From Chitinophagales bacterium (GTDB taxonomy: Bacteria; Bacteroidota; Bacteroidia; Chitinophagales; Chitinophagaceae), in NCBI GenBank assembly GCA_015654695.1, contig JAATGJ010000038.1, forward strand, positions 1-64,000: 64,000 bases of DNA, given 5' to 3'. The notes under the pieces were generated by a model. The model searched no databases and had not been told where the DNA came from. It was given only the letters and a program-made list of their open reading frames with translations. Of the stretch, positions 1 through 64,000 are shown piece by piece. The translations under genes and the position numbers were made by a program. Numbering within the stretch: the first letter of the stretch is position 1; every line of letters begins with the position of its first letter.

Positions 1-1125
1 CAGGCGAAAGTGAACAGTACTTCCAAAGAGATCGGTGGGCTGATGGCAAAAGGTCTGAAAGAAGAAGCCGAAACAAAAAAGCAGGAAGTCGCTGTATTAA
101 AATCTACCCTTCAGCCTATTTCAGAAAAATTAAGCGAGATAGAGAAAAAGTTACAGGATGAACTGGTAAAACTGCCTAATCTTCCTTCTGATAAAGTGCC
201 TGTTGGTAAAACACCTGCTGATAATATAATATTAAGAGAAGGTGGTGTAAAACCCCTATTACCTGCCGGTTCTGTCCCCCACTGGGACCTGATCAAAAAA
301 TATGACATCGTTGATTTTGAAACCGGAGCTAAAATTACCGGCAGCGGTTTTCCATTGTACAAAGGAAAAGGCGCTAAACTGCAACGGTCATTAATTCAAT
401 ACTTCTTAGACTTTAATACTAAAGCCGGCTATACAGAATATTTGCCGCCGTTTATGGTGAATGAAGCTTCTGCGTATGGAACGGGGCAGTTGCCCGATAA
501 GGAGGGACAGATGTATTATATGCCGGCTGATAATTTTTATATGATCCCTACATCTGAAGTGCCGGTCACCAATATTTACCGGGATGAAATAGTAAAGGAA
601 AATGATCTGCCCATAAAGATGACAGCTTATTCACCTTGCTTCAGAAGGGAAGCCGGAAGTTTTGGTAAGGATGTACGGGGTTTGAACCGTGTTCACCAGT
701 TTGAAAAAGTGGAGATTGTTCAGTTGGTGCATCCTGATAAAAGTTACGAAGCACATGAAGAGATGGTACTTCATATAGAAGAGCTATTGATCAGCCTGGA
801 ACTGCCCTACCGCATTCTAAACTTATGCGGCGGCGATATGAGTTTTACCTCTGCACTTACTTATGACTTTGAAGTATATAGCGCTGCGCAGGAAAGATGG
901 CTCGAAGTAAGCTCTGTTTCTAATTTTGAAACTTACCAGTCAAACAGGATGAAGATCCGTTTCAAAGATCAGGCAGGGAAAATGCAATTAGTTCATTCGC
1001 TTAATGGAAGCTCATTAGCCTTACCGAGAATTGTTGCCTGTCTTTTGGAGAATAATCAAACCACTGAGGCAATCAAACTTCCTGCTGCCCTGCACAGTTA
1101 CTTTGGAGGAACAATTATTTCCTGA
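1..1125 (+). CDS. serS: Seryl-tRNA synthetase, 5'-truncated by the window edge
   Basis: Charges tRNA-Ser with serine (class II aminoacyl-tRNA synthetase, cytoplasm). The reading frame is open to base 1. The GTG at base 10 is not the real start, because the residues around it (STSKEIGGLM) match the middle of the N-terminal coiled-coil arm, so roughly 50 residues lie outside the window. The class II motif 2 is visible as FRREAGSFGKDVRGLNRVHQ (about residues 212-231 of the visible part). Motif 3 is near the C-terminus (NGSSLALPRIVACLLENNQ). The charged, Lys/Glu-rich first 60 residues fit the tRNA-binding arm. It ends 28 bases before the next gene on the same strand. The assignment is secure; only the start is missing. 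Confidence 0.96.
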   Translation, partial: QAKVNSTSKEIGGLMAKGLKEEAETKKQEVAVLKSTLQPISEKLSEIEKKLQDELVKLPNLPSDKVPVGKTPADNIILREGGVKPLLPAGSVPHWDLIKKYDIVDFETGAKITGSGFPLYKGKGAKLQRSLIQYFLDFNTKAGYTEYLPPFMVNEASAYGTGQLPDKEGQMYYMPADNFYMIPTSEVPVTNIYRDEIVKENDLPIKMTAYSPCFRREAGSFGKDVRGLNRVHQFEKVEIVQLVHPDKSYEAHEEMVLHIEELLISLELPYRILNLCGGDMSFTSALTYDFEVYSAAQERWLEVSSVSNFETYQSNRMKIRFKDQAGKMQLVHSLNGSSLALPRIVACLLENNQTTEAIKLPAALHSYFGGTIIS

Positions 1126-1153
1126 AAATTTTACTACTTATAATTTTATTGCT

Positions 1154-1486
1154 ATGAAGCGACTTATAATTCTTCTTACTATTTGTGCTGTTATTATTAC
1201 TGCCTGTCATAAAAAAACAGTACCTATTGTTTCGGCAAGAACGGAATTTCCCGAACCGCCTAAGCCGACACAGCCGGCCATCAATACAAATACGCCTGAA
1301 TCTATGGCAGCAGGTAAAACAATATTTGAAACAAAATGTAACCGCTGCCATGATCTGCAAGATCCGGTTGCATATACTACTGAACGCTGGACTTCTATAT
1401 TAAAATCCATGATACCAAAAGCCAGGCTGACTGAAGAACAGGCGCAACAGGTAACAACCTACGTGATGGCAAATGCAAAAAAATAG
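1154..1486 (+). CDS. Small c-type cytochrome lipoprotein
   Basis: A 110-residue exported protein with one haem c site, CNRCH (about residues 59-63). The N-terminus is a lipoprotein signal peptide ending in the lipobox IITAC, so the mature protein is expected to be membrane-anchored in the envelope. Methionines after the haem site (LKSMIPKAR) could supply the axial ligand. The longer frame starting at 1031 overlaps serS, so the ATG at 1154, directly before the signal peptide, was chosen. It lies just downstream of serS and may share its transcript. The electron-transfer partner cannot be told from the sequence. Confidence 0.85.
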   Translation: MKRLIILLTICAVIITACHKKTVPIVSARTEFPEPPKPTQPAINTNTPESMAAGKTIFETKCNRCHDLQDPVAYTTERWTSILKSMIPKARLTEEQAQQVTTYVMANAKK

Positions 1487-1511
1487 CTGTTTAAAATGGT
1501 TAAACAAAAAA

Positions 1512-2081
1512 TCAGCTCATAGCTTTTATTCTCTTATTCATCACATAGAACCAGGCCGGCGGAATTAATGATAGCAGCATCATACCCGGGTAGCCTGTAG
1601 GCATTTGCGGTGAGTTATCATGATGACGCAGCACCTGGTATTTGCGACTGGCCAGGTAATGATGGTCACTATGACGGCTTAGTTCAAATAACATCAGCCG
1701 GCCAATAATATGATCGCTGTTCCAGCTATGCACAGGCTTGGCCCTCTCATATTTACCATCAGCAAGTTCTTTTCTTTGCAGACCATAGTGTTCAATGTAA
1801 TTGACAGTCTCCAGCAAAAAGATACCGATACTGGCGGCGGCCAGGTAATACAAAGTTGTGAGCCATCCGAAACCAAAAAATAGTAACGCTACAAAAGCAA
1901 CCTGTATCAAAGTGAATTGTATCATTTCATTATATAAAGAAAAAACCAGCCTGCCTTTTTTCTTTACTTCATTAGCAGCGATCTGCCAGGCACTGAAATA
2001 ACTGAAGACAATGCTGCGAAAATAAAAGCTATACACCCATTCTCCATACCGGGCACTGCCTGGGTCTTCCGGTGTAGCTAC
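1512..2081 (-). pseudogene. Alkane 1-monooxygenase-like gene, C-terminal fragment
   Basis: The second half of an AlkB-family membrane di-iron hydroxylase, in a different frame from the first half. Right at its 5' edge it encodes VATPEDPGSARYGEW, which in AlkB proteins directly follows the second histidine box. It keeps the NYIEHYGL motif and the third histidine box (RHSDHH), plus hydrophobic membrane segments. A possible GTG restart at 2036 would give 174 residues. Without the first two histidine boxes this fragment cannot form the di-iron site. See the companion fragment for the lesion. Confidence 0.8.
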
Positions 2082-2536
2082 TCTCCTTTATTATGTTCAA
2101 TAAAAAAGTGCATGTATTGAGAAGTAAGCAAAAGCATTTTAGCCATTGCCTGTTCGAATATGTTTACCCGGTGCCCAAGTTCATGACCCACATTGATCCC
2201 GAATATCCCGCACAAAAGACCCATGACCCAAATACGTCCCGCAATATCATACCAGGCCAGCTTATCATGTGACATAGCATATAAAAACTTAATGAGTAAT
2301 GTGTATTGTAAAAGAACAATCCCGTATAATAAAATATCATACACCCTGTTCTTTTTCGCCAGGTCTTCTTCCGTAACCTCCATATTTGCGGGATCTGGCT
2401 TTATCAGTAATTCAATAAAAGGAATGGCGATCCATGCAAATACCAGCGGCAACCATACCTGCCAGCCGATAACGCTGAAAGAGTGCCAGGAACCATAGTA
2501 AATTATAAGAGGAGAAGCGTATTTAAAGACACGCAT
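2078..2536 (-). pseudogene. Alkane 1-monooxygenase-like gene, N-terminal fragment
   Basis: The first half of an AlkB/fatty-acid-hydroxylase-type integral membrane enzyme, which would oxidise a terminal C-H bond using a histidine-ligated di-iron centre. It has several membrane segments, the first histidine box HELGHR and the start of the second (EHNKG). The frame then hits TAG at 2080-2078. In the family EHNxG is followed by HHxx and then VATPEDP; here only two bases separate the GGA codon from the GTA of VATPEDP. About ten bases, including the codons for the two histidines, therefore appear missing. The frame is open to 2665, but the ATG at 2536 is preferred: it follows a TACATTTG promoter word, and the longer version would read through a terminator. 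Confidence 0.78.
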
Positions 2537-2559
2537 CGCAGACAAAATTAATATTGATT

Positions 2560-2567
2560 CAAATGTA
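2560..2567 (-). promoter_or_regulatory. Bacteroidetes-type -7 promoter element for the alkB-like gene
   Basis: TACATTTG on the minus strand matches the consensus TAnnTTTG exactly, 24 bases before the preferred ATG at 2536. No clear -33 TTTG is seen at the usual distance. Confidence 0.45.
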
Positions 2568-2632
2568 GAAAATAATGGCGGTTCTTTAACCGTTTGAAAA
2601 AGATACTTACCTGCACTTAACTTTATTACAAT

Positions 2633-2656
2633 CAAAAAGGTCTGAACCTCAGACCT
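2633..2656 (-). terminator. Rho-independent terminator after the VOC gene
   Basis: Read on the minus strand, AGGTCTGA-GGT-TCAGACCT is a perfect 8-bp stem with a 3-base loop followed by TTTTTG. It lies downstream of the VOC-family gene and upstream of the alkB-like gene, separating the two. Confidence 0.8.
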
Positions 2657-2848
2657 CCTAATCAATGTCGTTGACTAACCAGCAAAAAAAACAGCACCTG
2701 AATGCAGACGATAACAAGATACTGTGCAAACAATATGAGTATACGAGTTTTATATAGTGTTAGTTTACCCTATTATCCTAATTAAGAAACGATCATGCTT
2801 TCGCAAGACTGTTTGTTAGTAGCCTGTACTGCATATGCATTTGTTGTA

Positions 2849-3247
2849 TCATTCCTGCGAGTGCAACGCAACCCTGTTACCTTCCGTATCGCTGAAAAAA
2901 GCCATGTACCCGATCTCAGGACTGATATGTGTTTTCGGCATTAAAATTTTCCCTCCCTCCAGTTCCACTTTTTCCAAAACGGTGGTCATATCCGGGTTTG
3001 CATTCAGGTAAACGAGGGTCCCCTCCATAGAAGGCTTATGATAATCACTTTGCACCAGTGCGCCGTAAACTTTACCACTGCTGCTTTCACCCGGAAACAT
3101 AGCCATCCTCATCCCCATCATTTCCATTTCATCCATGTGGAAGCTGAATAGTACCTGGTAAAAATGTTTGGCCCTGTGCATATCTGTAACGGGTATCTCA
3201 AACCAATTGAGGCTATTTGTAGTTGTGTCCATAGTATAAAATTTCAT
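2849..3247 (-). CDS. VOC (glyoxalase/bleomycin-resistance fold) family protein
   Basis: A 132-residue single-domain member of the vicinal-oxygen-chelate superfamily. It opens with NWFEIPVTDMHRAKHFYQVL, the typical beta-strand and helix of the fold, and ends with GYMAFFSDTEGNRVALHSQE, where the glutamate of EGN and neighbouring residues often contribute to metal binding. The substrate cannot be inferred. A second ATG at 3232 (MDTTTNSL) is an equally good start. It is a single-gene unit with a terminator at 2633-2656. Confidence 0.82.
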   Translation of the reverse strand: MKFYTMDTTTNSLNWFEIPVTDMHRAKHFYQVLFSFHMDEMEMMGMRMAMFPGESSSGKVYGALVQSDYHKPSMEGTLVYLNANPDMTTVLEKVELEGGKILMPKTHISPEIGYMAFFSDTEGNRVALHSQE

Positions 3248-3322
3248 ACAAGGTAGAATTAATGTCTTTATTAAAATCCGGTAGTTTTAATTTAATACAA
3301 AGTTTTTTACACAGGTTGTAAA

Positions 3323-3363
3323 CAAAAAAAATCCACCCCGGTACTGACTGGCGCCGGGATGGA
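3323..3363 (-). terminator. Second leftward terminator with no obvious gene feeding it
   Basis: On the minus strand, TCCATCCCGG and CCGGGGTGGA form a 10-bp stem with one mismatch (3354-3363 with 3332-3341), followed by an eight-T run. A stronger terminator lies just upstream at 3508-3541, so this one would end a transcript that starts between them, or catch read-through. Confidence 0.65.
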
Positions 3364-3507
3364 AAACTGCATGAGAAAATGCTGCAAATAGATTGCTAAC
3401 CCATTTTGTAATGTAGGAACGAACGATCTGATAATGATAAGAACTGGTGTAAAGATGAGTGATATATATTACAGGGAGGTTACGCTAAAATTATCTTAGT
3501 GTTAAAC

Positions 3508-3541
3508 AAAAGAACCGGCTCCTATGGAAGCCGGTTCTTTT
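3508..3541 (-). terminator. Strong bidirectional terminator of the beta-helix lipoprotein gene
   Basis: AAAAGAACCGGCT (3508-3520) pairs perfectly with AGCCGGTTCTTTT (3529-3541) around an 8-base loop. The A/T ends give a U-tract on either strand. It lies 20 bases beyond the leftward stop codon at 3562. Confidence 0.9.
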
Positions 3542-3561
3542 ATAAGGATAAATTATTAGTA

Positions 3562-5022
3562 TCAATAATTAAATTTTGTCCATCCTTTCCACCAACTGGC
3601 CTGCTCACCTGCAGGAGCAATAGCGCCGCGGAATGTTATCGTTTTATCGAAGAAGGTATCCCCGGTAAATTTAAGATCAGTAAAGCCTGCACCATTAAGA
3701 ATTTTCTGGTTACCGCTGCTGCCTGCAAAAGGTGTAGGGTCCGGTGCTCCATAATTATAGGGCTGAATCAATTTTGCATCTGATGTATTAGTAAGAATAT
3801 CATTATTATAGTATGAGTTGGTAGCCCAAGCTGTCAGTGTCGCATCAGAATTAATAGTAGCTCCGCCGGTTCCTGTAAATTTAAAAGGTGTGGCATTACC
3901 TGCCAGTGTCACATTGCGCAGGCGCAAAGTGCTGTCTTCAATATTTAAAGCGGTTGAATTTCCTAAAGAGGCATCAATTAAAATACCCTGTGGCCATCCC
4001 AGAAAGATGGAATTGAAAATTGAAATGGCTGAATTTCTCCTGATCTGCGCCCCGGCACGAAATAAACTATTTCCTGTATTATTCAATGTTGCTTTCGGAC
4101 CAATCGCTGTAACGTTACTGAATATAGCGCTGGTTTTTGGTGTGACTGTAGTTCCTGTTGAATTATTATCGCTTTCAAAAGCTTCAGAAGTTGAAATGTC
4201 TGCGATCAAAGAATCACGTATCACCAGCCCATACTGTACTTTTCCACTGTACCCGTTATCAGTATCAAAATCATCATCCTGTGTTTTATAAGCAATCAGG
4301 TATTTACAATTCACTGTTCCGCCAAACCACTCATACGCATCATCTTTTGCATAAGCAACCTGGATATGATCAATAATAGTACCCCTGCCCACTGCAGCTA
4401 ATGTAAGACTGTTTATTTCTTTATCGGGCTGAATAGCATAACCAGCCCATTCAATACGTACATACTGTAAAGTACCGGAATTATCATTATCATCAGGTGC
4501 AGCGCCGCCACCGGCAAGGCCATCTCCGTTACTGTTATTAATACCTCCTTCTACTTCGTATATTCCCGCACCACCGCCTGTACCGGTAAACGTTGTATTG
4601 ATACTTGCTTTACCACAAAGTACAATACCACCCCAGTCTCCCGATTGCGGATTAGGAGAGGCTGAAGTAAAGATAATAGGATCTGAGGCCGTCCCTGCAG
4701 CCACAATTTTTGACCCCCGGGTAATGATCAGTGCCGCTACATCGGCCCCGCCAACAGAACCCTTAATAACTGTGCCCGCTTCAATTGTCATGGTATGATT
4801 ACCTACCATATATACTCTTTCGCCAAGGATATATGTATTTTGTTTCCGCAAGATAGTATCGGCATTGATGCGACCTTTAAGAGTGATTGTTTGTCCGCTG
4901 GTACCGCCGTTACCACCGCCATTAACAACTACAACTTGTATTTCGCCATCCGTTTCAACTTTCCGGCAACTGGTAGCCGCCAGAACAACAAAGGCAGTTA
5001 AGCAAAGAATGTACTTTTTCAT
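3562..5022 (-). CDS. Beta-helix-type surface lipoprotein linked to a TonB receptor
   Basis: 486 residues with a lipoprotein signal (cleavage before Cys19 in ATSCRKV) and a glycine-rich linker (GGGNGGTSG). The body is rich in Val, Ile, Asn and Gly with repeated strand-turn units such as MTIEAGTVIKG, IIFTSAS and FSNVTAIG, which suggest a right-handed parallel beta-helix. Acidic Asp/Asn clusters (PDDNDNSG, DDDFDTDNGY) could bind metal. No catalytic motif was recognised. It starts 20 bases after the stop of the TonB receptor and is probably co-transcribed with it, so it is likely an outer-membrane-anchored accessory of that receptor. A role in phosphate or phosphoester capture is inferred from the neighbourhood only. 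Confidence 0.7.
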   Translation of the reverse strand: MKKYILCLTAFVVLAATSCRKVETDGEIQVVVVNGGGNGGTSGQTITLKGRINADTILRKQNTYILGERVYMVGNHTMTIEAGTVIKGSVGGADVAALIITRGSKIVAAGTASDPIIFTSASPNPQSGDWGGIVLCGKASINTTFTGTGGGAGIYEVEGGINNSNGDGLAGGGAAPDDNDNSGTLQYVRIEWAGYAIQPDKEINSLTLAAVGRGTIIDHIQVAYAKDDAYEWFGGTVNCKYLIAYKTQDDDFDTDNGYSGKVQYGLVIRDSLIADISTSEAFESDNNSTGTTVTPKTSAIFSNVTAIGPKATLNNTGNSLFRAGAQIRRNSAISIFNSIFLGWPQGILIDASLGNSTALNIEDSTLRLRNVTLAGNATPFKFTGTGGATINSDATLTAWATNSYYNNDILTNTSDAKLIQPYNYGAPDPTPFAGSSGNQKILNGAGFTDLKFTGDTFFDKTITFRGAIAPAGEQASWWKGWTKFNY

Positions 5023-5042
5023 TTCTATTTTTTTAAATGATT

Positions 5043-7847
5043 TTACAATGAATAATTAAACGTTATACTAAAAGTGGTGCCCAGCTTCCTGGTAAACCGG
5101 TAAGCATCCGAGTTTTTTTGAAAGGTTGTGTTATCCCCGATATTTTGATAGAAATACTGTGTTTGGTTTAGTATATCAGAAATATTCAGCCTGATCTCTG
5201 CTTTATTTTTTATAAATTTTTTGGCTAATTGCAGATCAAGTAATGCTCTCGGCGCTTCATACACATCAGGTGAAGCTGCGGCTGCAGTTTTGTCGCCAAC
5301 CAGGTATATTCTTTCACCAATCTGGTTAAATAAAATTGTACCGCTGAAACCCGTTTTTTCCAGGTCGTACAACAAACCAAGATTTAATACATAAGGAGAT
5401 TGTCCCTGGAGCGGTCTGTTCAATTCAAATCCGGCATCTTTCACCCGGCTGTAGATATAAGACACATTAGCCTGGAAGGTGAAATTCTTTAATACATCAG
5501 CGAAATCGAGTTTTTTTCTCATCTCAATTTCTGCGCCGTATGAAGTGGCGGATTCAGGATTCTCAAACCGGAAGGTACTTGACCCACCGGCGCCTTCATT
5601 CAATATCTGTTCAATAGGTTTGTCAAAATGCTTATAGAATACCCCTGCAGTGAATACTTCGCCGGCATGCGGATAGATTTCATAACGTAAATCTCCATTA
5701 ATAACTTTCGTTCTTTCTAAAGTAGGCTTGCCCTGCACAGAAGCATTCAATTCAAAATCATATAAGTTCAAATCAGACAGTTCACGAAGTTCAGGGCGGA
5801 TAACAGTTTGTGAACCCGATAAACGTAGATTGGTTTTTGAGTTAAGCTTCAACGTTGCATTCAGACCAGGAAGAAAATCAGTTACTTTAGTGTAGGTGTG
5901 ACGCAGATCCCATTTTTTTACACTCCCTACAAGCTGATCATAATTTTCAACCCTCAATCCCCACACTACCCGCAAAGATTGGGTAAACTGGTTATCTAAT
6001 TGTAAAAACCCTGCATTTAAGATGGTATTGGCCATATACCGGTATGACCTGTTAATAATAGCATCAAAAGCAAACTTCGTACTGGTTCTTGATCCATCAC
6101 CGAAATTTTCCGGGGCGAATATCTGGTTAGCGGGTAACTGTTTTAAAGCATCATTGTCTGTTGGCAGGTAATTGGCAAAAAGTACCGCATCAAAAAGACG
6201 GTCTTTTACCTGTAGCATGTAACCACCTTTCAAGCTTTGTTTTTGATTCAGCCAATTAAAATTATAAGTAAGGTCTCCACCGCCTGTATAAATGTAGTCG
6301 CTCAGGCTTTGATAAATACGGCTTCCGCTTTGTTGCGAAAGGCTATTAGAAATAACTGCCCGAAAAGGTTCCTGGGTAGTTGTTCTTGAGTAAAGAATAC
6401 GCCGCTGATCAGGAGTATAACCATCAAGAATATTGAAAGCTCCATACCATTTAAATTTGAGGGGTTGCGCCAAACTATGTTCTCCCGCTATTTGTCCGGT
6501 GAAAAAGGTATTTTGTTTAAACCGAAACTCCGTTCCCTGTAACAGCGGATCAGGTCTTCCAATATCAGTTCCATTCCGTTCCGTTACATAATTCGAGGTA
6601 TTAACATTGATAATTGATTTTACCGATATCTTATTCAGCGGGTTAAGTTGTATGGTAAGACTACCCAGCGCCCCTGCCGAAATATCCTGTGCATAACGGT
6701 CATCATCGTAGTTGGTTTCAATCGCTACCAGCTGATTGTTTACTATATCTATATTGTTTCGCCTGTTTAGTAATTTAAGATACCTGTTTGTTTTAGTGTA
6801 AATAATTCCAAAATTTCCGCCAATTGTTTTTCTAAATATTTTTGTATTAAACCCGCCGTTTGCCTGTACAGATACATTTACCGGGGCTGATGATGACTCT
6901 GTTGCCTCCCAGGCATTTCGCATTTGTTTCCCGATTGCTGTTTTTTCAGCTGGTGACAAAATACCAAATTGATACTTCGTCGTATAGCTGGGAGGCATAG
7001 CCCTGGTGCCATCATCAATACCCAGCCAATCCAGTTTACCACCCTGGTCTTTATAAAATTTCTTCCCGATGGTTTCAGAATTGAATCCTGTTCCTACCTG
7101 CAAATTAAAAAACCCCTTGGCAGGAATATCTTTTGTATTTACCTGTATCAAGCCACCGGCCCATTCACCCGGATATTCAGGAACAAATGCTTTGTTGATA
7201 ATTATATTATCAATCATCTGTGCAGGAATAAGATCAAAAGAAAATGTTTTACGGTCAGGCTCTGTACTTGTCAATAAAATTCCGTTCAGCATCGCCTGGT
7301 TATAACGGTCAGCCAGGCCTCTTACTACAATAAATCTTCCTTCCTGTATGCTGGCGCCGGGCGTACGCTTTAATACTTCACCTGTATTTCTATCAGGTGA
7401 ACGGCGTATGCTTTCTGCAGAAATAACTGAAGCAACAGTATTGGTGTTTTTTTGAAATGAAATAAGGGAAGCCGTCGTTTCCTTACGTGCGGTTGAAGCC
7501 TGTGCTTTAACTACTACTCCTTCCAAATTTTTTGTTTGAGTCTCCAGTACAATGTTCAATTCATTGACCTGGCCATTGATCACTTCTACCTCGCTGATAG
7601 TTTTACTTTGAAAACCCACAGCAGAAAATTCCAACTCATATTTTTTTCCAACGGTAAGATTCAATGAATAGCGTCCTTCAATATCTGTAGTGGCTCCGCC
7701 CGCTTAACCCGTAATTTTTACTGAAACGCCGGATACAGGTTCATTTTTTGAGTTGGTTATTTTACCAGTGAGTTTTAGTTGCGCATTTGCAAAAGAAAAA
7801 AGCCCTAAAACCAGCACAGTCATCATCATTCGCAGCCTTAAATACAT
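5043..7847 (-). pseudogene. TonB-dependent outer-membrane receptor, interrupted by an in-frame stop at codon 48
   Basis: A TonB-dependent receptor of 934 codons. From the ATG at 7847 come a signal peptide (MTVLVLGLFSFANAQ), then the start of a carboxypeptidase-regulatory-like beta-sandwich domain (KLTGKITNSKNEPVSGVSV). The frame then meets TAA at 7706-7704. The same frame continues as AGGATTDIEGRYS, which completes that domain. The plug follows (IVVRGLADRYNQAMLNGILL) and then a long beta-barrel. An internal TTG at 7664 would give an 873-residue product without signal peptide. The single stop is the only defect, so this is a recent nonsense mutation or a base-call error. It lies between the porin gene and the beta-helix lipoprotein. 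Phased repeats at 7881-7941 suggest control by phosphate. Confidence 0.82.
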
Positions 7848-7862
7848 AATGGTTATTTCCGG

Positions 7863-7870
7863 CAAAGGAA
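7863..7870 (-). promoter_or_regulatory. Probable -7 element of the TonB-receptor promoter
   Basis: TTCCTTTG on the minus strand differs from TAnnTTTG at one base. It sits 10 bases downstream of the nearest phased repeat unit (7881), the spacing expected when an activator replaces the upstream promoter element. Confidence 0.35.
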
Positions 7871-7879
7871 GGTCTGGAA

Positions 7880-7941
7880 GGTTACCGTCATGTTACCCGC
7901 AGATTAAGGAATTATGATGCCAATGTTAACGCAATGTTAAG
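7880..7941 (-). promoter_or_regulatory. Pho-box-like phased direct repeats upstream of the TonB receptor
   Basis: Units GTTACC (7881), GTTACC (7892), ATTAAG (7903), GTTAAC (7925) and GTTAAG (7936), read on the plus strand, all fall on one 11-bp register; only the 7914 position is missing. On the minus strand the last two read TTAACA-N5-TTAACA, identical to the Bacillus Pho-box layout. Adjacent genes are a phosphate porin and phosphate transport proteins. Confidence 0.6.
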
Positions 7942-7948
7942 CGCCGGT

Positions 7949-9253
7949 TTAGAAGCGGAATTGGACACGGCAGGTGAAAATATTATCCTTTATGTCGCTG
8001 GTATAGCCGGGTAATTGTGTCAGTTCATTCTTAACAATATCGTAATACAGCACCAGTTTGATATTGTCACTATGATAATAAGTATAGCCAATACCAATTG
8101 TGGAATAGCTCATCCCGGTAGAAGATAAATTAGTTCCGGGTCTGCCAATATCTTTTCCTTTAATCTTTGTATCAGGATCATACCAGTCATACTTCAGCAA
8201 TAACTGGTGTTTCTTATTAATAATATTCTGTAAAAAATAAAAGAAAGCTCCATTAAAGTCCCTGATATAAACTGGTGTACTGGGGAGTGTGCCAGGATTT
8301 GTAGTGGTGGTGGTTGACCCTGATTGCTTGCCATACCAGTATTCTCCCCTTATTTCTGTTTCACCCCATGGATGATGGAGTTTTAGCTGTACATCAGCGC
8401 CATAGTATTTACGCGGCGCAATTTTGCCGATATTGGATAAAGAAGAATCAACAACGTAAATATTATCTCCATTCACAGCAGTGCCATTTTTATAAATATA
8501 CTTTGTCTCTTGCCGCCATCCTCCCTGTAAAAGAGAGAGCCCGCCGCTGATTTCCACCTTATTAAGCCTTACAGGTTTGATGATAATCCTGCTGATAAAA
8601 TCTTTACGGCTGTCAAAGTCTGTTGTACCCGACAGACCCGGTCCGTTAAATACTCCTGCATCAATTTTTAACCACTTCCATTTGCTTTTTCTCTCTTGTC
8701 TCTCGAAAGTTAACATGACACCAAGATCACGTTCAACAGGCATCAGGATCTGCGACATTCTTCCTCTTTCCGGGCTTTCTCTAAAACCGGAAGAAAGGTT
8801 TACTTCATACCCAAAAGGCCTGGCGAAAAGACCTGTGGTGAGTGCGAAATTGTTGTGCTTCGTCTCATAAAGCCGCAGGAACATATCCCTTGTATTGACA
8901 CCGCGTTCAGTAGCATCAAACTGGAAAGTGAATAATGCTTTAGGAAACTTATCTTTCGTCATGAGAAAGTAATCCAGCTTAACCCTTGCCCTGCGGAGCA
9001 GAAAACGGCTTTTTGAAAATTGTGAAAAATCACCTCCATTATATGATTTTGAACCCTCTGTTTGCGCCAACTGAAACTGTGGTTGTATATATCCTGACAT
9101 GTGGATGTTATCAAGACGTTTTAGTAAAGGCCTTAGTGTGTCTTTAATAAATAAGGAGGAATCCAGGTCGGAAAGATATCGTTGTGAAAACCCTGTTGTA
9201 TAGAAAACTAAAGCAAAACCGAGGAAAACCCACCGTCTTAATGTGCCGTTCAT
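7949..9253 (-). CDS. Phosphate-selective porin O/P family protein
   Basis: A 434-residue outer-membrane beta-barrel porin of the OprO/OprP family, predicted to let phosphate or polyphosphate pass. It has a signal peptide (LGFALVFYTTGFSQ) and a short helical lead-in. The family hallmark stretch is visible (FLLRRARVKLDYFLMTKD, about residues 84-101), followed by alternating strand and turn segments. The last residues (FTCRVQFRF) end in an aromatic, as expected for barrel insertion. It is transcribed away from the DUF47/PiT pair across a shared intergenic region with phased repeats, and stands 101 bases ahead of the TonB receptor gene, which has its own repeat set. Confidence 0.88.
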   Translation of the reverse strand: MNGTLRRWVFLGFALVFYTTGFSQRYLSDLDSSLFIKDTLRPLLKRLDNIHMSGYIQPQFQLAQTEGSKSYNGGDFSQFSKSRFLLRRARVKLDYFLMTKDKFPKALFTFQFDATERGVNTRDMFLRLYETKHNNFALTTGLFARPFGYEVNLSSGFRESPERGRMSQILMPVERDLGVMLTFERQERKSKWKWLKIDAGVFNGPGLSGTTDFDSRKDFISRIIIKPVRLNKVEISGGLSLLQGGWRQETKYIYKNGTAVNGDNIYVVDSSLSNIGKIAPRKYYGADVQLKLHHPWGETEIRGEYWYGKQSGSTTTTTNPGTLPSTPVYIRDFNGAFFYFLQNIINKKHQLLLKYDWYDPDTKIKGKDIGRPGTNLSSTGMSYSTIGIGYTYYHSDNIKLVLYYDIVKNELTQLPGYTSDIKDNIFTCRVQFRF

Positions 9254-9321
9254 AATTTAATAATATTAAAATAACCCTGCTTTGAAGGGCTGCAAGGTAA
9301 AATAGTGTTATAATAAACCTA

Positions 9322-9372
9322 TGTTACCAGCCTGTTATTAAATTATTACTTCTATATTAAATAATTATTAAC
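9322..9372. promoter_or_regulatory. Five-unit Pho-box-like repeat between the porin and DUF47/PiT genes
   Basis: GTTACC (9323), GTTATT (9334), ATTACT (9345), ATTAAA (9356) and ATTAAC (9367) occur at exactly 11-base steps. They lie 70-118 bases before the leftward porin start and about 90-140 bases before the rightward DUF47 start. The phase matches the set in front of the TonB receptor, so one regulator, probably PhoB-like, may serve all the units. Confidence 0.6.
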
Positions 9373-9463
9373 TCTGCCCTGATCCGGTGAGCTGTATGGT
9401 CAAGCGGGTAATTTCGCAAACCTCTCTTCCATACAGGCATACAGGGAGTAAAAACTATCAAAT

Positions 9464-10114
9464 ATGGCAGGACTCAATTCTTTTCTCAAAATATTCATGC
9501 CGAAGAACCGAATCTTTTTCGAGCTTTTTGAACAGGTGGCTGATAATTGCGCCAAAATGGGCTCAGTGCTAAAAGATATGGTAGCAGAACCCGATTTTGA
9601 CAAAAGAGCTGCGCTGATCAGCCAGATAGAAGACCTGGAACATGCCAATGATGAACTGACACACAGCATATTCACTGAACTTGGCCGCAATTTTATCACC
9701 CCTTTTGACCGGGAAGATATTCATTACCTCGCCAGTTCATTAGATGATATTGCCGATTATATTTACGCTTCCGCAAAAAAAATCAATTTTTACCGTGTCA
9801 ATCCCAACGACATGGGTATTCAGAAAATGGCCGAACTGATAGAACAGGGTTCCATACAGATACGCAACGCTGTACTGGAGTTAAGAGACATGAAGAATAT
9901 GCGCAAAATCACCGAAGCCCTGGTAAAGATCAACAGCATCGAGAACCAGGCCGATGATGTTTTTGACATGAGTATTGAAAGATTGTTTGCCACAGAACCG
10001 GATGCCAAAGAAGTGATCAAGAAAAGAGAGATATACCAGGTAATGGAGATCGTTACCGACAAATGTGAAGATGCGAGTAATGTGATCGAGTCTATCATTA
10101 TTAAGTACGCTTAA
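9464..10114 (+). CDS. DUF47/PhoU-like phosphate transport accessory protein
   Basis: A 216-residue all-helical cytoplasmic protein of the DUF47 family, related to PhoU. Such proteins are commonly encoded next to PiT transporters and are thought to modulate them. Visible features are the acidic helix pairs typical of PhoU-like bundles (DREDIHYLASSLDDIADYIY and ENQADDVFDMSIERLF), which carry metal-binding E/D-x-x-x-D patterns. It is the first gene of a pair with the PiT transporter, separated from it by a 99-base gap that holds a word-repeat hairpin. The upstream phased repeats may control it. Confidence 0.88.
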   Translation: MAGLNSFLKIFMPKNRIFFELFEQVADNCAKMGSVLKDMVAEPDFDKRAALISQIEDLEHANDELTHSIFTELGRNFITPFDREDIHYLASSLDDIADYIYASAKKINFYRVNPNDMGIQKMAELIEQGSIQIRNAVLELRDMKNMRKITEALVKINSIENQADDVFDMSIERLFATEPDAKEVIKKREIYQVMEIVTDKCEDASNVIESIIIKYA

Positions 10115-10117
10115 ATA

Positions 10118-10212
10118 CAATGTGCTAATGCGATAATGTACTGATATGCTAATGTCACGGCTACTAACACCAATCAGCACATCAGCATATTAGCTAATCA
10201 GCAAATTAATCT
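10118..10212. repeat. Word-repeat inverted element (TGCTAATG family)
   Basis: The left half repeats TGCTAATG-like words on the plus strand (TGTGCTAATG, ATATGCTAATG). The right half repeats the complementary words (CATCAGCATATTAGC, TAATCAGCA). The two halves can fold into a long imperfect hairpin that fills almost the whole gap between the DUF47 and PiT genes. No protein is encoded. Confidence 0.6.
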
Positions 10213-10213
10213 T

Positions 10214-11416
10214 ATGACCATCTTCCTTATTGTCATCATTGTTTTAGCTCTCATCTTTGATTATATCAATGGCTTTCATGACGCCGCCAATTCTATAGCC
10301 ACTGTTGTTTCTACCAAAGTACTGACACCTTTCCAGGCGGTATTGTGGGCGGCATTATTCAACTTTGTCGCTTTTTTTATTTTTAAAGATCATGGTGTAG
10401 CTAATACCATCGCCAAAACAGTAAAAGGTGATTTCATTACGCTGGAAGTGATTTTTTCAGGACTTATTGCGGCTATAGCCTGGAACCTATTTACCTGGTG
10501 GCGGGGGATTCCCTCCTCTTCGTCCCATACATTAATAGGAGGGTTTGCGGGAGCCGCTATTGCCCATGCAGGCGGGTTTTATGCTGTCAATCCCGATCCG
10601 GTAATTAAAACTGTGGCGTTTATTTTCCTGGCTCCACTGATAGGTATGATCATGGCGTTTCTTATATCATTATGGTTCATTTATTCCTTCCGCAAAGGCT
10701 GGGGGCCAAGAATATTTTCTTCCCTTATCATTTTAGGCATTATTATATTCCTGTGGTTCAGCATAGAAACTGATCCGGCAAAACTGAAGTCGCATTATGA
10801 ATCTTATTTGTTGAAAGTTATTTTTCATGCCCAGAATTTCAAATGGTTATTGCTTAGCCTTATCATTATCATAATGGCTGTTTTCTCGCTTTATCTGAGC
10901 AAGCTGAATGCACACAGGGCCAATGCGTGGTTCAAAAGATTACAATTAGTTTCTTCAGCCATATTCAGTATTGGTCATGGTGGTAATGATGCACAAAAAG
11001 TAATGGGGATCATTATGGCAGCCCTGATCGCTGCTGAGCCAGGTAAGTATAGCCTTGACCACATGGTATGGTGGGTGCCTCTTGCCTGTTATTCCGCCAT
11101 CTCATTTGGCACAATGAGTGGTGGTTGGAAGATCGTTAAAACAATGGGAACAAGAATCACTAAAGTAACCCCTTTTGAAGGAGTAGCGGCTGAAACTGCA
11201 GGAGCCCTTACATTATTCATTACAGAATACCTGAAAATACCAGTAAGCACTACCCATACTATTACCGGATCTATTATAGGGGTAGGCGCTACCAAGCGTC
11301 TTTCCGCCGTTCGCTGGGGAGTTACCGTTGATCTTTTGTGGGCCTGGATACTCACCATTCCCGTCAGTGGTTTATTAGCTACCGGAGTTTACTACCTCGT
11401 TCATTTGATCCGTTAG
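10214..11416 (+). CDS. Inorganic phosphate transporter, PiT family
   Basis: A 400-residue inner-membrane carrier that imports phosphate with a cation. Both copies of the PiT signature are present: an N-terminal one (DYINGFHDAANSIATVVSTK, about residues 15-34) and a C-terminal one (SIGHGGNDAQKVMGI, about residues 254-268). Around ten hydrophobic segments flank a short central loop. The signature PVSTTHTITGSIIGVG occurs near the C-terminus. It follows the DUF47 gene, its usual partner. Together with the porin and TonB genes it gives a route for phosphate from outside the cell to the cytoplasm. Confidence 0.93.
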   Translation: MTIFLIVIIVLALIFDYINGFHDAANSIATVVSTKVLTPFQAVLWAALFNFVAFFIFKDHGVANTIAKTVKGDFITLEVIFSGLIAAIAWNLFTWWRGIPSSSSHTLIGGFAGAAIAHAGGFYAVNPDPVIKTVAFIFLAPLIGMIMAFLISLWFIYSFRKGWGPRIFSSLIILGIIIFLWFSIETDPAKLKSHYESYLLKVIFHAQNFKWLLLSLIIIIMAVFSLYLSKLNAHRANAWFKRLQLVSSAIFSIGHGGNDAQKVMGIIMAALIAAEPGKYSLDHMVWWVPLACYSAISFGTMSGGWKIVKTMGTRITKVTPFEGVAAETAGALTLFITEYLKIPVSTTHTITGSIIGVGATKRLSAVRWGVTVDLLWAWILTIPVSGLLATGVYYLVHLIR

Positions 11417-11474
11417 AATTTAGTTTCTGCCTGCTTTTCAAAAAAAATACTGATTTTTACGGTAATTCATTCTT

Positions 11475-12530
11475 ATGGCTAAAATACTTGTGGCAGGTGG
11501 TTGTGGTTATATCGGCTCACACACCATTGTTGACCTTATTGAAAATGGCTTTGATGTTGTCTCAGTAGATAATAACTCCAGGTCAAACCCCCGCATATTT
11601 GAAGGCGTTGAAAAAATAACCGGTAAAAAAGTAAAGAACTACAAAGTGGACCTTTGCAACTTTGATGACACATTTGCTATTTTCCAGGAAAATCATGACA
11701 TCGAAGGCATCATACATTTTGCTGCCTATAAAGCGGTCAACGAATCGGTAGAAAAGCCACTGATGTATTTTGAAAACAATCTCAATTCACTCATCAACCT
11801 GCTCAAGTGTGTGCAGGAATTCAATATACCGTATTTTGTTTTTTCTTCTTCCTGCACGGTATATGGCAACCCGGATGAAATGATCGTAACGGAAAAAACG
11901 CCACCTAAACCCGCTGAATCTCCTTATGGCTACACCAAGCAAATGGGCGAACAGATCATCAATGAATTTGCAAAAAGTGCAGCTACACAATGTATCTTAT
12001 TGCGTTATTTCAATCCCGTGGGCGCACATCCGTCTATTATGATCGGGGAAATGCCCATAGGAAGACCGCAAAATCTTGTGCCGGCTATTACACAAACAGG
12101 CATTGGCAAGCTGAACAAAATGACGGTATATGGAAGCGATTATGACACCCGTGACGGATCCTGTATAAGAGACTTCATACATGTATGTGATATTGCCCAT
12201 GCACATACGCTGGCTATTGAATATTTGCAGGAGAAAAAAAATACAGCCGGTTGCGAAGTATTTAATTTAGGTACCGGCAATGGTGTAACCGTATTGGAAG
12301 CTATCCATTCTTTTGAAAAAATAAGTGGTGTAAAATTGAATTATGAAATTGGCCCCCGCCGCCCCGGTGATGTGATCGCCATTTACGCCAATAATGACCT
12401 GGCAAAAGCACAGCTAGGCTGGGATCCAAAATATTCACTGGATGAAATGATGATAACGGCCTGGGAATGGGAGCAGCGGCTGAAAGCAGATGATACTATT
12501 TTTTCAGGCAAACCTGCTGAACTGAATTGA
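11475..12530 (+). CDS. galE: UDP-glucose 4-epimerase
   Basis: Interconverts UDP-glucose and UDP-galactose with bound NAD (Leloir pathway; sugar-nucleotide supply for envelope glycans). It is an extended SDR enzyme of 351 residues, a normal length. The NAD-binding glycine motif is at the N-terminus (VAGGCGYIGSHT). The catalytic Ser is in FSSSCTVYGNP and the Tyr-Lys pair is in SPYGYTKQMGEQ. The substrate-binding YDTRDGSCIRDFIHV and the GPRRPGDV stretch near the C-terminus are typical of GalE. It starts 58 bases after the PiT gene on the same strand. Confidence 0.95.
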   Translation: MAKILVAGGCGYIGSHTIVDLIENGFDVVSVDNNSRSNPRIFEGVEKITGKKVKNYKVDLCNFDDTFAIFQENHDIEGIIHFAAYKAVNESVEKPLMYFENNLNSLINLLKCVQEFNIPYFVFSSSCTVYGNPDEMIVTEKTPPKPAESPYGYTKQMGEQIINEFAKSAATQCILLRYFNPVGAHPSIMIGEMPIGRPQNLVPAITQTGIGKLNKMTVYGSDYDTRDGSCIRDFIHVCDIAHAHTLAIEYLQEKKNTAGCEVFNLGTGNGVTVLEAIHSFEKISGVKLNYEIGPRRPGDVIAIYANNDLAKAQLGWDPKYSLDEMMITAWEWEQRLKADDTIFSGKPAELN

Positions 12531-12606
12531 AAACAGGCAATTGGCAACAGGCAAAATAGCTTACGCTATTTGTTCTTTCCTGTTGCTTATTGCAAATTGC
12601 CTGTTA
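12531..12606. repeat. Word-repeat hairpin (AACAGGCAATT family) after galE
   Basis: Three nested perfect pairings form a hairpin: AACAGGCAATT (12532-12542) with AATTGCCTGTT (12595-12605), GCAACAGG (12544-12551) with CCTGTTGC (12579-12586), and AAATAGC (12554-12560) with GCTATTT (12565-12571), closing on a 4-base loop. There is no U-tract, so it is not a classical terminator. Confidence 0.7.
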
Positions 12607-12628
12607 CTTATTTCTTCTTCCTTTACCT

Positions 12629-12636
12629 TACTTTTG
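12629..12636 (+). promoter_or_regulatory. -7 promoter element for the transketolase half gene
   Basis: TACTTTTG matches TAnnTTTG exactly and lies 17 bases before the ATG at 12654, supporting that start over the longer frame from 12570. Confidence 0.5.
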
Positions 12637-12653
12637 CCCCGTCAATTTTTACT

Positions 12654-13616
12654 ATGCTGAAAGAAATTCAATCAACCGGTAATAAAGATACCCGTAGCGG
12701 ATTTGGTGATGGCATTGCAGAAGCAGCCCGCAAAAATGCTAATATCGTTGCACTAACTGCAGACCTTGCGGGTTCCATGAAACTGCAACAGTTTATTAAA
12801 GAATTCCCGGAACGTTTCGTTCAATGCGGCATTGCTGAAGCCAATATGATCAGCATTGCAGCCGGTTTGACTATTGGTGGAAAGATCCCTTATACAACTA
12901 CATTCGCTAATTTTTCGACTGGCCGTGTGTACGACCAGATACGTCAAAGCGTTGCCTATAGCGGAAAAAATGTAAAGATCTGCGCATCCCATGCAGGTGT
13001 TACCCTGGGAGAAGATGGTGCAACACACCAGATACTGGAAGATATCGGCATGATGAAAATGCTACCCGGTATGACAGTGATCGTTCCCTGCGATTATAAT
13101 CAAACCAAAGCAGCCACGCTGGCGATTGCAGATTACCACGGACCGGTTTACCTGCGTTTTGGCCGCCCGGTCTGGCCCATCTTTACCAAAGAATCAGATT
13201 TCAAAATTGGAAAAGCACAACATTTCTCTGAAGGAACTGATGTAAGCATTTTCGCATGCGGCCATTTGGTATGGAATGCAATACAGGCAGGGCTTATCCT
13301 GGAAGAAAAAGGAATCAGTGTTGAAATAATAAATGTTCATACCGTGAAGCCACTGGATGAAGAAGCCGTTATTAAATCATTGAGCAAAACAAAATGTGCG
13401 GTAACGGCGGAAGAACATAATATTTTTGGTGGAATGGGTGATGCGATAGCTCAATGTGCGGCTAAGAACTTCCCTGTACCCATCGAATATGTTGGTACAA
13501 AAGATACGTTTGGAGAAAGCGGAACGCCAAAGGAATTATTGAAAAAATATGGTTTGGATATACCGGATATAGTAGCCGCTGCGGAAAAAGTGATCAATCG
13601 TAAAAAAAATAGTTAA
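12654..13616 (+). CDS. Transketolase, C-terminal half (pyrimidine-binding plus C-terminal domain)
   Basis: 320 residues corresponding to the second half of transketolase, which with a separate N-terminal subunit transfers two-carbon ketol units in the non-oxidative pentose phosphate pathway. The Pyr domain is seen in NIVALTADLAGSMKL, RFVQCGIAEANMISIAAGL (with the catalytic glutamate of GIAEANM) and YTTTFANFS. The C-terminal domain runs from about residue 195 (DVSIFACGHLVWNAIQAG). Split transketolases are normal in this phylum, but the N-terminal half usually sits next door. Here galE is upstream and a sigma factor downstream, so the partner lies elsewhere. A terminator follows at 13636-13672. 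Confidence 0.9.
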   Translation: MLKEIQSTGNKDTRSGFGDGIAEAARKNANIVALTADLAGSMKLQQFIKEFPERFVQCGIAEANMISIAAGLTIGGKIPYTTTFANFSTGRVYDQIRQSVAYSGKNVKICASHAGVTLGEDGATHQILEDIGMMKMLPGMTVIVPCDYNQTKAATLAIADYHGPVYLRFGRPVWPIFTKESDFKIGKAQHFSEGTDVSIFACGHLVWNAIQAGLILEEKGISVEIINVHTVKPLDEEAVIKSLSKTKCAVTAEEHNIFGGMGDAIAQCAAKNFPVPIEYVGTKDTFGESGTPKELLKKYGLDIPDIVAAAEKVINRKKNS

Positions 13617-13635
13617 GATATTGTTCAGAATAATC

Positions 13636-13672
13636 AGGCAGGTTCTTTTCAAAATTGAACCTGCTTTTCTAT
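13636..13672 (+). terminator. Rho-independent terminator after the transketolase gene
   Basis: GCAGGTTC (13638-13645) pairs with GAACCTGC (13657-13664) and is followed by TTTTCTATTTTT on the plus strand. Confidence 0.88.
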
Positions 13673-13729
13673 TTTTAATCATTAAACAAACCAGGAGCCG
13701 GACATTCTAACCCATCCCAAACCAACAGT

Positions 13730-14284
13730 ATGTCGCTAACCTCTGTTTCAGATAATGAACTATTAGTTCAGTTTCGCAACCCGGCTACGAAAGAAAGAGC
13801 TTATACAGCTATTATTAAAAAATACCAGGAAAAGCTATACTGGCATATACGCCGGATGGTGGTGGACCATGATGATGCCAACGATGTTTTACAGAATGTA
13901 TTGATCCGGATTTGGAAGGGACTGGAAAATTTCAGGGAAGACAGCCAGCTCTATACCTGGATTTACCGTATCGGCACCAATGAAAGCCTGACCTTCCTGG
14001 AGCAACAGAAGAAAAAAGCAGCCATAAGCTTTAGCGATGTGGAAAGCGGCCTGAGCAATAAGATAAAAGCAGATCAGAATTTTGACGCCAACAAACTGGA
14101 ATGGAAACTACAGTTGGCCATCCAGCAATTACCTGAAAAACAGAGAGTTGTTTTCAGCCTGAGGTATTATGAAGAAATGCCTTATGAAGAAATGAGCAGG
14201 GTATTGGAGACAAGTGAAGGCGCCCTGAAAGCCAGTTACCACCATGCGGTAAAAAAAGTAGAGGATTATATCTTAAATCATTAA
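13730..14284 (+). CDS. ECF-type RNA polymerase sigma factor
   Basis: A 184-residue sigma-70 family factor with only regions 2 and 4, which directs RNA polymerase to a small regulon. Region 2 is visible as DHDDANDVLQNVLIRIWKGL followed by the Trp-rich LYTWIYRIGTNESLTFL. Region 4 is a helix-turn-helix (LPEKQRVVFSLRYYEEMPYE and the recognition part TSEGALKASYHHAVKKVE). It is the first gene of a three-gene unit with a repeat-bearing membrane protein and a secreted helical protein. The downstream membrane gene probably encodes its anti-sigma factor; this is inferred from position. Confidence 0.92.
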   Translation: MSLTSVSDNELLVQFRNPATKERAYTAIIKKYQEKLYWHIRRMVVDHDDANDVLQNVLIRIWKGLENFREDSQLYTWIYRIGTNESLTFLEQQKKKAAISFSDVESGLSNKIKADQNFDANKLEWKLQLAIQQLPEKQRVVFSLRYYEEMPYEEMSRVLETSEGALKASYHHAVKKVEDYILNH

Positions 14285-14320
14285 ACTTTGACAGGCTAAG
14301 ATCGTCTCACAAACGTAAAA

Positions 14321-15103
14321 ATGACACAGAGAGATAACATATTACAGGAATTGAGAGAGTTACAAAGCTCCCTGGTAAATGCACCGGTTCAAAATGTTTA
14401 CCAGGTACCGGGTGGCTATTTTGAAGGGCTGGCTGACCAGGTGTTAAATCGCATTAAAGCATTGGAAACAGAAGACGCTGCAGAAGAACTGGGCTATTTG
14501 TCTCCATTGCTGAATAGCATTTCTAAAAAAACTCCTTATACTGTTCCTCCTGGTTTTTTTGATGGTTTGGCAGAAACCGTAACCACATCTGTAATAAACG
14601 ATCATCAAACTCCGGCAGAAGAATTAGAAACCATTTCGCCTTTATTAGGCGGTTTAAAAAAGGAAATGCCTTTTAGTGTTCCCCAGGGTTATTTTGAAGG
14701 GCTTACTAAAACGGTGAATAGTGAATCAGTTAAACCGGTAATAAAGGTCGTTTCAATAACAGCACAGAAATGGTTCCGCTATGCTGCTGCGGCTGTAGTG
14801 ATTGGGTTTGTTGCCATTACCAGCCTTTTATTAATAAATAGTAATAAGCCTGTTAGTACAGACCCTGAAGCAATAGTTAATAAGATGATGAAAAAGGTTA
14901 GTACCGAGGAGATTGAAGAATTCACTGAATTAGCAGATGACGGGGCTCTTGCAGTTATTGGCACTAAGAATGATGAAATTAAAGAGGCGAATGACATCAA
15001 AGAACTGATTAAAGATATTCCTGATGAAGAAATACAGCAATTTTTAGAAGACACCCAGGCAGATGACCCATCTGCTGGTACTGATGATGTGTTAATGAAT
15101 TAA
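14321..15103 (+). CDS. Membrane protein with three tandem repeats, likely anti-sigma partner
   Basis: 260 residues, cytoplasmic N-terminus first. Three repeat units of about 45 residues carry the core VPxGYFEGLxxxV at residues 29-41, 75-87 and 120-132. Between the cores, AEELxxxSPLL recurs at residues 54-64 and 99-109. One membrane span follows (about 152-172, YAAAAVVIGFVAITSLLLI), then an acidic periplasmic tail rich in Glu and Asp (residues 180-260). Topology and position behind an ECF sigma gene fit an anti-sigma factor, but no known anti-sigma domain is recognised. It is followed after 20 bases by a secreted protein gene. Confidence 0.65.
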   Translation: MTQRDNILQELRELQSSLVNAPVQNVYQVPGGYFEGLADQVLNRIKALETEDAAEELGYLSPLLNSISKKTPYTVPPGFFDGLAETVTTSVINDHQTPAEELETISPLLGGLKKEMPFSVPQGYFEGLTKTVNSESVKPVIKVVSITAQKWFRYAAAAVVIGFVAITSLLLINSNKPVSTDPEAIVNKMMKKVSTEEIEEFTELADDGALAVIGTKNDEIKEANDIKELIKDIPDEEIQQFLEDTQADDPSAGTDDVLMN

Positions 15104-15123
15104 AAGAGAATGAATGTAAAAAA

Positions 15124-15552
15124 ATGAAAAAGCTACTCTTCATATTAAGTTTATTGTTCGTCACCAGTGTGCGGCTTTTTGCCCAGGAAGAGGATGAGAA
15201 CGAAGGCGGCGAAAAGATTCGTGACAAGATGAATGAATATATTCAGCAACGTCTTGATCTTTCTAAGGATGAAGCGGAAAAATTTACTCCTGTATTTCTT
15301 AAATATTTCCGGGAATGGAGACAAACTATCAAGGACAATAAAGCAGATAAATTGATCCTGCAACAAAAGATTGTTGAACTCAGACTCCGGTACAGAACCC
15401 AGTTCAGGGATATTATCGGTGAAAAAAGAAGCAACCAGGTATTTGGCCATCAGGAGGCATTCATCAGAATTATCAGGGACGTTCGGCGGGAACGTCTTGA
15501 GAATAATCCTAACCGGCCACTCAGGAGAAACCGGGTAAATTTGTTACGGTAA
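15124..15552 (+). CDS. Secreted helical protein of the sigma-factor operon
   Basis: 142 residues with a signal peptide (LLFILSLLFVTSVRLFAQ) and a mature part of amphipathic, highly charged helices (IQQRLDLSKDEAEKFTPVFL, then a run rich in Arg and Lys ending RNRVNLLR). The pattern resembles small periplasmic Spy/ZraP-like helical proteins, but the LTxxQ signature is not present, so this is only a similarity. As the third gene of the ECF unit, it may be the sensor or chaperone output of that system. Confidence 0.6.
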   Translation: MKKLLFILSLLFVTSVRLFAQEEDENEGGEKIRDKMNEYIQQRLDLSKDEAEKFTPVFLKYFREWRQTIKDNKADKLILQQKIVELRLRYRTQFRDIIGEKRSNQVFGHQEAFIRIIRDVRRERLENNPNRPLRRNRVNLLR

Positions 15553-15600
15553 ATAACTTTATTATTATATTTGAAACGGTGTTTTTCATAGGTTAGCAAC

Positions 15601-15630
15601 GGCCGGCTCTTTTCAGGGCAGGCCTTTTTA
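15601..15630 (+). terminator. Possible weak terminator after the sigma-factor operon
   Basis: GGCCGGCT and GGCAGGCC pair at 6 of 8 positions and are followed by TTTTTA. The stem is imperfect, so the call is weak. Confidence 0.35.
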
Positions 15631-15759
15631 GTCATCATCTTATACCAATTGTATTTATAAATTAGTCCAACAAATTCCGGTATAATAACGATGTTGCAGC
15701 CGTTTATGCCAATGGTCCCGATAACTATCGGGAGGATTATTACGGATGCACAATCGGTA

Positions 15760-16956
15760 TTACTTCAGTACTTCTTCTAATTTAGCTGTTAACCCGTATC
15801 CTTTCAGATTTTCTCCTATCACCATTCCTGTAGGATCTACCAATACATTATACGGAATGCCATTAAACTTATAAACCGGTATGATGCTGCTTTCCCAGTA
15901 TTTCAGATCACTGACATGTGTCCAGCCAAGATTATCCGCTTTAATAGCGTCAAGCCATTTATCTTTCTGCCCGGGCCTGTCAAGAGAAACTCCCAATACA
16001 GTAAAGTTTTTATTTTTAAATTGGTTATAAGCTCTTACAACATTTGGATTTTCCTGCCGGCAAGGGACGCACCAGCTGGCCCAGAAATCAACCAGTACAT
16101 ATTTGCCTTTAAAAGAACTTAATGCCACTGCTTTACCATTTACATCAGGTAAAGAAAAATCAGGTGCGGGTTTACCCACCCATTTCGCTTCCATCGCCTT
16201 ACTTCTTTGCATTAATTGTTCGTCCACGTTTTTCTTTACGGCCGCCACTCCCTCGTGAGAAGGTACTCTTGCTTCAAGCTTATTAACAATTTCACTTACC
16301 TGGTCAATCTCCAGTGGTTCAAGACCAAATCCCCTGTCTGTTGTCTGGTAATAGCCAAGCTCAAAAATGACAAGCGCCGGATCAATAGCTTTATCAATAG
16401 ATGCTATGGTATAGTTCCTCACCTTATCCGCCAATGATTTCCACTCTATAACCAACGGTGTGATAGTGCTATCAGGGGCACTCATATTCCTGAGACTATC
16501 GGCCTGACGGCTGAGAACATATATCTTCTGCAGATCATTATTGTATTCAGCTATAAAATCTTTCATCGCCTGGCTGGCTGGTGATCCTTTTACTTCAATT
16601 TTATCAGCATACTGGTTATTCAGTTTGTTTAGTTCGATATTGAGCGTGATTTTGGGGACATCATTAATCACATACGATACAGCATAATCATTCTTATCCA
16701 GCCTGAGCCCGTAAATAAGCGATTCCTTTTTTTCAGCTTTTAGTGTATATCCCCCTTCTTTACTGATATGAGAAGAATCTACTATTATCCCCTGCGAACT
16801 GCCTGCCGGCAGTTCTTCCAGGTATATCATCTTTGCAGTACTATTGGCGACTACACCGCTTATTTCAAATTTCTTTTCACTGCTTTTATCCGAACAGGCA
16901 ACCCATACAATTGCCAAAATAGCATAGCCCCATTTCCTCATGATAATTTGTTTCAT
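15760..16956 (-). CDS. TlpA-like thiol-disulfide oxidoreductase lipoprotein
   Basis: 398 residues. A lipoprotein signal ends in VWVACSDKS. Residues about 25-250 form a DUF4369-like N-terminal region (FEISGVVANSTAKMIYLEEL). The C-terminal 140 residues are a thioredoxin-fold AhpC/TSA-TlpA domain (GKPAPDFSLPDVNGKAVAL) with the redox pair in WASWCVPCRQENP. It should act in the periplasm as a disulfide reductase for envelope proteins or haem c assembly; the exact client is unknown. It starts 28 bases after gatB on the same strand and probably shares its transcript. Confidence 0.88.
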   Translation of the reverse strand: MKQIIMRKWGYAILAIVWVACSDKSSEKKFEISGVVANSTAKMIYLEELPAGSSQGIIVDSSHISKEGGYTLKAEKKESLIYGLRLDKNDYAVSYVINDVPKITLNIELNKLNNQYADKIEVKGSPASQAMKDFIAEYNNDLQKIYVLSRQADSLRNMSAPDSTITPLVIEWKSLADKVRNYTIASIDKAIDPALVIFELGYYQTTDRGFGLEPLEIDQVSEIVNKLEARVPSHEGVAAVKKNVDEQLMQRSKAMEAKWVGKPAPDFSLPDVNGKAVALSSFKGKYVLVDFWASWCVPCRQENPNVVRAYNQFKNKNFTVLGVSLDRPGQKDKWLDAIKADNLGWTHVSDLKYWESSIIPVYKFNGIPYNVLVDPTGMVIGENLKGYGLTAKLEEVLK

Positions 16957-16984
16957 TATTTATTATTTAACGGTACTGGAATTT

Positions 16985-18433
16985 TTAAGCGCTTAATTTC
17001 TTTAGGATCATTTCGCTTGTGATCTTCGGATCAGCCTGCCCTTTTGATTGTTTCATCACTTCTCCGACAAACAAAGACAAAAGCCCTTTCTTTCCTTTTT
17101 TATATTCAGCCACTTTATCTGCGTATTTTTCCAAAACCCTGTCTATGACAGGCTCAAGAACAGAAGTATCTGATTGCTGTACCAGGTTTTGTTCCTTTGC
17201 TATCTTCTCCGGATCTTTTGACGGATCATTTAACACATAAGAAAATAATCTTGTTGATGCTACGGAAAAATTCACTTTGCCGCTATCCACCAATTTTATC
17301 AATGCTGCTAACTTCTCCGGCTGCAAAGGAAAATCGCTGATCTCTTTCGCATTTTCATTCAGCCATGATTTCACAGGACCGAGCAGCCAGTTGGATGCCG
17401 CCTTATAATTAGAAGTATGCTGAACTATTTTCTCAAAATAATCGGAAACTTCTTTTTCCTCTGTTAATACCTGCGCATCATATTCCGGAAGCTTATATTG
17501 TTCAATATATTTTTTTATCCTTTCGTCCGGCAAAGCGGGTATAGCTGAACGGATTGTTTCAATAAAATGATCGTCTAACTGAAAAGGAGTAAGATCAGGA
17601 TCGGCGAAATAACGATAGTCGTCAGCATCTTCTTTATCCCGGATGGCGAACGTAGTGCCATTATCAGCATCAAAACTTCTTGTTTGTTGTATGACAGGTT
17701 CACCCTTTTCCAAAAGGCCTGTCAATCGCTTTGCCTCAAATTCGATTGCCCTTTTTACATTACGGATAGAATTAAGATTTTTTACTTCTACCCTGGTTCC
17801 AAGTTTTATTTCGCCTTTCTTACGGACAGAGACATTAGCATCACATCGCAGGCTTCCTTCTTCCATATTGCCGTCACATATCTCTAAATAACGAACTAAT
17901 TTTCTTATCTCGCTTACATAAGCAAATGCCTCATCGGCGCTTCTTATATCCGGCTCGGTCACTATTTCTAACAATGGCGTTCCCGCCCGGTTATAATCAA
18001 TGCAGGTATTATCAGCATCCACATCATGCAGGCTTTTACCGGCATCTTCTTCCATGTGGATACGGTTGAGGCGGATGTTCTTATTTCCCGATGCGGTTTT
18101 TATAGTGACAATTCCACCTTTGCATATAGGAGTAGTATGTTGTGATACCTGGTAACCTTTGGGAAGATCAGGATAAAAATAATTCTTGCGGGCAAAATAA
18201 TTATGCTGCTCTATCTCACAATGACAAGCCAATCCCATCCTGACAGCAAACTCAATGGCCTTCTTATTCATTTTAGGTAATGTGCCGGGATGTGCGAGGG
18301 TAATAGGACTAACATGCGTGTTAGGCTCTGCGCCAAAGGCAATACTATCGCCACAAAACAATTTGCTTTTTGTAAGTAATTGCGCATGTACTTCCAGGCC
18401 TATTACTATTTCGTATGAATTTATTTCACTCAT
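16985..18433 (-). CDS. gatB: Aspartyl/glutamyl-tRNA amidotransferase subunit B
   Basis: Subunit B of GatCAB, which converts Glu-tRNA-Gln or Asp-tRNA-Asn to the amide form. At 482 residues it has the normal length. The N-terminus YEIVIGLEVHAQL, the ALCHxCEIEQHNYFARKNYF-type region (here GLACHCEIEQHNYF), the DYNRAGTPLLEIVTEPD signature (about residues 145-161) and KNLNSIRNVKRAIEFE are all GatB hallmarks. The C-terminal YqeY-like tail ends KGQADPKITSEMILKKL. An exact TATTTTTG promoter word lies just upstream of the ATG. Confidence 0.97.
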   Translation of the reverse strand: MSEINSYEIVIGLEVHAQLLTKSKLFCGDSIAFGAEPNTHVSPITLAHPGTLPKMNKKAIEFAVRMGLACHCEIEQHNYFARKNYFYPDLPKGYQVSQHTTPICKGGIVTIKTASGNKNIRLNRIHMEEDAGKSLHDVDADNTCIDYNRAGTPLLEIVTEPDIRSADEAFAYVSEIRKLVRYLEICDGNMEEGSLRCDANVSVRKKGEIKLGTRVEVKNLNSIRNVKRAIEFEAKRLTGLLEKGEPVIQQTRSFDADNGTTFAIRDKEDADDYRYFADPDLTPFQLDDHFIETIRSAIPALPDERIKKYIEQYKLPEYDAQVLTEEKEVSDYFEKIVQHTSNYKAASNWLLGPVKSWLNENAKEISDFPLQPEKLAALIKLVDSGKVNFSVASTRLFSYVLNDPSKDPEKIAKEQNLVQQSDTSVLEPVIDRVLEKYADKVAEYKKGKKGLLSLFVGEVMKQSKGQADPKITSEMILKKLSA

Positions 18434-18445
18434 ATTTCAGGCCTG

Positions 18446-18453
18446 CAAAAATA
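18446..18453 (-). promoter_or_regulatory. -7 promoter element for gatB
   Basis: TATTTTTG on the minus strand matches TAnnTTTG and ends 12 bases before the gatB ATG, implying a very short leader. Confidence 0.45.
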
Positions 18454-18540
18454 CACCCCAAACCCTTAAAGGAACTTAACCAGGCTCTTAAATAATTGAA
18501 AAGACAACACTTATTTCATAAAATGGCTCTTTACAACTCA

Positions 18541-18576
18541 CAAAAAACCCCGCAAACCTTTCGGCAAGCGGGGTAC
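18541..18576 (-). terminator. Rho-independent terminator after the PDZ protein gene
   Basis: On the minus strand ACCCCGC and GCGGGGT pair around a 14-base loop and are followed by TTTTTTG. It lies 27 bases after the stop codon at 18603. Confidence 0.88.
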
Positions 18577-18602
18577 TACTACATGCACACGAGATATATG
18601 TA

Positions 18603-19631
18603 TTAAAGATCTGCGGTTTTAAGCTTGCGGGGAATCTTCACTTCAATATTATGTGTTTTACCACCACGCAATAATTTTATCATTACGGAATTTTTGTCTT
18701 TACTTTCTTTGATGACCTTAGCCACTTCATCAGCGCTGTTGACAGCCTTACCTTCTGCTTCAGTGATCAGATCGTCTTCTTTGATCCCTGCTTTGGCGGC
18801 ATTACTTTCCTCATCCACTTCAATAACTTTTACACCTTTACCATCATCAGTGTCCTGAACAGATAATCCAAGTTTCGGTCCACCACTTGACCAGCTAAAG
18901 TTTTGACCTCCATAGGGAGTCCTTACACCGGCTCGGGGAATTGATTGTATTTTCGGCATGATCTGGCCCATGTCCATATCACCTAAATCAATATTATAAT
19001 TTCCTGAAGTGCCGGAAAAAACCTTGTAGCCTTTCCATTTACCCAACTCGGCAGTCGCTTTTTGCTCTTTATCATCCCGCAGGTAAGTTATACTTACTTT
19101 ATCGCCGGGCTTATGTGATTTTATTGCCTTAGTAAGATCATCAGGGCTGTCTATCTCTTTATCATCCAGCTTTATTATAACATCACCTTCTTTTAATCCT
19201 GCTTTGGCAGCGCCGCTTTCTTTTGTTATGTCCTGTATCTCTACTCCTTTATCTGCTTTCTCCGTAGTAACACCCAGCATAGCGCGGTTGGAGTCAGCAT
19301 TGAACATTCTGTAATTGTCGTTATTCATATTCCAGGTCTGGCCAAAATCGCCATAACCCCACGCGGTTTTTACTTTACTGCGTTTTACTGTTATATCATC
19401 GCCTTTGTATTCGTCCAATGGCTTTCCGTTTACAGTTACTTTATCGCCGTTAACTTCCACAACTACTTTATCATCATCACCACCTTTGCGGGTAATAATG
19501 ATCTGTTCCGCATCCTTTTTCTCTTTATCCTTGCTTTTTTCCTTGTCTCCGGGTTGTGCCAATAAAGCCACAGGCGCCATTAACAACACTCCAAGAATAA
19601 CGAGCAAAGGTTTTCTGACAAATTTTTTCAT
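18603..19631 (-). CDS. Exported protein with two PDZ domains
   Basis: 342 residues. A signal peptide (LLVILGVLLMAPVALLAQ) is followed by a Lys/Asp-rich segment. PDZ 1 spans about residues 117-195 (MLGVTTEKADKGVEI, GAAKAGLKEGDVIIKLDDK). PDZ 2 spans about residues 250-335 (NAAKAGIKEDDLITEAEGK). No protease domain is present, so it is not a DegP/HtrA enzyme. It more likely binds C-termini of envelope proteins or adapts another protease. It is a single-gene unit with its own promoter word and terminator. An inverted repeat sits in the leader. Confidence 0.82.
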   Translation of the reverse strand: MKKFVRKPLLVILGVLLMAPVALLAQPGDKEKSKDKEKKDAEQIIITRKGGDDDKVVVEVNGDKVTVNGKPLDEYKGDDITVKRSKVKTAWGYGDFGQTWNMNNDNYRMFNADSNRAMLGVTTEKADKGVEIQDITKESGAAKAGLKEGDVIIKLDDKEIDSPDDLTKAIKSHKPGDKVSITYLRDDKEQKATAELGKWKGYKVFSGTSGNYNIDLGDMDMGQIMPKIQSIPRAGVRTPYGGQNFSWSSGGPKLGLSVQDTDDGKGVKVIEVDEESNAAKAGIKEDDLITEAEGKAVNSADEVAKVIKESKDKNSVMIKLLRGGKTHNIEVKIPRKLKTADL

Positions 19632-19652
19632 ACAGTGTTTAATTTATAAATT

Positions 19653-19682
19653 ATCTACGTTAAGTTTCGTAGATCAAATATA
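19653..19682 (-). promoter_or_regulatory. Promoter and palindrome upstream of the PDZ protein gene
   Basis: TATATTTG (19682-19675, minus strand) matches the -7 consensus TAnnTTTG. Directly downstream, ATCTACG (19653-19659) and CGTAGAT (19668-19674) form a perfect 7-bp inverted repeat with an 8-base spacer that covers the expected transcription start. It could be an operator or a leader hairpin. Confidence 0.45.
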
Positions 19683-19748
19683 ATGACATTTTTCTAAATA
19701 CGAAGTGTTTCGGAAATGTTAAAAGCCTGAAATATGTAAATGGCCGTT

Positions 19749-20264
19749 TCAATGGATAAGCGGGTTGATCAATTCGTATGTTTTTGCCGGGTGCCCGTCC
19801 ACGACCTCTTCCCGCAGGAATTGCATACCACATTTCTCCAAAACTTTTAATGAACCTGTATTTCCCGGCACAGCCCTGCCAATGATCCTGGACAGGTTTA
19901 ATTTCTCAAAACCATACTTTATACTGGCAAAAGCCGCCTCGGTGGCGTATCCCTTTCCCCAGGATGATTGTTTAAAACGGTACCCAAGATCAACTTCATT
20001 TTGTTCAGGCCTGTATTTCAGACCGCACCAACCTATAAACTCAAGATCTTGTTTTATATGCACCGCCCAGCGGCCGTGGTTATATAAGGCATATTGCGGC
20101 AGGATCACTGTTTCCAATATATTTTTTGCATGTTCCGGGTCAGTTATGGGATCGTAGGTATAGCGGACGACTTCCGGATCCTTGTTCAGATCATAGATCA
20201 GCCGGGCATCATTGATAGTAAATGTCCGCAACAATAAGCGGCTTGTTTCAATTACGGCATCCAT
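19749..20264 (-). CDS. GNAT family N-acetyltransferase (RimJ/RimL-like)
   Basis: 171 residues. The opening ETSRLLLRTFTINDARLIYD is typical of RimJ/RimL-type acetyltransferases. The acetyl-CoA binding region is QSSWGKGYATEAAFASIKYG (about residues 97-116, with the G-K-G-Y loop), and GNTGSLKVLEKCGMQF is the conserved C-terminal part. It should move an acetyl group from acetyl-CoA to an amine; the substrate is unknown. It stands alone between the PDZ gene and a small rightward frame. Confidence 0.88.
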   Translation of the reverse strand: MDAVIETSRLLLRTFTINDARLIYDLNKDPEVVRYTYDPITDPEHAKNILETVILPQYALYNHGRWAVHIKQDLEFIGWCGLKYRPEQNEVDLGYRFKQSSWGKGYATEAAFASIKYGFEKLNLSRIIGRAVPGNTGSLKVLEKCGMQFLREEVVDGHPAKTYELINPLIH

Positions 20265-20374
20265 ACGTATTAATTCATGGTGTTCACAGTATTTTTACTA
20301 ACCCTAGTCATGTTGGGAATAGGAAATAAAAGTGCATTTTTGGAGAACAAGCAACCACCACTCCCACTCTGCCC

Positions 20375-20518
20375 ATGGTCAATTTCTTAGCTATAGCCTC
20401 TATAGGCATTTGCCTCCTGGCATTAGCTGTCTCTATATGGGTCTATATAGAAACAAGGAACCGTCCCTGGCCAAAGAAAAAAGGCAAAACCCCCAAAAAA
20501 CAAAGAGATTATTATTAA
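20375..20518 (+). CDS. Possible 47-residue single-span membrane protein
   Basis: A short ATG frame. A hydrophobic segment (LAIASIGICLLALAVSIWVY, residues 5-24) is followed by a very basic tail (KKKGKTPKKQRDYY), giving an N-out, C-in single-pass topology by the positive-inside rule. It overlaps the convergent alaS stop by four bases. It was missed by length-based gene calling. No promoter word was found, so expression is uncertain. Confidence 0.45.
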   Translation: MVNFLAIASIGICLLALAVSIWVYIETRNRPWPKKKGKTPKKQRDYY

Positions 20519-23235
20519 AGAAGAGACCTTACTTTTTCAATTACTTTATTAAGATTCGCCGGATCCTGTCCCCCTGCTGTGGCTAATGTCTTTTGCCCTC
20601 CGCCGCCACCTTTGATCAATGGCGCTACATGTTCTTTGATGATCTTGCCGGCATCCAGATTTTTTGCTGCGACCACCGTATCTGAAATGCCAACAGCCAC
20701 AAACGGTTTGCCCCCGATATTGACACAAAGCACCACTACATGATCCCGGACATGATTCTTCAGATCAAAACAAAGTTTCTTTAATGCATCCGCATTACTT
20801 ACTTCAATAATATCCCCGATAAAATTTACTCCATTGATGATCTCATCTTTCTGCAACAACTCATTTCTTATTCCTACCAATTGTCTTGCCTCCATGGCTT
20901 CGAGATGTTTCTTCAGTTCAGCATTTTCCACTTGCAGGTTTTCAACCGCTTTAGTAATATCATTTGCATTCTTCAATGACTCACGAATTCCTTTTATCAA
21001 TGCCAATTGTTCATTGATATGGTCTTCCGCCTGTTTGCCGCATATAGCTTCTATACGTCGAACGCCGGCTGCTACGGCAGACTCTCCCGTGATCTTAAAT
21101 ATTCCCAGCTCACCTGTTGCTCCAACATGCGTTCCCCCGCAAAGCTCTACTGAATAGTTTGGATCAATGATGACTACTCTAACTATATCGCCATACTTCT
21201 CTCCAAATAAAGCCATAGCGCCAAGCTTTAATGCTTCGTCTTTTGACATTTGCTTAATAACTACAGGAATATTCTCTCTTATCTTTTCATTCACCAATGT
21301 TTCTACTTTAGTAATTTCTTCGTCAGTCATTTTTGCAAAATGGGAAAAATCGAAACGAAGATGTTGCTCATTGACCAATGAACCTTTTTGTGCAACATGA
21401 TTGCCTAATATTTTTCGTAAGGCTGCATGAAGAAGATGTGTGGCGGAATGATGCAGAGCGATCTCTTTTCTTCTGCTATGATTTACTTTTGCCGTAAGCG
21501 GTGCATCTATTTTGGCAGGTAATTTATCAGTGAAATGAATGATAAGATCATTGTCTTTTTTAGTATCAACTACATGGACCGTTTCATCTCCGAAAATAAG
21601 CACACCTGTATCACCCACCTGGCCGCCGCTTTCTGCATAAAAAGGAGTTATTTCCAAGACTATTTGATATCCTTCTTTTCCTTTTGCTTTTACCTTTCTG
21701 TATTTTACAACCTTTGTTTCTGACCACAGTGAGTCGTAACCTACAAATTCATTTCTAGCATAATTATCAAATACAATCCAGTCTTCTGTATCTACTGCAG
21801 TGGCTGCACGGGAGCGGTCTTTTTGCTCTTTCATTTTGACTTCAAAACCATCTACATCAATTCCCAAACCATTTTCTTCAGCAATCAACTTTGTTAAATC
21901 AAGCGGAAAACCGTGTCTATCATATAAAACAAAACATATAGCTCCTGGAATTTTATAAGTCGGATTATCTGTTCCTTCTCCTAATAAGAAGGTTGTACTT
22001 CCAGTCTCTTGTATTAAATCATCAAAAACATGAGTCTTTTCATTTAGGGTACTTATGGTTTTCCCTTTCGTAAACTGAATTATAGTATCAAGTATTTCAA
22101 GTCCTTTTTCAATAGTTCGTAAAAAAGCATCTTCCTCTTCCTTCACCACCTTACTCACAAAATCAACCTGCTTCTGTAATTCAGGAAAAACAGTTTCAAA
22201 TTGTTTTGCCAATACAGGTACTAATTGGTTCAGCAATGGATGCTTATAATCCAAATAGGAATAATAATAACGAACTGCCCTTCGGAGAATCCTTCTTATT
22301 ACATATCCTGCTCCTGTATTAGAAGGTAATTGTCCATCAGCAATAGTAAAACTAATAGCACGAATATGATCAGCAATCACGCGAAAAGCAACGGCCTGTT
22401 TGCTATCACTGTAATTATACTTCTTTCCAGTTATCTTTTCTGTTTCACTGATGGTTCCGCTGAAAATATCCGTATCGTAATTAGAAGTTTTTTTCTGCAA
22501 TACCCTTACCAATCTCTCCAAACCCATTCCTGTATCCACATGCTTTGACGGTAATGGTTCAAGGCTTCCGTCTTTTAACCGGTTGAACTGGATGAATACA
22601 TTGTTCCATATCTCTATCACCTGCGGGTGATCATTGTTCACCAATGTTTTCCCGTCCACAGCTTTTCTTTCTTCATCAGTCCGGCAGTCCACATGAATTT
22701 CTGTACAAGGTCCGCAGGGACCGGTATCTCCCATTTCCCAGAAATTATCTTTCTTATTTCCCAAAAGGATCCTGTCATCAGCCATTACTTTCTTCCACTC
22801 CGTATAGGCCTCTTCATCTTTTGGCAGGCCTTCTTTTACATCTCCTTCAAAAATGGTAACGTATAACCTCTCTTTATCCAAACCATATTCTTTCGTCAGT
22901 AATTCCCAGCTCCATGCAATAGCTTCCTTCTTAAAGTAGTCACCAAAGCTCCAGTTGCCCAGCATCTCGAACATAGTATGATGATAAGTATCCACTCCCA
23001 CTTCTTCCAGGTCATTGTGTTTGCCGCTCACCCGCAGGCATTTTTGTGTATCAGCCACTCTTGCATCCGGCGCTTTTTTATTCCCAAGAAAATAATCCTT
23101 GAACTGGTTCATACCTGCATTCGTGAACATAAGCGTGGGATCATTCTTTACCACGATCGGGGCGGAAGGCACTATCACATGTCCTTTGGAATGGAAGAAA
23201 TCCAGAAACTTTTTGCGTATATCTGCGCTATTCAT
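20515..23235 (-). CDS. alaS: Alanyl-tRNA synthetase
   Basis: Charges tRNA-Ala and edits mischarged serine or glycine. 906 residues from the ATG at 23235 (MNSADIRKKF), which matches the conserved AlaRS N-terminus; an ATG one codon earlier (23238) is equally possible, and the open frame to 23310 is not needed. Class II motif 2 is seen in TFEGDVK-type surroundings (NFWEMGDTGPCGPCTEIHVD). The editing domain has HHSATHLLHAALR and the zinc or metal site CGGTHVGATGELG. The C-terminal domain is glycine-rich (KGGGGGQKTLATAGGQDPAN), as usual in AlaRS. Confidence 0.96.
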   Translation of the reverse strand: MNSADIRKKFLDFFHSKGHVIVPSAPIVVKNDPTLMFTNAGMNQFKDYFLGNKKAPDARVADTQKCLRVSGKHNDLEEVGVDTYHHTMFEMLGNWSFGDYFKKEAIAWSWELLTKEYGLDKERLYVTIFEGDVKEGLPKDEEAYTEWKKVMADDRILLGNKKDNFWEMGDTGPCGPCTEIHVDCRTDEERKAVDGKTLVNNDHPQVIEIWNNVFIQFNRLKDGSLEPLPSKHVDTGMGLERLVRVLQKKTSNYDTDIFSGTISETEKITGKKYNYSDSKQAVAFRVIADHIRAISFTIADGQLPSNTGAGYVIRRILRRAVRYYYSYLDYKHPLLNQLVPVLAKQFETVFPELQKQVDFVSKVVKEEEDAFLRTIEKGLEILDTIIQFTKGKTISTLNEKTHVFDDLIQETGSTTFLLGEGTDNPTYKIPGAICFVLYDRHGFPLDLTKLIAEENGLGIDVDGFEVKMKEQKDRSRAATAVDTEDWIVFDNYARNEFVGYDSLWSETKVVKYRKVKAKGKEGYQIVLEITPFYAESGGQVGDTGVLIFGDETVHVVDTKKDNDLIIHFTDKLPAKIDAPLTAKVNHSRRKEIALHHSATHLLHAALRKILGNHVAQKGSLVNEQHLRFDFSHFAKMTDEEITKVETLVNEKIRENIPVVIKQMSKDEALKLGAMALFGEKYGDIVRVVIIDPNYSVELCGGTHVGATGELGIFKITGESAVAAGVRRIEAICGKQAEDHINEQLALIKGIRESLKNANDITKAVENLQVENAELKKHLEAMEARQLVGIRNELLQKDEIINGVNFIGDIIEVSNADALKKLCFDLKNHVRDHVVVLCVNIGGKPFVAVGISDTVVAAKNLDAGKIIKEHVAPLIKGGGGGQKTLATAGGQDPANLNKVIEKVRSLL

Positions 23236-23400
23236 CATATCCTGAGTTATAAATGGGTTGATTTTTGCTGTTTTAGACCCTATATTTGTCAACCCTGTAA
23301 AGGTCGGCAAAGGTAATGATTAGAATGTTTGCCTGCTGACCGCAACCACAGGGCATAATCACAACATCCTCACCAACGGCTCCGTCCGGGGTTCAGGTTT

Positions 23401-24372
23401 ATGAAAAAGATCAAGTATTACTATAATACCAATACACTTCGCTATGAAAAGCTGGAAACCCCGCTTCGCATAAAGATATTACGCATCTTCGGGTTCATTG
23501 CCGCCGCTTTTGTTACCGCCATGTTCATTTCGTTTATTGCTTTCCGCTTTGTTGGTTCTCCTAATGAAAGGTTACTCGGCATTCAGAACGAAATGCTCAA
23601 AGACAATTACCGTGACCTGAGAGACAAGGTAAAAGACATGGAGCAACAGATGGGTGAGCTGGAAAAAAGAGATAATACTGTTTACCGTTCCATTTTTGAA
23701 GCCAATCCTATCCCTGACAGCGCCAGGGCCAAGGACCTGGAAGAACAGATTGAAATAGCTTCTGTAGAAAAACTGGAAGATAAAGAGCTGCTGCTTTCCA
23801 TTGTCAATACATTGAATAATCTCAGCAGCCGGATCAAAGTACAGAAAGAATCCTATAAACAAATTGATGGCCTCGTAAATAATAAGGAGCAGCTTTTATC
23901 ACATACACCGGCTATTCAACCAGTAAGCAATAAAGATCTCAGCCGGATCGCTTCCGGCTTCGGTCACCGGATTGACCCGGTTTATAAAACAGTGAAAATG
24001 CATGCGGGGCTTGATTTTGCGGCGCCACAAGGCACACCCATTTATGCTACGGCTGATGGTACTGTAAAAATAAGCGGCAATATGGGTAATGGATATGGCA
24101 ACCATGTTGTCATATCCCATGGTTATGGTTATGAAACATTGTATGGTCACATGGTGAGGGTAAAAGCAAGACCAGGGCAGGCAGTAAAACGGGGTGAAGT
24201 GATCGGCTGGGTAGGGAGTACGGGTAAATCAACCGGCCCACACTGTCACTATGAAGTACATAAGTACACTCAAAAAATAGATCCTGTTTACTTTTTTTAT
24301 AATGATCTTACTCCTGACCAGTTTGACAGGTTACTAAAACAGGCGGCGTCTTCGAATCAAAGTCTTGATTAA
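23401..24372 (+). CDS. M23 family murein endopeptidase, membrane-anchored
   Basis: 323 residues. One membrane span near the N-terminus (about 28-50), a coiled-coil stretch (about 60-165, LKDNYRDLRDKVKDMEQQMG), and a C-terminal LytM/M23 zinc peptidase domain (about 178-300). The metal ligands are in GFGHRIDPVYK and MHAGLDFAAPQGTPI, and the second half is in GPHCHYEVHKYTQ. It is expected to cut peptidoglycan cross-links in the periplasm, or to regulate such cutting. The two ligand motifs (HxxxD and HxH) look intact, so it is probably active. Confidence 0.9.
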   Translation: MKKIKYYYNTNTLRYEKLETPLRIKILRIFGFIAAAFVTAMFISFIAFRFVGSPNERLLGIQNEMLKDNYRDLRDKVKDMEQQMGELEKRDNTVYRSIFEANPIPDSARAKDLEEQIEIASVEKLEDKELLLSIVNTLNNLSSRIKVQKESYKQIDGLVNNKEQLLSHTPAIQPVSNKDLSRIASGFGHRIDPVYKTVKMHAGLDFAAPQGTPIYATADGTVKISGNMGNGYGNHVVISHGYGYETLYGHMVRVKARPGQAVKRGEVIGWVGSTGKSTGPHCHYEVHKYTQKIDPVYFFYNDLTPDQFDRLLKQAASSNQSLD

Positions 24373-24437
24373 AGAAACGCTATTCTCCAACTTTTCCACA
24401 GGATTGTATAACTACGGCACAGTATATGCATCATTTG

Positions 24438-24445
24438 TATCTTTG
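24438..24445 (+). promoter_or_regulatory. -7 promoter element for the MerR-family gene
   Basis: TATCTTTG matches TAnnTTTG and lies 11 bases before the ATG at 24457. Confidence 0.5.
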
Positions 24446-24456
24446 ATATTATAACT

Positions 24457-25002
24457 ATGGATAAATCACTGGCACAAATAACTTTTGAATTCAATGCCGC
24501 AGAAGAGGCAGCGACAAACCCTGCCGAAGCAATTGTTGTCATCGTCCCGGAGAAAGTAGAAAAATTAGAAGTGACATCCTCCATTATTCCTGCAACCAAT
24601 AAAAAACAGGGATCACCACGAGGACGTCGTTCATTAAAAGATATAGGATTGACATCTGACCTTATTAATATCCCGGAAGATGAAGAACTTTTTAAAAAAC
24701 AATATTATCCAATAGGTGAAGTAGCTGCTATGTTCCGGGAAAATCAATCGCTGATCCGTTACTGGGAAACTGAATTTGACATCCTGCAACCGAGAAAGAA
24801 CCGCAAAGGCGACCGTTTTTTCCGCCCGGTTGATATAAAGAACCTGGTGATGATCTACGATCTGCTCCGCCGCCGCAAGTTTACTATTGAAGGAGCTAAA
24901 GATTATCTCAAAAGAAATAAGAACCCTGAGCAAAAGTTTGCAATGATCCAGTCGCTGGAAAAAATAAAAACTTTTTTCCTTGAGCTGAAAGCGACCCTGT
25001 AA
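24457..25002 (+). CDS. MerR-family transcriptional regulator
   Basis: 181 residues. An N-terminal extension of about 80 residues is rich in Glu, Ala and Lys. The MerR winged helix-turn-helix follows (YYPIGEVAAMFRENQSLIRY, WETEFDILQPRKNRKGDRFF, about residues 85-130), then a short dimer helix. No C-terminal effector domain is present, as in the Bacteroidetes MerR proteins that have only the DNA-binding part. The regulon is unknown. It sits alone, 84 bases after the M23 gene. Confidence 0.88.
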   Translation: MDKSLAQITFEFNAAEEAATNPAEAIVVIVPEKVEKLEVTSSIIPATNKKQGSPRGRRSLKDIGLTSDLINIPEDEELFKKQYYPIGEVAAMFRENQSLIRYWETEFDILQPRKNRKGDRFFRPVDIKNLVMIYDLLRRRKFTIEGAKDYLKRNKNPEQKFAMIQSLEKIKTFFLELKATL

Positions 25003-25131
25003 AAATATTCTCTTCAATCAGCTTTACAGCCGTCAATTCTTTTTAATTTTCGGGCTTCGCTTTGCAACTTTAACAGTAAATGCTCCATCTTCTGACAACC
25101 TGCCTTTATTTTTACCCCTTACTCAATAATT

Positions 25132-25662
25132 ATGAAGAAATTTTTTGTACCCGTACTCATTCTGTTTATCGCTACAGTTCCTGTTTTTTCTCAAAACCAG
25201 TACGAAGTAACACCTGACACAGACGGAAGTAAAATATTCAAAGGGATCATTTCAAGAGAAGTGCTGGAGAATGACAGTACTTTCAAATGGTATGCAAATG
25301 GCCTGCTGGGATATTCTCCCAATGCAGCGGCGATTGCCGCACTTAAAAAATATAGTGACTCCATACAACTGGTCGTCTTTATGGGAACATGGTGTGAGGA
25401 TTCTCATTTTATTATTCCTAAACTTTATTACCTGCTTGATGCAGCAGGTTTTTCCCGAGACAAGGTTTCCCTGGTAGGTGTGGACCGCAACAAGAAAAGC
25501 CTGGGTCATCTTACAGAAGCACTGAACATAGTGAATGTACCCACCATTATTGTAATGAAAAAAGGTAAAGAAACAGGACGCGTTGTAGAGTATGGTAAAA
25601 CCGGGTTGTTTGATAAAGAACTTGGAGAAATCATCAATTCGATTGGCGCTCCTTCGCATTAA
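25132..25662 (+). CDS. Exported thioredoxin-fold protein with a single active-site cysteine
   Basis: 176 residues with a signal peptide (LILFIATVPVFSQ). The thioredoxin fold is shown by LVVFMGTWCEDSHFIIPKLY (about residues 81-100) and the cis-proline region NVPTIIVMKKGKETGRVVEY. The usual CxxC is WCEDS here, so only the first cysteine is present. That fits a monothiol thioredoxin-like protein rather than a standard disulfide reductase. Its last 29 bases overlap the convergent mechanosensitive channel gene. Confidence 0.82.
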   Translation: MKKFFVPVLILFIATVPVFSQNQYEVTPDTDGSKIFKGIISREVLENDSTFKWYANGLLGYSPNAAAIAALKKYSDSIQLVVFMGTWCEDSHFIIPKLYYLLDAAGFSRDKVSLVGVDRNKKSLGHLTEALNIVNVPTIIVMKKGKETGRVVEYGKTGLFDKELGEIINSIGAPSH

Positions 25663-26746
25663 CAGCTTCTCCTACCCGGATATCCATGCTGGCACCGGCC
25701 ATTTCTATCTTCAGTTCTTCCAGTAATTGCAGCACCTGCAGGTTTAATGCTTCTTTCACTTCTATAAATTCCCGGTGTATTAATGGCCCGGTGAAATAAT
25801 CCGCATTCACCAAAAATGCATTGGGCGCAATATCATTCATAACGACTATTGCGCTATCAATTTCTCTATGCTGCATAATTTTTTTAATGCCCCTGACCAG
25901 TTGTTCCAGTTGAGATAAAGAAGTTGATAATGCTACCTGCAACCTGAGTTCTCCTTTTAATTGTGTTCTCAATGACAGGTTGTCCAGTATGCTGTCCACC
26001 ATTTGTTTGTTGGGCACCGTAACAAATGTTTTTTGATCCGTCCTGATCCTGGTACTTCGTAAACCGATCTTCTCTACATTGCCAGTTATATTCTGCACTT
26101 TTACCAGGTCACCCAGGGTAAATGGCTTGTCAAAAAAGATAATAAAAGAAGCGATCAGGTTTTCGAGACTTTCCCGCAAAGCCAATGCCACAGCGGCGCC
26201 GATGATACTCAGACCGGTCAGCATATTACTTACATCAAAACCAAAAGCAAATTTTAAGACCATCAATATGCCAATGACGGAAATAATAACTTTAAAAAAA
26301 TCCCTGAAAAAAACGATGAGCTGGTTGTCCGTCTGATCCGGTGTCAGGTTGGCTTTCTTTTCAAGAATAAAGGAAATAAAATCAATCGTCCGTAACAGCA
26401 ACCACATGAATGACATGATCAGGATGATAGTACCAATACAATGGATGATCCTTTTGAGACTATACTCATAGAGATCAGCATTCAGTTCTTCAGGAAATTT
26501 CAACTTGTGTAATGCTATGATGGAAACAAGTATCAGGAAAAACAAGCCCAATGGCTGGGCTACCAGATTTTTAAAGGATTGCTTATCCAGGTTTTTCCAT
26601 ACACGGTTCAGCAAACGGAATAATAAACCTGCGGCATAGTGGGAAATATATCTTTTGAAAATGAAAACAAGAAAAATAACCGCCAGCACCACCAGGTAAT
26701 TCTTAACAGGATTGCCTAACCATATCTTTTCCAGGAAATCATTCAT
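25634..26746 (-). CDS. Small-conductance mechanosensitive channel (MscS family)
   Basis: 370 residues. Four hydrophobic segments (from about residue 18, YLVVLAVIFLVFIFKRYI) lead to the pore helix and beta domain. FGFDVSNMLTGLSIIGAAVALALRES-type pore residues (about 165-190) are followed by the MscS signature FIIFFDKPFTLGDLVKV and GLRSTRIRTDQKTFVTVPNK. It would open on membrane tension to release solutes during osmotic downshock. It is the last gene of a leftward run with lpxH and a propeller protein, and overlaps the convergent thioredoxin gene by 29 bases. Confidence 0.92.
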   Translation of the reverse strand: MNDFLEKIWLGNPVKNYLVVLAVIFLVFIFKRYISHYAAGLLFRLLNRVWKNLDKQSFKNLVAQPLGLFFLILVSIIALHKLKFPEELNADLYEYSLKRIIHCIGTIILIMSFMWLLLRTIDFISFILEKKANLTPDQTDNQLIVFFRDFFKVIISVIGILMVLKFAFGFDVSNMLTGLSIIGAAVALALRESLENLIASFIIFFDKPFTLGDLVKVQNITGNVEKIGLRSTRIRTDQKTFVTVPNKQMVDSILDNLSLRTQLKGELRLQVALSTSLSQLEQLVRGIKKIMQHREIDSAIVVMNDIAPNAFLVNADYFTGPLIHREFIEVKEALNLQVLQLLEELKIEMAGASMDIRVGEAVNAKERQSN

Positions 26747-26796
26747 GCAACAACGTCATTTGAACCGTAAAAATATTGAATACTTAGCAGTGATTA

Positions 26797-27609
26797 TCAG
26801 CGAAAGTTGAAAATCGTAATACTGTCTTTTCGCAGGGCATATAACCGCGATGCAGAAAAACTGAAGGATGTAGCCCCGGATATCTCCGGCGGCATATTCC
26901 ATTCATCAACACGAAAAGTTTTAATATCATACCGGTATAACCTGTTGGCAGTTGAGCCAAATATATATTTACCTGCCACTTTAAAATTTTGCCAGCCCCT
27001 GATCAGTATTTTATTTTTCAAAGCCCCGTAGTAATCAAAAACAAAAACCGACTGCGCGGAATCATAGAGGTATATGTACTGGTCCTGGTCAAATATCTTT
27101 TGCGGGGCGGGTGCGGAACCGAATAACTGCCGGAAGTCCGGTGTTTCCTGCAACAATGTTCCATCCTCATCTATCTTTTTGAGTTTATTTTCCAGCTCAT
27201 CATATAGCCAGATCTTATTGTCATACGACTGCCCGATAGCCCTTACCTGTAAAATATTATGCTTTCTCAGGTCAATTGTATTCCTGATATTGAGAAAACG
27301 GTCCAGTACGACGATTGTCGCAAAATCTTTATAAAACAGCAATACTTTGAGTGGATTGGAAACATCTATCAGGGTTGCCTGCCCGAATTTTTTGACATCG
27401 TTGAAAATAGCTACGGAGTCGCCATTCGCATTTAACTTCTTTACCTGGTTGCTGCTGCTGAGCAGGTAAATATTATCCAGGTTGTCCACTGTGAAAGCGA
27501 TAATGTCCCCTTTGATCGTTTTAACCAATTGAAAGGATGTATCTGTCTGAGCAAATACAGATACCTGTAATAAAAAAACCACTACTGGTATGATCAGATT
27601 TTTCTTCAT
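26797..27609 (-). CDS. Exported beta-propeller-like protein
   Basis: 270 residues with a signal peptide (LIIPVVVFLLQVSVFAQ). The mature part has repeated units of about 40-45 residues of the form 'DNxxNIYLLxxxNQVKKLNxNGD', seen at YLLSSSNQVKKLNANGDS, IWLYDELENKLKKIDEDG and IYLYDSAQSVFVFDYYG. This indicates a propeller fold like NHL or YVTN repeats. No enzyme motif is visible. Its start codon directly abuts the lpxH stop, so it is translated from the same message; whether it has anything to do with lipid A is not known. Confidence 0.7.
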   Translation of the reverse strand: MKKNLIIPVVVFLLQVSVFAQTDTSFQLVKTIKGDIIAFTVDNLDNIYLLSSSNQVKKLNANGDSVAIFNDVKKFGQATLIDVSNPLKVLLFYKDFATIVVLDRFLNIRNTIDLRKHNILQVRAIGQSYDNKIWLYDELENKLKKIDEDGTLLQETPDFRQLFGSAPAPQKIFDQDQYIYLYDSAQSVFVFDYYGALKNKILIRGWQNFKVAGKYIFGSTANRLYRYDIKTFRVDEWNMPPEISGATSFSFSASRLYALRKDSITIFNFR

Positions 27610-28404
27610 TTAGTTCCTGATAATTTTATCGGCATTATCCTTATAGGGTTTTAATACCATCTTTTCGCCATCAAACACAGCGTATGTATAATAACGTATC
27701 CAGTCCCCCAGATTGATATAACGGGCCTCACCCCCTCTCCCTTCCCGGGAGAGGGAGGAAAGACGAAAATCTATGGCAAGGTGTCTATGCCCAAAGACAA
27801 AAAAATCAAAATTTTCTTTTTTCAACACCTCTTTACAGTAAATAATAAGCCATTCTTTGTCCTCCCCCAGGAAAACTTCTTCGGAAGTACCCGTCTTTAC
27901 ACGGCTGCGCCGGCTGAGGTAATTGGCCAAACCCATGCCAGCTATGGGTGGCAGTATACCAAAAAGCCATTTGCAAACAGGATTGCGAAAAAACTTTTTC
28001 AGCCTTTTATATCCATGATCGCCGGGACCCAATCCATCACCATGACCAATTAAAAACCGCTTGCCGTTTCGTACAAATTCTTTCGGTTCATAGTAAACAG
28101 GGGTATTCAGTTCTTTTGTAAAATAATCACGCATCCACATATCATGATTACCGACGAAGAAGTGCATGGGAATACCTGCATCCGTTAACTCTGCCAATTT
28201 ACCCAATAAGCGGACAAAGCCCCTGGGCACTACTTTTTTGTATTCATACCAGAAGTCGAACATGTCGCCGACAATGAATATCTCTGCTGCATCATTTTTA
28301 ATTCCATCAAGGAATTCAACAATTATTTTTTCCCTTTGAAGACTGGATGCATAATCAGGTGCACCGAGGTGGAAGTCAGAGAGGAAGTAGATTTTTTTTG
28401 ACAC
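27610..28404 (-). CDS. lpxH: UDP-2,3-diacylglucosamine diphosphatase
   Basis: Cuts UDP-2,3-diacylglucosamine to lipid X and UMP, the fourth step of lipid A synthesis, at the inner membrane surface. It is a metallophosphoesterase of 264 residues starting at GTG 28404. The metal-binding motifs are in order: SDFHLG (residues 9-14), GDMFDFW, GNHDMW and GHGDG, with GHRHLAIDFR near the end. A palindromic repeat (27733-27755) adds roughly ten residues (SLSREGRGGE) in a loop after the last motif, without breaking the frame. Confidence 0.92.
   Translation of the reverse strand: MSKKIYFLSDFHLGAPDYASSLQREKIIVEFLDGIKNDAAEIFIVGDMFDFWYEYKKVVPRGFVRLLGKLAELTDAGIPMHFFVGNHDMWMRDYFTKELNTPVYYEPKEFVRNGKRFLIGHGDGLGPGDHGYKRLKKFFRNPVCKWLFGILPPIAGMGLANYLSRRSRVKTGTSEEVFLGEDKEWLIIYCKEVLKKENFDFFVFGHRHLAIDFRLSSLSREGRGGEARYINLGDWIRYYTYAVFDGEKMVLKPYKDNADKIIRN
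27733..27755. repeat. Palindromic repeat inside lpxH
   Basis: CCCTCTCCC (27733-27741) and GGGAGAGGG (27747-27755) are perfect 9-bp arms around TTCCC. The element lies in the coding frame of lpxH and encodes a low-complexity Ser/Arg/Gly loop. Confidence 0.75.
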
Positions 28405-28430
28405 AAATTAAATGGGGGAAATTCGCTTTG

Positions 28431-28853
28431 TTATTTGTTTTTCATATACGCAATCACATCTCCTGAAACAATTTCAGGCTTGCCGCTTACATCTCCATTA
28501 TACCAATACATCCAGGCATTAATTTTTTTATCGTCTATTATTATTTCCGATAGTTCACGCTTGTATAATTGTACCTCATCTGATTCTACATTCACTCCTT
28601 CGTAATCATCCAGTTGGCCTATCGCCCATGAAAAATCTGATTGATCCTGTATGTCGTATAATTCACCCAAAATAAAATGATCATCAGTACAGGGTACTGC
28701 TGCGGGGTAGTCGCCCATATCGAATAGCTTACCTTTTACTTTTGCCTCACCGATAAGTTTAAAAAAGCGGCTGATGTATTCATACGCCGGACTCTGGAAG
28801 CCACTGCGGAGGGAACCGTAAACAAACAGGAGGTAGATGCCGGGATTTTTCAT
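28431..28853 (-). CDS. Gamma-glutamylcyclotransferase-like (AIG2/GGCT fold) protein
   Basis: 140 residues from the ATG at 28853 (MKNPGIYLLFVYGSLRSGFQ). This start puts the conserved YGSLRxG substrate loop at residues 12-17. The likely catalytic acid is in LDDYEGV. The family includes enzymes that release 5-oxoproline from gamma-glutamyl groups, and also proteins of unknown role. An earlier start at 28895 overlaps hicA and is less likely. It is part of a leftward run to lpxH (26-base gap). Confidence 0.82.
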   Translation of the reverse strand: MKNPGIYLLFVYGSLRSGFQSPAYEYISRFFKLIGEAKVKGKLFDMGDYPAAVPCTDDHFILGELYDIQDQSDFSWAIGQLDDYEGVNVESDEVQLYKRELSEIIIDDKKINAWMYWYNGDVSGKPEIVSGDVIAYMKNK

Positions 28854-28887
28854 TACATAAAGATAATCCAGATTAAACAAAAGCCGG

Positions 28888-29130
28888 TTATCCAAAAAGC
28901 TTCTTTACCGTTTCTTCCCTAGACAGTTTAAAATGCGCAGCCACGTCATTTAATATCGAGGAAAGCGTACCCAGTTTTATCGGGCTGTGGTTTGGAATTG
29001 TGAGATGATGTTCCCCATTTGATATAGTAGTCAGGCGTATATGGCTGCCTTTTTGCCGGGAAACAGTATATCCGAATTTCTTTAAGGAACTAATCAATTC
29101 ATCAGCCGAAATGTTTCTTGGCAATTTCAT
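28888..29130 (-). CDS. hicA: HicA-family toxin of a type II toxin-antitoxin pair
   Basis: An 80-residue small basic protein. The HicA double-stranded RNA-binding-like fold is visible: SADELISSLKKFGYTVSRQ, then the KGSHIRLT motif containing the active-site histidine, and HHLTIPNHSPIKLGTLSSIL. HicA toxins cleave mRNA when free. Its start overlaps the end of the hicB gene by four bases (29127-29130), so the two are translated together. The antitoxin comes first, which is less usual than hicA-hicB but well known. Confidence 0.9.
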   Translation of the reverse strand: MKLPRNISADELISSLKKFGYTVSRQKGSHIRLTTISNGEHHLTIPNHSPIKLGTLSSILNDVAAHFKLSREETVKKLFG

Positions 29131-29333
29131 ACTGCAATGACTTCTTCCTTCACAAAATGAAGTCTTATAAGTTTTGGCATTTTATCAGTATCAAAATGAC
29201 ATTCAACAGCTTCTTTGACATTTACACGAAGCTCCTCCATTGTCTCAGCTTCAGTAAAAATGCTTTCGCCGAGAGCTTTTGCCGTGAATCCTCCTTCTAA
29301 TGCTTCTTCAACTACAAAAAAGACTTCTTTCAT
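29127..29333 (-). CDS. hicB: HicB-family antitoxin
   Basis: 68 residues. VEEALEGGFTAKALGESIFTE and AETMEELRVNVKEAVECHF are the partial RNase-H-like fold of HicB antitoxins, which binds and neutralises HicA. No C-terminal DNA-binding domain (helix-turn-helix or ribbon-helix-helix) is present, so autorepression would need another mode of binding. An inverted repeat at 29365-29402 lies upstream and is a candidate operator. Confidence 0.88.
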   Translation of the reverse strand: MKEVFFVVEEALEGGFTAKALGESIFTEAETMEELRVNVKEAVECHFDTDKMPKLIRLHFVKEEVIAV

Positions 29334-29364
29334 CGCAATATTAATTAATTAACGGAATGAACAT

Positions 29365-29409
29365 AAGTATCAATTTGAGACTCGAATTTCAAATTGGTAC
29401 TTAAAAGTA
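29365..29409 (-). promoter_or_regulatory. Candidate operator and promoter of hicBA
   Basis: AAGTATCAATTTG (29365-29377) and CAAATTGGTACTT (29390-29402) form a 13-bp inverted repeat with one wobble position and a 12-base spacer. Upstream, TACTTTTA (29409-29402 minus strand) is one base off the -7 consensus. There is no U-tract, so a terminator role is unlikely. Confidence 0.45.
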
Positions 29410-29432
29410 CTCAAATAAATTTTAATAGATAA

Positions 29433-30068
29433 TCAGGATTCCACCAAAAACAAATAAACCTCTTTTGGCCCATGCACGCCTACTACCAATGTTTTTTCTA
29501 TATCCGCCGTACGGCTTGGCCCGGTGGCAAAACTGATAAGAGACGGCAGTTTATCACCATATTTATCTTTCACCCCCTGCAAAGCCTCTTTCAGGTCATA
29601 GACCATCTGGTTGGTATAGGCAATACAGATATGAATGGGTGCATATACGCTTACAGTCCTTCCGCTTTCCTGTGTGGCACTTAATACTATGGAGCCTGTT
29701 CTCGCTACCAAATATTCACAACCGGTAATTGATACATCACAATGGGCCAGGTCTGTTTTGACGATGCGGTCAGCAAGTTGGGCAGCGAAAGGTTGTATTA
29801 ATTTATCCTCCACGCAATACACTTTTTGCCAGTCCTGTTTTTTAATAAGGCTATTGAGCTGAAAAGCCAGTTCCTGCTCATTGATACAAAAAATAAACCT
29901 TCCCTGCAGTTTGGAAAACTGTTCGGCGAATTCCACCGCCATTTCCTGCTGCAAAGGCTGATATACTGAATCGGTTCCTTCGCTTTTGGGAAAAGGAAGA
30001 GGCGTTGATTGACTCAACGCCTTACGTATCTTTTTTAAAATATTTTCTTTGGAAGTGGAAACGTTCAT
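29433..30068 (-). CDS. LUD-domain protein (LutC/YkgG-like)
   Basis: 211 residues of the LUD (lactate utilisation) family. Typical features are the N-terminal helix (SKENILKKIRKALSQ), the conserved ARTGSIVLSATQESGRTVSV (about residues 122-141), and SFATGPSRTADIEKTLVVGVHGP near the C-terminus. LutC proteins act with LutA and LutB in L-lactate oxidation, but neither is present here. In this phylum the gene commonly follows ftsH, as it does here, so its role may be different. It starts 26 bases after the ftsH stop. Confidence 0.88.
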   Translation of the reverse strand: MNVSTSKENILKKIRKALSQSTPLPFPKSEGTDSVYQPLQQEMAVEFAEQFSKLQGRFIFCINEQELAFQLNSLIKKQDWQKVYCVEDKLIQPFAAQLADRIVKTDLAHCDVSITGCEYLVARTGSIVLSATQESGRTVSVYAPIHICIAYTNQMVYDLKEALQGVKDKYGDKLPSLISFATGPSRTADIEKTLVVGVHGPKEVYLFLVES

Positions 30069-30093
30069 GAAAACAGTTTAAATGTTTACACTT

Positions 30094-32163
30094 TTATGGC
30101 AACGCTTTATTGGTAATATCGCTGTCATAAGGAGGAACGCCGGCTGATATTTCACCTATTTCACTTAATTTGCCATCCTCATCTTCCACTGCGTCCAGTA
30201 ATTTCTTTTCTTCATACGGACGTTTGCCGATCAGGGTTTCCACATCACTCTGGAACAAAACTTCCTTTGTCAATAAGGCTTCCGCCAGTTTTTCCACCTG
30301 TTCCCTTTTTTCTGTTAACAGCTTTTTCGTTTTTATATACGCCTCATCAATCAGCTTTCTTACTTCCTCATCTATCATTCTTGATGTTTCTTCGGAATAA
30401 GGCTTGGTAAACGTATTTTCCGTCTGCGGATCATAAAAACTGATATTCCCTACTTTATCATTCATACCATATACACTAACCATAGCATAAGCGATGCGGG
30501 TGATTTGCTGCAGGTCATTCTGCGCGCCGGTAGATATTTTATTAAAGAATATGTCTTCACTGGCCCTGCCGCCAAGCGTCATGCATATCTGGTCTGTTAG
30601 TTGATCGGTATTATACAGGTATTGTTCCTTTGGTGTGTATTGAGCGTAGCCCAGCGCTGCCGTGCCTCTCGGGACTATCGTGACTTTCAGCAGCGGGTAA
30701 GCATGTTCAAGGTACCATCCACAGACTGCATGACCGGCTTCATGATAAGCAATGATCTTTTTTTCTTCTGGCGAGATGATCTTGTTCTTTTTTTCCAAAC
30801 CACCTATCACCCTGTCCACTGCATCCTGGAAATCTTCCATCTCCACAGCATCTTTTCCCTTACGGGCTGCTATTAATGCTGCTTCATTACATACATTGGC
30901 GATATCTGCACCGGCAAAGCCAGGCGTTTGTTCGGCTAATTTATGAATATCCAGTTTTTTGGAGATCTTGATCGGCTTCAGGTGTACTTTAAAGATTGCC
31001 TCCCGGCCTACCAGGTCAGGCTTGTCAATGGAAATCTGCCTGTCAAAACGACCCGGTCTGAGCAAGGCTGTATCCAATACATCAGGACGGTTAGTAGCTG
31101 CCAACACTATTATACCCACATCCGTTCCAAAACCATCCATTTCTACCAGTAATTGGTTCAATGTGCTTTCTCTTTCATCATTACTCATCATCACATTCTT
31201 TCCTCTTGCACGTCCAATAGCATCAATTTCGTCAATGAATATGATACAAGGGGCTTTCTCCCTGGCTTGTTTAAATAAGTCGCGTACCCGGCTGGCACCC
31301 ACACCTACGAACATTTCCACGAAATCGGAACCACTAAGACTAAAGAATGGAACCTGCGCTTCCCCGGCCATGGCTTTTGCCAATAATGTTTTACCTGTTC
31401 CCGGAGGTCCTACTAGCAATGCCCCTTTGGGTATCTTACCGCCCAGCGCAGTATATTTTTTGGGGTTTCTTAAAAAGTCAACGATCTCCATTACTTCCAC
31501 TTTGGCTTCATCAAGTCCGGCTACATCAGCAAAAGTGATATTTACTTTTGTTCCTTTATCAAATAAAGTAGCTTTCGATTTACCAATATTGAAAATACCA
31601 CCGGGGCCACCGCCGCCACCTGCACCGCCACCCATTTTTCTCATCAGCAATATCCATAGACCAATGAAAAGAAGCACGGGCAATAAGAATGATATAGACT
31701 TGCTGAACCAGTCGCTTTCAGGATCTACGGTATAGGGTACTTCACTGCCGGGGTTGGCTTTGAAGAATTCGTCCATTTCTTTCTGAAAGGTTTCAGCGCC
31801 GGTGATCTTAAATGACATTTGAGGGCCATCATCGGCCATTTTACCAATCCCCTTAAGTTGTTCCTTATAGTTAGGGATGCTTGATTTTTTGATATACACC
31901 TTTACCATCTTGCGGTTATCAACAATGGTGTATTTTTCAACATCGCCCTTGACCAGCATTTTCTTAAAATCAAGCGTATTGGTTTTTCCCATATTGGGTG
32001 AAAAAGGGTTCAATAACTGGAACCCGATCAATACACCAAAAATGATAGCATATATCCAATATATACTGAAACGCGGGCCTTTTTTAGGGGGATTGTTAGG
32101 GTCTTCGTCTTTACGATTTCCAAACTTGGGCAAATTGTTCTTATTAGATGGTTCTTGTGACAT
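30094..32163 (-). CDS. ftsH: ATP-dependent zinc metalloprotease FtsH
   Basis: A membrane-bound AAA+ protease that degrades misfolded or short-lived membrane and cytoplasmic proteins. 689 residues. Two membrane spans (about 33-51 and 155-175) bracket a periplasmic domain. A glycine-rich stretch is followed by Walker A GPPGTGKT (252-259), Walker B IIFIDEID (307-314), the second region of homology (ATNRPDVLDTALLRPGRFDR) and the zinc site HEAGH (474-478). It is the middle gene of rsfS-ftsH-LUD. Confidence 0.97.
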   Translation of the reverse strand: MSQEPSNKNNLPKFGNRKDEDPNNPPKKGPRFSIYWIYAIIFGVLIGFQLLNPFSPNMGKTNTLDFKKMLVKGDVEKYTIVDNRKMVKVYIKKSSIPNYKEQLKGIGKMADDGPQMSFKITGAETFQKEMDEFFKANPGSEVPYTVDPESDWFSKSISFLLPVLLFIGLWILLMRKMGGGAGGGGGPGGIFNIGKSKATLFDKGTKVNITFADVAGLDEAKVEVMEIVDFLRNPKKYTALGGKIPKGALLVGPPGTGKTLLAKAMAGEAQVPFFSLSGSDFVEMFVGVGASRVRDLFKQAREKAPCIIFIDEIDAIGRARGKNVMMSNDERESTLNQLLVEMDGFGTDVGIIVLAATNRPDVLDTALLRPGRFDRQISIDKPDLVGREAIFKVHLKPIKISKKLDIHKLAEQTPGFAGADIANVCNEAALIAARKGKDAVEMEDFQDAVDRVIGGLEKKNKIISPEEKKIIAYHEAGHAVCGWYLEHAYPLLKVTIVPRGTAALGYAQYTPKEQYLYNTDQLTDQICMTLGGRASEDIFFNKISTGAQNDLQQITRIAYAMVSVYGMNDKVGNISFYDPQTENTFTKPYSEETSRMIDEEVRKLIDEAYIKTKKLLTEKREQVEKLAEALLTKEVLFQSDVETLIGKRPYEEKKLLDAVEDEDGKLSEIGEISAGVPPYDSDITNKALP

Positions 32164-32231
32164 ATTATCTCGTGTTCCTGCTAATTAATAATTATTATGA
32201 CAAATTGTTGTAAGTAGAATACTATTTAACA

Positions 32232-32636
32232 TTATTCATTATGTTCTTCCGGTACCCCATCGCTCCACATATCTTCCAGTTTATAAAACCTGCGTGTCTC
32301 TTTCAGCATAACGTGTACCACTACGTTCACATAATCTATCAGCACCCATTGCAAAGTACCAAGCCCTTCATGATGGTAGGGATTTTCATCACATTTCTCC
32401 TTTACCCGGAGCTCGATATTCTCAGCAATGGCACGGATCTGCGGCTGATTGCCAGCTTCACAAATAATAAAGAAGTCGGATACGGCCTCATTGATCTTTC
32501 TCAGATCAAGGGAAATAATATTCTCTCCTTTTTTATCCTGGATAGCGGCGATTATAGTTTTGATGATCTTAGAATTCTTCGTTAACCGGGCGGCACTTTT
32601 TCGTTTACGGTTAGCCAGTAATGCAAGTTGTTCCAA
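32232..32636 (-). CDS. rsfS: Ribosome silencing factor RsfS
   Basis: 134 residues. Binds the large subunit protein L14 and blocks subunit joining under starvation. Family core: IIAAIQDKKGENIISLDL, AVSDFFIICEAGNQPQIRAI and LQWVLIDYVNVVVHVMLKETRRFYKLEDMW, of which the DY-V/I-VHV stretch is diagnostic. The frame starts at TTG (32636); no ATG is available upstream before an in-frame stop. It lies 68 bases ahead of ftsH, a common order in this phylum, and is divergent from birA. Confidence 0.92.
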   Translation of the reverse strand: MEQLALLANRKRKSAARLTKNSKIIKTIIAAIQDKKGENIISLDLRKINEAVSDFFIICEAGNQPQIRAIAENIELRVKEKCDENPYHHEGLGTLQWVLIDYVNVVVHVMLKETRRFYKLEDMWSDGVPEEHNE

Positions 32637-32755
32637 TAATAATACAGTTTATGTTTATTGTCTGTGTTTATAGTTTAAGGTTCATCAGGCGGACATAAAT
32701 AAAAACCATAGCCTTAGACCCAAAACTTTTTTATTTTGCCAAAAATAGCAATTAA

Positions 32756-33571
32756 TTGCCATACCCCCCTTTCCGCACATCAATCGGCGCCCCATTTATT
32801 GAACTGCAAACCCTTGACAGTACCAATAATTATGCCCTGACCCTGATTCAAGCCGCCCGTCTGCCGGACAGGCAGGGTTCGGTTCAGCATGGAACAGCCG
32901 TATTTGCCCATGAGCAGGTGGCGGGAAAGGGCCAGCGGGGTAAAAAATGGGCTTCTTCAAAAGGCGAGAATATTGCACTAAGTATCATACTAAACCCCGC
33001 TCCACTAAAGGTTACACAGCAGTTTCAACTCAGTGCGTGTATAGCGCTGGCTGTATGTACTTTCTTTCAAAAATATGCCGGGGAAGATACCCGTATCAAA
33101 TGGCCAAATGATCTTTACTGGAAGGACAGAAAGGCAGGTGGGATACTGATCGAGAATATTATTGGGTCCATGAGCGAGGAAGCAGGAAGCAAGAAGCCGG
33201 GGGAAACACAATGGAAATGGGCTGTTATCGGAACAGGGATCAATATTAACCAAACATCATTCCCGGAAGATCTCGTCAACCCCGTTTCATTAAAACAGAT
33301 TACCGGTAAAAATTTTGAACCTGTTGAACTGGCAAAAGAACTATGCGGTATAATTGATCATTATTATAATGAGCTTCTCACAAAAGGATTTGACAATATT
33401 TTATCGCCATATCTTTCCCATTTTTATAAAAAAGATGAAACTGTAAAACTGAAAAAAGATAACCGGGTATTCGAAGCCGTAATAAAAGGCATTTCACAGG
33501 AAGGTAAATTAATTGTTCAGCATTCGATGGAAGAACAATTTGACCTGGGAGAAATTCAATGGTTGCTCTGA
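32756..33571 (+). CDS. birA: Biotin--[acetyl-CoA-carboxylase] ligase
   Basis: Attaches biotin to the carrier protein of acetyl-CoA carboxylase and related enzymes. 271 residues, without the N-terminal DNA-binding domain found in BirA regulators. LQTLDSTNNYAL and the ATP/biotin loop HEQVAGKGQRGKKW (about residues 53-66) are diagnostic, followed by KWPNDLYWKDRKAGGILIEN. A short palindromic repeat (32856-32877) sits in frame before the biotin loop and inserts about nine residues (ARLPDRQGS). The 3' end overlaps a convergent gene by 16 bases. Confidence 0.93.
   Translation: MPYPPFRTSIGAPFIELQTLDSTNNYALTLIQAARLPDRQGSVQHGTAVFAHEQVAGKGQRGKKWASSKGENIALSIILNPAPLKVTQQFQLSACIALAVCTFFQKYAGEDTRIKWPNDLYWKDRKAGGILIENIIGSMSEEAGSKKPGETQWKWAVIGTGININQTSFPEDLVNPVSLKQITGKNFEPVELAKELCGIIDHYYNELLTKGFDNILSPYLSHFYKKDETVKLKKDNRVFEAVIKGISQEGKLIVQHSMEEQFDLGEIQWLL
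32856..32877. repeat. Short imperfect palindrome inside birA
   Basis: An imperfect palindrome with core CTGCCGGACAGGCAG. In family alignments as I know them, the residues it encodes are an insertion between the first helix and the biotin loop. Related G/C-rich palindromes occur at 54700-54716. Confidence 0.5.
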
Positions 33572-33855
33572 TCTTCTTCTGCCTCTCTTGCTTCCACTTC
33601 ATACTTATTGTTTTCATACCCTTTCTTCATCCATTCCCGCAGGTATAAAAAAATAAACCGCGCAGATCCGTAGCGCTGGTATTGTTCTATGTGTTTTAAC
33701 TCATGCCGGAACCAGCGTGTATCATTCAGCAATTCTTCTTTTGACGTCCTGCACAAATGAATAGTTTTACCAAATACAATAGCCACCCTTTTGCTATTAA
33801 GCTTCCAGGCGGCTATACGTGCTAATAATGAATTCTCTTTTATGCGGTAAACCAA
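33556..33855 (-). CDS. Small protein with a HELKH metallopeptidase-like motif
   Basis: 99 residues. FRHELKHIEQYQRYGSARF (residues 49-67) resembles the zinc-binding helix of the DUF4157-like putative metallopeptidases of this phylum, in which HExxH is followed by an Ile/Gln-rich helix. The rest is basic and Arg/Lys/Tyr-rich (RREWMKKGYENNKYEVEARE-like). Its size is small for a complete protease. No signal peptide is seen. The 3' end overlaps the convergent birA end by 16 bases. Confidence 0.65.
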   Translation of the reverse strand: MVYRIKENSLLARIAAWKLNSKRVAIVFGKTIHLCRTSKEELLNDTRWFRHELKHIEQYQRYGSARFIFLYLREWMKKGYENNKYEVEAREAEEDQSNH

Positions 33856-33921
33856 ATCAGTTATTTAATGTTTGCTTACTCACCATTCACCCGTCATCGA
33901 GAGCTTGCCGAAGGGCACCCT

Positions 33922-34911
33922 TCACTTCTTCTCCCTCCACAATACAAATTTCCGGGAAATAGTAAAGCCCCAGCGGAATTTGCCTTTTTGCCATGCACTG
34001 GTAGTCCTGGGAATAAACCGGTTCTCCAGTATTTCAGCAGCATTGGTAAAATTAAGGTTGAATGTATGGCCGGCTGTCAGTATTTCAAAACTGATACCCA
34101 GCGGATCATAAAACTTAAACGCTGACGGGTTATAGACAACATCAGTTGGAGGGTTATAAGTATTATCAACTGTATTAAAAAAATTCTTGCTTGCCGCGGA
34201 ACGGAAAGGATGAAAATAATCAACAACGATATTGAACTTCCTGGTAACCGGGAAACGAACAGCACCACCTATTGCAAACATAGTTTTATCATCATTCTGT
34301 ATAACATAATTAGTATTGACAAAGGTGGGGTTCAACTGCAGGCTTACTTTGCCAAACTTTCTGGCAATGATCAGTTGAACAGTCTGGCTCAACCTGTCTG
34401 AAAAACTTCTGAAGCTGGCGTCAAAATTGGGTAATCCGGATGCTTTGGCTGAGGCAACAGCCGCGTTGACAAATAAAGCTATTGACAACGGGTGTTTCGG
34501 ATCATCTTTCAGTTGCTGCGTCAATAAATATTTAAAAGCTAATTCGTAAAGCCTGTTCACCGAGCCGGCGCCTTTTACGCGGGCAAAATTGACATCAAGC
34601 CGGTTGGTTAACCCGATATGAAATCCTATGCGTACATCCCTGGCGTTATCTAAACCAAGGGCGCGTCCAAACACACCACCCCTGCCATCAATATCATCAA
34701 AATTATGCGTGATCCTGAAATCCATTTTACCTTTCCCGGTCATTTCCGTAGTATTCGCATTAATAGCTTTCACACCACTGAATATCTCAACTGGTTCTTT
34801 TTTTTCAACAGCAGGCGTATCCATATCTTTCACCAGGCTGTTCATGGTAGTATCCTGTGACCATAATTGAAGAGGTAATAAAAAACAGGCAAGCCAGCAA
34901 TATTTTTTCAT
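33922..34911 (-). CDS. DUF5777-type outer-membrane beta-barrel protein
   Basis: 329 residues from the ATG at 34911, which begins a signal peptide (YCWLACFLLPLQLWSQ). The mature protein has alternating strands and a pattern known in DUF5777 proteins (FRITHNFDDIDGRGGVFGRA, LGLDNARDVRIGFHIGLTNR). It ends WGFTISRKFVLWREKK. No transport or enzyme function is assigned to the family. The frame is open to 34950, but the promoter word TACTTTTG at 34948-34955 overlaps that part and supports the later start. Confidence 0.75.
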   Translation of the reverse strand: MKKYCWLACFLLPLQLWSQDTTMNSLVKDMDTPAVEKKEPVEIFSGVKAINANTTEMTGKGKMDFRITHNFDDIDGRGGVFGRALGLDNARDVRIGFHIGLTNRLDVNFARVKGAGSVNRLYELAFKYLLTQQLKDDPKHPLSIALFVNAAVASAKASGLPNFDASFRSFSDRLSQTVQLIIARKFGKVSLQLNPTFVNTNYVIQNDDKTMFAIGGAVRFPVTRKFNIVVDYFHPFRSAASKNFFNTVDNTYNPPTDVVYNPSAFKFYDPLGISFEILTAGHTFNLNFTNAAEILENRFIPRTTSAWQKGKFRWGFTISRKFVLWREKK

Positions 34912-34947
34912 CTTTTGCAGATTTGGTTTCAATAAATATATCGTTTG

Positions 34948-34955
34948 CAAAAGTA
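34948..34955 (-). promoter_or_regulatory. -7 promoter element for the DUF5777 gene
   Basis: TACTTTTG on the minus strand matches TAnnTTTG and ends 36 bases before the chosen ATG at 34911. Confidence 0.45.
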
Positions 34956-35010
34956 AAATGGTTGCTCAGCAGCAGCCTTATGAGCTAAGCCGGAGATGTT
35001 TAAACATTCA

Positions 35011-35475
35011 TCAATCCGTCATTGCGGCTACGATCTCTTCAGCATGGGCCTTATTCTTCGGGCGTAAAAATATCTTCCGGATAATTCCTTTTTCATCAAT
35101 AATGAATGTGGTGCGGAGTACACCCATGTACTCCCTGCCAAATAATTTCTTTTGATCCCAAACGCCGTATTTTTTTATTATATCATGAGCAGTATCAGCA
35201 ATAAGAGGAAAAGGCAGTTTATATTTTATTTCAAATTTCTTCTGTACTTTTTCCTCATCAGGACTCACCCCTGCTATTTCAAAACCTTTTTTTTTCAGCA
35301 GGCTATAGTTATCCCTCAGGTTGCAGGATTCTATGGTACAGGTGGGTGAACCGGCTTCTGAATAGAAATACAATACGAGTTTCTTGCCTTTGTAATCTGC
35401 CAGTGAAATTTTTTTACCATCCTGGTCAGTACCTGTAAATGCCGGAGCTTTATCTCCTTCTTTAAGCGTAACCAT
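35011..35475 (-). CDS. bcp: Thioredoxin-dependent thiol peroxidase (BCP-type peroxiredoxin)
   Basis: 154 residues. Reduces hydroperoxides using thioredoxin in the cytoplasm. GDKAPAFTGTDQDGKKISLA leads into the active site SPTCTIESCNLRDNY (about residues 41-55). The peroxidatic Cys and a resolving Cys five residues later are both present, as in two-cysteine BCP proteins. It starts three bases after the stop of the upstream M23-related frame and is probably co-transcribed. Confidence 0.93.
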   Translation of the reverse strand: MVTLKEGDKAPAFTGTDQDGKKISLADYKGKKLVLYFYSEAGSPTCTIESCNLRDNYSLLKKKGFEIAGVSPDEEKVQKKFEIKYKLPFPLIADTAHDIIKKYGVWDQKKLFGREYMGVLRTTFIIDEKGIIRKIFLRPKNKAHAEEIVAAMTD

Positions 35476-35478
35476 AGT

Positions 35479-35754
35479 TTATCTTTTTTTTGCTGTAGTT
35501 TTCTTTTTCGTCACCTGCTTTCTGGTGCTTGTTGTTTTCTTTCCTTTTTTCTTCACCATCTTTTTCTTTGGCGGGGTATATGGATATTTCTTAAACCACC
35601 AGCTTTTAATGGTAGTGTTTCCTGCAATATCTTCAACTGTTACTTTCAGCTCGTGCACACCATAAGGGCATCGTTCATCAAATATATAGATCCAGTTCCT
35701 GCCTTTATCATTTGTGAACCGCAACCACTTTCCATCTAATTCTGCCCGGAAGCT
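35479..35754 (-). pseudogene. C-terminal part of the interrupted M23 gene, with a lysine-rich tail
   Basis: Continues the frame of the upstream M23 gene beyond its TAA (35757-35755): SFRAELDGKWLRFTNDKGRN, then a beta-sandwich end (HELKVTVEDIAGNTTIKSWW), then a tail of about 30 residues that is almost all Lys, Thr and Arg (KKKMVKKKGKKTTSTRKQV). The match between the reading frame and expected family sequence on both sides of the stop shows that one protein was broken, not two genes. A restart within this part (35724) is possible but would give only 81 residues. Confidence 0.8.
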
Positions 35755-37317
35755 TTAAATACCAAAGTTATCAGACGGGGTGAATACAATCCGGCTGGCG
35801 GCACTTAAGTTTACTGTATCTTCTCTTCCTATGTCATTTATTTTAGGCGCCATTTCATCCATGAATGCCTGGTAATATCCAAAGTCGCCAAATTGTGCGG
35901 ATACCCATTCCCCTTCCCATTTAGCTTTTCTTACATCCGTATCGTTCCGGTAAGTCCGTTGTATTACTATTTTATCTTTCCTGTCTGCAGCTATCGCCCT
36001 GTCGGGTTTAATGCGAACAGTCAAATCATCATGTACAGGAACAGATGGATCATTTACCTGGTGCAGTGCGGAGATGGAATATGGAGAAGAAGAATTATTC
36101 CGGTAATAAAAAGAATGCAGTGTATCATACAAACATGTTTCAGGCAGATACATTTCAAAATCCGGTTTCTCCAGTATATTAACATAGTTGGGGTAAAACG
36201 GCTGTCCCTGTGACAAACTGATTACAGGTTGGATAAGGTTATCATACTGAACTGAAAAATTCAGTACTGACATATTCCCGTATGCATCTTTTACCTCTAC
36301 CCGTACTGAATGAACACCGGTATCTTTTAATTCAATAACCCCATTGCCATTTATTGGGTGATATACTCCGCTATGTTCCCCGGCCAGTTGAGAAAGATGC
36401 TGGAAGTAAGGCCCGCCATTGAAGCGGTATTTATAATCAATATGCGCATTCAGGTAGCCTGTTTCTGTATAGCTGATACTATCAAACGAGAAGCCGGTTA
36501 CCGGTTGTTCATCAAAAAATAATTGCGCTGAAAAAATACCATCTTCATTTGGAGAACCAGTTAACCTGTCAAAAGCCTGTATGCCGAAACTCAATTTATT
36601 CCACCCGGTTTTTATTACCGGAGTTTTAGGAATAATATAGCCTCTGTCACTATTTCTAAGTGTAAACATCCGGGATGATTGTTCATAGATGCTGCCGCGA
36701 CGGTCATACAGGGCGAGCCTCAGTATAGCTGGCCGCACATTATCCTGCAATGGAAACCCAAACAATAATGGATTAAGACATTCATCAGTATGGGTATCCC
36801 GGATCTCAAAATGCACATGCGGCCCCTGTGAGCCGCCGGTATTACCGCTGTACGCGATCACCTGGCCTTTTGAAACAGGAAATTTTTCTGAATTGAATAC
36901 GAGTTCTATCGCCCATGTTTCCTTTTTATATTGTTGTTCTGTCACATATTCTTCCAGGGCCGGAAAAAAATTATTGAGATGAGCATAAAGGGTAGTGAAC
37001 CCGTTAGGATGAGTAATCCAGATACATCTTCCAAAACCCGATCTTTCAACCCGGATCTTTGAAATATAACCAGCCGCTGCTGCATACACGGGCAGATTCT
37101 CCCGTTGATCAGTACGGATATCCAAACCCATGTGCCAGTGATTAGGACGAAGCTCACCGAGGTTAGCGACAATTTCAGGTTTGATGTTTAACGGCCAGCG
37201 AAAATAATTTGCCGGATAATTAGTAATTGACTGGGCAGGTAGATCCGCAGGCCAGTACAGCAGTATTGCAAGAAGAAAAAAAGTAAACGCGGTGAAGTAA
37301 AAATTCTTTGTTTTCAA
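35755..37317 (-). CDS. M23 family peptidase, N-terminal 520 residues (stopped early)
   Basis: A secreted M23/LytM zinc peptidase with a TTG start at 37317 and a signal peptide (FTFFLLAILLYWPADLPAQ). The catalytic domain (about residues 45-180) has the first ligands in ELRPNHWHMGLDIRTD and the second in QGPHVHFEIRDTHTDE. A long beta-rich region follows, with Ig-like VEVKDAYGNMSVL. The frame ends at TAA after PSDNFGI; the same frame goes on with conserved residues, so the complete protein would be 612 residues. The peptidase domain is intact and might still act on the cell wall. Confidence 0.85.
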   Translation of the reverse strand: MKTKNFYFTAFTFFLLAILLYWPADLPAQSITNYPANYFRWPLNIKPEIVANLGELRPNHWHMGLDIRTDQRENLPVYAAAAGYISKIRVERSGFGRCIWITHPNGFTTLYAHLNNFFPALEEYVTEQQYKKETWAIELVFNSEKFPVSKGQVIAYSGNTGGSQGPHVHFEIRDTHTDECLNPLLFGFPLQDNVRPAILRLALYDRRGSIYEQSSRMFTLRNSDRGYIIPKTPVIKTGWNKLSFGIQAFDRLTGSPNEDGIFSAQLFFDEQPVTGFSFDSISYTETGYLNAHIDYKYRFNGGPYFQHLSQLAGEHSGVYHPINGNGVIELKDTGVHSVRVEVKDAYGNMSVLNFSVQYDNLIQPVISLSQGQPFYPNYVNILEKPDFEMYLPETCLYDTLHSFYYRNNSSSPYSISALHQVNDPSVPVHDDLTVRIKPDRAIAADRKDKIVIQRTYRNDTDVRKAKWEGEWVSAQFGDFGYYQAFMDEMAPKINDIGREDTVNLSAASRIVFTPSDNFGI

Positions 37318-37709
37318 TAAGGCAAATTTAGTGATAATGGCTGTGGTGATGGTAAAGACAAAAATATCTTATAAACAAATTGCCGGTGAAAAATCCACAG
37401 GCAATTGAATGTTACCGGGATTGATACGGTAAAAAATTTATTCATTTCTGTAAATCAATGAAAAAAAGATTTCATAGTTGTGTTTACAGGTCTTTAGCGG
37501 CAAACTCTATGGAGGTTAGCTGCGTATATATGTGTTGCGCTATTACCACGCAAGGTTGTCTCTGGAGGCAAATAAATCACGCAACGCCGCTACGATGCTA
37601 AGAACTGATTACTGAAAATAAGATCGTGCATCGTTTCGGGAAAATGTACTTAAAGATACTTTTGAGACATCTTCTTTTTTAAATTACCTTGAATACAATA
37701 ACTTTTGCT
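37318..37709. other. Gene-free interval between the M23 and aldehyde dehydrogenase genes
   Basis: 392 bases between divergent genes. It holds the M23 promoter word at 37359-37366 and a short inverted repeat AATTGCC/GGCAATT (37378-37384 and 37400-37406) without a U-tract. A stretch at about 37500-37600 is G/C-richer than its surroundings, but no protein or known RNA was recognised. Confidence 0.5.
37359..37366 (-). promoter_or_regulatory. -7 promoter element for the M23 peptidase gene
   Basis: TATTTTTG on the minus strand matches TAnnTTTG exactly, about 40 bases before the TTG start. Confidence 0.45.
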
Positions 37710-39092
37710 ATGAACCCCACAGTAAATCCAGAGCAACTGAACGAGCTGCGCCGGTATTTTAACACCGGAATCACCAAACCTTATAGCTTCCGGCTGGAGC
37801 AGTTGAAAAAACTGAAACAGTCTGTTCTGAATCATGAGCAGGATCTTTATGATGCCCTGTTTGCTGATTTGAAGAAAAGCCCCGAAGAAACCTGGGTAAC
37901 GGAAACGGGTTTAGTAATTGCTGAATTAAATGCCGCTATAAAAAACCTGGGCCGGTGGATGGAACCTGAATCAATAGCGACCAACCTGCTGAACCTTCCA
38001 TCTGGCAGCCGGATAATGAAAGAACCACTTGGAGTAGTATTGATCATTGGCCCCTGGAACTATCCGTTTCAGTTACTGATAAATCCGTTGGTGGGAGCTA
38101 TCGCGGCCGGCAACTGCGTAGTACTAAAACCAAGTGAATTCGCTCCTGCCACTGACGCCATAATGAAAACGATCATTGAAGAAGTTTTTCCAAAAGAATA
38201 TATTTTATACGTGCAGGGTGATGGCGCGACGGTGATTCCTGCCATGATGAATGATTTTCGCTTTGATCATGTTTTTTATACAGGCAGTACCGCCGTTGGA
38301 AAGATCATTTATAAAATGGCGGCGGAAAAACTGGTACCGGTGACGCTGGAACTGGGAGGTAAAAGTCCCTGTATTGTAGAAAGCGACGCCGATATAAAAG
38401 TAGCCGCCAGGCGAATCGCAATGACGAAATTTAACAATGCCGGGCAGATGTGTGTAGCGCCTGATTATGTGCTGGTGCATGAATCCAAAAAGGAAGAATT
38501 GGTAAAAGCGCTGCAAAATACGCTGAAACTATTTTTCGGTGAGAAAGCGGAAGAAAGCTATAACTATGGAAAGATCATTAATGAAAAACAATTTGACAGG
38601 ATAAGCAACTATTTATCGCAGGGAAAGATTGTATATGGGGGCAGAACTGACAAAAAGAATTTATTTATTGAACCCACTATACTTACTGACGTTCCGGCTG
38701 ATGCATCCGTCATGAAAGATGAGATATTCGGGCCTGTATTGCCGGTTACAGGTTTTAATTCTGCTGATGAAGCCAGGGCAATCATGGATAAAAATCCTGA
38801 CCCACTGGCTTTTTATGTTTTTACTTCCAGCAGGAAAAAAGAAAAGGAATGGCTGGATAGTGTAGCGTTTGGCGGTGGATGCGTTAATAATGCAAGCTGG
38901 CACCTGACCAATCACCATCTGCCTTTTGGGGGCCGCGGGTTCAGCGGTATCGGCAATTATCATGGCCAATATTCTTTTGATACATTCAGTCATAAAAAAG
39001 CGATCATGAAAACGCCGGTATGGTTTGACCCCAATATAAAATACCCGCCATTCAAAGGAAGATTGAAATTGTTTAAGTGGATAATAAGATGA
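37710..39092 (+). CDS. Aldehyde dehydrogenase (class 3-like)
   Basis: 460 residues. Oxidises aldehydes, probably long-chain or aromatic ones, with NAD(P). The ATG at 37710 gives a better N-terminus than the TTG at 37689. Cofactor-binding region: GVVLIIGPWNYPFQLLINPL. Catalytic Glu in ELGGKSPCIV and catalytic Cys in NNAGQMCVAPDYV. The C-terminus has the class 3 pattern LPFGGRGFSGIGNYHGQYSF. The short length (class 3 and fatty aldehyde dehydrogenases are about 450-490) supports this subgroup. It is a single-gene unit. Confidence 0.93.
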   Translation: MNPTVNPEQLNELRRYFNTGITKPYSFRLEQLKKLKQSVLNHEQDLYDALFADLKKSPEETWVTETGLVIAELNAAIKNLGRWMEPESIATNLLNLPSGSRIMKEPLGVVLIIGPWNYPFQLLINPLVGAIAAGNCVVLKPSEFAPATDAIMKTIIEEVFPKEYILYVQGDGATVIPAMMNDFRFDHVFYTGSTAVGKIIYKMAAEKLVPVTLELGGKSPCIVESDADIKVAARRIAMTKFNNAGQMCVAPDYVLVHESKKEELVKALQNTLKLFFGEKAEESYNYGKIINEKQFDRISNYLSQGKIVYGGRTDKKNLFIEPTILTDVPADASVMKDEIFGPVLPVTGFNSADEARAIMDKNPDPLAFYVFTSSRKKEKEWLDSVAFGGGCVNNASWHLTNHHLPFGGRGFSGIGNYHGQYSFDTFSHKKAIMKTPVWFDPNIKYPPFKGRLKLFKWIIR

Positions 39093-39159
39093 GCGGCGAG
39101 TAGTGAATAGTTAATCCGGAAATCGTGAGCTTAATCATCTTTTAAATCTGTAATTGAAT

Positions 39160-39858
39160 ATGGCAACAAAACCGATAATTAGAAAACTAAAACGGATATT
39201 GATTGTTCTCTTAATGTTCATCATCATCTTTATAGGCTATGTGGAAATAGTGAACAGAAATTCAAGAAATATGACCTACCGGCAAAAAGTATTAAAGGCT
39301 GTTTATCCCGCATGGATGTGGTTCGCCAACCTGACTGGTAAAAATTCAAAAGAACTGGCAGGGACAAAACAACCACCGGTTTCATTCTATACATTAAAAG
39401 GGGTGGAAAACAACGGAACTGAGCTGGACTTTGCCACATTGAAAGGGAAAAAAATAATGCTGGTAAATACCGCCAGTAATTGTGGCTATACTGACCAGTA
39501 CAAAGACCTTCAGCAATTATATGAAGAAAATAAAGACAAATTAGTCATCATTGGTTTTCCCGCCAATGATTTTAAAGAACAGGAAAAAGGCAGCGATGAA
39601 GAGATAGCTACATTCTGTAAAGTCAATTATGGGGTTACTTTCCCCCTCATGAAAAAAAGTTCTGTGATCCCATCGCCGCAGCAGAATACCATTTACCAGT
39701 GGCTCACCGATTCCACTAAAAATGGCTGGAACAATCAACCCCCATCCTGGAATTTTTCCAAATACATTGTAAACGAAGAAGGAGTACTGACCAACTATTT
39801 CGGTCCTACTATATCTCCCATGGCCAAAGATGTTTTAGAGGCTATCAAAAAAAAGTGA
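39160..39858 (+). CDS. Glutathione peroxidase-like thiol peroxidase with a membrane anchor
   Basis: 232 residues from the ATG at 39160. An N-terminal hydrophobic span (about 14-31, RILIVLLMFIIIFIGYVEIV) anchors it in the membrane. The peroxidase domain has MLVNTASNCGYTDQYKDL with the active Cys (family NxASxCG), IIGFPANDFKEQE, and WNFSKYIV with the Trp and Asn-type tetrad residues. In most bacteria these are Cys enzymes that use thioredoxin. It is expected to detoxify peroxides on the periplasmic side. Confidence 0.92.
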   Translation: MATKPIIRKLKRILIVLLMFIIIFIGYVEIVNRNSRNMTYRQKVLKAVYPAWMWFANLTGKNSKELAGTKQPPVSFYTLKGVENNGTELDFATLKGKKIMLVNTASNCGYTDQYKDLQQLYEENKDKLVIIGFPANDFKEQEKGSDEEIATFCKVNYGVTFPLMKKSSVIPSPQQNTIYQWLTDSTKNGWNNQPPSWNFSKYIVNEEGVLTNYFGPTISPMAKDVLEAIKKK

Positions 39859-39933
39859 TGAAATGAACCGCGGCGGTTAATTGATTATCTTACAGTAAAT
39901 CCCCGGATCATTTGTAACTAAACTATAATCACC

Positions 39934-40179
39934 ATGGAATACAATGATATTATCGGTACTGTTGGTGTTGGGCTGATACTCATGGCCTATTTCTTAAGCA
40001 CTGCAAAACTGATGGAAGGTAATGGCAAATCCTATTATGTGATAAATGTAATTGGTGCTGCGCTGGCTTGTTATGCTTCCTTTCTTATTACTTACTGGCC
40101 ATTTGTAATACTGGAAGGTACATGGACACTTGTTTCCATTTACGGGCTGATGAAAGCAATGAAGATCAAAATGACCTGA
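39934..40179 (+). CDS. Small membrane protein of the CBU_0592 family
   Basis: 81 residues with three hydrophobic segments: IIGTVGVGLILMAYFLSTAK, VINVIGAALACYASFLI and WPFVILEGTWTLVSIYGLM. The last one contains the PFVxLEGxW pattern characteristic of this uncharacterised family. Its role is unknown. It lies between the peroxidase gene and a convergent ATPase gene. Confidence 0.75.
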   Translation: MEYNDIIGTVGVGLILMAYFLSTAKLMEGNGKSYYVINVIGAALACYASFLITYWPFVILEGTWTLVSIYGLMKAMKIKMT

Positions 40180-40181
40180 GA

Positions 40182-41963
40182 TCAGTCTATGATCCCCATT
40201 CTTTTCATCAGGAAAGAAGCGTTCAGCTTACTGCAAACCCCGTCTTTTAATGTATAATCAAAGAAGAGTTCATCATTAATAATTACAGATTCAAAACATT
40301 TGTTACCCATATAGCCGGTATATTGTGAAGACATCTCCGCGATAGTGAGGTCATGCGTGGCAATGATGCCACAGGCCTGGTAAGCCGCCAGTTTCCTGAT
40401 CAGCCCTACAGTACCACCATGCTTATCATTACTGTTTGTGCCCCGCAATATCTCATCCAGTATGATAAACGTCTTCCTGTCCGAATGGAGATGCTCAATG
40501 ATGCTATGTAATCTTTTTAATTCAGCATAGAAGAGGGATTCACTGTCCTGCAAAGAGTCGGTAATGCGCATACTTACGTGAAGGTCGTAAGGAAATAAAG
40601 TAAAGGTTTTGGCGCAAACAACAGATCCGGTCCTTGCCAGGACAAGATTGATGCCCAGCGTTCTCAGAAAAGTACTTTTCCCTGACATATTAGAACCAGT
40701 GAGTACGACGAATTTCTCCTGATGAAAAGAAATATCGTTATTAATTCTTTTTTCACCGCGAATAAGCGGATGTCCCATTTCAGTTGCCAGCAATTCTTCT
40801 TTTGCTGATAGCTTCGGGTAACAAAATGCTGCATTGTTAAACGCCATATTGGCAAAACAATGAAGCGATTCAAATTCGCCTATCACTGCCAGCCAGTTCA
40901 TCACATCTGCGGCATGCTTCTTTTTCCATTTATCCAGCGCAAAAAGTATATGTACATGAAAAATAAAAAGGCCATTTAATAGTATGCTCACCGCCAGGTT
41001 AATAATAAAATCAAGATAGCCGAATAAGGAAGCCAGCCGGTCAATGGTTTGTGATGCAGTGATACTATTATGCTTTAACCTGCCCTGTAACTGTTGCAAC
41101 AAAGGCGAACTAAACTGCTGCTTTTCGATCTCCTTTAACTGACCAGCGAATTGCTCAAGCACTTTAGTGACTGCCGTAGAGACAGACACCTGTTTCATCA
41201 TCTTGCGGGCAAAAGAAAAAGTAACCACCAGGTTAAGCGTGAATAAGGAAAAGAAGATATTCAGCAGCCGGTCGTTTCCAGTAAAGAAATAAGAAAATAA
41301 AACAATCAAAGTGGCCAGGGGAAATATCAATAACAGGTAATAAGAAAGCGAACTGCTGAAAGTGGGTGCGGCATTGATCCAGCTCTTTAATTTATCCAGG
41401 TCTTTTTGTTCGGCTGTATGAATACTCCCCTGCGCCTGGATATGCTGCCGAAAATTTAATTTACCTGACAATTCTTTTCCCGCTTCCTGTCGTTCTTTTA
41501 TTGTTGTTGTATCAGGATGAAGTAATGCCTGGGCAAGATTTTCTTTTCCAAAAGTGGTAGTGGTACGGTTTAGAAACTTGTATAATGAACCATCACCAAA
41601 CAGGTCAAGATCGTAAGAATAGGGATGTTGCGGGTTGGCATATTCTTTACCATCAGCATATACCGAAGGTTGACCATTCAAAAAACTGATCTCATTTGTA
41701 TTGATATCAATTAACGCTTTGGCGAAATCTGCTTTCCCTTTTAATACATCATACAGCCGGATACAATACAGGAAAGCGCCCAGCAGTACCAATGCTATAA
41801 GAAGCCAGTACCATGCATCATGAACGAGGTAATAATAACCAAACCCGATAATACCGATGAAACATGCCAGACGGATAAAACTCAACCAGCCGAGTTTTTC
41901 ATTGAGTGCAGTATATTCAGCGGAATATTTTGACAATAATTGCTGATAAGTCGTTAAAGGCAT
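40182..41963 (-). CDS. Membrane-anchored MutS-like ATPase
   Basis: 593 residues from the ATG at 41963. Two hydrophobic pairs occur in the first half (about residues 20-60 and 215-260). The C-terminal third is the MutS ATPase core: Walker A LTGSNMSGKSTFLRTLG, Walker B TFIILDEILRGTNSNDKHGG, and a Ser/Thr-rich dimer region. No mismatch-recognition domain is present. Proteins of this architecture are common in Bacteroidetes and are labelled 'MutS-related', but their role is unknown and membrane anchoring argues against ordinary mismatch repair. The frame is open upstream to 42068, where it overlaps dusB. Confidence 0.82.
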   Translation of the reverse strand: MPLTTYQQLLSKYSAEYTALNEKLGWLSFIRLACFIGIIGFGYYYLVHDAWYWLLIALVLLGAFLYCIRLYDVLKGKADFAKALIDINTNEISFLNGQPSVYADGKEYANPQHPYSYDLDLFGDGSLYKFLNRTTTTFGKENLAQALLHPDTTTIKERQEAGKELSGKLNFRQHIQAQGSIHTAEQKDLDKLKSWINAAPTFSSSLSYYLLLIFPLATLIVLFSYFFTGNDRLLNIFFSLFTLNLVVTFSFARKMMKQVSVSTAVTKVLEQFAGQLKEIEKQQFSSPLLQQLQGRLKHNSITASQTIDRLASLFGYLDFIINLAVSILLNGLFIFHVHILFALDKWKKKHAADVMNWLAVIGEFESLHCFANMAFNNAAFCYPKLSAKEELLATEMGHPLIRGEKRINNDISFHQEKFVVLTGSNMSGKSTFLRTLGINLVLARTGSVVCAKTFTLFPYDLHVSMRITDSLQDSESLFYAELKRLHSIIEHLHSDRKTFIILDEILRGTNSNDKHGGTVGLIRKLAAYQACGIIATHDLTIAEMSSQYTGYMGNKCFESVIINDELFFDYTLKDGVCSKLNASFLMKRMGIID

Positions 41964-42048
41964 GTATGAAGTATTGTTGAGTAGCGAACAGAACCATGAA
42001 CGGAGCGTCGCAACGATGTTGATAGTAGTACAATAGCCGGGCAAATAA

Positions 42049-43086
42049 TCATACCGGGCATTTCTCATGATAGTTCACCAGTTCGATGGGCGTTTTCTCT
42101 ATTTCAAAACCTGCATAAGTAACAGCTATCTCATTGAGCACTTCGTTTATCTCTTCTTCCGTCTTCAACGTTACCAGCCTGTTACGAAATTCTTTTATGT
42201 TCGGCAGGCCTTTTAAATAATTAGCATAATGACGGCGCATCTCATTAATACCCACAACCGGGTTCTTCCATTCTACTGATCTGCGGAGATGTTTGCGGCA
42301 AACAGCTATCCTGTCAGCAATGGTCGGTGATGGCAGATGTTCTCCTGTTTTTATAAAATGTTTTATTTCGTTAAAAATCCAGGGATAACCAATAGCCGCA
42401 CGACCGATCATGATGCCGTCAACACCATACCTGTTTTTATACTCTACTGCCTTCTCCGGTGAATCAATATCGCCATTACCAAAAATGGGTATGCTGATGC
42501 GCGGATTGTTTTTTACTTTACCGATCAGTGTCCAGTCCGCTTCGCCTTTATACATTTGTGTACGTGTACGTCCATGAATAGCCAGTGCTTTAATGCCAAC
42601 ATCCTGCAAACGCTCCGCTACTTCTTCAATGTTCCTGGTTTTATCATCCCAGCCAAGTCTTGTTTTCACCGTCACAGGTAGTTTTGTCGCTTTTACTACT
42701 GCATCGGTCAACCGAACCATCAGGTCCAGATCTTTCAATACACCGGCGCCGGCGCCTCTCAAGGCAACCTTTTTCACCGGGCAACCAAAATTTATATCCA
42801 GCAGGTCAGGATTGGTTACTTCAACGATCTTAGCCGCAAGCGCTAAACTTTCCTCGTCACCGCCAAATATCTGGATGCCCACAGGACGTTCATAATCGAA
42901 AATGTCTAATTTCTTCCTGCTTTTAATAGCATCCCGTATTAACCCTTCTGAAGAAATAAACTCCGTGTACATAAGGTCAGCCCCATTGTCTTTGCACACG
43001 GCCCGAAAAGGCGGATCACTCACGTCCTCCATGGGAGCAAGGAGTAAAGGAAAATCCGGAAGTTGTATGTCGCCGATCTTTACCAT
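42049..43086 (-). CDS. dusB: tRNA-dihydrouridine synthase (DusB-like)
   Basis: 345 residues. Reduces uridines in tRNA to dihydrouridine, with FMN. A TIM barrel starts LLAPMEDVSDPPFRAVCKDN and has the LLDINFGCPVKKV stretch around the catalytic Cys. AIHGRTRTQMYKGEADWTLI and FGNGDIDSPEKA (FMN phosphate) are diagnostic. The C-terminal RNA-binding helix follows. It is on the same strand as the MutS-like gene, which starts 86 bases after it, and may be co-transcribed. Confidence 0.94.
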   Translation of the reverse strand: MVKIGDIQLPDFPLLLAPMEDVSDPPFRAVCKDNGADLMYTEFISSEGLIRDAIKSRKKLDIFDYERPVGIQIFGGDEESLALAAKIVEVTNPDLLDINFGCPVKKVALRGAGAGVLKDLDLMVRLTDAVVKATKLPVTVKTRLGWDDKTRNIEEVAERLQDVGIKALAIHGRTRTQMYKGEADWTLIGKVKNNPRISIPIFGNGDIDSPEKAVEYKNRYGVDGIMIGRAAIGYPWIFNEIKHFIKTGEHLPSPTIADRIAVCRKHLRRSVEWKNPVVGINEMRRHYANYLKGLPNIKEFRNRLVTLKTEEEINEVLNEIAVTYAGFEIEKTPIELVNYHEKCPV

Positions 43087-43167
43087 ATTGTTTGTTGTTG
43101 CCCGGCCACGTTCGTTTTACCCTTAAATAAATATCAGCAGGGTAAGGGTCATCTGCCAGCGGTCAAC

Positions 43168-43175
43168 TACTTTTG
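43168..43175 (+). promoter_or_regulatory. -7 promoter element for the CPBP protease gene
   Basis: TACTTTTG matches TAnnTTTG and lies 34 bases before the ATG at 43210. Confidence 0.45.
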
Positions 43176-43209
43176 AGCCTGCGAATTTACGGTTTAATCA
43201 CTGAAAACT

Positions 43210-44127
43210 ATGTACGATAACAATTCGAAAGGCATTTCCTATTCCGCTGGTTTTTTTATGCTGATCGCCTTCGCTATTGCCGGTATTATTTTTTCCGGGT
43301 TGATTTCCAGGGAAGTCTGGACAGCTATGACGGGAAAAAATTATGAGGAATTTATTTCAGGTGTGGCCGACCCCGCCTATTCCCGTGTGTATAAGGTAAT
43401 GCAGGTGATTAATACCCTGGGGTTCTTTATTCCTGTTATAGTAGTAGCCTACCTGTTGAGCAGGCAGCCCTTAAAGCTGCTCGGTTTTTCTTCCCGGATC
43501 ACTATCAAACAAATAGGAGTGGTATGTCTTATTACCGGGGCGGCCTTGTTTATTGGCGACGGGTTGAGTTATATCAATCATGCAATACCCATACCTGCAG
43601 ACTGGAAGATAAAGTTCGATAAACTGGAAACCAGTTATAACCAGCAGGCACAGGCCATCCTGGTATTTAAAAATTCGGGGGATTATATACTGTCGCTGGT
43701 GGTCATGGGTTTTTTGCCGGCGCTTTGTGAAGAGACTTTATTTCGCGGGGGACTCCAAAATTTTCTTACACGCTCTACACGCAGCCCCTGGCTAGCTATT
43801 ATCATAGTCAGTATTATATTCAGCGCTGTTCATTTTTCTTTTTATGGTTTCCTGTTCAGGTTCTTTCTCGGGGCTGTACTGGGACTGATTTATTATTATT
43901 CAGGGAGGCTTTGGCTTAGCATACTGGCGCATTTTATCAACAATGCTTTAGTAGTAACGATATATTATATCTCTGTCAGGCAGGGCAAACCGGTAAATGA
44001 AACCATCAATGAATCAACTCTTTCTTACTGGGGGCTTATCGCACTGCCTGTACTGATCGGTTTGTTTATGCTGTTTAAACGACTGTCTTATGGTTCAGAA
44101 TTGTTATCAAAGCAATCAAACAATTGA
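43210..44127 (+). CDS. CPBP-family intramembrane metalloprotease
   Basis: 305 residues with about eight hydrophobic segments. The CPBP (Abi/CAAX) catalytic motifs are intact: ALCEETLFRGGLQNFL (EExxxR), AVHFSFYGFLFRFFLG (FxxxH) and ILAHFINNALVV (HxxxN). These proteases cut near the membrane, often processing prenylated or hydrophobic peptides; the substrate here is unknown. It precedes cdsA by 150 bases. Confidence 0.9.
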   Translation: MYDNNSKGISYSAGFFMLIAFAIAGIIFSGLISREVWTAMTGKNYEEFISGVADPAYSRVYKVMQVINTLGFFIPVIVVAYLLSRQPLKLLGFSSRITIKQIGVVCLITGAALFIGDGLSYINHAIPIPADWKIKFDKLETSYNQQAQAILVFKNSGDYILSLVVMGFLPALCEETLFRGGLQNFLTRSTRSPWLAIIIVSIIFSAVHFSFYGFLFRFFLGAVLGLIYYYSGRLWLSILAHFINNALVVTIYYISVRQGKPVNETINESTLSYWGLIALPVLIGLFMLFKRLSYGSELLSKQSNN

Positions 44128-44277
44128 TATTTTTATTATGAGCCGGGCTGTAGTATTACTTTCATCTTCTGTTGCAGTTTACCCGGAGCAAAGCGAAGGG
44201 CACTCTTGTACTGCATTAATTCTATTCGGCACATGGCAGATACCCTTTTCAACTAATTAAGCAAACAACTAGCAGGC

Positions 44278-45222
44278 ATGGCATTTAACTGGCAAACATT
44301 CAGAACAAGGGCATTAACGGCTATTATTTTTGTCGCTGTGATGCTCACCGGGTTGCTGTGGAACTTCTGGAGCTTCTTCCTTTTATTTTCCATTATTCAT
44401 TTTGGTTGCTGGTGGGAGTACTTGAAACTTGTAGAAAAAATCAACACTGTAAAAATTGATATAGCGATCAAACTATTATTAATGCTTTCAGGATATATAC
44501 TCTTTCTGAACATCGGCATACAGTGGATTCATTTCGACTTTCTTATAGGAAAGGGAGGAATTATGATCAGCCTGAAATGGTTGTTCTTTTTAGGCCTTGC
44601 CGGGCTTCTATTAGTTTATCTTTTTCAAAATAAAACTATCCCTTCTAAAGCTAAATGGATGACATTGGTTGGATTTGCTTACATCTCCTTAAGCTGGGGA
44701 TTTATGATGGATCTTTATGACTTCAAACATTTAACTGTTTGGTGGGTTGAACCTTACCCCGACAAAATTGATACTGGTGTTTTTAGTTTTAATTATGCTT
44801 ATGTTATTCCAGTCGTCACTATTATTTCAATTTGGATTAATGATACTATGGCGTACATAGTTGGTTCTTTAATTGGTAAAACACCTTTATCAAAAGTATC
44901 TCCTAAAAAAACATGGGAGGGGACGATGGGAGGAATAATTCTCTGCATAATAGTTGTGGGATTTCTCTCCTCTAAAATTTTTGAATTAAACATAGCTGAA
45001 AAGCCCAGTGAGATAAACAGTTACAACTGGTATTTAATCGCTGCTATGGCAGCCATCGCCGGCACTTTCGGCGATCTCCTCGAATCAAAACTTAAACGCA
45101 TGGCAGGTGTAAAAGACAGCGGCAGCCTGATGCCCGGTCATGGTGGCTTTTTAGACCGGTTTGATTCATTGCTGCTGGCAACACCTTTTGTCTGGCTTTA
45201 TGTAAATATCTTTATGCATTAG
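44278..45222 (+). CDS. cdsA: Phosphatidate cytidylyltransferase
   Basis: 314 residues. Makes CDP-diacylglycerol from phosphatidate and CTP, the entry to phospholipid synthesis. Six to eight membrane spans, and the C-terminal signature is complete: KMxGVKDSGxLMPGHGGxLDR (LKRMAGVKDSGSLMPGHGGF, about residues 276-295). A Mg-binding Asp is in INDTMAYIVG. It forms a pair with the decarboxylase gene 67 bases downstream; together they supply phosphatidylethanolamine. Confidence 0.94.
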   Translation: MAFNWQTFRTRALTAIIFVAVMLTGLLWNFWSFFLLFSIIHFGCWWEYLKLVEKINTVKIDIAIKLLLMLSGYILFLNIGIQWIHFDFLIGKGGIMISLKWLFFLGLAGLLLVYLFQNKTIPSKAKWMTLVGFAYISLSWGFMMDLYDFKHLTVWWVEPYPDKIDTGVFSFNYAYVIPVVTIISIWINDTMAYIVGSLIGKTPLSKVSPKKTWEGTMGGIILCIIVVGFLSSKIFELNIAEKPSEINSYNWYLIAAMAAIAGTFGDLLESKLKRMAGVKDSGSLMPGHGGFLDRFDSLLLATPFVWLYVNIFMH

Positions 45223-45264
45223 GAGTCTCATTGACCATTGACTATTCACCATTCCCCATTTCAT

Positions 45265-45272
45265 TATCTTTG
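45265..45272 (+). promoter_or_regulatory. -7 promoter element for the psd-like gene
   Basis: TATCTTTG matches TAnnTTTG and lies 17 bases before the ATG at 45290. It suggests a promoter separate from cdsA. Confidence 0.5.
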
Positions 45273-45289
45273 CACATCAATCCAACTCA

Positions 45290-45946
45290 ATGACCATTCA
45301 TAAAGAAGGCTATACAACGATTGCCATATCAGCTATCATATTCGGCGCTATTAATTTGCTGTCATTTTATTTTATCAGTTTCAAATATCCTGCCATCACC
45401 TGGCTCATTTTTTTCGTCACACTTGGTCTCTTTATTTTTATCATATCGTTTTTCCGTATTCCCAAAAGGAAACTGACGATACAGGAAAATGCGATAGTAG
45501 CCCCGGCTGATGGTAAGGTGGTAGTCATTGAAGAAGTACAGGCGGATGAATATTTTACAGACCGTCGCATACAGGTCTCTATTTTTATGAGCCCTCTGAA
45601 TGTGCATGTGAACCGCAACCCCATTACCGGAGAAGTAGCTTACAGCCAATACCATAAAGGAAAATACCTGGTGGCCTGGCATCCCAAATCATCTACTGAA
45701 AATGAAAGGCATTCTGTAGTATATAGAAAAGATGGTAAAGAAATACTGGTAAAACAAATTGCCGGGGCTGTAGCCAAACGTATCGTTAACTACCTGAAAG
45801 CAGGCCAGCCCATAAATCAAACCGATGAAATGGGTTTTATCAAATTTGGCTCAAGGGTTGACCTGTTATTACCTTTAGATGCAAAGATCCATGTGAAGAT
45901 CGGCGATAAGCCACAGGGGGGGGTGACGGTGATTGCTACATGGTAA
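45290..45946 (+). CDS. psd: Phosphatidylserine decarboxylase-family proenzyme
   Basis: 218 residues. Converts phosphatidylserine to phosphatidylethanolamine. Two N-terminal spans are followed by VAPADGKVVVIEEVQADEYF and SIFMSPLNVHVNRNPITGEV. The self-cleavage site is the Gly-Ser of KFGSRVDLLLP near the C-terminus. The new N-terminal Ser becomes the pyruvoyl group. It is the short, archaeal-type PSD common in Bacteroidetes. It follows cdsA. Confidence 0.92.
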   Translation: MTIHKEGYTTIAISAIIFGAINLLSFYFISFKYPAITWLIFFVTLGLFIFIISFFRIPKRKLTIQENAIVAPADGKVVVIEEVQADEYFTDRRIQVSIFMSPLNVHVNRNPITGEVAYSQYHKGKYLVAWHPKSSTENERHSVVYRKDGKEILVKQIAGAVAKRIVNYLKAGQPINQTDEMGFIKFGSRVDLLLPLDAKIHVKIGDKPQGGVTVIATW

Positions 45947-45954
45947 GAAGCCCT

Positions 45955-45980
45955 TCCAAACCTCCCCCAAGGGGAGGCTT
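45955..45980. repeat. Small palindromic repeat after psd
   Basis: CCTCCCC (45961-45967) and GGGGAGG (45971-45977) with a 3-base loop lie between the convergent psd and HAD genes. No U-tract follows, so it is likely a dispersed repeat, not a terminator. Confidence 0.55.
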
Positions 45981-46034
45981 ACTAAACCCAAAGCTTGTTA
46001 CAAGAAACTGTTTAATTAAATAGTAATAGAATTT

Positions 46035-46745
46035 TCAGAATATTTTTTCCAGCTCTTTTAGCGAATAAACGGTGAAGGTGGGAAACATTTTATCAATAAC
46101 AGGTACTGGTTCTTTTGTCAGGTGATTGACGTGTACCTGGTCAATACCGGCATTGATCGCCCCGAGAATGTCCACATCAATAGTATCGCCTATCATGATA
46201 CTTTCTGCAGGCATCGCTCCTGTTTTCTGAAAAGCAAAATCAAAAATTTCTTTTTTGGGTTTTAAACTATTGGAACCCTCGGAGGTGATCACTTCTTTGA
46301 AAAAAACATCCAGGCCTGAATATTTCAGCTTACTGTGTTGTGTTTTTTCAAAGCCATTGGTGATAAGGTGCAACTGGTATTTTTTTCCTGTGAGATAGTG
46401 AAGTATCTCGTTGGTATAGGGGAATAAAATAGTTTTTGTAGGAAGCATATCCAAAAACCGGACATTCATTTCCTGTGACAGCTTATCATCCGCTATCTTA
46501 AAATCCAGCAGGGCGAGCCACATTCTTTTCACCCGCAATTCTTCCTGTTTGATATAGCCATTGCGGTATCTTTCCCAGAGTTTATCATTATGAGCAAGAT
46601 AATTCCTGTAAAACAATTCAAAATCATGCACTCCTCTTTCTTTCAGTTTCAGCGATTCATATAGTTCAGCAAGCGTGGCACGGGCATTGGCTTCAAAATC
46701 CCATATTGTATGATCAAGGTCGAAGAACAGGTGACGGTATTTCAT
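46035..46745 (-). CDS. YjjG-family HAD phosphatase
   Basis: 236 residues of the HAD superfamily. Motif I is LFFDLDHTIWDFEANA, where DxD supplies the nucleophile. Motif II is ITNGFEKTQHSKL, and ITSEGSNSLKPKKEIFDFAF with MIGDTIDVDILGAINAG gives motifs III and IV. YjjG-like enzymes dephosphorylate noncanonical pyrimidine nucleotides. It is divergent from the SDR gene across a word-repeat region. Confidence 0.92.
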   Translation of the reverse strand: MKYRHLFFDLDHTIWDFEANARATLAELYESLKLKERGVHDFELFYRNYLAHNDKLWERYRNGYIKQEELRVKRMWLALLDFKIADDKLSQEMNVRFLDMLPTKTILFPYTNEILHYLTGKKYQLHLITNGFEKTQHSKLKYSGLDVFFKEVITSEGSNSLKPKKEIFDFAFQKTGAMPAESIMIGDTIDVDILGAINAGIDQVHVNHLTKEPVPVIDKMFPTFTVYSLKELEKIF

Positions 46746-46749
46746 AATT

Positions 46750-46828
46750 GCAAAGTACGAACTACGAAGTAAGAAGTATCTTATATGAACGGAAAAAGTT
46801 CGTACTTCGTATTTTAAACTTCGTAGTT
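46750..46828. repeat. Word-repeat inverted element (TACGAAGTA family)
   Basis: AACTACGAAGT (46760-46770) pairs perfectly with ACTTCGTAGTT (46818-46828), and AGTACGAA (46754-46761) with TTCGTACT (46799-46806). The 16-base word TACGAAGTAAGAAGTA (46763-46778) recurs exactly at 56906-56921. The element fills the gap between the HAD and SDR genes. Confidence 0.7.
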
Positions 46829-47539
46829 ATGAATGTTGTTATCACAGGAGCATCGAAAGGGATAGGAAAAGCAGTAGCCGCATTATTCGCCGCCAATGGT
46901 TATAATTTATTCTTATGCGCAAGAGGAGAACTTGCTTTATACAAAACCGTGGAAGAATTGATGACCCGCTACCCCGCTGTTACAATAAAAGCAAAACCTT
47001 TTGATCTCAGTATAAAAGAGCAGGCGCAGGCATTTGGAATTTGGTGCTTGCAATCCGGGGCGCCTGATATATTGGTAAACAATGCGGGGCTCTTTGAACC
47101 CGGAAGTGTACACAATGAAGCTGATGGGGTATTGGAGAGCCAACTGGCGGTTAATCTTTACAGCGCCTATCACCTGACGAGGACATTATTACCCGAAATG
47201 ATGAAGCAGCCTTCGACAGGATCGGGGCGACATATTTTCAATATGTGTTCCATTGCCTCATTGCATGCTTATGATAACGGCGGCGCTTACAGCATCAGCA
47301 AATTCGCACTATACGGGTTCAGCAAAAACCTCCGGGAAGAAATGAAGCCGCATGGCATTAAAGTAACATCCGTATTGGCAGGCGCTGTTATGAGTGATTC
47401 ATGGAGGAATTATGATAACTCTTCCAAACGCATTATGGAAGCCGATGACATAGCCAAAATGATATTCGCCGCTTCACAGCTTTCGCCGCAGGCCTGCGTA
47501 GAAGATATTCTCATAAGACCCCAACTGGGCGACCTCTAG
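46829..47539 (+). CDS. Short-chain dehydrogenase/reductase
   Basis: 236 residues from the ATG at 46829, which starts the Rossmann fold VVITGASKGIGKAVAALFAA. NNAG motif at ILVNNAGLF. Catalytic Ser in FNMCSIASLHAY and Tyr-Lys in YSISKFALYG. It reduces or oxidises an alcohol/ketone with NAD(P); substrate unknown. A short stretch (about residues 127-133, QPSTGSG) is encoded by a dispersed repeat at 47210-47231. The frame upstream of 46829 is encoded by a word repeat and is not needed. Confidence 0.92.
   Translation: MNVVITGASKGIGKAVAALFAANGYNLFLCARGELALYKTVEELMTRYPAVTIKAKPFDLSIKEQAQAFGIWCLQSGAPDILVNNAGLFEPGSVHNEADGVLESQLAVNLYSAYHLTRTLLPEMMKQPSTGSGRHIFNMCSIASLHAYDNGGAYSISKFALYGFSKNLREEMKPHGIKVTSVLAGAVMSDSWRNYDNSSKRIMEADDIAKMIFAASQLSPQACVEDILIRPQLGDL
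47210..47231. repeat. Dispersed repeat remnant inside the SDR gene
   Basis: The stretch CCTTCGACAGGATCGGGGCG (47210-47229) resembles a widespread bacterial repeat built on CCTTCGACAAGCTCAG. It encodes QPSTGSG, an insertion before the catalytic Ser strand. Confidence 0.4.
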
Positions 47540-47614
47540 CCGCCTAAAGGGAATTTCTCCCGGCCAGCTATTTTAATACCAGCTTTGCAAATCCTGTTCT
47601 ACTTTAGTTGCCTG

Positions 47615-49351
47615 ATGCGAAAGGTCACGGTCATATTATCACTGTTGCTATCACTTGCAGCAAAAGCGCAGATCGTTTTCAAAACGGAGGTTCCCCAACT
47701 GCCTGTTATCGCAGGCGAATCTTTCCGTGTACAATATGTATTAGAGGGCATTGAAACAGACGATGATCTGACACCACCTCTTTTTACAGGTTTCCGGCTC
47801 GTAAATGGCCCTGATATTTATCACACAAATAGATCAAAGTTTTTTAAAAATGTCGTTTATACTCTCGTCGCCACTAAGCCCGGAAAATTTATTATTCATG
47901 GCGCTACGGCGATAGTAAATGGCCGGCTTATAACAAGCAATAATGCAGTAATAGAAGTAATCCCCGGTGCGGTTAAAGATGAAAATGCTTCCGCCTACTT
48001 TCTGCAACCCGGGGAAGACCCGTATGAAAAGATGCAAAAGAATCTTTTCATGAAAGTGATGGTGAATAAAAGAACCTGTTATGTTGGCGAACCGGTAGTA
48101 GCCACTTTCAAATTATACTCCCGGCTTCAGTCAAAATCTGACATTGTAAAAAATCCCGGTTTCTATGGATTTTCCGTGCAGGATATAATAAGCCTTGATG
48201 ACAATGTTTCCAGCACTGAAACAGTGAACGGGAAAATATTTGATGTACATACGGTACGAAGTGTTCAGTTGTATCCGCTCCAGGAAGGATTGTTTACCAT
48301 AGATGCGATGGAAGTAATGAATAAAGTGGAGTTTTCGAAAAGCGCTGTGAATAAGAAACCGGAACAGGAAGTTGTTGAAGGCTTTTTTGAAAATAAAGAG
48401 CAAAGCAGTACTCCTGGTAATACTATCATGTATGAAAATAGTATCAGTACTGAAAAAATAGCCATCCATGTTAAACCCCACCCGGCAAAAAATAAACCAA
48501 CAGATTTCACTGGCGCTACCGGCAGGTTTTCCATCCGGGCTGTAGTAGAAAAAAATGGGCTGGCAAAAAATGAAGAAGGCGATCTTATTATAATTATTGA
48601 AGGGAAAGGAAATTTCACCCAGCTATCAGCGCCCGTTATTCAATGGCCTGATGGTATGGAAGGCTTTGATGCTGCAATGAAAGATTCATTGGACAAAACA
48701 AATACGCCACTTAGAGGAACCAGGACATTTCGTTTTCCTTTTGTAGCCGCTAAAGCAGGTACATATATTATTCCGGCTGTTTCACTGGTGTTCTTTGATA
48801 TTGACAGTAATAACTATAAAGCTGTATCCACCAGCCCGGTTGAAATAAAGATAAGTGAACAGGAAAGCGGGATATCGCCGGCTATTGCACAGAAAAAAAA
48901 TAGTATCGAAAATAGCTATGCTCCCCTGTGGTGGGCCGGTGCCGGACTTCTGCTGCTCCTGGTAGCAGCCACCAGGTGGTTCAGTAAAAAAAGAAAAGCG
49001 GCGGCACAGGCTATGACAAGAGATGAGAATAAGATATCGCCAACCATTGACGGATTATTGAAGCCCGCTTACAATGCCATGGAGAAAAACGACAGCCAGT
49101 TCTATATACTTTTACAAAAAGCTATCTGGGACCATCTTTGTTTTACTCTTAATCTATACGGCAGCAATGTAAATAAGTCCGGTCTGCGGCAAGCGCTGGA
49201 AGCAAAAGGACTTGCGGAAGATCAATCAAAAAATATCCTTGACATTTTACAGGAATGTGAGGCGGCGGCGTTTACAAAAGCTGAGTTTATTTATGATAAG
49301 CAGGAATTGCTGATAAGAACAAAGAGAGCCCTAGAACAGATTAAGGTTTGA
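47615..49351 (+). CDS. batD: BatD-family protein
   Basis: 578 residues from the ATG at 47615, with a signal peptide (VILSLLLSLAAKAQ). A large periplasmic region of beta-sandwich repeats (FKTEVPQLPVIAGESFRVQ, MVNKRTCYVGEPVVATFKLY) leads to one membrane span near residue 450 (WWAGAGLLLLLVAATRWF) and a helical cytoplasmic tail. BatD belongs to the Bat operon linked to aerotolerance and MoxR chaperones. Here no batA, batB, batC or moxR lies nearby, so the gene is separated from its usual partners. Confidence 0.88.
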   Translation: MRKVTVILSLLLSLAAKAQIVFKTEVPQLPVIAGESFRVQYVLEGIETDDDLTPPLFTGFRLVNGPDIYHTNRSKFFKNVVYTLVATKPGKFIIHGATAIVNGRLITSNNAVIEVIPGAVKDENASAYFLQPGEDPYEKMQKNLFMKVMVNKRTCYVGEPVVATFKLYSRLQSKSDIVKNPGFYGFSVQDIISLDDNVSSTETVNGKIFDVHTVRSVQLYPLQEGLFTIDAMEVMNKVEFSKSAVNKKPEQEVVEGFFENKEQSSTPGNTIMYENSISTEKIAIHVKPHPAKNKPTDFTGATGRFSIRAVVEKNGLAKNEEGDLIIIIEGKGNFTQLSAPVIQWPDGMEGFDAAMKDSLDKTNTPLRGTRTFRFPFVAAKAGTYIIPAVSLVFFDIDSNNYKAVSTSPVEIKISEQESGISPAIAQKKNSIENSYAPLWWAGAGLLLLLVAATRWFSKKRKAAAQAMTRDENKISPTIDGLLKPAYNAMEKNDSQFYILLQKAIWDHLCFTLNLYGSNVNKSGLRQALEAKGLAEDQSKNILDILQECEAAAFTKAEFIYDKQELLIRTKRALEQIKV

Positions 49352-49644
49352 ATTCCTTCCTGCCTTCTCTGAGTTGTCCTCTACATGCAGTTTCGACCGT
49401 ACCCATCAGGAAAAACTAACACCGCACCGACGTATGGACTTGGATTTTTCTTCTTCCTTTCAGGAATAGATTTCTTTATAACCTTTACGGCTAATCTCCT
49501 ATATTCTTTCGGATCTTTCCTTAAGTCTATTTTTGTTTTTGCCATAACAAAAAGATAAAATAATTTATTCTTCCTCTTTTTCCCGATATCCCCGGCCCGG
49601 CCTTATACGATATTTGATATCATAGCTGATGATAAAATTTTACT
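49352..49644. other. Interval between batD and the restriction gene
   Basis: It holds the deaminase remnant. No terminator with a convincing U-tract was found after batD, and no other feature is seen. Confidence 0.5.
49381..49545 (-). pseudogene. Truncated deaminase-like gene remnant
   Basis: 54 residues from the ATG at 49545 (MAKTKIDLRKDPKEYRRLAV) to TAG at 49383. The first part looks like the start of a dCMP/RibD-type cytidine deaminase fold, ending at PYVGAVLVFPDG, and then breaks off before the zinc-binding HAE and PCxxC motifs. It is too short to be active. It lies beside the Type ISP gene and fits a decayed mobile or defence-associated segment. Confidence 0.55.
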
Positions 49645-52600
49645 TTACTCAAACTTCACTTTCGGCAATCCCCTCACAATATCCACCGTCTGCACACTTA
49701 CATTGATAATACTTAACAGCAGATCCAGAATATATTTTGGGTTATCGGTTTCTATTGCCCAGTCGTTGGGATCATTTTTGATGCCGCTTTCTTTGTATAT
49801 GGTTACCTGGTAGCGTTCCATGATCCATTCAATGGCGCTTTTGCCATTGACAACATACTCATAAGCTTTGGCAGGAATATTATCAATTGTTATTTGTGAA
49901 TTATAAATAATACTGGCCTTCTGATCTTTTTTAGGGAAACGCATTTTCTCCACCCGGTAGTTAAGTATGTCTATTTCTTTTTTAGATAACCCTTTTTCAA
50001 TAGATTTTTTTGGGCCCTTGTCGCCGAACGCTACTGTAACATCTTTAGGCGGGAGCACCGTTTCATAGTTCAGGTGCAGCTCTGCCAGCTTGCGGCCCGC
50101 CTTGCTGAATGACCAGAAATCCCGTACATCATCCACTAAAGGCAAACGTGGCAGCATTTTCTTGAGATCGTTTGCAAACATTGTTCTGTACTCCGGGCTA
50201 TGCAAAAAGCCATACACATAATAAAATATATCTTCCCTGGTTACATTCTTTCCATATTGCTTTATAGCCTTGTCTGATATAAAATCACTTACTCCATCCC
50301 TGCGGATATATTCGCTATTGCCGCCATCGTCAAATAAACCAGGTTTTGTTTTCTGGCGTTCTTCATAGTAATAAAGCGGAAAACATTGACAGCCACCATA
50401 CGTATCCAAATCCCGAATCGTATTAGTAGCCAATGTGTAAAAATCCTTCACCCCGCCTGTTCCTGGTATAGATATGATCACATTTTTCAAATTCTCATTT
50501 GGAAAAAATTTATCACTTAAACCCGGGCTTTCAATAACATTTTTGTCAAAATACAGGAATTGCTTATTGAAAGGCCTGTAGCTTGCAATTTGTATGCAGT
50601 TTGCATTAAAAGAAATATTTGCATTTTTTTCCAGGCTACCTCTTAATGACCGGGTCCATTTAATTAATTTATCATCAGTATTAATAAAATTCTCAACTTT
50701 AATATTCGCATTATTGGCTTTTGCTTTTTGAAAATCGCTGCGTTGATTGCTATAAAAGCCAATAAATTGCTTCATATTTGAAAGTAAATTCTCCTTGAAA
50801 TGATTATATACCCATGCATCTCTGTTGGTACCTATACCAACCGCGTAAGTGATGAAAATTGATTTACTCTTAACATCAAACTTCTTTTCCGGGGCAATTG
50901 GCACCAGAGATTCAAATGCGTCTGTCCTTTGATTAATCCAATCCCCTTTATCGTTTGGTTTTATTTCGGCGAATTCAATATTTTCAACTGTTTTAGCTTT
51001 TTGTAAAAAGCCCAGTTTTTCTTTTCGGTTTAAATAATCGCCAAAATTGAAATAATACGTTTTTGCTTTGCCGGGTGCTTTTGGTTTCTTTACCAAAATA
51101 GTTATTGAAACACCTGTCATAATATCAAATACATTCTGGCCTTCTCTTTTTGCCGCTTCCCCGGATCTGCCCCTCACATCGCCTCTTAAATTAAAAACAT
51201 AAATTGATGAAAATTCTTTTTCCAATGATTTTCTAAATCCTGAATACCCCCCTTTATCAATCCACCCGCTACCAGTAATAAAAGCTATCACGCCACCTTC
51301 TTCATTCTTTAAACGGTCACTGCTCCAACGAAATGCTTTTATATAACTATTATATAAATCTCTGCTTAAAGTAGCATCACTACCGGCTGCATAAGTCTGG
51401 CCAATACGACTTTCAAGTACCGGGTAATTTTGATTTTGAGCATTATCATTAGCATCTTCTTGCCCGCGTGAATAAGGCGGATTACCCATTATAACCTTAA
51501 GTGGTGCTTTTTTTTGTCTTTGCACCCGTTTGGAGTTTTGCGGAAACATATCAGAAAAAAGCTTTTCGCCATCTTCTGTTTCGCCTAATTGGAAAGTATC
51601 AGTTAAACAAATGCCTTCAAAAGCATGGTATTCCGTTTGTCCCATGGCATCATGAAAAGCATTTTCAATATTGACTGCTGCGATGTAGTAAGCCAGCAAA
51701 ACAATTTCATTGGCATGCAGCTCCTGTTCGTATTTACGTTTTAGGTTTTCCCGGTCAATCAATCCGCTTTGCAGCAAGCGGGTGATAAAAGTACCGGTGC
51801 CGGTAAAAGGATCAAGTATATGAATGTTTTCATCGCCGAGGCTGCGGTCAAATTCTTTTTTCAATACATCATTTACCGAATGAATGATAAAGTCCACCAC
51901 TTCCACCGGCGTATAAACAATACCAAGGCGTTCTACCATTTTCGGGAAAGCGGTTTTAAAAAATTTATCATACAGTTCAATGATGATGCGCTGCTTGCCT
52001 TCGGCATTGTCAATACCGGTGGCCCGCATTTTTACTGATTCGTAAAACTTATGCAGGGTGCCGGTATCTTTTTCAATGGTCTGCGGTTCCAGCAGATCCA
52101 GCATCGTTTGCATGGATTTGGAAATAGGGTTGTTCCTGACAAAAGAATAATTTTCAAACAGGGCTTCAAACACCGGTTTGGTAATGATGTGCTGGCTGAG
52201 CATGTCCACCGCTTCCTGTTCGCTGATGGAAGGGTTGATATTTTTTTGCAACCCTTTCAGGAATGTTGAAAAAGCCTGCTGGTGTTTACCTTTATCTTTT
52301 ACCAGGCGGCTGATGCGTTCAGTTTGCCGCTGTGCTATCTCCGCTACTGATTTGGCCCATTGCTCCCAGTAGCGGCGGTCGCCTACTTTCATTACCATAC
52401 GGGCAAATACTACACTCTGCAGTTGCTCAAACTGCAGGGCCATCTGCCGGCCAATATCTTTATTCGACGGCGTATCAATGTCATTTTTTTTCACCCAGTT
52501 ACCATCGCCGTCAAATCCATATTCCGCACCACCCACCAAAATATTAGCAGGCTTTGTTTTATTTAATTCGATCTTATTGACAGTAGCATTAAAACGGTCA

Positions 52601-53553
52601 TCATGTGCACGAAGGGCATTCAGCACTGTCCATACCACTTTATAGCGTTCATTATCATCAAGGGCTTTGTCAGCTTCCACATCGGCTGGCACCACTACGG
52701 GTATAATAATGTAACCATATTTTTTTCCCGGCGCTTTGCGCATTACCCGGCCGACAGACTGCACCACGTCCACCTGCGAGTTGCGGGCAGACAGAAACAT
52801 CACGGCATCTAATGAAGGCACATCCACTCCTTCGCTCAGGCACCGTACATTGGTGAGAATGCGGCATTCATTATTATCCATATCGGCTTTTAACCAACCG
52901 AGCAGTTCGTCACGTTGCGGGGCAGTCATCGTTCCGTCAATATGTTTAGAAGCTACCGATACCATTTGTTCCTTTTTCTCCGCCGGCAGCGAGCTGGTAT
53001 AAATATCGGTGGCGGTATTATAAACAGCGGTGATCTTTTTAGATACGGCAATACTCTGGCAAAAAGCTACCGCTCTTCGCATAGGATCGGGATCAGCCGA
53101 TCTCAAAATACCTTCATCTCCCAGTATTTGTTTGGACAGCGCATTGATACAGCCGATCAGTTTAGACGCATCATCTGTATTGATCTCGTTTTCTTTATCG
53201 GCTATCAGTTTCTGCACAGCAGGCGGCACATCCTTTTCGCTGAGTGTTAAGATGAGTACTTTATAATCTGTCAGCAGGTCCCGTGCGACAGCTTCACCAA
53301 ATCCAATACGATAAATCTCTTCGCCATATAAGGAGACATCATCCATCGAACACAAAACAGCATCTGCCTGCGCTGCTTTGCTTTTTGTCTCATCACTATA
53401 CAGCCGTGGCGTTGCGGTCATATACAACCGCTTCTTTGCTTTGATAAAGTTGTTATCATGTACTTTGGTAAAAGCTGATTCATCGTCACCAGTCAATGTG
53501 ACACCGGTGGTACGATGGGCTTCATCACAGATGATGAGATCAAATTCTCCCAA
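49645..53553 (-). CDS. Type ISP restriction-modification enzyme, C-terminal fragment (helicase end, methyltransferase, target recognition)
   Basis: 1302 residues. The frame starts within the helicase: LIICDEAHRTTG (motif II), MTATPRLY (motif III) and QSVGRVMRKAPGK (motif VI). Then comes a helical coupler, and an N6-adenine methyltransferase with ILDPFTGTGTFITRLLQSG (motif I) and NPPYSRGQ (motif IV). The C-terminal part, about 400 residues, is the expected target recognition domain. Architecture and total length (about 1630 residues with the N-terminal piece) match single-chain Type ISP enzymes such as LlaGI and LlaBIII. The start codon (TTG) is artificial: the first real residues are in the other frame. 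Confidence 0.88.
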   Translation of the reverse strand: MGEFDLIICDEAHRTTGVTLTGDDESAFTKVHDNNFIKAKKRLYMTATPRLYSDETKSKAAQADAVLCSMDDVSLYGEEIYRIGFGEAVARDLLTDYKVLILTLSEKDVPPAVQKLIADKENEINTDDASKLIGCINALSKQILGDEGILRSADPDPMRRAVAFCQSIAVSKKITAVYNTATDIYTSSLPAEKKEQMVSVASKHIDGTMTAPQRDELLGWLKADMDNNECRILTNVRCLSEGVDVPSLDAVMFLSARNSQVDVVQSVGRVMRKAPGKKYGYIIIPVVVPADVEADKALDDNERYKVVWTVLNALRAHDDRFNATVNKIELNKTKPANILVGGAEYGFDGDGNWVKKNDIDTPSNKDIGRQMALQFEQLQSVVFARMVMKVGDRRYWEQWAKSVAEIAQRQTERISRLVKDKGKHQQAFSTFLKGLQKNINPSISEQEAVDMLSQHIITKPVFEALFENYSFVRNNPISKSMQTMLDLLEPQTIEKDTGTLHKFYESVKMRATGIDNAEGKQRIIIELYDKFFKTAFPKMVERLGIVYTPVEVVDFIIHSVNDVLKKEFDRSLGDENIHILDPFTGTGTFITRLLQSGLIDRENLKRKYEQELHANEIVLLAYYIAAVNIENAFHDAMGQTEYHAFEGICLTDTFQLGETEDGEKLFSDMFPQNSKRVQRQKKAPLKVIMGNPPYSRGQEDANDNAQNQNYPVLESRIGQTYAAGSDATLSRDLYNSYIKAFRWSSDRLKNEEGGVIAFITGSGWIDKGGYSGFRKSLEKEFSSIYVFNLRGDVRGRSGEAAKREGQNVFDIMTGVSITILVKKPKAPGKAKTYYFNFGDYLNRKEKLGFLQKAKTVENIEFAEIKPNDKGDWINQRTDAFESLVPIAPEKKFDVKSKSIFITYAVGIGTNRDAWVYNHFKENLLSNMKQFIGFYSNQRSDFQKAKANNANIKVENFINTDDKLIKWTRSLRGSLEKNANISFNANCIQIASYRPFNKQFLYFDKNVIESPGLSDKFFPNENLKNVIISIPGTGGVKDFYTLATNTIRDLDTYGGCQCFPLYYYEERQKTKPGLFDDGGNSEYIRRDGVSDFISDKAIKQYGKNVTREDIFYYVYGFLHSPEYRTMFANDLKKMLPRLPLVDDVRDFWSFSKAGRKLAELHLNYETVLPPKDVTVAFGDKGPKKSIEKGLSKKEIDILNYRVEKMRFPKKDQKASIIYNSQITIDNIPAKAYEYVVNGKSAIEWIMERYQVTIYKESGIKNDPNDWAIETDNPKYILDLLLSIINVSVQTVDIVRGLPKVKFE

Positions 53554-54545
53554 TCCTTTTTTTGTTTGAGCAATTCTCTCTGCGCATTCGCTATGACCTG
53601 GATAGATTGATACGTAGAAAAGACAACGGTCATTCCGTCACTGCCTTTTTTCCTGACATGATTAAACTGGTTAAGGATTTCTTCTGTATTAGTGGAGGCA
53701 GGCAGGGCCAGGTCAATTACACTGAAATTATCCGTGTCTTCGTTCTTCGTTCTTTTCTTTGAAACTTCCGCATCGGAACAAATACAGATGGCATTGATAG
53801 GTTCATCCGCTTCGGCACACCATTCACGTAAAGTCTGGCCCAATAAAGAAATGGAAGGAACTAAGAAAAGAATAAACCCTTTACCTTTCGTTTCATGTTC
53901 GGCAATGCGTAATGAATTAAACGTTTTGCCCGTTCCGCAGGCCATGATCAATTTGCCGCGATCTGCCGTTTTAAAGCAGGCATGCGCTTGATCTAAAGCT
54001 ATTTTTTGATGTGCCCGTATTGTTTTTTTAGCTGTTCGGGAAGCTTCGCCATGAATGCCCTGTTCTAATTTGGCCCAGTCAACCGGCGCTTCCTGTAAGT
54101 CGTAGAGGTTTATTCTTGTAAAAGACGGTGTCTGATTTTTTATGGCTTCTTCAGCATTAAGGCCCCATTTATTCGTTGTTGAGATCCAAAGCCGCAGGGA
54201 GAAGTTGGTTGTTTTTAATTCTTCATTTTTAAATGACCTGCCTGATGTAGTAAGAAAACTATCAACTGCCGGTTTATCAATTATTGAATCTTCCCGGAAG
54301 CATTTGCATTGAATAGCCCAGTAATCGCCGTCAATTGTCAATGCGACTAAATCAATGCCGGTATCTCCGCCTCCCAGATCTAACTTGCCTGGAAATTCAT
54401 TCCACAGCCAAACTGCTTTAAATTTGTATGCATATTTAGGATCGGTTTGCAGGTATCCCTGCATGAGGCGTTCGAAACGGTCGCCTTTATCGCGTTGAGA
54501 AAAAGAAATCTTCCTGTATTTATCGAGGATTTTATTAAAGTTCAT
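53493..54545 (-). CDS. Type ISP restriction-modification enzyme, N-terminal fragment (nuclease and helicase start)
   Basis: The first 350 codons. The N-terminal PD-(D/E)xK (Mrr-like) nuclease is visible as DTGIDLVALT and DYWAIQCKCF (residues 61-82). The helicase Walker A motif is MACGTGKTFNSL. Frame breaks near LLKQKK: the tract C-A7-GG (A7 at 53563-53557, minus strand) must have one more A for the frame to continue into GLGEFDLIICDEAH of the downstream fragment. The last residues (from DWENLISSS) are out of frame and not real. With eight A's the whole enzyme would be intact. Confidence 0.88.
   Translation of the reverse strand: MNFNKILDKYRKISFSQRDKGDRFERLMQGYLQTDPKYAYKFKAVWLWNEFPGKLDLGGGDTGIDLVALTIDGDYWAIQCKCFREDSIIDKPAVDSFLTTSGRSFKNEELKTTNFSLRLWISTTNKWGLNAEEAIKNQTPSFTRINLYDLQEAPVDWAKLEQGIHGEASRTAKKTIRAHQKIALDQAHACFKTADRGKLIMACGTGKTFNSLRIAEHETKGKGFILFLVPSISLLGQTLREWCAEADEPINAICICSDAEVSKKRTKNEDTDNFSVIDLALPASTNTEEILNQFNHVRKKGSDGMTVVFSTYQSIQVIANAQRELLKQKKDWENLISSSVMKPIVPPVSH
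53557..53563 (-). other. Frameshifting A7 homopolymer in the restriction gene
   Basis: Seven A's on the coding strand sit exactly where the two halves of the Type ISP enzyme change frame. Adding one A, or removing two, restores a continuous frame. It could be a slippage site, a fixed mutation or a base-calling error. Confidence 0.7.
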
Positions 54546-54774
54546 TGGCAGGGTAGTTTTTTTAGAATAAAGGTCAATGGATACGATGGCCGAAAGTAAG
54601 AAAAGCTAAGCAGAATTACCGAAAGTACCGGCTGCATAGGTTGGAAGTTGCATAACTATAATACACCTGGTAAATTCTTAGCAGCGAACAAAACGATGAT
54701 CCGCCGGATGGCGGACGCAAGTAAAGTTGATCCTTCGGCCAGCCCAGGACAGTAGTGCAGCCGGGTTGATAATA
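54546..54774. other. Interval upstream of the restriction gene
   Basis: 229 bases. A G/C palindrome (CCGCC-GGAT-GGCGG, about 54702-54715) is the main feature. Two CCGAAAGTA words occur near 54589-54626. No promoter word for the restriction gene was recognised. Confidence 0.4.
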
Positions 54775-55482
54775 TCACTCCGAATATTTATACCCCACAC
54801 CCCTCACCGAATGAAAATATTTTGGATTGCGGCTGTCTTCTTCAAAGTATTTGCGGAAGTTGAGTATGAAATTGTCAATGGTGCGGGTAGTAGGATATAC
54901 ATTATATCCCCAGACAGCCTGTAATATTTTTTCTCTCGGTACTACTTCATTTTTATTTTCGATCAGCAGTTTCAGCAGCATCGTTTCCTTTTTGCTTAAT
55001 TGTATCTTTTGCCCGGATTTTGCAGTAGCTTCCTGCGCTTTGAAATCAATGATGTTATCTCCGAAAGAATAGCTGTTGCCGAGAGAAGATTTATCCAGCA
55101 GTTTTTTATTCTTGTCTATCAGCTTGTGTATCCTTAATAAAAGCTCTTCGAGATTAAAAGGTTTGGTGAGATAATCATCAGCGCCTTTTTTCAAACCCAG
55201 CACCCTGTCGGCGCTGCTGTTCTTGGCGCTAAGGATAAGAATCGGCACTTCATTGTTGCTGATGCGAACTGTTTCCGCTACAGTAATGCCATCCATTTCC
55301 GGGAGCATTACGTCCAGGATGATCAGGTCAAAATATTCCGCACTCACTGCATGAAGCGCCGCAGCGCCGTCAAAAGCGGATGTTACATCATAGCCTTCCA
55401 GCTCCAGGTTCAGCTTCAGCGCCTCATGAAGGTTCTCTTCATCCTCCACCAACAGAATGGATGTCTTTTTTTCTGCACTCAT
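54775..55482 (-). CDS. OmpR-family response regulator
   Basis: 235 residues. The receiver domain has the acidic pair VEDEENLHEA and the phospho-acceptor Asp in DLIILDVMLPEMDG. The conserved Lys is in KKGADDYLTKPF. The C-terminal winged helix ends IDNFILNFRKYFEEDSRNPK and VRGVGYKY. Its start overlaps the stop of the histidine kinase gene by four bases. The regulated genes are unknown. Confidence 0.94.
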   Translation of the reverse strand: MSAEKKTSILLVEDEENLHEALKLNLELEGYDVTSAFDGAAALHAVSAEYFDLIILDVMLPEMDGITVAETVRISNNEVPILILSAKNSSADRVLGLKKGADDYLTKPFNLEELLLRIHKLIDKNKKLLDKSSLGNSYSFGDNIIDFKAQEATAKSGQKIQLSKKETMLLKLLIENKNEVVPREKILQAVWGYNVYPTTRTIDNFILNFRKYFEEDSRNPKYFHSVRGVGYKYSE

Positions 55483-56477
55483 ATTTTAAAAATGACCGCA
55501 AAATTACTTCCGCGGGGCGTATTGTTTGTCACCGAAATGTCGGCATTGTGATCACGGGCTATCTTGCTGCAAAGATACAGGCCAAGTCCGGTTCCCTGGG
55601 TTTTACGCGTGGCTTCATTACCGATACGGTAAAATTTACTGAATATATTTTTCTTCTCTTCTTCAGCAATGCCCGGACCTTCATCCACGATATGTAATTG
55701 TACTGTACTATTGTCTTTCTTTAATAGTGCTGATACAGGAGTTTCTTTAGGTGAATACTTAACAGCGTTTTCCAGCAGGTTATTGATCATCATTTGCAGC
55801 AACAACGCATCACCTTTTATATCCACTCCCTGTTCCGTCTTCGATCTGAAATCCCTTTCCGGAAAACGGTTCCTGAAATCCTGTATGCAATCTTTTAAAA
55901 GATCCGACAGGTCAAGCTCTTCTTTTGAAGATTGATAGCCCCCCCCTTCCAATTGGGAAGCGATAAGGATATTATTGGTAAGAAAGTTGAGCCTTGCTGT
56001 TTCCTTCAGCATTATACCCTGCAGTTTCTTTTGTTTCTCCGCATCCAGCGAATATTTCTGCATCGTTTCCAGGTTGAGCTTTATGACAGAGATCGGTGTT
56101 TTTAATTCATGGGTGACGGCCATCATAAAATTCTGTTGTTGCTGGTGTATAATAAATTGCCTCCGTACAGAACGGTAAACAAAAGCGGCTCCTACCAGGA
56201 TGACTAAAAGAAAAATGGATCCCTCGCTCACATATTTGACTTTATTTCTTTTATACTTATTACTGATCTTCGCAAACTGGCTGTTGTATAAACCCGGGGC
56301 GGAAAGGCTGTCAACTGTTTTATTAAGTTGTGCAACCTGCAGGTCTTTCATTATGTTATTCTGTTTTTCCAGTGTAATGAACCAAAATACAAGCGCGGCA
56401 ACAATATAGATCAGGAGGGTCCAGTAGAGGATGGTAGCACGGCGCAATTTTTTCTTTCGTACATCGGTTATGGCCAT
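55479..56477 (-). CDS. Sensor histidine kinase
   Basis: 332 residues. Two membrane spans (about 15-35 and 85-104) enclose a short periplasmic segment of about 50 residues, so a small ligand or a protein contact is likely. The dimerisation domain has the phospho-acceptor His in VTHELKTPISVIKLNLETMQ. The ATPase domain has MMINNLLENAVKYSP (N box), IVDEGPGIAEEE (G1) and GTGLGLYLCSKI (G2). It is co-translated with the response regulator (4-base overlap). Confidence 0.93.
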   Translation of the reverse strand: MAITDVRKKKLRRATILYWTLLIYIVAALVFWFITLEKQNNIMKDLQVAQLNKTVDSLSAPGLYNSQFAKISNKYKRNKVKYVSEGSIFLLVILVGAAFVYRSVRRQFIIHQQQQNFMMAVTHELKTPISVIKLNLETMQKYSLDAEKQKKLQGIMLKETARLNFLTNNILIASQLEGGGYQSSKEELDLSDLLKDCIQDFRNRFPERDFRSKTEQGVDIKGDALLLQMMINNLLENAVKYSPKETPVSALLKKDNSTVQLHIVDEGPGIAEEEKKNIFSKFYRIGNEATRKTQGTGLGLYLCSKIARDHNADISVTNNTPRGSNFAVIFKI

Positions 56478-56478
56478 G

Positions 56479-56952
56479 TTATTTTTTCTTTTCTACGCGA
56501 ATACCAACATTCAATACATTCTGGAGGGGATTATCTCTCATTATTTGTTCTACTGTGAAGGTATATTGCCCTGCTTTCAGGGTTTCCGGGTCACCCAGTT
56601 TAATCCGGTGATAATAAATATCATCCATGCCCGACCCCAGCCAGCCTTTTTCATTGGTGGCAAGCTGCAGGTCCCTTTGAATTTTTATTACACTGTCCTG
56701 CCCGGGTACTTTTGCAGACAGGTTGATGTATATATTATTATAATTATACTTTTCATTGTGCCGCAAAACCAAAAATAGCTGGTAAAGGGATGAAGTATCT
56801 TTTATAGTAAAATCAAACGTTGGCCGGAAGCTGTTTTGCCAGGCATGACCGGGAATGGTCACATTTTTTTCATACAGGTCAATGGTAGTGCAGGAGGAAA
56901 TGAAGTACGAAGTAAGAAGTACGAAGTACGATATGCCAACCAGTTTTTTCAA
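56479..56952 (-). CDS. gldH: Gliding motility lipoprotein GldH
   Basis: 157 residues from a TTG start at 56952. Lipoprotein signal ending FISSC (Cys21). The mature part matches GldH: NVTIPGHAWQNSFRPTFDFT, YNYNNIYINLSAKVPGQDSV and the ending LKAGQYTFTVEQIMRDNPL, followed by NVGIRVEKK. GldH is part of the Bacteroidetes gliding/type IX secretion accessory set; no other gld gene is in the window. The signal peptide is encoded largely by a dispersed word repeat. An exact TATTTTTG promoter word is 17 bases upstream. Confidence 0.88.
   Translation of the reverse strand: MKKLVGISYFVLLTSYFISSCTTIDLYEKNVTIPGHAWQNSFRPTFDFTIKDTSSLYQLFLVLRHNEKYNYNNIYINLSAKVPGQDSVIKIQRDLQLATNEKGWLGSGMDDIYYHRIKLGDPETLKAGQYTFTVEQIMRDNPLQNVLNVGIRVEKKK
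56901..56932. repeat. Word repeat (TACGAAGTA family) inside the gldH signal peptide
   Basis: It contains TACGAAGTAAGAAGTA (56906-56921), identical to 46763-46778. On the coding strand it encodes SYFVLLTSYF, the hydrophobic core of the GldH signal peptide. Confidence 0.7.
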
Positions 56953-56968
56953 TTGAAACAGTTTTTTG

Positions 56969-56976
56969 CAAAAATA
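56969..56976 (-). promoter_or_regulatory. -7 promoter element for gldH
   Basis: TATTTTTG on the minus strand matches TAnnTTTG and lies 16 bases before the TTG start at 56952. Confidence 0.45.
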
Positions 56977-57010
56977 GGCTATGAACTATTAAACTTGTAA
57001 ACTTCCGGAA

Positions 57011-57886
57011 CTATAAAACGTTCAACACCTGTTCCTTTGCTTTTTCCAGTTCATCCTTCATCATTACCACGCATTTCTGTATAGTAGAATCATAGGCTTT
57101 GGAGCCGGTCGTATTTATCTCGCGGCCTACTTCCTGCAGGATAAAAGAAAGCTTTTTCCCTTTTGATTCTTCGGCTTCAGCCAGCAGGGACATGAAATAA
57201 TCGCAATGATTTTTTAGCCTTACCTGTTCTTCGGTAATGTCAATCTTCTCTATATAATATATAAGCTCCTGCTCCAGCCGGTTGCCATCATAGTTTTCTT
57301 TCCCTACATTTTCTTCCAGCAGCCGGGTGATACCTTCCCGTATCTTTTGTTTGCGTAGCGGTTCCAGTTTGATCACTTCGTCCTGCTGCTTTACTATATT
57401 ACTGATGCGGGAGATCAGATCATCCTCCAGCACCTTGCCTTCATTCAGCCGGTGATTATTCAGGTTATTGATAGCGGCAAGCAATACATTTTTAAAATCT
57501 TCCCATTCCGCGTCTGTCAATGTCTCGCTGCTGGGAGTTATCACTTCAGGCAGTTTTACCAGTGTACTCAGGATATGCGATGGATCAAGGTTGAGCGCCG
57601 CGGATAGCTCGGCAAGTGGCTTATAATAGGCTTTGGCCAGATCGGTATTGATAGTAACCGGTTTGGCATTGCCCGTATCTTTTAAACTAACACCGCAATC
57701 TACGCTGCCACGGATAAGTTTCTCTGAAAGCAGCCGGCGTATATCAAATTCAAAAGGCCTGAGGATAGACGGAAGTTTTAATGATAGTTCAAATTGCTTT
57801 CCGTTCAGTGATTTGATGTCAACGAGAAAAGTTTTATCGCCTACATTCTTTTCGGATCTTCCAAAACCGGTCATTGATTTCAGCAT
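57011..57886 (-). CDS. YicC-family endoribonuclease
   Basis: 291 residues. N-terminus MLKSMTGFGRSE and the C-terminal EVGREINTTGSKAYDSTIQK are family hallmarks. YicC proteins have been described as endoribonucleases involved in RNA turnover. It stands 58 bases upstream of gldH on the same strand and may be co-transcribed; the function in this phylum is not known. Confidence 0.92.
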   Translation of the reverse strand: MLKSMTGFGRSEKNVGDKTFLVDIKSLNGKQFELSLKLPSILRPFEFDIRRLLSEKLIRGSVDCGVSLKDTGNAKPVTINTDLAKAYYKPLAELSAALNLDPSHILSTLVKLPEVITPSSETLTDAEWEDFKNVLLAAINNLNNHRLNEGKVLEDDLISRISNIVKQQDEVIKLEPLRKQKIREGITRLLEENVGKENYDGNRLEQELIYYIEKIDITEEQVRLKNHCDYFMSLLAEAEESKGKKLSFILQEVGREINTTGSKAYDSTIQKCVVMMKDELEKAKEQVLNVL

Positions 57887-58115
57887 GGATATTTATTTAG
57901 GTCTGTAAAGATATCTCAATTATCTGTACCCCGTCCCATTACCTAAATAACCGGGATCCAGAAAAAAGCGTTTTACTATTTTTCGCTTAATAAACATTGC
58001 TAACACTACTTGTTAATTGATAAACGCACCACTGTATAAGACTGATGAAAAGCGATTTTCTATTTTTAAGCTTCTATGAAACTCTTGTCTTATTGCTTCC
58101 ATACCAGGAACCGGG

Positions 58116-58226
58116 ACATAAAAAAATCCCCCCGAAGAATCGGGGGGAACATATATATGGATGGGTTAGTAAGTACAGGAAATAAAATTTCCTACCACAA
58201 TATTAAATATAATTTTCACTAACCAA
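58116..58226 (-). ncRNA. Candidate structured small RNA with its own terminator
   Basis: On the minus strand the outer stem GGTTAGT (58224-58218) pairs with ACTAACC (58170-58164), and the inner stem AGGAAAT/ATTTCCT is a perfect 7-bp hairpin (58177-58193). Forty bases on is a strong terminator. The upstream 300 bases contain no leftward gene that could use that terminator. About 110 bases in length. It does not clearly match a known RNA family, although the size is like that of the 6S-type RNAs. Confidence 0.4.
58121..58147 (-). terminator. Rho-independent terminator without a protein gene upstream
   Basis: CCCCCCG and CGGGGGG (58147-58141 with 58134-58128, minus strand) form a perfect 7-bp stem with loop ATTCTT, followed by ATTTTTTTA. 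It would end a leftward transcript. Confidence 0.85.
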
Positions 58227-58568
58227 AAAATATTTTGGTATAATTTTATTCACATTTTTTGATGCCCGGGATAGGAATCAATGAATACGTACCGGTATTT
58301 ACAATTAAAACATTTATACAGTTCTGATATTTGATGATGCTGTTATATTTTTTCATTCAATGAAATACTTGCGGGATAAGCGTTTCATCAGCATACAACA
58401 AAGTTTCATATAAGCATTCATCATACATTTTATTATTGCTGACGGTAAAACCCATGATGATCCTTGTTCCATAACACCTCATTTACCGGTTTAAAAAAAA
58501 TACCGCAAACTATAGATAAAAGCACGTAAATACCCCTTTTAATCTGTAATCACCAATTTACAGCTTGT

Positions 58569-58576
58569 TACCTTTG
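58569..58576 (+). promoter_or_regulatory. -7 promoter element for lpxD
   Basis: TACCTTTG matches TAnnTTTG and lies 15 bases before the ATG at 58592. Confidence 0.5.
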
Positions 58577-58591
58577 GCAAAATTTGTTTGT

Positions 58592-59548
58592 ATGCGTTTT
58601 GAAAATCCTGTTCCTCTTCAGCAAATAGCCCGGTTGATCAATGCCGTACTCGCCGGTAACACTACTGCATCCGCAACAGGCATTAACGAGATCCATAAAG
58701 TAGAAGCAGGTGATCTTGCATTTGTTGATCATCCAAAATATTATGCTACCTGTATTAATTCAGCAGCGAGTTTTATCATTATCAATAAGAAAATTGATTT
58801 CCCGGAAGATAAGGCATTGCTTGTAGTGGATGAACCATTTGAAGCCTACCTGAAGATCGTTGATCACTTCAGGCCTTTTGCTCCATCCATGAAGATGATC
58901 AGTGATACCTCTTCTGCCGGTAGCGGAACAGTGATCATGCCCGGCGTATATATCGGTAACCATGTAACGATCGGTAACAACTGTATCATTCATCCGCATG
59001 TCACGATCCTTGACCATGTGGTGATCGGCGATGATGTCATCATACAGGCCGGTACTGTGATTGGCAGCGATGCGTTTTATTATAATAAAAAGATCAACCG
59101 GGATGTCCATTATAAAAAGATGACCAGTTGCGGCAGGGTGGTGATTGAAAATGCTGTAGAGATCGGTGCAGGCTGTACGATTGACCGCGGTGTGACGGGG
59201 GATACCATAATAGGTGCAGGAACAAAAATGGATAACCTGGTTCAGATCGGGCACGACACAGTGATAGGAAAAAATTGTTTGTTCGCTTCGCAGGTAGGTA
59301 TTGCCGGCGCTACTACTATTGAGGACAATGTCCTTCTCTGGGGACAGGTAGGAGTAAGTAAAACATTAACCATAGGAGAAGGCGCTGTTGTCTATGCACA
59401 GAGCGGGGTCAAAGATTCTATTGCGGGTAAAAAAGTTTATTTCGGTTCTCCTGTAGAAGATGCCAGGGAAAAGATGAAAGAGTTTGTTTGGATCAAACGC
59501 ATTCCGGAACTATGGGAAAAGGTGATGGGAGGGAAAACGTTGAAGTAG
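58592..59548 (+). CDS. lpxD: UDP-3-O-acylglucosamine N-acyltransferase-like protein
   Basis: 318 residues from the ATG at 58592. Adds the second acyl chain in lipid A synthesis. An N-terminal uridine-binding-like domain (LAFVDHPKYYATCINSAASF) is followed by hexapeptide repeats forming a left-handed beta-helix (GVYIGNHVTIGNNCIIHPHV, VIGDDVIIQAGTVIGSDAF). The likely catalytic His is in NLVQIGHDTVIGKNC. It could also be an LpxD paralogue with another acceptor. lpxH is 30 kb away. Confidence 0.85.
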   Translation: MRFENPVPLQQIARLINAVLAGNTTASATGINEIHKVEAGDLAFVDHPKYYATCINSAASFIIINKKIDFPEDKALLVVDEPFEAYLKIVDHFRPFAPSMKMISDTSSAGSGTVIMPGVYIGNHVTIGNNCIIHPHVTILDHVVIGDDVIIQAGTVIGSDAFYYNKKINRDVHYKKMTSCGRVVIENAVEIGAGCTIDRGVTGDTIIGAGTKMDNLVQIGHDTVIGKNCLFASQVGIAGATTIEDNVLLWGQVGVSKTLTIGEGAVVYAQSGVKDSIAGKKVYFGSPVEDAREKMKEFVWIKRIPELWEKVMGGKTLK

Positions 59549-59568
59549 AGGTAAGGCATGACTTGTTT

Positions 59569-60642
59569 CTATGGCGTATAATCATACGGCAACTGGTCAG
59601 CTAAATTCTTCCAACTCCAGTACCCCTGGTTGATCCAGTCTTTTTGTTCATAGAAATATCCATTCTCTTTGATAGCAATGCCATCGGTTAGCTGTATATA
59701 AGATGTTTGCGTACCTACATTCTTTGGCAATTTGAATGCTTTCAGGTATTCAGGTTCAGGTTTCTTCCTGGCATAGGTAACACTGAACTTTCTCGGATAC
59801 CATATCTCTACCTGGCCCGTACTGTCCAGGGCGCCATAATATAAAGTGTCATATACATCAGTTACCCTGTTGAATTTGGTATCATTGTTCTCATCCAGCA
59901 GGTCAATGACAAAACCATCTTCCGTCAGCGTGCTATCATAATAACTTCGCATGAACTGCAGCTTGGAGCCATAGTAAGCATCTCTCCTGTTAAAATACCA
60001 GGCTTTTTTAAGGCTGTCATTTCCTTCCATTTCTGTATAAAGACAATAGCCCCGGTATAAATTGATATCCGTATTATAATGATACATGAATGAATCAAGC
60101 TGGTAACGCATATTATAACCAAGGGCTTTGTTTTCCAACTGCAGGGGTTCAGTAGCCAGTACCCTTAACTTGTTACTTTTTTTCAGAAAATAAAACTTCA
60201 GTACTTCCGGGTTCATCAATACGCATTTTGCGGCATTGGGTGTAGCGCCGATAAAATGATCCAGGAAAAAGCTCCCATATTTTTCCCACCCGTCTTTTAC
60301 TTCATTGCTGCTTTTTATTATTACCTCACCAAGACTTTTTTCTTCCTTTACCATTTCAATATCCGGGACTTTACTGTCGGCATTGCTGATCTGCAACTGC
60401 TTTGTCTGAAAGCCGCTATAGGAAATGATCAGTTCGTACCCGCCGGATTTCAATTGCAATGAAAACTCGCCTTGTTTATTAGTGGCTGTACCAACAGTAG
60501 TATTCTGGCAAAATACGGAAGCGCCGCTCAATGGTTCCCTGGTGGCTGAATCAATAATACGGCCTGAAACAGTGAATTGCGCACTAGCGATAAAAGAGGA
60601 TAACAGCAACAGGAAAATAAAGACATGACGGATCTTTTGCAT
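59569..60642 (-). CDS. Exported protein with a carboxypeptidase-regulatory-like domain
   Basis: 357 residues. Signal peptide (IFLLLLSSFIASAQ), then a carboxypeptidase-D regulatory-like beta-sandwich (VSGRIIDSATREPLSGASVF, TATNKQGEFSLQLKSGGYEL, residues 23-100). The rest is a beta-rich domain of unknown function (YGSFFLDHFIGATPNAAKCV). Such domains commonly sit in front of TonB receptors, but here no plug or barrel follows. It is convergent with lpxD. Confidence 0.78.
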   Translation of the reverse strand: MQKIRHVFIFLLLLSSFIASAQFTVSGRIIDSATREPLSGASVFCQNTTVGTATNKQGEFSLQLKSGGYELIISYSGFQTKQLQISNADSKVPDIEMVKEEKSLGEVIIKSSNEVKDGWEKYGSFFLDHFIGATPNAAKCVLMNPEVLKFYFLKKSNKLRVLATEPLQLENKALGYNMRYQLDSFMYHYNTDINLYRGYCLYTEMEGNDSLKKAWYFNRRDAYYGSKLQFMRSYYDSTLTEDGFVIDLLDENNDTKFNRVTDVYDTLYYGALDSTGQVEIWYPRKFSVTYARKKPEPEYLKAFKLPKNVGTQTSYIQLTDGIAIKENGYFYEQKDWINQGYWSWKNLADQLPYDYTP

Positions 60643-60750
60643 AGAATTGAATTGACAGCTAAGGTACGTTTTGCAGGGCTATACCTCTATAGTAATTATG
60701 CCCGGAGAATTACTTTTAGGAAACCGTTACCATTTCGTAAAACCCTGTTA

Positions 60751-61731
60751 TTAAAGCTTCGAAGTATATTTTATACAGGCTTCCCGTATAGTTTGCTCCA
60801 GCGGGGTAAATGAAAACTGCGGAAAGGCTCCCAGGAATTTATCATTATCAAACCAGGTTTTACTGACAGCTACTTTGGCGCTTTCTTTTGTAAGCAATGT
60901 TTTTTTACCGGTAAATAATGATTTCAGTTTTTCAATACGCCATGCAATGCCCAGTAAAAATGGCGTGGCTTCCTTTGCTGGTTTTTTCTTTTTAAAGTTC
61001 TCCGCCATGGTATCCATCAGTTTTCGGAAAGGCCAGTGATCCCCGTTGATAATAAACCGTTCCTCGCTGATAGTACTTTCCATCAGCAGTACCGTGGCAG
61101 CAGCTACATCTTCCACATCCACAAAACCATTAACACCGGAAGTAAACCATTTGAACTCATTAAATACATTTTTAAAAATAGCTGAGCTGCCGGTATTCCA
61201 GTCACCATAGCCAAGAATAGTACTTGGATTGAGAATAACTGCATTCAATCCTTCACTGATACCCCGCCACACTTCAAGTTCCGACCTGTATTTGCTTTTG
61301 GCATAATGGGTATTCACTGTGCTTTCTTCCCATTTAGTTGCTTCGTTCACATGGCCGCCATCTGCTTTCCGGCCAATAGCCGCGATGGAACTGATATGAA
61401 CAAATCTCCGGATATTTTTTTCCAGCGCTATATTCACTACGTTAGCCGTTCCTTCTACATTCACCTGGTACATTTGCTTCTGGTCTTTTTTTGAAAAGGA
61501 AACAATAGCAGCAGCATGTATCACCGTATTCATTCCTTCCATAGCTTCTTCCAATGATACTATATCGAGTACATCGCCTTCTACCCATTCTACTTTATCC
61601 AAAATTTCTTTGGGAATGAATGCAGGAAGTTTGTTGCTGCGCCGGATGGCTCTTACTCTGTAGTTCTTCTCTATCAGTAGTTTAATAATGTAAGCTCCGA
61701 GAAACCCCGTACCGCCGGTGACTAAGACCAT
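60751..61731 (-). CDS. NAD-dependent epimerase/dehydratase family protein (DFR-like)
   Basis: 326 residues of the extended SDR superfamily. NAD(P) motif VTGGTGFLGAYIIKLLIEK at the N-terminus. Catalytic Tyr-Lys in THYAKSKYRSELEVW. SSIAAIGRKADGG and GFVDVEDVAAATVLLM resemble dihydroflavonol reductase-like enzymes and 3-beta-HSD. Substrate unknown. It starts 14 bases after the 3-hydroxyacyl-CoA dehydrogenase gene. Confidence 0.88.
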   Translation of the reverse strand: MVLVTGGTGFLGAYIIKLLIEKNYRVRAIRRSNKLPAFIPKEILDKVEWVEGDVLDIVSLEEAMEGMNTVIHAAAIVSFSKKDQKQMYQVNVEGTANVVNIALEKNIRRFVHISSIAAIGRKADGGHVNEATKWEESTVNTHYAKSKYRSELEVWRGISEGLNAVILNPSTILGYGDWNTGSSAIFKNVFNEFKWFTSGVNGFVDVEDVAAATVLLMESTISEERFIINGDHWPFRKLMDTMAENFKKKKPAKEATPFLLGIAWRIEKLKSLFTGKKTLLTKESAKVAVSKTWFDNDKFLGAFPQFSFTPLEQTIREACIKYTSKL

Positions 61732-61745
61732 AGAATAATAAATTT

Positions 61746-62591
61746 TTAATACTGATAATATCCTCCGCCCGATTTCTTTCCCAGCTTTCCCTCATGTACT
61801 TTCTGCTCCTGGATATATGATGGTTTTAATCGTTCGGGATTATCCAATTGCTCATATACAGAACAACTCACTGCATAATTGATATCATTACCGATAAGGT
61901 CCATTAACTTAAAAGGACCCATTTTAAAACCAGTTGCTTCAAGCAGTGCATCTATTTTCGAAAAGTTAGCTGAGCCTTCTTCCATCAGTCTCAATGATTC
62001 TATATAATAAGGCCGCGCCACCCGATTAACTATAAAACCCGGTGAATCTTTACAAACAACAGGTATTTTACCTATTTGTTTTGCCAGCTCAATTACAGCT
62101 TTGCTTGTCTCTTCATTGGTATAATTGGTATTGACTACTTCCACCAGTTTCATCAAAGGAGCCGGGTTGAAAAAATGCATACCGATCACCCGTTCCGGAT
62201 TTTTTATCTTCCCTGCAATAGCAGAAACAGAAAGCGAGGAAGTATTGCTGGCAAAAATACATTCGCTGCGGTTCAGCTCAGCCAGTTGATTGAATAATGC
62301 AATCTTCGCTCCGGGTTTTTCTATGATAGCTTCTATAAAAAGATCCGCCACGCAGGTTTGCAGATCGCTGGTAAACTGTATCCTTTGGAGCGTTTTATCC
62401 TTTTCTATAGCGGTGATCTTTTGTTTTTCCACCAATGAATGAAGGCTTTTTTCAATGAAATCCTTTGCTTTTTCCAAAACAGTTTCATTCAGTTCATATA
62501 AGATGGTATGGAAACCTGATTGAGCGGCTGTTTGTGCAATGCCGCTGCCCATAGTACCGGCTCCGCTAACACAAATTGTATTGATTACCAC
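61746..62591 (-). CDS. 3-hydroxyacyl-CoA dehydrogenase
   Basis: 281 residues, the single-domain (HbdA type) form. Oxidises (S)-3-hydroxyacyl-CoA, e.g. in beta-oxidation or butanoate metabolism. NAD-binding VSGAGTMGSGIAQTAAQSGF, catalytic His in GMHFFNPAPLMKLVEVV, and the C-terminal domain signature KDSPGFIVNRVARPYYIESL. It is the first gene of a pair with the epimerase, so both may act in the same lipid pathway; this is inference. Confidence 0.93.
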   Translation of the reverse strand: MVINTICVSGAGTMGSGIAQTAAQSGFHTILYELNETVLEKAKDFIEKSLHSLVEKQKITAIEKDKTLQRIQFTSDLQTCVADLFIEAIIEKPGAKIALFNQLAELNRSECIFASNTSSLSVSAIAGKIKNPERVIGMHFFNPAPLMKLVEVVNTNYTNEETSKAVIELAKQIGKIPVVCKDSPGFIVNRVARPYYIESLRLMEEGSANFSKIDALLEATGFKMGPFKLMDLIGNDINYAVSCSVYEQLDNPERLKPSYIQEQKVHEGKLGKKSGGGYYQY

Positions 62592-62667
62592 AAGGAATAA
62601 ATTATTGGTAAAGATAACATCTCCGGTTTTTGCAAAGTTTATTTTACCTTAAAGCAAAATTATACTT

Positions 62668-63312
62668 ATGAGTGAGACACTAATCCCCAGTCCTTATTCT
62701 CCATCTTATACGCCGGCGCCCACAGGTGGTGTATTGGGAACAAAGATACCTTCGGCAGTAACTTTCGCCATAGGGATTCTTTTATTCCTGCTGCCTTTCG
62801 CCGAACTAAAATGCAAAGCGCCGGAAGAAAAACAGAACAGCCTGCTAAATCTCAGCAAGGTCAGTATGTCATTTACCAATACAGGGCTGGGATTAGCTTT
62901 TGGCAGCGACTGGAAAGTGAATATGCCGTCAATGGGCGGTCTTTTTAATAACCAGCAGGATGGTCAATGGAAAAAAGATATGAAACCACAGAAGCCAAAC
63001 TACTATGCAATAGTCGCATTAGCATTAGCCGTTATCGGGTTAGGACTTTCATTCACGGGTAGCAGGTCATGGATCGCGGTTAGCGGCGCAGCGGGTGTAT
63101 TAGCTGCGGGAGCTTTAATAGGCCTGATGATTGACCTGAACAACCAGTCAAAGGACCTTGTCGCAGAAACACAGAAAACCGGTAACAGTTTTAGTATGTC
63201 AGAAGGCGCTGGCTTTACATTGAACTTTACTCCCTGGTTTTATATAGCGGTGATCGCACTGGCAGTAGCGGCTTTTTTTAGTTATAAGCGAATGCAATCA
63301 TTGAAAGGATAG
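62668..63312 (+). CDS. Membrane protein of unknown function
   Basis: 214 residues with four predicted membrane spans (VTFAIGILLFLLPFAEL, YAIVALALAVIGLGLSF, WIAVSGAAGVLAAGALIGLM, FYIAVIALAVAAFFSY). A glycine- and proline-rich N-terminus (IPSPYSPSYTPAPTGGVLGT). The loop between the first two spans contains a short beta-type segment (NTGLGLAFGSDWKVNMPSMG). No family was recognised. It is divergent from the 3-hydroxyacyl-CoA dehydrogenase gene. Confidence 0.7.
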   Translation: MSETLIPSPYSPSYTPAPTGGVLGTKIPSAVTFAIGILLFLLPFAELKCKAPEEKQNSLLNLSKVSMSFTNTGLGLAFGSDWKVNMPSMGGLFNNQQDGQWKKDMKPQKPNYYAIVALALAVIGLGLSFTGSRSWIAVSGAAGVLAAGALIGLMIDLNNQSKDLVAETQKTGNSFSMSEGAGFTLNFTPWFYIAVIALAVAAFFSYKRMQSLKG

Positions 63313-63420
63313 ATTTTTGATTCAGGGAAGAATTATAATCCCTCAGTTTGTCATTTGGCTTTTAACAAGGGTTGCTTGATTGTAAGTATAGTAGTGTTGA
63401 GATCGGGATGAAATATTTTT

Positions 63421-64000
63421 TTAAACAGGACGAACTAATTTATATTCTATAATCTTTACCGAATTTATCGCTTTATAGAATTTGTCCAGAAAGCCTACTG
63501 TATCAACACCCCTGCATTCTGCATAAAATATAAGTTGCCTGTTATTTAAACATGTTTTTGCTATTACAAATCGCGTTCTTTTGAAATCCACTTTCCAATA
63601 GCCTTTAGTTATTCCTGCGAGAATGCTGAAAGGCCTTTTATTGATAAATTTAATCTCATTAAGCATATAAGTATTATGATCGTCCGTAACACAACCTCCC
63701 CGTTCAGAAACATCCAGACTATCGCATCTATCAAAACATGGATAGGGCTTGTAATTTTTATCAGGAACAATATTTTGCCAGATCGTAAATTGATAGATTG
63801 AATCTAATTCTTTTGACCGATGTTCTTGAATTTTATCTTTTGCGAACAGATAATTATCATCATTGAGCCTGTAATAAGCCCGGGTATTATTAATATCCTT
63901 ATCGTCATCTTTCCAAAAATGATATTTATCCAGTCTTGCGGGAAGCTGTATTGTAACTTTCCCGGCGCTATCCTGCAATTCAATACTTCTTTCAATAAAA
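63421..64000 (-). CDS. Hypothetical protein, cut by the window edge
   Basis: The frame is open to the end of the window (FIERSIELQDSAGKVT before the first in-window TTG at 63978), so the start and possible signal peptide lie outside. The visible 190 residues are aromatic- and charge-rich (KYHFWKDDDKDINNTRAYYR), with four Cys in PCFDRCDSL, GGCVTD, AKTCLNN and AECRGVD. Disulfide pairing in the envelope is possible. The family was not recognised. Confidence 0.75.
   Translation of the reverse strand, partial: FIERSIELQDSAGKVTIQLPARLDKYHFWKDDDKDINNTRAYYRLNDDNYLFAKDKIQEHRSKELDSIYQFTIWQNIVPDKNYKPYPCFDRCDSLDVSERGGCVTDDHNTYMLNEIKFINKRPFSILAGITKGYWKVDFKRTRFVIAKTCLNNRQLIFYAECRGVDTVGFLDKFYKAINSVKIIEYKLVRPV

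Follow-up and report, generated by a model that had tools for sequence, protein, structure and literature searches.

Tandem 11-bp Repeats as Putative Pho Boxes of the Chitinophagaceae, with a Candidate Small RNA among Their Targets

Arrays of a tandem 11-bp unit are, on sequence evidence, likely to be the Pho boxes of the Chitinophagaceae, putative PhoB sites that stand in place of the −33 promoter element. They were recognized in a 64,000-nucleotide stretch of a Chitinophagales bacterium genome (contig JAATGJ010000038.1, positions 1 to 64,000; hereafter the window), where array A, between an outer-membrane porin gene and a DUF47-PiT gene pair, is one of four; the others occupy 7877-7942 and 3464-3507 (both on the minus strand) and 9236-9279 (plus strand). 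In the proposed mechanism, PhoB would be phosphorylated at low phosphate and would bind adjacent 11-bp units along a single face of the DNA. The spacing between the end of the last unit and the −7 box TAnnTTTG downstream of it is constant at many targets, and it follows from this spacing that bound PhoB would sit in place of the −33 element, from where it would recruit RNA polymerase. Targets in this genome would be a TonB-dependent receptor gene with its lipoprotein gene, a small RNA, and probably the porin gene, on which the regulator at array A would most likely act; the scheme would also take in weaker three-unit sites before pstS, just behind a gene for a PhoA-type phosphatase, and next to phoBR. 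The features of the receptor-porin-PiT part of the window are as follows.

3562-5022, minus strand: surface lipoprotein gene (486 amino acids), next after the TonB gene
5043-7847, minus strand: TonB-dependent receptor gene (Plug and PF14905 above cut-off; PF13715 below cut-off, E 2e-4)
7863-7870, minus strand: −7 box of the TonB receptor gene, TTCCTTTG, with TTTG at the standard offset of 21 (read by eye)
7877-7942, minus strand: TonB array, six units, the strongest in the window (31.2 bits over four units)
7949-9253, minus strand: outer-membrane porin gene (434 amino acids; strand-rich model, porins as Foldseek matches)
9236-9279, plus strand: array B, four weaker units (21.8 bits), overlapping the porin start codon and facing array A
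9292-9299, minus strand: possible porin −7 box, TACCTTGC, of TAnnTTGC type
9319-9373, minus strand: array A, five 11-bp units (TTAATA, TTAATA, GTAATA, ATAACA, GTAACA) oriented toward the porin gene
9409-9417, plus strand: probable −7 box of the DUF47-PiT promoter, TAATTTCGC, of TAnnTTCGC type
9464-10114, plus strand: DUF47 (PhoU-like) gene (PF01865, E 3.3e-19)
10214-11416, plus strand: PiT phosphate transporter gene (PF01384, E 1.2e-93)

The porin was assigned by structure: the predicted model (pLDDT 81.4, pTM 0.76) lists 18 strands, and its best Foldseek matches are porins at a TM of about 0.5, with OprO (4rjx) ranking third. The protein has no match in Pfam, a sequence search of the PDB found nothing, and an orthologue matches Porin_O_P, below the cut-off only. 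The reading frame of the TonB receptor is broken near the gene start by an in-frame TAA at 7704-7706, which marks either a pseudogene or a sequence error; receptor genes that follow arrays in other genomes are open and encode 932 to 938 amino acids. The 486-amino-acid lipoprotein aligns at 38 to 46% identity with four proteins whose genes follow arrays in other genomes.

An original prediction had described array A as five RTTA words at an 11-bp phase, and the positions hold exactly: GTTA begins at 9323 and 9334 and ATTA at 9345, 9356, and 9367, in exact 11-bp register, such that the words span 9323-9370. The array therefore has the direct repetition at 11 bp that characterizes a Pho box. Three such words at 11 bp occur 6 times in the 64-kb window (0.20 expected), and five words with up to three mismatches 10 times (0.32 expected). 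Shuffled A/T-rich spacer, in which an equal frequency of such runs would have counted against the prediction, yielded no run of five in 20,000 dinucleotide-preserving shuffles of the 210-bp porin/DUF47 gap (67% A+T; a run of four in two of them) or in 20,000 of its A/T-richest 80 bp (a run of four in eight). When any period from 8 to 14 was allowed in the latter, a run of five arose in 1 of 4,000 shuffles. Across the 5.42 Mb of the genome, four RTTA words in phase match three times in two places, both inside the window, against one match of a reversed control pattern. The same phasing recurs before DUF47 genes elsewhere. In 81 regions of 400 bp (two of them shorter) upstream of DUF47, comprising the window and the best 80 of 575 loci from a DUF47 protein search, runs of at least three RTTA words number 42 at 11 bp, 0 or 1 at each period of 7 to 10 and 12 to 16 bp, and 3 on the opposite strand; the 11-bp runs fall in 36 of the 81 regions, leaving 45 without any on that strand (counted from the listing). 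A/T-richness alone is insufficient to account for array A.

The consensus that the prediction drew from these words survives as a Pho-type 11-bp repeat, and its letters are better read on the minus strand, as TTAAYA plus 5 nucleotides. RTTA on the plus strand as the forward unit was rejected because the position of the promoter box is fixed only downstream of the TTAAYA reading. A weight matrix built from 143 units, with the window left out, reads NNNTAAYANTN toward the gene. The box emerged from 64 distinct arrays of related genomes that were selected without regard to promoters. In 29 of the 64, TTTG begins 21 nucleotides past the first position of the last unit; every other offset accounts for at most 5, and the upstream side is flat. 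The remaining 35 arrays lack TTTG at offset 21. Among the related loci covered, L086-L115 are the 30 returned by one search, and L123-L159 were hand-picked among the matches that it listed, with the repeats of genome G003 omitted and the flanks unread at selection. In Bacteroidota, the established −7 box reads TAnnTTTG (PMC7366714 and PMC9723704).

Searched as a single pattern, three units plus the box matched 38 times against 2 for the control in 98 genomes of the family, and 27 times against 4 in 198 genomes of the class; with the spacing lengthened by three bases, there were 6 matches against 2. At least 6 of the 38 family matches (in genomes G013 and G051) belong to a second array class ascribed to another regulator. 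The strict pattern has no match in the genome under study because its boxes read TTCCTTTG and CATCTTTA. The arrays as a group hold the fixed position relative to the promoter that is expected of a Pho box standing in for the upstream promoter element, and array A does not. Array A, which the prediction had put forward as the source of a first consensus, stands as a conserved site, but the best template is the TonB array at 7877-7942 because on neither side of array A does a promoter box stand at the standard distance. The two three-unit halves of the TonB array score 25.7 and 24.3 bits, and several loci without a porin carry an array like it (units aligned by eye).

RTTA words are a poor general search tool. 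In 59 family genomes (the satellite-rich G003 being omitted), four in phase gave 129 matches and the reversed pattern 54, and 39 genomes of the same order showed no enrichment (17 matches against 19 for the control); the pattern is a poor tool because it also matches the G003 satellite and the arrays of the second regulator and yields no excess outside the family. G003, a same-genus genome, contains on many of its contigs a dispersed 11-bp tandem repeat, GTTATACTGGA, that mimics phased RTTA runs. A strict TTAAC pattern applied class-wide found 9 matches, in 9 of 149 genomes, against 2 in the control, which may be taken as mild support.

The genes that TTAAYA arrays precede in related genomes encode TonB receptors, surface lipoproteins, porin-like proteins, PlcP-like proteins, and PhoX, and, less clearly, PstS. 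By a scripted rule, 10 of the 64 arrays had no open frame behind them, and the 54 that did led to 51 distinct proteins, of which 22 contain CarboxypepD_reg (a domain common in TonB receptors) and 19 a TonB plug, 3 are calcineurin-like phosphoesterases (PlcP-like), and one each is PhoX, Porin_O_P, and DUF47; two DnaB helicases look like bystanders. The prediction's proposal of a PhoB- or PhoP-type box gains support from the shuffles, which contain no such runs, and from these arrays before other phosphate-linked genes. Its suggestion that phased runs should precede other phosphate genes is borne out in part, for PhoX and PlcP-like genes, and for pstS weakly.

For sites elsewhere in the genome, we scanned with the matrix built without the window for three-unit arrays of at least 12 bits. 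The window gave five matches (in the four arrays), the pst/phoA contig two, and the phoBR contig two, one of which is over 16 bits; there were none at this threshold on a third contig that encodes another PF12849 protein or in 400 kb of background (twenty other 20-kb stretches, picked by hand and therefore nonrandom). Because shuffles of the window yield 0.85 matches per 64 kb at 12 bits (and 0.1 at 16 bits or more), the weaker phoBR match may be due to chance. On the pst/phoA contig, one match lies before pstS and the other just behind a PhoA-type phosphatase gene. The pstS site (16.9 bits) and the phoBR site (16.7 bits) each consist of three weaker units at other distances to TTTG, and the latter is directed away from phoB, toward a 743-amino-acid protein without a Pfam match. 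Two genes adjoin phoBR at L120, at 7175-9406 (743 amino acids, downstream of the three-unit array) and 4726-7008 (760 amino acids), and neither product has a Pfam match. A lone two-unit match of 15.4 bits at 42166-42187 of the window (minus strand) is possibly a chance occurrence.

Searches around PF12849 genes, a family that also takes in proteins other than PstS, found an array at 7 of 30 loci in the family (2 of 30 in reversed sequence), six of the seven lying, as read from the coordinates, about 1.4 kb upstream, before another gene. In the class, 10 of 29 loci have one (4 of 29 when reversed), of which eight lie no more than 400 bp from the match on the same reading, and TTTG stands at offset 21 in 7 of 17 class arrays. 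These counts make a weak case for pstS as a target of the arrays.

The conservation of array A was judged in 15 aligned porin/DUF47 gaps: that of the window, that of L145, and those of the 13 loci closest to it among 33 in which the porin was found. Array A scores at least 22.6 bits over four units in 14 of the 15, several of which also fed the matrix, and array B at least 21.7 bits in 5. The DUF47 side carries a TAnnTTCGC box in 13 of 13 loci tested, 55 to 58 bp from a TATATTA anchor within array A, and the spacing between this box and the ATG ranges from 27 to 65. On the porin side, TAnnTTGC occurs in 12 of the 15 gaps, at a spacing (hand-computed to the porin-nearest unit) of 15 in five loci or 29 to 32 in seven; this box resembles the SM5 variant that PMC9723704 reports for Flavobacterium psychrophilum. 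TAnnTTTG was rejected as the promoter box of array A, there being none within 60 nucleotides on the porin side in any of the 15 gaps and TAnnTTCGC on the DUF47 side. From its conservation in 14 of 15 gaps and these box spacings, we take array A to be a real and conserved site, flanked on both sides by a nonstandard promoter.

It is scarcely credible that array A is A/T-rich spacer that no protein recognizes and whose 11-bp periodicity is due to chance or to DNA bending. The base composition of the gap would suit such an origin, but the shuffles, the scarcity of runs at other periods, the bias toward one strand, the constant distance to TTTG, and the conservation of the array all run contrary to it, and chance was rejected on the excess of three-word runs, the period counts, and the shuffles. 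As the main target of array A we moderately favor the porin, with the DUF47-PiT pair the less probable choice; the same regulator may in addition tune DUF47-PiT, from about 60 bp upstream of its promoter. It is also rather unlikely that array A serves chiefly to repress DUF47-PiT at phosphate starvation instead of activating the porin. Such repression has a precedent in Sinorhizobium meliloti, where PhoB represses orfA-pit and OrfA is a DUF47 protein, and the constancy of the 55- to 58-bp distance to the DUF47 box in all 13 loci speaks for it; the array, however, lies upstream of that promoter and not on it, its units face the porin, and the arrays of other DUF47 loci stand at quite different distances.

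PhoB is a putative assignment, made by best score alone: the best candidate in the genome reaches 227.7 bits and so stays below the model cut-off of 296.2, a score attained in no more than 2 of 14 named control genomes. The next gene after that of the candidate encodes a histidine kinase. The window itself encodes, at 54781-55464 on the minus strand, a second response regulator of OmpR type, which scores 167 bits to the PhoB model. At L152 (3900-11400), and also at L153 and L154, there is a second class of 11-bp arrays with CTAAT/TTAAT words at the same distance to TAnnTTTG; at L152 they adjoin a histidine kinase/OmpR-type regulator pair and hemerythrin-like, aconitase, and glutamate synthase genes, and we ascribe them to another, putative regulator with the same geometry. 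Because at least five proteins of the genome match the PhoB model over its full length and because this second class, with other letters, adjoins its own kinase/regulator pair, array geometry is no proof of PhoB, and the TTAAYA arrays could belong to a different OmpR-family response regulator that also governs outer-membrane uptake genes. We consider that improbable, given that the targets include phosphate-scavenging kinds (PhoX and PlcP-like) and some pstS genes and that weaker arrays occur on the genome's own pst/phoA and phoBR contigs.

The remaining array of the window, read as a Pho box like the others, precedes a candidate small RNA.

3464-3507, minus strand: array before the small RNA (22.4 bits), with standard spacing to its box and no gene behind it
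3450-3457, minus strand: −7 box of the small RNA, CATCTTTA, with TTTA at offset 21
3324-3449, minus strand: candidate small RNA of about 125 nucleotides, conserved, ending in a G/C hairpin and T8

The fold of 3311-3438 has a z score of −2.81. With a model built from five copies, the RNA was found in 12 of 195 genomes of the family, in 6 of 101 genera, and all 12 copies have a four-unit array of at least 22 bits and TTT[AG] at offset 21. Four of the 12 are training copies, found mostly via their arrays; the array and spacing are likewise present in all 8 copies outside the training set, which are independent save that one shares its genus with a training copy. In the terminator stem, 99% of cells are paired, four of eight pairs have changed on both sides, and the covariation score was reached by none of 500 shuffles. 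The element thus combines its own promoter with an intrinsic terminator, conserved with covariation, as expected of a trans-acting small RNA. Rfam returned nine weak matches over 3000-10300, most of them around another terminator at 3508-3541, none at gathering threshold, and none within 3324-3449.

One segment of the RNA, UUCUCAUGCA, is invariant in 13 aligned copies except for an A-to-G change in two. Its complement, the 13-mer ACUGCAUGAGAAA, matches exactly at one other genomic position, the start codon of a gene (C118) for an M28 peptidase with a signal-like N terminus (by eye); there, 16 nucleotides over the start codon are perfectly complementary to the small RNA. A search that allowed one mismatch gave 11 matches against 7 in the control, and so only the perfect start-codon match was kept. 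The peptidase start is the predicted target of the small RNA, and this single match may be luck because many secreted proteins start with similar codons. We know of no Pho-controlled small RNA described from Bacteroidota in the open-access literature searched.

Pho boxes of other phyla offer close parallels. That of Escherichia coli PhoB (CTGTCAT with 4-nucleotide spacers) shares the tandem 11-bp direct repeats and takes the place of the −35 element some 10 bp ahead of the −10 box; here, in contrast, the letters are TTAAYA, the units usually number three to six, and the promoter has the Bacteroidota −7 box TAnnTTTG where E. coli has a sigma70 −10 box. The PhoP box of Bacillus subtilis, TTAACA with 5-nucleotide spacers, has nearly the same word and the same 11-bp period but belongs to a different phylum and sigma factor. 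The E. coli box is described as two 11-nucleotide units (PMC4415409), and putative Pho boxes are reported at plcP in marine bacteria (PMC4796936). Within the phylum of the source organism, Bacteroides fragilis PhoB is reported to bind a 512-bp pstC promoter fragment in a gel shift and to be needed for pstC expression at low phosphate; the words "binding site" and "consensus" are absent from the main text of that report (PMC3547664). In Flavobacterium johnsoniae, the TonB-dependent transporter (TBDT) 0545, FI-FIII, PhoX, PlcP, and PhoA1 are reported to shift by 7.4 to 14.5 log2 units when phosphate is low, and OprP and PhoR to show no significant rise (PMC8115612). The kinds strongly induced there, including a TBDT with PF14905, lipoproteins FI-FIII, and PhoA1 with GDPD_2, are those that our arrays precede, and the TBDT, lipoprotein, and OprP genes adjoin phoBR; the words "pho box," "promoter," and "binding site" are absent from the main text of that paper (PMC8115612). 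Among the open-access matches listed, we found no defined Pho box for Bacteroidota, although subscription papers and regulon databases may differ.

Bacteroidota are major phosphate scavengers in soil, on roots, and in the gut, and in the open-access literature found their phosphate regulon has so far been mapped by expression, without a defined box. Taken as a whole, we advance only tentatively, at slightly less than even confidence, the proposal that the Chitinophagaceae, and probably much of the Bacteroidia, have a Pho box of their own (three to six units of NNTTAAYANNN at a set distance before TAnnTTTG) that would drive uptake genes together with an undescribed small RNA, which at phosphate starvation would mask the start codon of at least one peptidase gene and in this way block translation. 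A readable box at a fixed promoter distance would permit prediction of the regulon from sequence and quick gel-shift tests, and would offer insight into the way in which an activator cooperates with the unusual promoter of Bacteroidota. With the small RNA comes a possible posttranscriptional arm, which is directly testable.
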